The position numbers and the translations under genes are program-made. A stretch of DNA of 8,969 bases from Pseudomonadota bacterium. GTDB lineage: Bacteria; Pseudomonadota; Alphaproteobacteria; Rhizobiales; Rhizobiaceae. Each line of letters begins with the position of its first letter. Positions within the stretch are counted from its first letter, which is position 1. Below are positions 1-8,969 of the stretch, piece after piece. The stretch is from contig JAEXMK010000073.1 of NCBI GenBank assembly GCA_023444445.1, positions 1-8,969 of the forward strand, read 5' to 3'. The notes below the pieces were generated by a model. That model searched no databases. It was not told the DNA's origin and worked only from the letters and a program-made list of their open reading frames with translations.

Positions 1-7
1 CCCCCCC

Positions 8-22
8 CGCCCGGTCCGGGCG
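8..22. repeat. GC-rich palindrome downstream of the chemotaxis receptor
   Basis: CGCCCGG and CCGGGCG flank a single central base, giving a perfect 15-base palindrome. As minus-strand RNA it could form a five-pair hairpin (CGCCC/GGGCG) about 55 bases past the receptor stop codon. The following bases are a G run on that strand, not a U run, so it is not a convincing intrinsic terminator. The window begins in a run of eight C. Nothing else is seen in bases 1-76. Confidence 0.35.
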
Positions 23-76
23 CGGCGCTTCAAGATACTTTTCTTCCCTCGTGACGGACCTGAGACAGCCCCGCTC

Positions 77-2434
77 TCAGAACTCCGTCCAGTCTTCACC
101 CTTCACGGCCAGCGCCGCATTGCCACGGGCGGCAACCGGGCGGGCTTTGGGGGAGGAAGTAACCGGTGCGACGGGCGCGTGGACCGAATTTACAGGGCGC
201 TGCATCTGCCGCGCCGTCTCCCGCAAGGCGGAGGCCTGCTGACCCAGCTGGAACTGTGCCAGCAGCGCCTGGAGATTGGCGCATTCCTGCGCGAGTCCGG
301 CGCCGGCCGCATTCATTTCCTCGACCATGGCGGCATTCTGCTGCGTGGCCTGATCCATGTGGTTGACGGCGGTGTTGACCTCGGAAAGGCCCGCCGACTG
401 TTCCTGTGCTGCGGTCGCTATGGCGTCCATATGGCTGTTGACGGAAAGCACCAGCTGCTCGATCTCGGAAAGCCCGACGCCGGTATCGGCCACCAGCTTC
501 ACACCCTCGCCCACCGCCACGGCTGACGTATTGATGAGCTGCTTGATTTCCTTGGCCGCATTGGCGGAGCGCTGCGCCAGTTCGCGCACTTCCTGTGCAA
601 CGACGGCAAAGCCCTTGCCGGCATCGCCCGCACGGGCCGCCTCGACGCCCGCATTCAGCGCCAGGAGGTTGGTCTGGAAGGCGATTTCATCGATGACGCC
701 GATGATCTGGCCGATCTGGCGCGAGGAGTGTTCGATGCGTTCCATGGCGGATACGGCATCGCGCACCACCTTGCCGGAAAGATCGGCTTTTGTCCTTGCT
801 TCCCGCACCGTATCGCGTGCCTCGCTGGCCCGCTTGGAGGTGGCGGAGACGTTGGCGGTGATCTCTTCCAGCGCGGCGGCGGTCTCTTCCAGGGAAGCGG
901 CCTGCTGCTCGGTGCGGCGGGAAAGATCGTCGGATGCGGACGACACCTCGTGAGCGCCGCCATTCACCGTCTGTACGGACTGGCCGACGCTGGTCAGCGC
1001 TTCGCGCAGCTGATGAACTGAGCTGTTGAAATCGTGCCGCAGCGTTTCGAATTGCGGCGCAAAGGGCGTGGCGATCTCACAGAGCATATCGCCTGAGGCA
1101 AGGCGGCGAAGACCGCCCGCCAGCGAACCCGTGGCCTGGTTGAGCCGTTCTTCGGCCTCGGCCTCGGCGCGCTGCTGCATCTCGATGCGGTCCCGCTCGG
1201 CCTGCTCCCGGTTTGCGACCGCGTCCGCCTCCAGCTGCCGGTTGCGGATGGCGGCCTCACGGAAGACTTCCACGGCGCGGGCCATTTCACCAATCTCGTC
1301 GCCGCGTTTTGCGCCGGCGACATCGATTGCGAGATTGCCACCCGAAAGCTCCATCATCGCGTTGGTCAGGCGGGTAATCGGCCGGGTGACGCGGCCGACG
1401 ATGACGGCGAGCGAGACAATGCAGAGCGCGAGTGTGGCAACGAAGACGGCAAGATAGATCACCGCATCGATAAAGGCACCCTGTTTTGCCTTTGCGGCAT
1501 TGGCATCGAGGACATCCATGGCGGCAGAGGCGATCTTGGCGATCGTACCGAGATTTTCGGTGACGGTGGTGCGCCAGCTATCCATGGTGAAGGCCGGTGT
1601 GCGACCATTGTTCAGGTCATCGATGAGCTTGGCGCGCTGGGTGTTGAAATCACCCTTGAAGTAGCTCTTGTCGGCAGCCGCATACATGTCCCTGAGCGAT
1701 TGCGGCGTCGATTCATGCGCAACGAGATCACCCGTTGCCTTCCACGCGAAAGCCGCGCCGGCATCAAACGCGCCGAGCTGCTGCATTTCCGGCGCGGTCA
1801 ATGGCCGGTTCTGCGCCATGGCACCATTGAGAATGACGGTGGCGCTGCCACCAAGCGCGCGGGCGGACCAGCTGTAGGAACGCAGCTGGATGAGGCCCGT
1901 CTGGCCCTGATCGAGCGAGCGGACGGCGCCTTCCAGCGCCGTGGAACCCGCTTCCAGCGAGGCGAGGAACTCGCCGCCAAGCGTCATGACGGTCTTGTCG
2001 AGCCCGCTTTCGCGCCGGTCGAGCGGCTGCGAGACATTGGCGTCGACTTTCTTCCGAAGCTCGACGAACTGCGCGTAGACATCCGTCACCCGCTTGAGCG
2101 GCCCTTGCACCTTGGCATCTTCAAGCGACGAAGACTGCGCAAGGAATGCCGTCATGGCGGCATCCACTTTCTGGCGTGCGGCCGTAACACTGGCGATGCT
2201 GCCTGCCGACTTCGATGGATCGAGCGTCAGAGCCGTGGCGCTGTCGCCGCGTTCGCTGCGGAAGTTCAGGAGGGCGTTGAAAAGAAGCTTGTCCAGCGAG
2301 ACGAGCTGCGCGACCTCCGAAAAGGCCGTGGCGCGATTGACCGAGCGCCACGATTGCGTGCCGACCAAACCGGCAAGTGCGAGACTGATGGTGAGGAAAA
2401 AACCAACAAGAATATTACGAATGCTGAAAGACAT
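77..2434 (-). CDS. Methyl-accepting chemotaxis protein, transmembrane, 785 aa
   Basis: Chemoreceptor that senses a ligand outside the inner membrane and controls the CheA/CheW kinase complex. Seen in the sequence: a membrane segment at about residues 7-27; a large extracytoplasmic region at 30-322 with an RSERG motif near 59-63; a second membrane segment at 323-347; a HAMP domain at 348-400 ([25 protein letters not shown]); a charged coiled coil at 400-430; a HAMP-like stretch at 435-484 ([13 protein letters not shown]); and the signalling domain at about 485-735. The kinase-control tip carries [21 protein letters not shown] at 583-603. The last five residues, DWTEF, fit the xWxxF tether that binds CheR/CheB methylation enzymes in other receptors. 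The RxERG motif recalls nitrate/nitrite-sensing (NIT-type) domains, but the ligand cannot be read from sequence. The start follows a weak GGGGG-type ribosome site. A possible -10 element (TTATAC) lies at 2487-2492. It stands alone, with no che genes beside it. Confidence 0.95.
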
Positions 2435-2537
2435 CAGGCAGCCCCCGCTAGCCGAAAATGAAGATGCCGCAGGCTACAGGTCCGTTGTATAAAATTGCAT
2501 TAAATTCCCCGGTCTTTTGAAGGGAAATATTGCATCG

Positions 2538-2582
2538 CAAAAAACAGAGGGCCATGGCCTGCGGAACGCCGGCCATGGCCCT
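2538..2582 (-). terminator. Intrinsic terminator of the aminotransferase gene
   Basis: A perfect 12-bp stem is formed by 2548-2559 and 2571-2582 (core GGCCATGGCC on both arms) with an 11-base loop. On the minus strand the stem is followed by TCTG and six T (2539-2544). It begins about 20 bases past the aminotransferase stop codon. Stem followed by a U run is the classic rho-independent design, and it would keep transcription from entering the receptor gene on the same strand. Confidence 0.85.
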
Positions 2583-2602
2583 GAATGGCATGAATGCCGG
2601 CC

Positions 2603-3484
2603 TCAGACGTCCGCGCCGAGCCTCGCCCAATCCATATAGAGATCAAGTGCCTTGCGCGCGACCGGACCTGCCTGCAATTCGCGGTCATCCAGCTTCACGA
2701 CAGGCGACACCTTGGAATAATTGCCCGAGCAGAAGATTTCATCGGCCTCGCGGAAATCCTCGACCGACAGGGTCGTTTCCTGGACATCGAAGCCGGCCTG
2801 ACGCAGAAGGCCGATCACACGCGAACGGGTGATGCCAGCAAGGAAGGTGCGGTTGGCGACGGGCGTGAAGACGACACCATCCTTGACCATGAAGACGTTG
2901 GCCGAGGCGGATTCAGCGACATTGCCGTTCATGTCGCGCATCAGCGCATTGTCGAAACCGCGCGAACGGGCTTCCAGAATGGCGCGGCCGCTATTGGGAT
3001 AAAGGCTTCCGGCCTTGGCGTCGGTCATTGCGGTTTCCGGCGACGGGCGGCGCAGCGGCGAAACGGTGAGCGTCAACGGCTTGCCGGCATCCATCGGCGC
3101 TTCGAACAGGCAGAGGGCAAAACGAGTGGAGCTGGCATCCGGCGCCACGACGCTGCCGGGCATGCCGTGTTCCGCCCAATACATCGGTTTGATATAGATC
3201 GCCATCTTGCCGTCGAATTTGCTGACACCTTCCAGCGCCAGAGCTTCGATCTCTTCCGCCGTCATGGTCGGCTTCATGCCCATGTTGACCGCAGAACGGT
3301 TGACCCGCTGGCAATGCAGATCGAGATCGGGCGCGACGCCATCAAACCAGCGTGCGCCATCGAATACGGTGGAAGCCAGCCACATGGCATGCGAGGTCGG
3401 CCCGATGAGCGGCGGATTGCCGGGCAGCCATTGACCGTCAACATAGGTCCAGGTGGTTGATCGGGGTGCGGTATCGACGCTCAT
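2603..3484 (-). CDS. Fold-type IV PLP aminotransferase (branched-chain amino acid aminotransferase type), 293 aa
   Basis: Predicted cytosolic PLP enzyme that moves an amino group between an amino acid, probably branched-chain, and a 2-oxoacid. Family features seen: SHAMWLASTVFDG near the N-terminus (31-43); Arg60 in LHCQRVNRSA, where the cofactor-phosphate arginine sits in IlvE; Lys157 in DAKAGSLYPNSGRAILEA as the likely Schiff-base lysine; Glu191 in NVAESASANVF as the likely partner of the pyridine nitrogen; then LAGITRSRV (215-223) and EADEIFCSGNYSKVSPV (246-262). The last block differs from the TGTAAEVTPV usual in standard IlvE, so a sideline role or other substrate range is possible and I give no gene symbol. 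The open frame extends to 3823, but the ATG at 3484 has AGGAG seven bases upstream and the product then has normal family length. It is divergent from the methyltransferase and monocistronic, with its own terminator. Confidence 0.9.
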   Translation of the reverse strand: MSVDTAPRSTTWTYVDGQWLPGNPPLIGPTSHAMWLASTVFDGARWFDGVAPDLDLHCQRVNRSAVNMGMKPTMTAEEIEALALEGVSKFDGKMAIYIKPMYWAEHGMPGSVVAPDASSTRFALCLFEAPMDAGKPLTLTVSPLRRPSPETAMTDAKAGSLYPNSGRAILEARSRGFDNALMRDMNGNVAESASANVFMVKDGVVFTPVANRTFLAGITRSRVIGLLRQAGFDVQETTLSVEDFREADEIFCSGNYSKVSPVVKLDDRELQAGPVARKALDLYMDWARLGADV

Positions 3485-3821
3485 GGCGGGCTCCTGTCTT
3501 CGGCATTTCCGTCTGGCGAAAACGCTCCGTCTTTTTGTCTTGATGCATTGCCGGGTGAGGAACGCTGCGCGCGTGCAACCGGGCAAGTGCGGGAAATCGG
3601 CCGGAGTGAATGCCTCTCCCTCAATGAGGTCAAGTTTTAATTGCCGCGATTTCTGATTTTGATGGAAAATAACAAAGCAGCGGCCCCGCCTGGATGTTTT
3701 ATGAGGCGAAACAAAAGGTTGATGAATAGATTCATCACAATAATTCATCGATTGAATGATGGCGGGGCGATTTCGCCCATGCGATGCTGTCGATCTGACG
3801 GCAGTCCGCAGGAGAAAAATC
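3485..3821. promoter_or_regulatory. Divergent intergenic region between aminotransferase and methyltransferase genes
   Basis: These 337 bases hold no convincing gene. The part next to the aminotransferase contains a weak minus-strand promoter candidate: TTGACC at 3628-3633 and TTCACT at 3605-3610, 17 bases apart, with a short palindrome CCTCAATGAGG at 3619-3629 touching the -35. The AT-rich part at 3700-3760 holds AATAAT at 3739-3744, a possible plus-strand -10. A short hairpin, GGGCGA/TCGCCC at 3765-3778, lies in the methyltransferase leader. Its ribosome site AGGAG is at 3811-3815. All the promoter assignments are by eye and weak. Confidence 0.4.
3720..3737. promoter_or_regulatory. Perfect inverted repeat, candidate operator
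   Basis: TGATGAATAGATTCATCA is a perfect 8+2+8 palindrome. Nine bases further on, ATTCA (3743-3747) and TGAAT (3753-3757) form a second, related inverted repeat around TCGAT. Both lie about 65-100 bases upstream of the methyltransferase start, where a dimeric regulator would be expected to bind. No regulator gene for it is adjacent, and the protein is unknown. Confidence 0.45.
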
Positions 3822-4592
3822 ATGGCATGGTCCGCACAGCAATATCTGAAATTCGAAGACGAGCGGACGCGCCCGGCGCGCGATCTCCTGGCCCAGGTGC
3901 CGCTGGAGCGGGTGCTGAACGGCTATGACCTCGGTTGCGGTCCCGGCAATTCCACCGAGCTTCTGACCGACCGTTACGGCGTCAATGTCATCACCGGCAT
4001 CGATAGTGATGATGATATGCTGGCGAAGGCAGCAGACCGGCTGCCGACCACCCGCTTCGGCAAGGCCGATCTTGCAAAATGGAAGCCGGCGCAGAAGGCT
4101 GACCTGCTTTACGCCAACGCTGTCTTCCAATGGGTGCCGGATCATCTCGCGGTTCTGTCGCAGCTGATGGACCAATTGGAAAGCGGTGGTGTTCTGGCCG
4201 TGCAAATGCCTGACAATCTGCAGGAGCCAACGCATATCGCGATGCATGAGACAGGTGACGAAGGCCCGTGGAAGCAGACTTTTTCCGATGGCCGGTTGCG
4301 GCGCAAGCCCCTGCCCGCACCTTCGGATTATTTCGATGCGCTTTTACCGAAATCCGCGCGGGTGGATGTGTGGCATACGATCTATAATCACCCGATGAAG
4401 GATGCGGATAGCATCGTCGAATGGGTGAAGGGCACGGGGCTGCGCCCCTATCTGGCCGCCGCCGGCGAGGAAAACCGCGAAGCTTTCCTCGCCGATTATA
4501 CGAGGCGCATCGCGGCGGCTTATCCGCCCATGGCCGATGGCCGGCTGCTCCTGCGCTTTCCCCGGCTTTTCGTGGTGGCGGTGAAGAAGTAG
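3822..4592 (+). CDS. tam: Trans-aconitate 2-methyltransferase, 256 aa
   Basis: SAM-dependent cytosolic enzyme that methylates trans-aconitate, an inhibitory side product of cis-aconitate, and so relieves aconitase. The N-terminus [21 protein letters not shown] is the Tam signature. The class I SAM fold follows: motif [14 protein letters not shown], at 36-48; the acidic ribose contact in GIDSDDDML around Asp61; FGKADLAKW with Asp83 at the adenine pocket; and [13 protein letters not shown] at 96-108. The C-terminal half (TSDG-type linker, then [18 protein letters not shown] and [11 protein letters not shown]) also fits Tam. The length equals the usual family length. The frame is open back to 3756, but the ATG at 3822 has AGGAG seven bases upstream and starts exactly at the conserved MAWS. 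It is divergent from the aminotransferase and has no co-transcribed neighbour. Confidence 0.95.
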
Positions 4593-4601
4593 GGCATCAG
4601 A

Positions 4602-4621
4602 CGCGACGTGGGATTGTCGCG
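4602..4621 (+). terminator. Weak hairpin after the methyltransferase gene
   Basis: CGCGAC (4602-4607) and GTCGCG (4616-4621) form a six-pair stem with an eight-base loop, starting nine bases after the tam stop codon. There is no T run after it. It may help end or protect the transcript, but it does not meet the standard for an intrinsic terminator. Confidence 0.3.
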
Positions 4622-4641
4622 CGCAGACGCCTCTTCACCAC

Positions 4642-4747
4642 CCTCATTGCTGTGCCTGTCACCGGTATCCAGCCAGCCCGAGTCCTTGGCAGAAAGGACC
4701 ATTTCCGCCACGCAGACTAGATCCCTGTGACAAGCACAGGGATGAGG
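4642..4747. repeat. 106-bp palindrome-bounded rhizobial intergenic repeat
   Basis: The element starts with CCTCAT and ends with ATGAGG. Its outer 32 bases are imperfect inverted copies of each other (25 of 32 identical). The right end (4721-4743) is itself a perfect palindrome: ATCCCTGTG, loop ACAAG, CACAGGGAT. The left end (4646-4668) is a decayed version of the same palindrome. Between them sits a smaller hairpin, GTCCTT/AAGGAC, at 4682-4699. The size and two-palindrome plan resemble the RIME-type mosaic repeats reported in rhizobia, from memory and not checked. It lies between the convergent ends of tam and the VOC gene. The same terminal palindrome is the site occupied by the IS110 element at 8943-8969. 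Confidence 0.8.
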
Positions 4748-4802
4748 ACAATGCGGATTGGAGCGTGCGGAATACCGCGTGGGTGGACGACAATGGCTTT
4801 AT

Positions 4803-4819
4803 TTGGCCAACCCGGCCAA
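4803..4819 (-). terminator. Hairpin after the VOC gene
   Basis: TTGGCC (4803-4808) and GGCCAA (4814-4819) pair around a five-base loop, 11 bases past the VOC stop codon. The following minus-strand bases, ATAAAGCC, are not T-rich, so terminator function is only possible. Confidence 0.3.
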
Positions 4820-4830
4820 GCCGCTTGTCG

Positions 4831-5199
4831 TCAGCCCGCGAAGGCATAAACCCGGAGGCGATGGCTGTCCGGGTCGGTGGCCGTGAAGGTGTACCCAAAC
4901 TCCATTTTCGCTGGCTGCTGCAGCATGGCGACGCCTCTTGCCTTCCACCCGGCAAAAGTCTCATCCACCTTCGCATCGTTTTCGACGCGGAAGGCAAGTT
5001 CTCCGCCGCCGCCTGTCAAGGATGCCTTCGGTTCCACGGTGTGCCGCGACCAGAGCCCGAGCTTCATGCCGTTGGCAAGGACGAAGAGGGAAAATGTCGG
5101 GGAGGATTCGACCGGGTCGGCGCCCAGCAGCGCCTTGTAGAATTCCGTGCTGGCCGGCGGATTGTCGACATAGAGGATGGTGAAATCGGGATGGGTCAT
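4831..5199 (-). CDS. VOC (glyoxalase/bleomycin-resistance fold) family protein, 122 aa
   Basis: Small single-domain protein of the vicinal oxygen chelate superfamily, probably a cytosolic dimer. FTILYVDNPPASTEFYKALLGADPV (6-30) is the first beta-alpha-beta unit, and GGELAFRVEND (65-75) with FGYTFTATDPDSHRLRVYAF (101-120) is the second. The places where glyoxalase I carries metal ligands look altered: Thr7 stands where the first His is usual, and Arg116 replaces the Glu expected after DPD-x-H-x-x. This favours a ligand-binding or sequestering role like bleomycin-binding proteins over a metal-dependent lyase, but the substrate is unknown. The start has AGGAG seven bases upstream. It lies 48 bases after the YafY-type regulator gene on the same strand, so the two are probably co-transcribed. 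Confidence 0.88.
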   Translation of the reverse strand: MTHPDFTILYVDNPPASTEFYKALLGADPVESSPTFSLFVLANGMKLGLWSRHTVEPKASLTGGGGELAFRVENDAKVDETFAGWKARGVAMLQQPAKMEFGYTFTATDPDSHRLRVYAFAG

Positions 5200-5247
5200 G
5201 GTCGTTCTCCTGAGTTGCGGATGAACGGTTTCTAGACCCGCCTGCTG

Positions 5248-5955
5248 TCAGTTTTTGTCAGCATGATGCCGTCGCCGCTGTTTTTCCCGCTCACGCCATT
5301 CTTTCAGCAGGACCTGGCGGCGGCGCGGGTAACGGCTATCGAGAGGGCGGAAGCTCTCGATACGGTCAGCCCGGAAACTGCGGAAATCCTGCCGGGCCTC
5401 GCACCATGCCAGCACCACCCGCACCAGATCGAAAAAAGCAAGCGCGAACGGCCAGACAACTCTCTCCGTCGTATCTCCCTTTTCATCACGATAGGTCATC
5501 GCCACCTTGCTCTCCTTCCTGATTGTCTCGCGAATGGCGGCGAGATCGACATGGATGGCGGAAGGGCCCTGCCCCGGGCCGACAAGCAGGGTGGAATGAT
5601 CGAGTTCTTCGCGCAGGGCATCGGGAAGCACGGCGCCAATCTTGACGAGTGCGGCACGGGCAGCCTCGGCCAGTCCGGCATCAGCACGGCCCGCGACCCA
5701 GCGCGAGCCCAGCACCAGCGCCTCGATTTCCTGCTGCGAAAACATCAGCGGCGGCAACAGGAAACCGGGACGCAGCACATAACCCACACCCGCCTCGCCC
5801 TCGATATCCGCGCCCTGCGCCTGCAGCGTCGCTATATCGCGGTAAAGCGTGCGCAGGCTGACACCGGTCTCAGCGGCAAGGGCCGCGCCGCTGACCGGCA
5901 TGCGGTGGGAGCGCAGGATCTGCAACAGATCGAGAAGCCGTTGTGAGCGCGACAC
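5248..5955 (-). CDS. YafY-type HTH and WYL-domain transcriptional regulator, 235 aa
   Basis: DNA-binding regulator with an N-terminal HTH_11/DeoR-like domain (SRSQRLLDLLQILRSHRMPV at 2-21, then GVSLRTLYRDIATLQAQG at 31-48, the recognition region) and a C-terminal WYL domain (about 138-205). The last conserved strand, VVLAWCEARQDFRSFRADRIESF (180-202), matches the usual ligand-sensing stretch. The frame is open to an ATG at 6165, but that extension has no family resemblance. I chose the GTG at 5955, which has AAGGAA seven bases upstream and puts the conserved SRSQRLL right at the N-terminus. The C-terminus is very basic (RRRQ, KQRRRHH). It is first of two genes with the VOC gene and divergent from the aldo/keto reductase, so control of one or both is plausible. 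The effector is unknown. Confidence 0.88.
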   Translation of the reverse strand: MSRSQRLLDLLQILRSHRMPVSGAALAAETGVSLRTLYRDIATLQAQGADIEGEAGVGYVLRPGFLLPPLMFSQQEIEALVLGSRWVAGRADAGLAEAARAALVKIGAVLPDALREELDHSTLLVGPGQGPSAIHVDLAAIRETIRKESKVAMTYRDEKGDTTERVVWPFALAFFDLVRVVLAWCEARQDFRSFRADRIESFRPLDSRYPRRRQVLLKEWREREKQRRRHHADKN

Positions 5956-6167
5956 GCCAGATTTCCTTCCATCCGTATATTTAAATCCATACCGCGATAT
6001 GATCTTGTGCAGCCGACTGTTATCGCCGCGCCTGTCCGCCCGCAATGGCGTGATGGTGATCGCGTCGAAACTGTTGAAACCAATCGCGCCGACACCAGTT
6101 AAGAAAGACGGCTTCCCCATCCGGCCACTTTCGCCGGCCATGTTTTCAGCAAACAGGAGAGACATCC
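5956..6167. promoter_or_regulatory. Divergent control region between the WYL regulator and the aldo/keto reductase
   Basis: This region of 212 bases contains no gene. It has an AT-rich block with ATTTAAAT near 5980-5990, next to the regulator start, and a weak plus-strand promoter candidate, TTGAAA at 6074-6079, with AGTTAA 17 bases later. A direct repeat, CCGGCCA (6121-6127 and 6134-6140), spaced by six bases, lies just ahead of the reductase ribosome site AGGAG. No single operator stands out. Confidence 0.35.
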
Positions 6168-6995
6168 ATGTACGACGTCAGCGCGAACGGCGCGAATATT
6201 CCCGCCCTCGGTTTCGGCACCTTCCGTATTCCCGAGGACGATGTCAGGCGCATTCTGCCGGAAGCGCTGAAACTCGGCTTCCGCCATGTCGATACTGCAC
6301 AGATCTACAAGAACGAAGGCGCGGTCGGCGAGGTCATCGCGCAATCGGGCATTTCCCGGCACGATATCTTTCTCACCACCAAGGTCTGGGTGGACCGATA
6401 CCGTCACGACGATTTTCTCGCCTCCGTCGATGAAAGCCTTGCGAAACTGAAGACCGACTATGTCGACCTGCTGCTGCTGCACTGGCCGAAGAGCGACGTT
6501 CCGCTTGCCGAGCGCATGGGTGCGCTGAATGCAATACGCAAGGCCGGCAAGGCGCGCAATATCGGCATTTCCAACTTCAACGTGGCGCTGACGCAAGAGG
6601 CCGTGGAACTGTCCGAGACGCCGCTTGCCACCAACCAGATCGAATATCACCCCTATCTCGACCAGACGAAGGTGATTTCCGCCGCGCGCCAGCACGGCAT
6701 GTCGGTGACGGCCTATTATCTGATGGCCGACGGCAAGGTGCCCAACGATCCCGTTCTGAAGGATATCGGCGCGAAACACGGCAAGACCGCCGCGCAGGTG
6801 ACCCTGCGCTGGGCGGTGCAACAGCCGGATATCGTGGCGCTTTCCAAGACGGCGACGGAAAGCCGCCTCAAGGAAAATTTCGATATTTTCGATTTCGCGC
6901 TCTCGGAAGAGGAGATGCGGGCAATCCATGCGCTGGCAAAGCCGGATGGCCGCATTGTCAGCCCCGGCCACCTCGCGCCCGATTGGGACAACTGA
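6168..6995 (+). CDS. dkgB: Aldo/keto reductase, DkgB-like (2,5-diketo-D-gluconate / methylglyoxal reductase type), 275 aa
   Basis: NADPH-dependent cytosolic reductase of small aldehydes and ketones. The catalytic tetrad is complete: Asp42 and Tyr47 in HVDTAQIYKNE, Lys72 in LTTKVWV and His105 in LLHWP. GISNF (133-137), TNQIEYHPYL (155-164) and the cofactor stretch SKTATESRLKEN (226-237) follow in family order. Resemblance to E. coli DkgB (YafB), as I remember it, runs the whole length: DTAQIY, SGISRHDIFLTTK against SGVPRHELYITTK, and a C-terminus RIVSPGHLAPDWD against RLVSPEGLAPEWD. The length fits. The start has AGGAG seven bases upstream. Physiological substrates in such enzymes include methylglyoxal and 2,5-diketogluconate; which applies here is not visible. 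It is divergent from the WYL regulator and ends 24 bases from the convergent LysE gene. Confidence 0.93.
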   Translation: MYDVSANGANIPALGFGTFRIPEDDVRRILPEALKLGFRHVDTAQIYKNEGAVGEVIAQSGISRHDIFLTTKVWVDRYRHDDFLASVDESLAKLKTDYVDLLLLHWPKSDVPLAERMGALNAIRKAGKARNIGISNFNVALTQEAVELSETPLATNQIEYHPYLDQTKVISAARQHGMSVTAYYLMADGKVPNDPVLKDIGAKHGKTAAQVTLRWAVQQPDIVALSKTATESRLKENFDIFDFALSEEEMRAIHALAKPDGRIVSPGHLAPDWDN

Positions 6996-7019
6996 GGCGG
7001 TCGGTCTTCCGCTCCGGTC

Positions 7020-7631
7020 TTATCGCTCGGTCAGGGCCAGCTTCGCACCCAGCGCCACGAAAGCGGCGGCGAAGCTGCGCCTTAGCCAGGTGAGAACCGC
7101 AGGACGCGACACCACCTGCTGCCGGACCGAGGCGGCAAAACAGCCGTAAAGCGCAAAGACCAGAAAGGTCATGGCCATGAAGACCAGCCCGAGCTCGGTC
7201 ATGCGGCCTGTCGGTGAAAGCTCGCCCGGGGCGATGAACTGCGGCAGAAAGGCGAAAAAGAAGATCGACAGTTTCGGGTTCAGCAGATTGATGAGGATCG
7301 CCTCACCGATGACGCGGGCGGCTTTTTGCGGCTGCCTCGTCTCATCGATCTCCAGCGCGCCATTCTCCCGCAGCGTGTTCCACGCCATATAGAGGAGATA
7401 GGCGACCCCCAGATATTTGACCACGCTAAAGGCCAGCGCACTGGTATGCAGGATGGCGGCAAGACCGGTGATGGCGGCGAGCAGATGCGGCACGATGCCG
7501 AGCGTGCAGCCGAAGGCCGCAATGATGCTCGCCCTCGCCCCCTGCGAGAGGCCGGCGGCCAGCGTGTAGACCACGCCGGTTCCGGGAGAGGCGGCGACAA
7601 TGAAGGATGTGATGAGGAATTCGGGTGTCAT
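7020..7631 (-). CDS. LysE/RhtB-family amino acid or metabolite exporter, 203 aa
   Basis: Inner-membrane exporter with about six hydrophobic segments (roughly 4-26, 38-60, 66-86, 112-134, 146-168 and 180-200). The N-terminal SPGTG after the first half-helix and the central NLLNPKLSIFFFAFLPQF (115-132) are typical of the LysE superfamily, whose members pump out amino acids such as lysine, threonine or homoserine lactones. The substrate here is unknown. The frame stays open to 7772, but I chose the ATG at 7631: MTPEFL is the family N-terminus and AGGA lies eight bases upstream. The longer form would run into the IS110 end. The ribosome site lies inside a hairpin (see 7638-7657). It is convergent with the reductase gene. 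The IS110 element is inserted about 135 bases upstream and may separate it from an earlier promoter. Confidence 0.92.
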   Translation of the reverse strand: MTPEFLITSFIVAASPGTGVVYTLAAGLSQGARASIIAAFGCTLGIVPHLLAAITGLAAILHTSALAFSVVKYLGVAYLLYMAWNTLRENGALEIDETRQPQKAARVIGEAILINLLNPKLSIFFFAFLPQFIAPGELSPTGRMTELGLVFMAMTFLVFALYGCFAASVRQQVVSRPAVLTWLRRSFAAAFVALGAKLALTER

Positions 7632-7637
7632 GATGCT

Positions 7638-7657
7638 TGTCCTGTGGGTGGAGGACA
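7638..7657 (-). promoter_or_regulatory. Hairpin that covers the LysE ribosome-binding site
   Basis: TGTCCT and AGGACA form a six-pair stem with an eight-base loop in the LysE leader. The arm nearer the gene contains the AGGA Shine-Dalgarno (7640-7643). A shifted five-pair fold (ACAGG with CCTGT) competes with it. It could damp translation. Regulation is not shown. Confidence 0.35.
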
Positions 7658-7761
7658 GGAGCATGAGGGTGCGTGGGGCGGGTGTCTTGGATGAAATTGC
7701 AGTGCAGACGCTTGTCGGCCCGCCCCGAAGTGGCAGGTTACGGTATCGGCCAGCACACTCC

Positions 7762-7769
7762 GTCCTCAT
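7762..7769 (-). repeat. Right flank of the IS110 insertion: short remnant of the target repeat end
   Basis: On the minus strand the bases after the element end read AT then GAGGAC. They match the outer end of the repeat at 4742-4749 (ATGAGGAC) base for base. Joined to the other flank at 8943-8969 they restore CACAGGAATGAGGAC, a normal repeat end. Confidence 0.8.
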
Positions 7770-8731
7770 CAAGTCAGTCGTATTTGAGTGTTGTGATACA
7801 CTTTCAATCTAGCATTTGCGATGACGATGATGTGTCGCATGATTGCCCCAAGAGCCGTGAGTTTTGACTTTCCGGCAGCGAGTAGTCGTTTGTATATCGC
7901 GGCCAGATGGCTCTTGCTGTGGCTTGCAGCCATGGCTGCCGTGAAGAGCAACGGTCGTAACTGGCGTCGTCCGCCTGTAGCAAAGCGACGACCTTTGCGC
8001 GCGCCGCTATCACGGGCATGAGGGGCGCATCCGGCCAGGCTTGCGGCCCGCTTGCGATCGATGTGTCCGAGTTCCGGCATCAGTGCCAGCAGCACCGGCG
8101 CGATCACCTTGCCAATGCCTGGAACGGTTTGCAGGATAGCCTTGCGATCTTTCAAGTTGGTATCGCGGCTCATGATCATTTCGATCTGTTTGTCGATAGC
8201 CTCGATACGACGCTTGATTTCACCAATATGGCCGGCAATCTCGCGTGCGAGCGGCTTATTGCGTGGTGCCTTCAGGCGGTTTTCCTCTTGCACGCGCATG
8301 GACACGAGATCGGCCCGACGCAAGACCAGCAGCTTCATCTTTGCTTCATGCGGCTGACTTGGGCGCCAGCGTGCTAGAGATTGCGCCCGTGACAGACCAT
8401 ATTCTGCGATATGGCGTGCATCGATGGGGTCTGTCTTGGCATTTGCGCCGCAGGCGCGGATGAAGGCTTTGACCCTTGAGGCGTCTGCGCGGTGGGCGGG
8501 GATGGAAAGGTCTTCGAGGGCATCGAGCAGATCATCCTCGTAGCCACCGGTGGCTTCGCAAATGGCGAGCATATCGACACATCCAACATATGGCTTCAAG
8601 GTGGCCTTGAGGGCAGACGTGGTGTTTTCGACGGTGCCGGTCTTTCCGGTGCGGGTATCGAAGAATGTGATTGTTGCTTTGGAGACGTCAAATCCCAAAG
8701 CGAACTGGATTTGTGCGGTGTTCGGGTTCAT
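7769..8731 (-). CDS. IS110-family DEDD/serine transposase (bridge-RNA-guided recombinase), 320 aa
   Basis: Recombinase that cuts and rejoins donor and target DNA under guidance of the element's bridge RNA. The N-terminal RuvC-like domain shows the full DEDD set: Asp15 in GFDVSK, Glu59 in CEATGGYE, and Asp101 and Asp104 in KTDPIDARHIAEYG. A helical, charged middle (about 120-195) leads to the C-terminal Tnp domain, with TVPGIGKVIAPVLLA (202-216) as a helix-hairpin-helix-like stretch, then SLAGCAPHARDSGARKGRR with Ser242 as the likely nucleophile. The spacing is nearly that of IS621 as I recall it (D11, E60, D102, D105, S241). The frame is open to an ATG at 8782, but that start lies in the donor-binding loop. 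The ATG at 8731 has GGAG six bases upstream and gives a normal N-terminus. The stop TGA is made of the last TG of the element and the A of the core. Confidence 0.95.
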   Translation of the reverse strand: MNPNTAQIQFALGFDVSKATITFFDTRTGKTGTVENTTSALKATLKPYVGCVDMLAICEATGGYEDDLLDALEDLSIPAHRADASRVKAFIRACGANAKTDPIDARHIAEYGLSRAQSLARWRPSQPHEAKMKLLVLRRADLVSMRVQEENRLKAPRNKPLAREIAGHIGEIKRRIEAIDKQIEMIMSRDTNLKDRKAILQTVPGIGKVIAPVLLALMPELGHIDRKRAASLAGCAPHARDSGARKGRRFATGGRRQLRPLLFTAAMAASHSKSHLAAIYKRLLAAGKSKLTALGAIMRHIIVIANARLKVYHNTQIRLT

Positions 8732-8737
8732 GATGGG

Positions 8738-8741
8738 CTCC
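8738..8741 (-). promoter_or_regulatory. Transposase ribosome-binding site, GGAG
   Basis: GGAG sits six bases before the ATG at 8731 and decides the start. Its first base also closes the donor-loop outer stem (pairing with 8800), so the RNA fold touches the ribosome site. Confidence 0.7.
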
Positions 8742-8914
8742 ATGCTTGGCATTGTCTGCGGGCGCGGTAAAAGCCGGCCCATTCAAGTCAACAAGCGATG
8801 CGAAGCTGGTGCGATTGTAGCCCAGGATGAGGTCGGTCGAGAAGACCAATTCCTGTTCGGGCCTACAACCGCATGACCTCCGGGGTCGCCACCTCGGAGG
8901 TCATCCAACTTCCC
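8738..8914 (-). ncRNA. Bridge RNA of the IS110 element
   Basis: Predicted RNA of about 175 bases. Its order is as in known bridge RNAs. First is a 5' hairpin: ten pairs, 8873-8882 with 8895-8904. Second is the target-binding loop: outer stem 8811-8823 with 8859-8872, inner stem 8833-8838 with 8844-8849. Its left arm holds LTG ACAGGAAT (8849-8856) and its right arm RTG CCTCAT (8827-8832). Third is the donor-binding loop: outer stem 8741-8748 with 8792-8800, inner stem 8760-8767 with 8774-8780. It holds LDG TGACTTGA (8783-8790) and RDG CAGACAAT (8751-8758). LTG and LDG equal the top strand left of the core, while RTG and RDG are complements of the top strand right of the core, which is the known rule for the family. 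The 5' end is inferred from the promoter; the 3' end is uncertain. Confidence 0.92.
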
Positions 8915-8918
8915 AAAC

Positions 8919-8942
8919 AATAAAGCACAATTCCGACAGACA
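8919..8942 (-). promoter_or_regulatory. Left-end half of a junction promoter for the bridge RNA
   Basis: TTTATT (8919-8924) is the -10 candidate. When the element ends join around the core, TTG of the right end (7772-7770), AT of the core and T (8942) spell TTGATT, exactly 17 bases upstream. In the integrated state the matching hexamer is GGAATT, a poor -35. Circle-junction promoters of this kind are known for IS110 elements. Confidence 0.7.
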
Positions 8943-8969
8943 ATTCCTGTGCTTGTCACAGGAATCCAG
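8943..8969. repeat. Terminal palindrome of the rhizobial repeat, interrupted by the IS110 element
   Basis: ATTCCTGTG and CACAGGAAT form a perfect nine-pair palindrome around CTTGT, followed by CCAG at the window end. It aligns with the right-end palindrome of the repeat at 4717-4743 (reverse complement) except for compensating base changes in the stem. Homology to the repeat stops exactly at 8943, where CCTCAT should continue and the IS sequence begins. The rest of the repeat should lie beyond base 8969. Confidence 0.85.

Follow-up and report, generated by a model that had tools for sequence, protein, structure and literature searches.

A predicted bridge RNA with four guides in the left end of an IS110-family insertion sequence from Rhizobiaceae

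Introduction

RNA-guided recombination has already been published for relatives of the element described here (PMC11208160, PMC11208158, PMC11187229). In IS621, the bridge RNA lies in the non-coding left end and consists of a 5' hairpin followed by a target loop and then a donor loop. Its four guides are placed around the core, the transposase is of the DEDD plus serine type and the target lies in a palindromic repeat (PMC11208160, PMC11208158). The left target guide of IS621 has 9 bases, the left donor guide has 8 (A123-C130) and is followed by the linker A131-U132, and the catalytic residues are D11, E60, D102, D105 and S241 (PMC11208158). The published account of ISEc21 describes a shorter RNA, the seekRNA, which derives from an upstream non-coding region and matches both target strands, with target matches rather than donor guides in the part of the account available to us; its circular intermediate carries a promoter at the abutted ends (PMC11187229). 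IS110 elements in palindromic repeats are also already known, an example being ISRm19, which had 4/4 copies within such repeats of Sinorhizobium meliloti; the part of its description available to us considers no RNA (PMC1525189).

Here we analysed the window, a stretch of 8,969 nucleotides from a Rhizobiaceae contig. We consider it highly probable (about 95%) that the left end of its IS110-family element gives rise to a predicted bridge RNA with four guides, with which the transposase would likely join the circle to the target at a shared AT. The element has in common with IS621 the left-end position of the predicted RNA, the order of hairpin and loops, the four guides, the transposase type and the repeat target. 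With ISEc21 it shares the upstream non-coding region, the matching of both target strands and, as a prediction, the circular intermediate with its junction promoter, and with ISRm19 the family and the palindromic sites. It is well evidenced that the element is a new member of the bridge-RNA IS110 group rather than a new kind of system.

Results

An IS110-family element between two AT cores

The features of the locus are collected in Table 1. The transposase contains the domains PF01548 (DEDD_Tnp_IS110, 56.3 bits) and PF02371 (Transposase_20, 58.2 bits), both above cut-off, and narrowly passes NF033542, 'IS110 family RNA-guided transposase' (141.1 against a cut-off of 140). Two solved structures were matched at E <= 0.01: IS621 (8wt6, 4.5e-29), from which the protein is divergent (105 bits), and ISCro4 (PDB 9t56, 1.1e-28), homologous over residues 12-310 and likewise divergent in sequence. 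In the alignment to IS621, E59, D101, D104 and S242 fall on its catalytic E, D, D and serine motifs, and D15 was placed by motif only because this alignment begins at residue 51. Among 7997 scored candidates, 355 proteins matched at E <= 1e-60. The nearest among the matches listed (120 of 355) is 99% identical, and among the same matches an Agrobacterium sp. 22-226-1 protein, 82% identical, is named IS110 family RNA-guided transposase.

Table 1. Positions of the element, its guides and its flanks in the window
Feature	Position	Strand	Remarks
IS110-family insertion sequence	7770..8942	minus	left end 8942, right end 7770, between two AT core copies
IS110-family transposase, 320 aa, uninterrupted ORF	7769..8731	minus	domains and alignment to IS621
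GGAG, likely ribosome-binding site for start codon at 8731	8738..8741	minus	inferred from sequence
Right-junction core AT	7768..7769		base read and empty site
Left-junction core AT	8943..8944		base read and empty site
Left target, arm of dispersed palindromic repeat (CTGGATTCCTGTGACAAGCACAGGA)	8945..8969	minus	
Right target half (GAGGACGGAGT)	7757..7767	minus	same as the uninterrupted site in L058
Left target guide ACAGGAAT	8849..8856	minus	equals left flank plus core
Right target guide CCTCAT	8827..8832	minus	complement of core plus right flank
Left donor guide TGACTTGA	8783..8790	minus	equals right end plus first core base; AT next
Right donor guide CAGACAAT	8751..8758	minus	complement of core plus left end
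5' hairpin of predicted bridge RNA	8873..8902	minus	comparative fold, compensatory change in 8/10 pairs
Target-binding loop	8810..8872	minus	outer stem 8864-8872 with 8810-8819; inner stem 8845-8848 with 8834-8837
Donor-binding loop	8744..8796	minus	outer stem 8791-8796 with 8744-8750; inner stem 8777-8780 with 8760-8763
-10-like TTTATT	8919..8924	minus	candidate promoter, inferred from the built circle junction

From the left end to the start codon there are 211 non-coding bases, whereas the right end is short and the stop codon extends into the right core: the TGA (7769-7771) spans the right end, and its last base is the first minus-strand core base, 7769. This layout differs from that of the IS1111 group, in which the RNA-coding region lies downstream of the transposase. 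It agrees with the IS110 group, as do both protein domains, the catalytic D/E/D/D/serine residues, the long non-coding left and short right end, and the two-loop order of the guides in the comparative fold. The guides also track target and donor across relatives, the donor part being confounded by descent.

Orthologous loci were identified through the gene beside the right end, which is present in 24 of 39 genomes of the nearest genus (called here the same genus, and defined by the nearest genome, G001, which has 23% of the window's sampled words in common). One of the 24 loci (L058) is an empty site, in which 25 left-flank bases, a single AT and 11 right-flank bases are joined with 38/38 identity, and 9/24 carry the 12-base target ACAGGAATGAGG at that place. 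Because L058 carries the uninterrupted site, the ends of the element are fixed. Flank and element differ in the bases adjoining AT on both sides, and the shared core is therefore AT and nothing longer. AT had been proposed as the core in the earlier note on this DNA, and the single AT joining the flanks in L058 bears this out. IS621 has a CT core, and AT cores also worked for it (PMC11208158). In L030 and L099 the left core copy is GT and the right one AT, possibly reflecting GT-core targets or later mutation.

Among the relatives, L014 aligned to the whole element at 84%. Several remnants lie at repeat ends. In L016 (~1496-1633), two right ends of the element face in opposite directions and form a miniature palindrome with CCTCAT and ATGAGG on its two sides; it looks like a scar left by insertions into both ends of a single repeat after the interior was lost. 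L118 holds a right-end remnant at a repeat end near 1500, a minimal inverted pair, and L064 a lone right end in opposite orientation near 2284, adjoining the orthologous gene and again a remnant at a repeat end. A plasmid collection yielded four records by DNA search (two Agrobacterium and two Sinorhizobium medicae fragments) and two by protein search; the Agrobacterium plasmid copies (L100 and L101) are truncated and their left end is without the 5' hairpin. A search of viral contigs for relatives of the element confirmed none.

Four guides match the flanks and ends of the element

To compare the left end with its DNA partners, each guide was read base by base on the minus strand. The left target guide is identical to 8943-8950, and the right target guide complements 7764-7769 (ATGAGG). 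The left donor guide is identical to 7769-7776, and the right donor guide complements 8937-8944 (ATTGTCTG). The four pairs had been proposed in the earlier note, and every one of them is exact. In the left end past the initial 10 bases each motif is found a single time, the left target guide coming first, then the right target guide, the left donor guide and the right donor guide. In 20,000 dinucleotide shuffles of this part of the left end the motifs were present in 52, 1059, 102 and 39, respectively, and all four in order in 0/20,000. The right target guide, with 6 nt, is weak evidence when taken alone. The guides match the element's own ends and both halves of the repeat, and the element therefore likely steers its own insertion by base pairing.

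The pairing resembles that of IS621 with some differences. The left donor guide runs for 8 bases up to the first core base, and A-U comes next, which is also the layout of IS621 (PMC11208158), whereas the right donor guide is 8 contiguous bases here and pairs discontiguously in IS621 (PMC11208160, PMC11208158). The base after the left donor guide is A in 5 of 20 alignment rows, those of the window's clade, and T in the other 15, where the match would extend to the second core base. We considered whether this A is a core mismatch or defect and rejected the idea, since the IS621 linker A131-U132 has the same layout. Of the two handshake positions of IS621 only one pairs in the window element: the position after the right target guide pairs in 32/34 insertions, the window included, whereas that after the right donor guide pairs in 25/36 and is G against target A in the window.

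Guides agree with flanks across relatives

We compared guides with flanks and ends in 36 insertions belonging to 18 clusters, the window included. Element ends in the relatives were set by end motifs and not by guides, and guides were set by alignment columns; for L106, L109 and L099 the offsets were taken from a close relative of equal length. L027 and L028 contributed the left junction only, and clusters G294 and G403 have an identical left end. The count excludes L051, which duplicates the region of L029; the truncated L100 and L101; L033, whose left end is cut; L035, in which the left end is laid out differently; L015-L026, which are fragments or short matches; and the loci with <39% protein identity and differing ends (L003-L013, L036-L050, L054-L056 and L110-L114).

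The left target guide plus core fitted its own flank at 8/8 positions in 20 of the 36 insertions, at 7/8 in 13, at 6/8 in one (L090) and at 5/8 in two (L030 and L099). By eye, the truncated L100 and L101, outside the count, fit at 6/8. The right target guide plus core fitted at 6/6 in 22 and at 5/6 in 12 of 34 insertions. When guides were permuted among clusters, the observed fit was reached in 0/20,000 for the left target guide; for the right target guide it was reached in 0/20,000 with 4 nt and in 23/20,000 with 3 nt. Another cluster's guide gave a better fit in 4/18 clusters on the left and in 4/16 on the right (4 nt). Among the 36 insertions there are just 14 different left target guides and 16 different guide pairs.

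Donor guides also matched across relatives. The left donor guide with the first core base fitted at 8/8 in 29 and at 7/8 in 5 of 34 insertions, and with both core bases at 9/9 in 25 and at 8/9 in 9; the right donor guide fitted at 8/8 in 23 and at 7/8 in 13 of 36. Permutations reached these fits in 39/20,000 (left) and 0/20,000 (right), which is weaker evidence and confounded, because guide and end are inherited together. The comparison of homologues suggested in the earlier note came out in favour for the target guides, which track their own flanks; for the donor guides, the match to the element ends holds across relatives, and its permutation evidence is confounded by common descent.

The comparative fold has a target loop and a donor loop

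A consensus fold was obtained from an alignment (A1) of 20 of the 24 distinct left ends, leaving out L100, L106, L109 and L099. In it, a 5' hairpin is followed by the target loop and then the donor loop, and the guides of each loop lie on opposite arms. Consensus pairs were paired in 90.8% of cells, compared to 35.0-50.2% with partners slid by 1-3 columns. Compensatory change was found in 18/35 pairs, a value reached by 0/500 shuffles; another structure measure, further pair types, was reached by 26/500. Covariation is concentrated in the 5' hairpin and in the outer target stem (8/9 pairs), and the donor-loop stems gain little support from it because their pairs are nearly invariant.

Folding of the single left end, a check that the earlier note had proposed, gave a very stable structure (z -5.34). 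That note had placed the guides on opposite arms of two internal loops, the target loop preceding the donor loop. The order agrees with both the motif order and the comparative fold, and the opposite arms are present in the comparative fold but not in the single-sequence ensemble. In that ensemble, pairing is predicted for the central part of the left target guide, for most of the right target guide and for almost the whole right donor guide, and the left donor guide is mostly free, so that an internal loop is not visible from one sequence. An Rfam scan of the window returned no family at gathering score.

In a circle junction built from the sequence (7770-7772, core and 8942), TTGATT is separated by 17 bases from TTTATT, with 8/12 consensus matches. 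The other 20 distinct junctions have a similar arrangement at the same place, with a spacing of 17 or 18 bases and 6 to 9 consensus matches; those of L030 and L099, with their GT left core copy, read TTGGTT. This pair of boxes may be a promoter that is created in the excised circle and would transcribe the leader RNA. With a start ~7 bases past the -10 box, the RNA would extend ~170-175 nt to the donor stem or the ribosome-binding site, a length near the 177 nt of the bridge RNA used with IS621 (PMC11208158).

The target is a dispersed palindromic repeat

In intergenic DNA, ACAGGAATGAGG marks where copies of a dispersed palindromic repeat end; this repeat presumably resembles the Rhizobium intergenic mosaic elements (RIME). 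The 12-base target occurs 988 times in the 39 genomes of the nearest genus (0 to 115 each, with at least one in 34/39), compared to at most 1 per strand and genome for its reversed control. In G001, 22 of the 51 exact sites form 11 inverted pairs, 7 at 104-107 bases and 4 at 19, and no pair in other arrangements was found within 200 bases. Empty sites take two repeat forms, one of ~116 bases with two palindromes and the other a single 31-base palindrome (L063). From the inverted pairs and both repeat forms, it follows that the repeat often offers two inverted target sites.

We also counted the targets of several elements in 16 genomes. The window's 12-mer has 51 and 4 copies in two same-genus genomes and 0 or 1 in the other 14. 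The target CCCGGAATGACG has 27 copies in its own host, G366, yet 36 and 22 in two other hosts, and the exact 12-mer targets of G719 and G495 showed no clear host preference in the 16 genomes. Tracking of targets by host lineage is thus only partly supported, being clear for the window's target and not for those of G366, G719 and G495.

By eye, the same intergenic place, upstream of a LysE-type gene, carries a different palindromic repeat, of the GTCATGCCGG type, in L060, L067, L068, L070, L074 and L076, and, with variants, in L057 and L061. This spot seems to hold different repeat families.

A related clade lies within apparent intrinsic terminators

A related IS110 clade, with 33-36% protein identity to the window's transposase, is represented by L040, L055, L110, L111 and L112 (one genome), L042, L045 and L050. 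All eight loci (8/8, from 4 genomes) lie within apparent intrinsic terminators: a hairpin with its end at the left junction has -13.4 to -23.0 kcal/mol, compared to a median of -6.6 and a 5th percentile of -13.5 for the controls, and T occupies 5 to 8 of the first 8 right-side bases. By eye, their left ends carry GCCGGCTT-like stretches, which vary between elements, together with AAAAAAGC; from their sequence, these look like candidate target guides for a generic terminator. No description of such terminator siting of this clade was found in the literature searched, which included the available part of PMC9208149.

It is possible, at somewhat short of even odds, that the guides of this branch have repeatedly been re-aimed at the edges of hairpin-forming intergenic DNA, for harmless and plentiful sites. 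These edges would be repeat ends in the window's subfamily, whose palindromic repeats differ in sequence between hosts, and intrinsic terminators in the related clade. The terminator-associated clade is the stronger lead for this proposal.

Discussion

At this locus or in its relatives we observed the four matches, the precise boundaries of the element, its empty site, guides that agree with flanks in relatives, and the comparative RNA structure. The earlier note had recognised an IS110 (IS621) bridge-RNA architecture here, and this interpretation held up, given the stable fold, the two loops of the comparative structure, the empty site that fixes the boundaries and, in 18 clusters, guides that follow the flanks. 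By analogy with IS621 and ISEc21, the RNA would be expressed and would guide recombination of the element. Target pairing would fall to the first internal loop of the RNA and circle-junction pairing to the second, and the DEDD/serine transposase would recombine target and circle junction at AT.

The element may be of the bridge-RNA kind with this copy or its clade impaired, for example through the donor-loop handshake base that is unpaired with the target; we think this unlikely. The G opposite A would fit such impairment, as would the scarcity of copies, with only one whole-length match among 201 relatives and 5 exact right junctions in 4 of the 39 same-genus genomes, some of them remnants. 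However, the transposase gene is open, and R. smilacinae has the left end of the same clade, with the same G, at two distinct sites (L001 and L002). The A that comes next to the left donor guide, moreover, follows the layout of the IS621 linker A131-U132 (PMC11208158).

Stable hairpins directly upstream of the start codon, and the regulatory RNAs described for ISPpu9 (PMC8450116), could instead suggest that the left end is only a structured leader regulating transposase expression, its target matches being picked-up repeat sequence. This is very improbable, since both target guides vary in step with unrelated flanks across 18 clusters and the donor guides correspond to the element ends; a captured repeat would not yield opposite-strand halves in two loops. 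Almost no weight attaches to the protein being a TIGR-Tas-like RNA-guided nuclease rather than a recombinase: its match to NF052498 (E 3.8e-4), at 20.5 bits, is far under the cut-off of 100, and the DEDD_Tnp_IS110 domain, the defined element ends and the empty site speak against it.

As a bridge-RNA element, the insertion offers a compact natural test of the bridge-RNA model, since its four guides come with an empty site and with relatives whose targets differ and whose donor ends vary slightly. Which pairings are needed could be asked with the natural variants present here, namely a core of AT, a right donor guide without interruption and a handshake position that fails to pair. If guides of this branch are indeed re-aimed at hairpin edges, RNA guidance would serve to find harmless landing sites, many per genome. 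With this many targets in a genome, specificity and a wide choice of landing sites could go together in an RNA-guided element.
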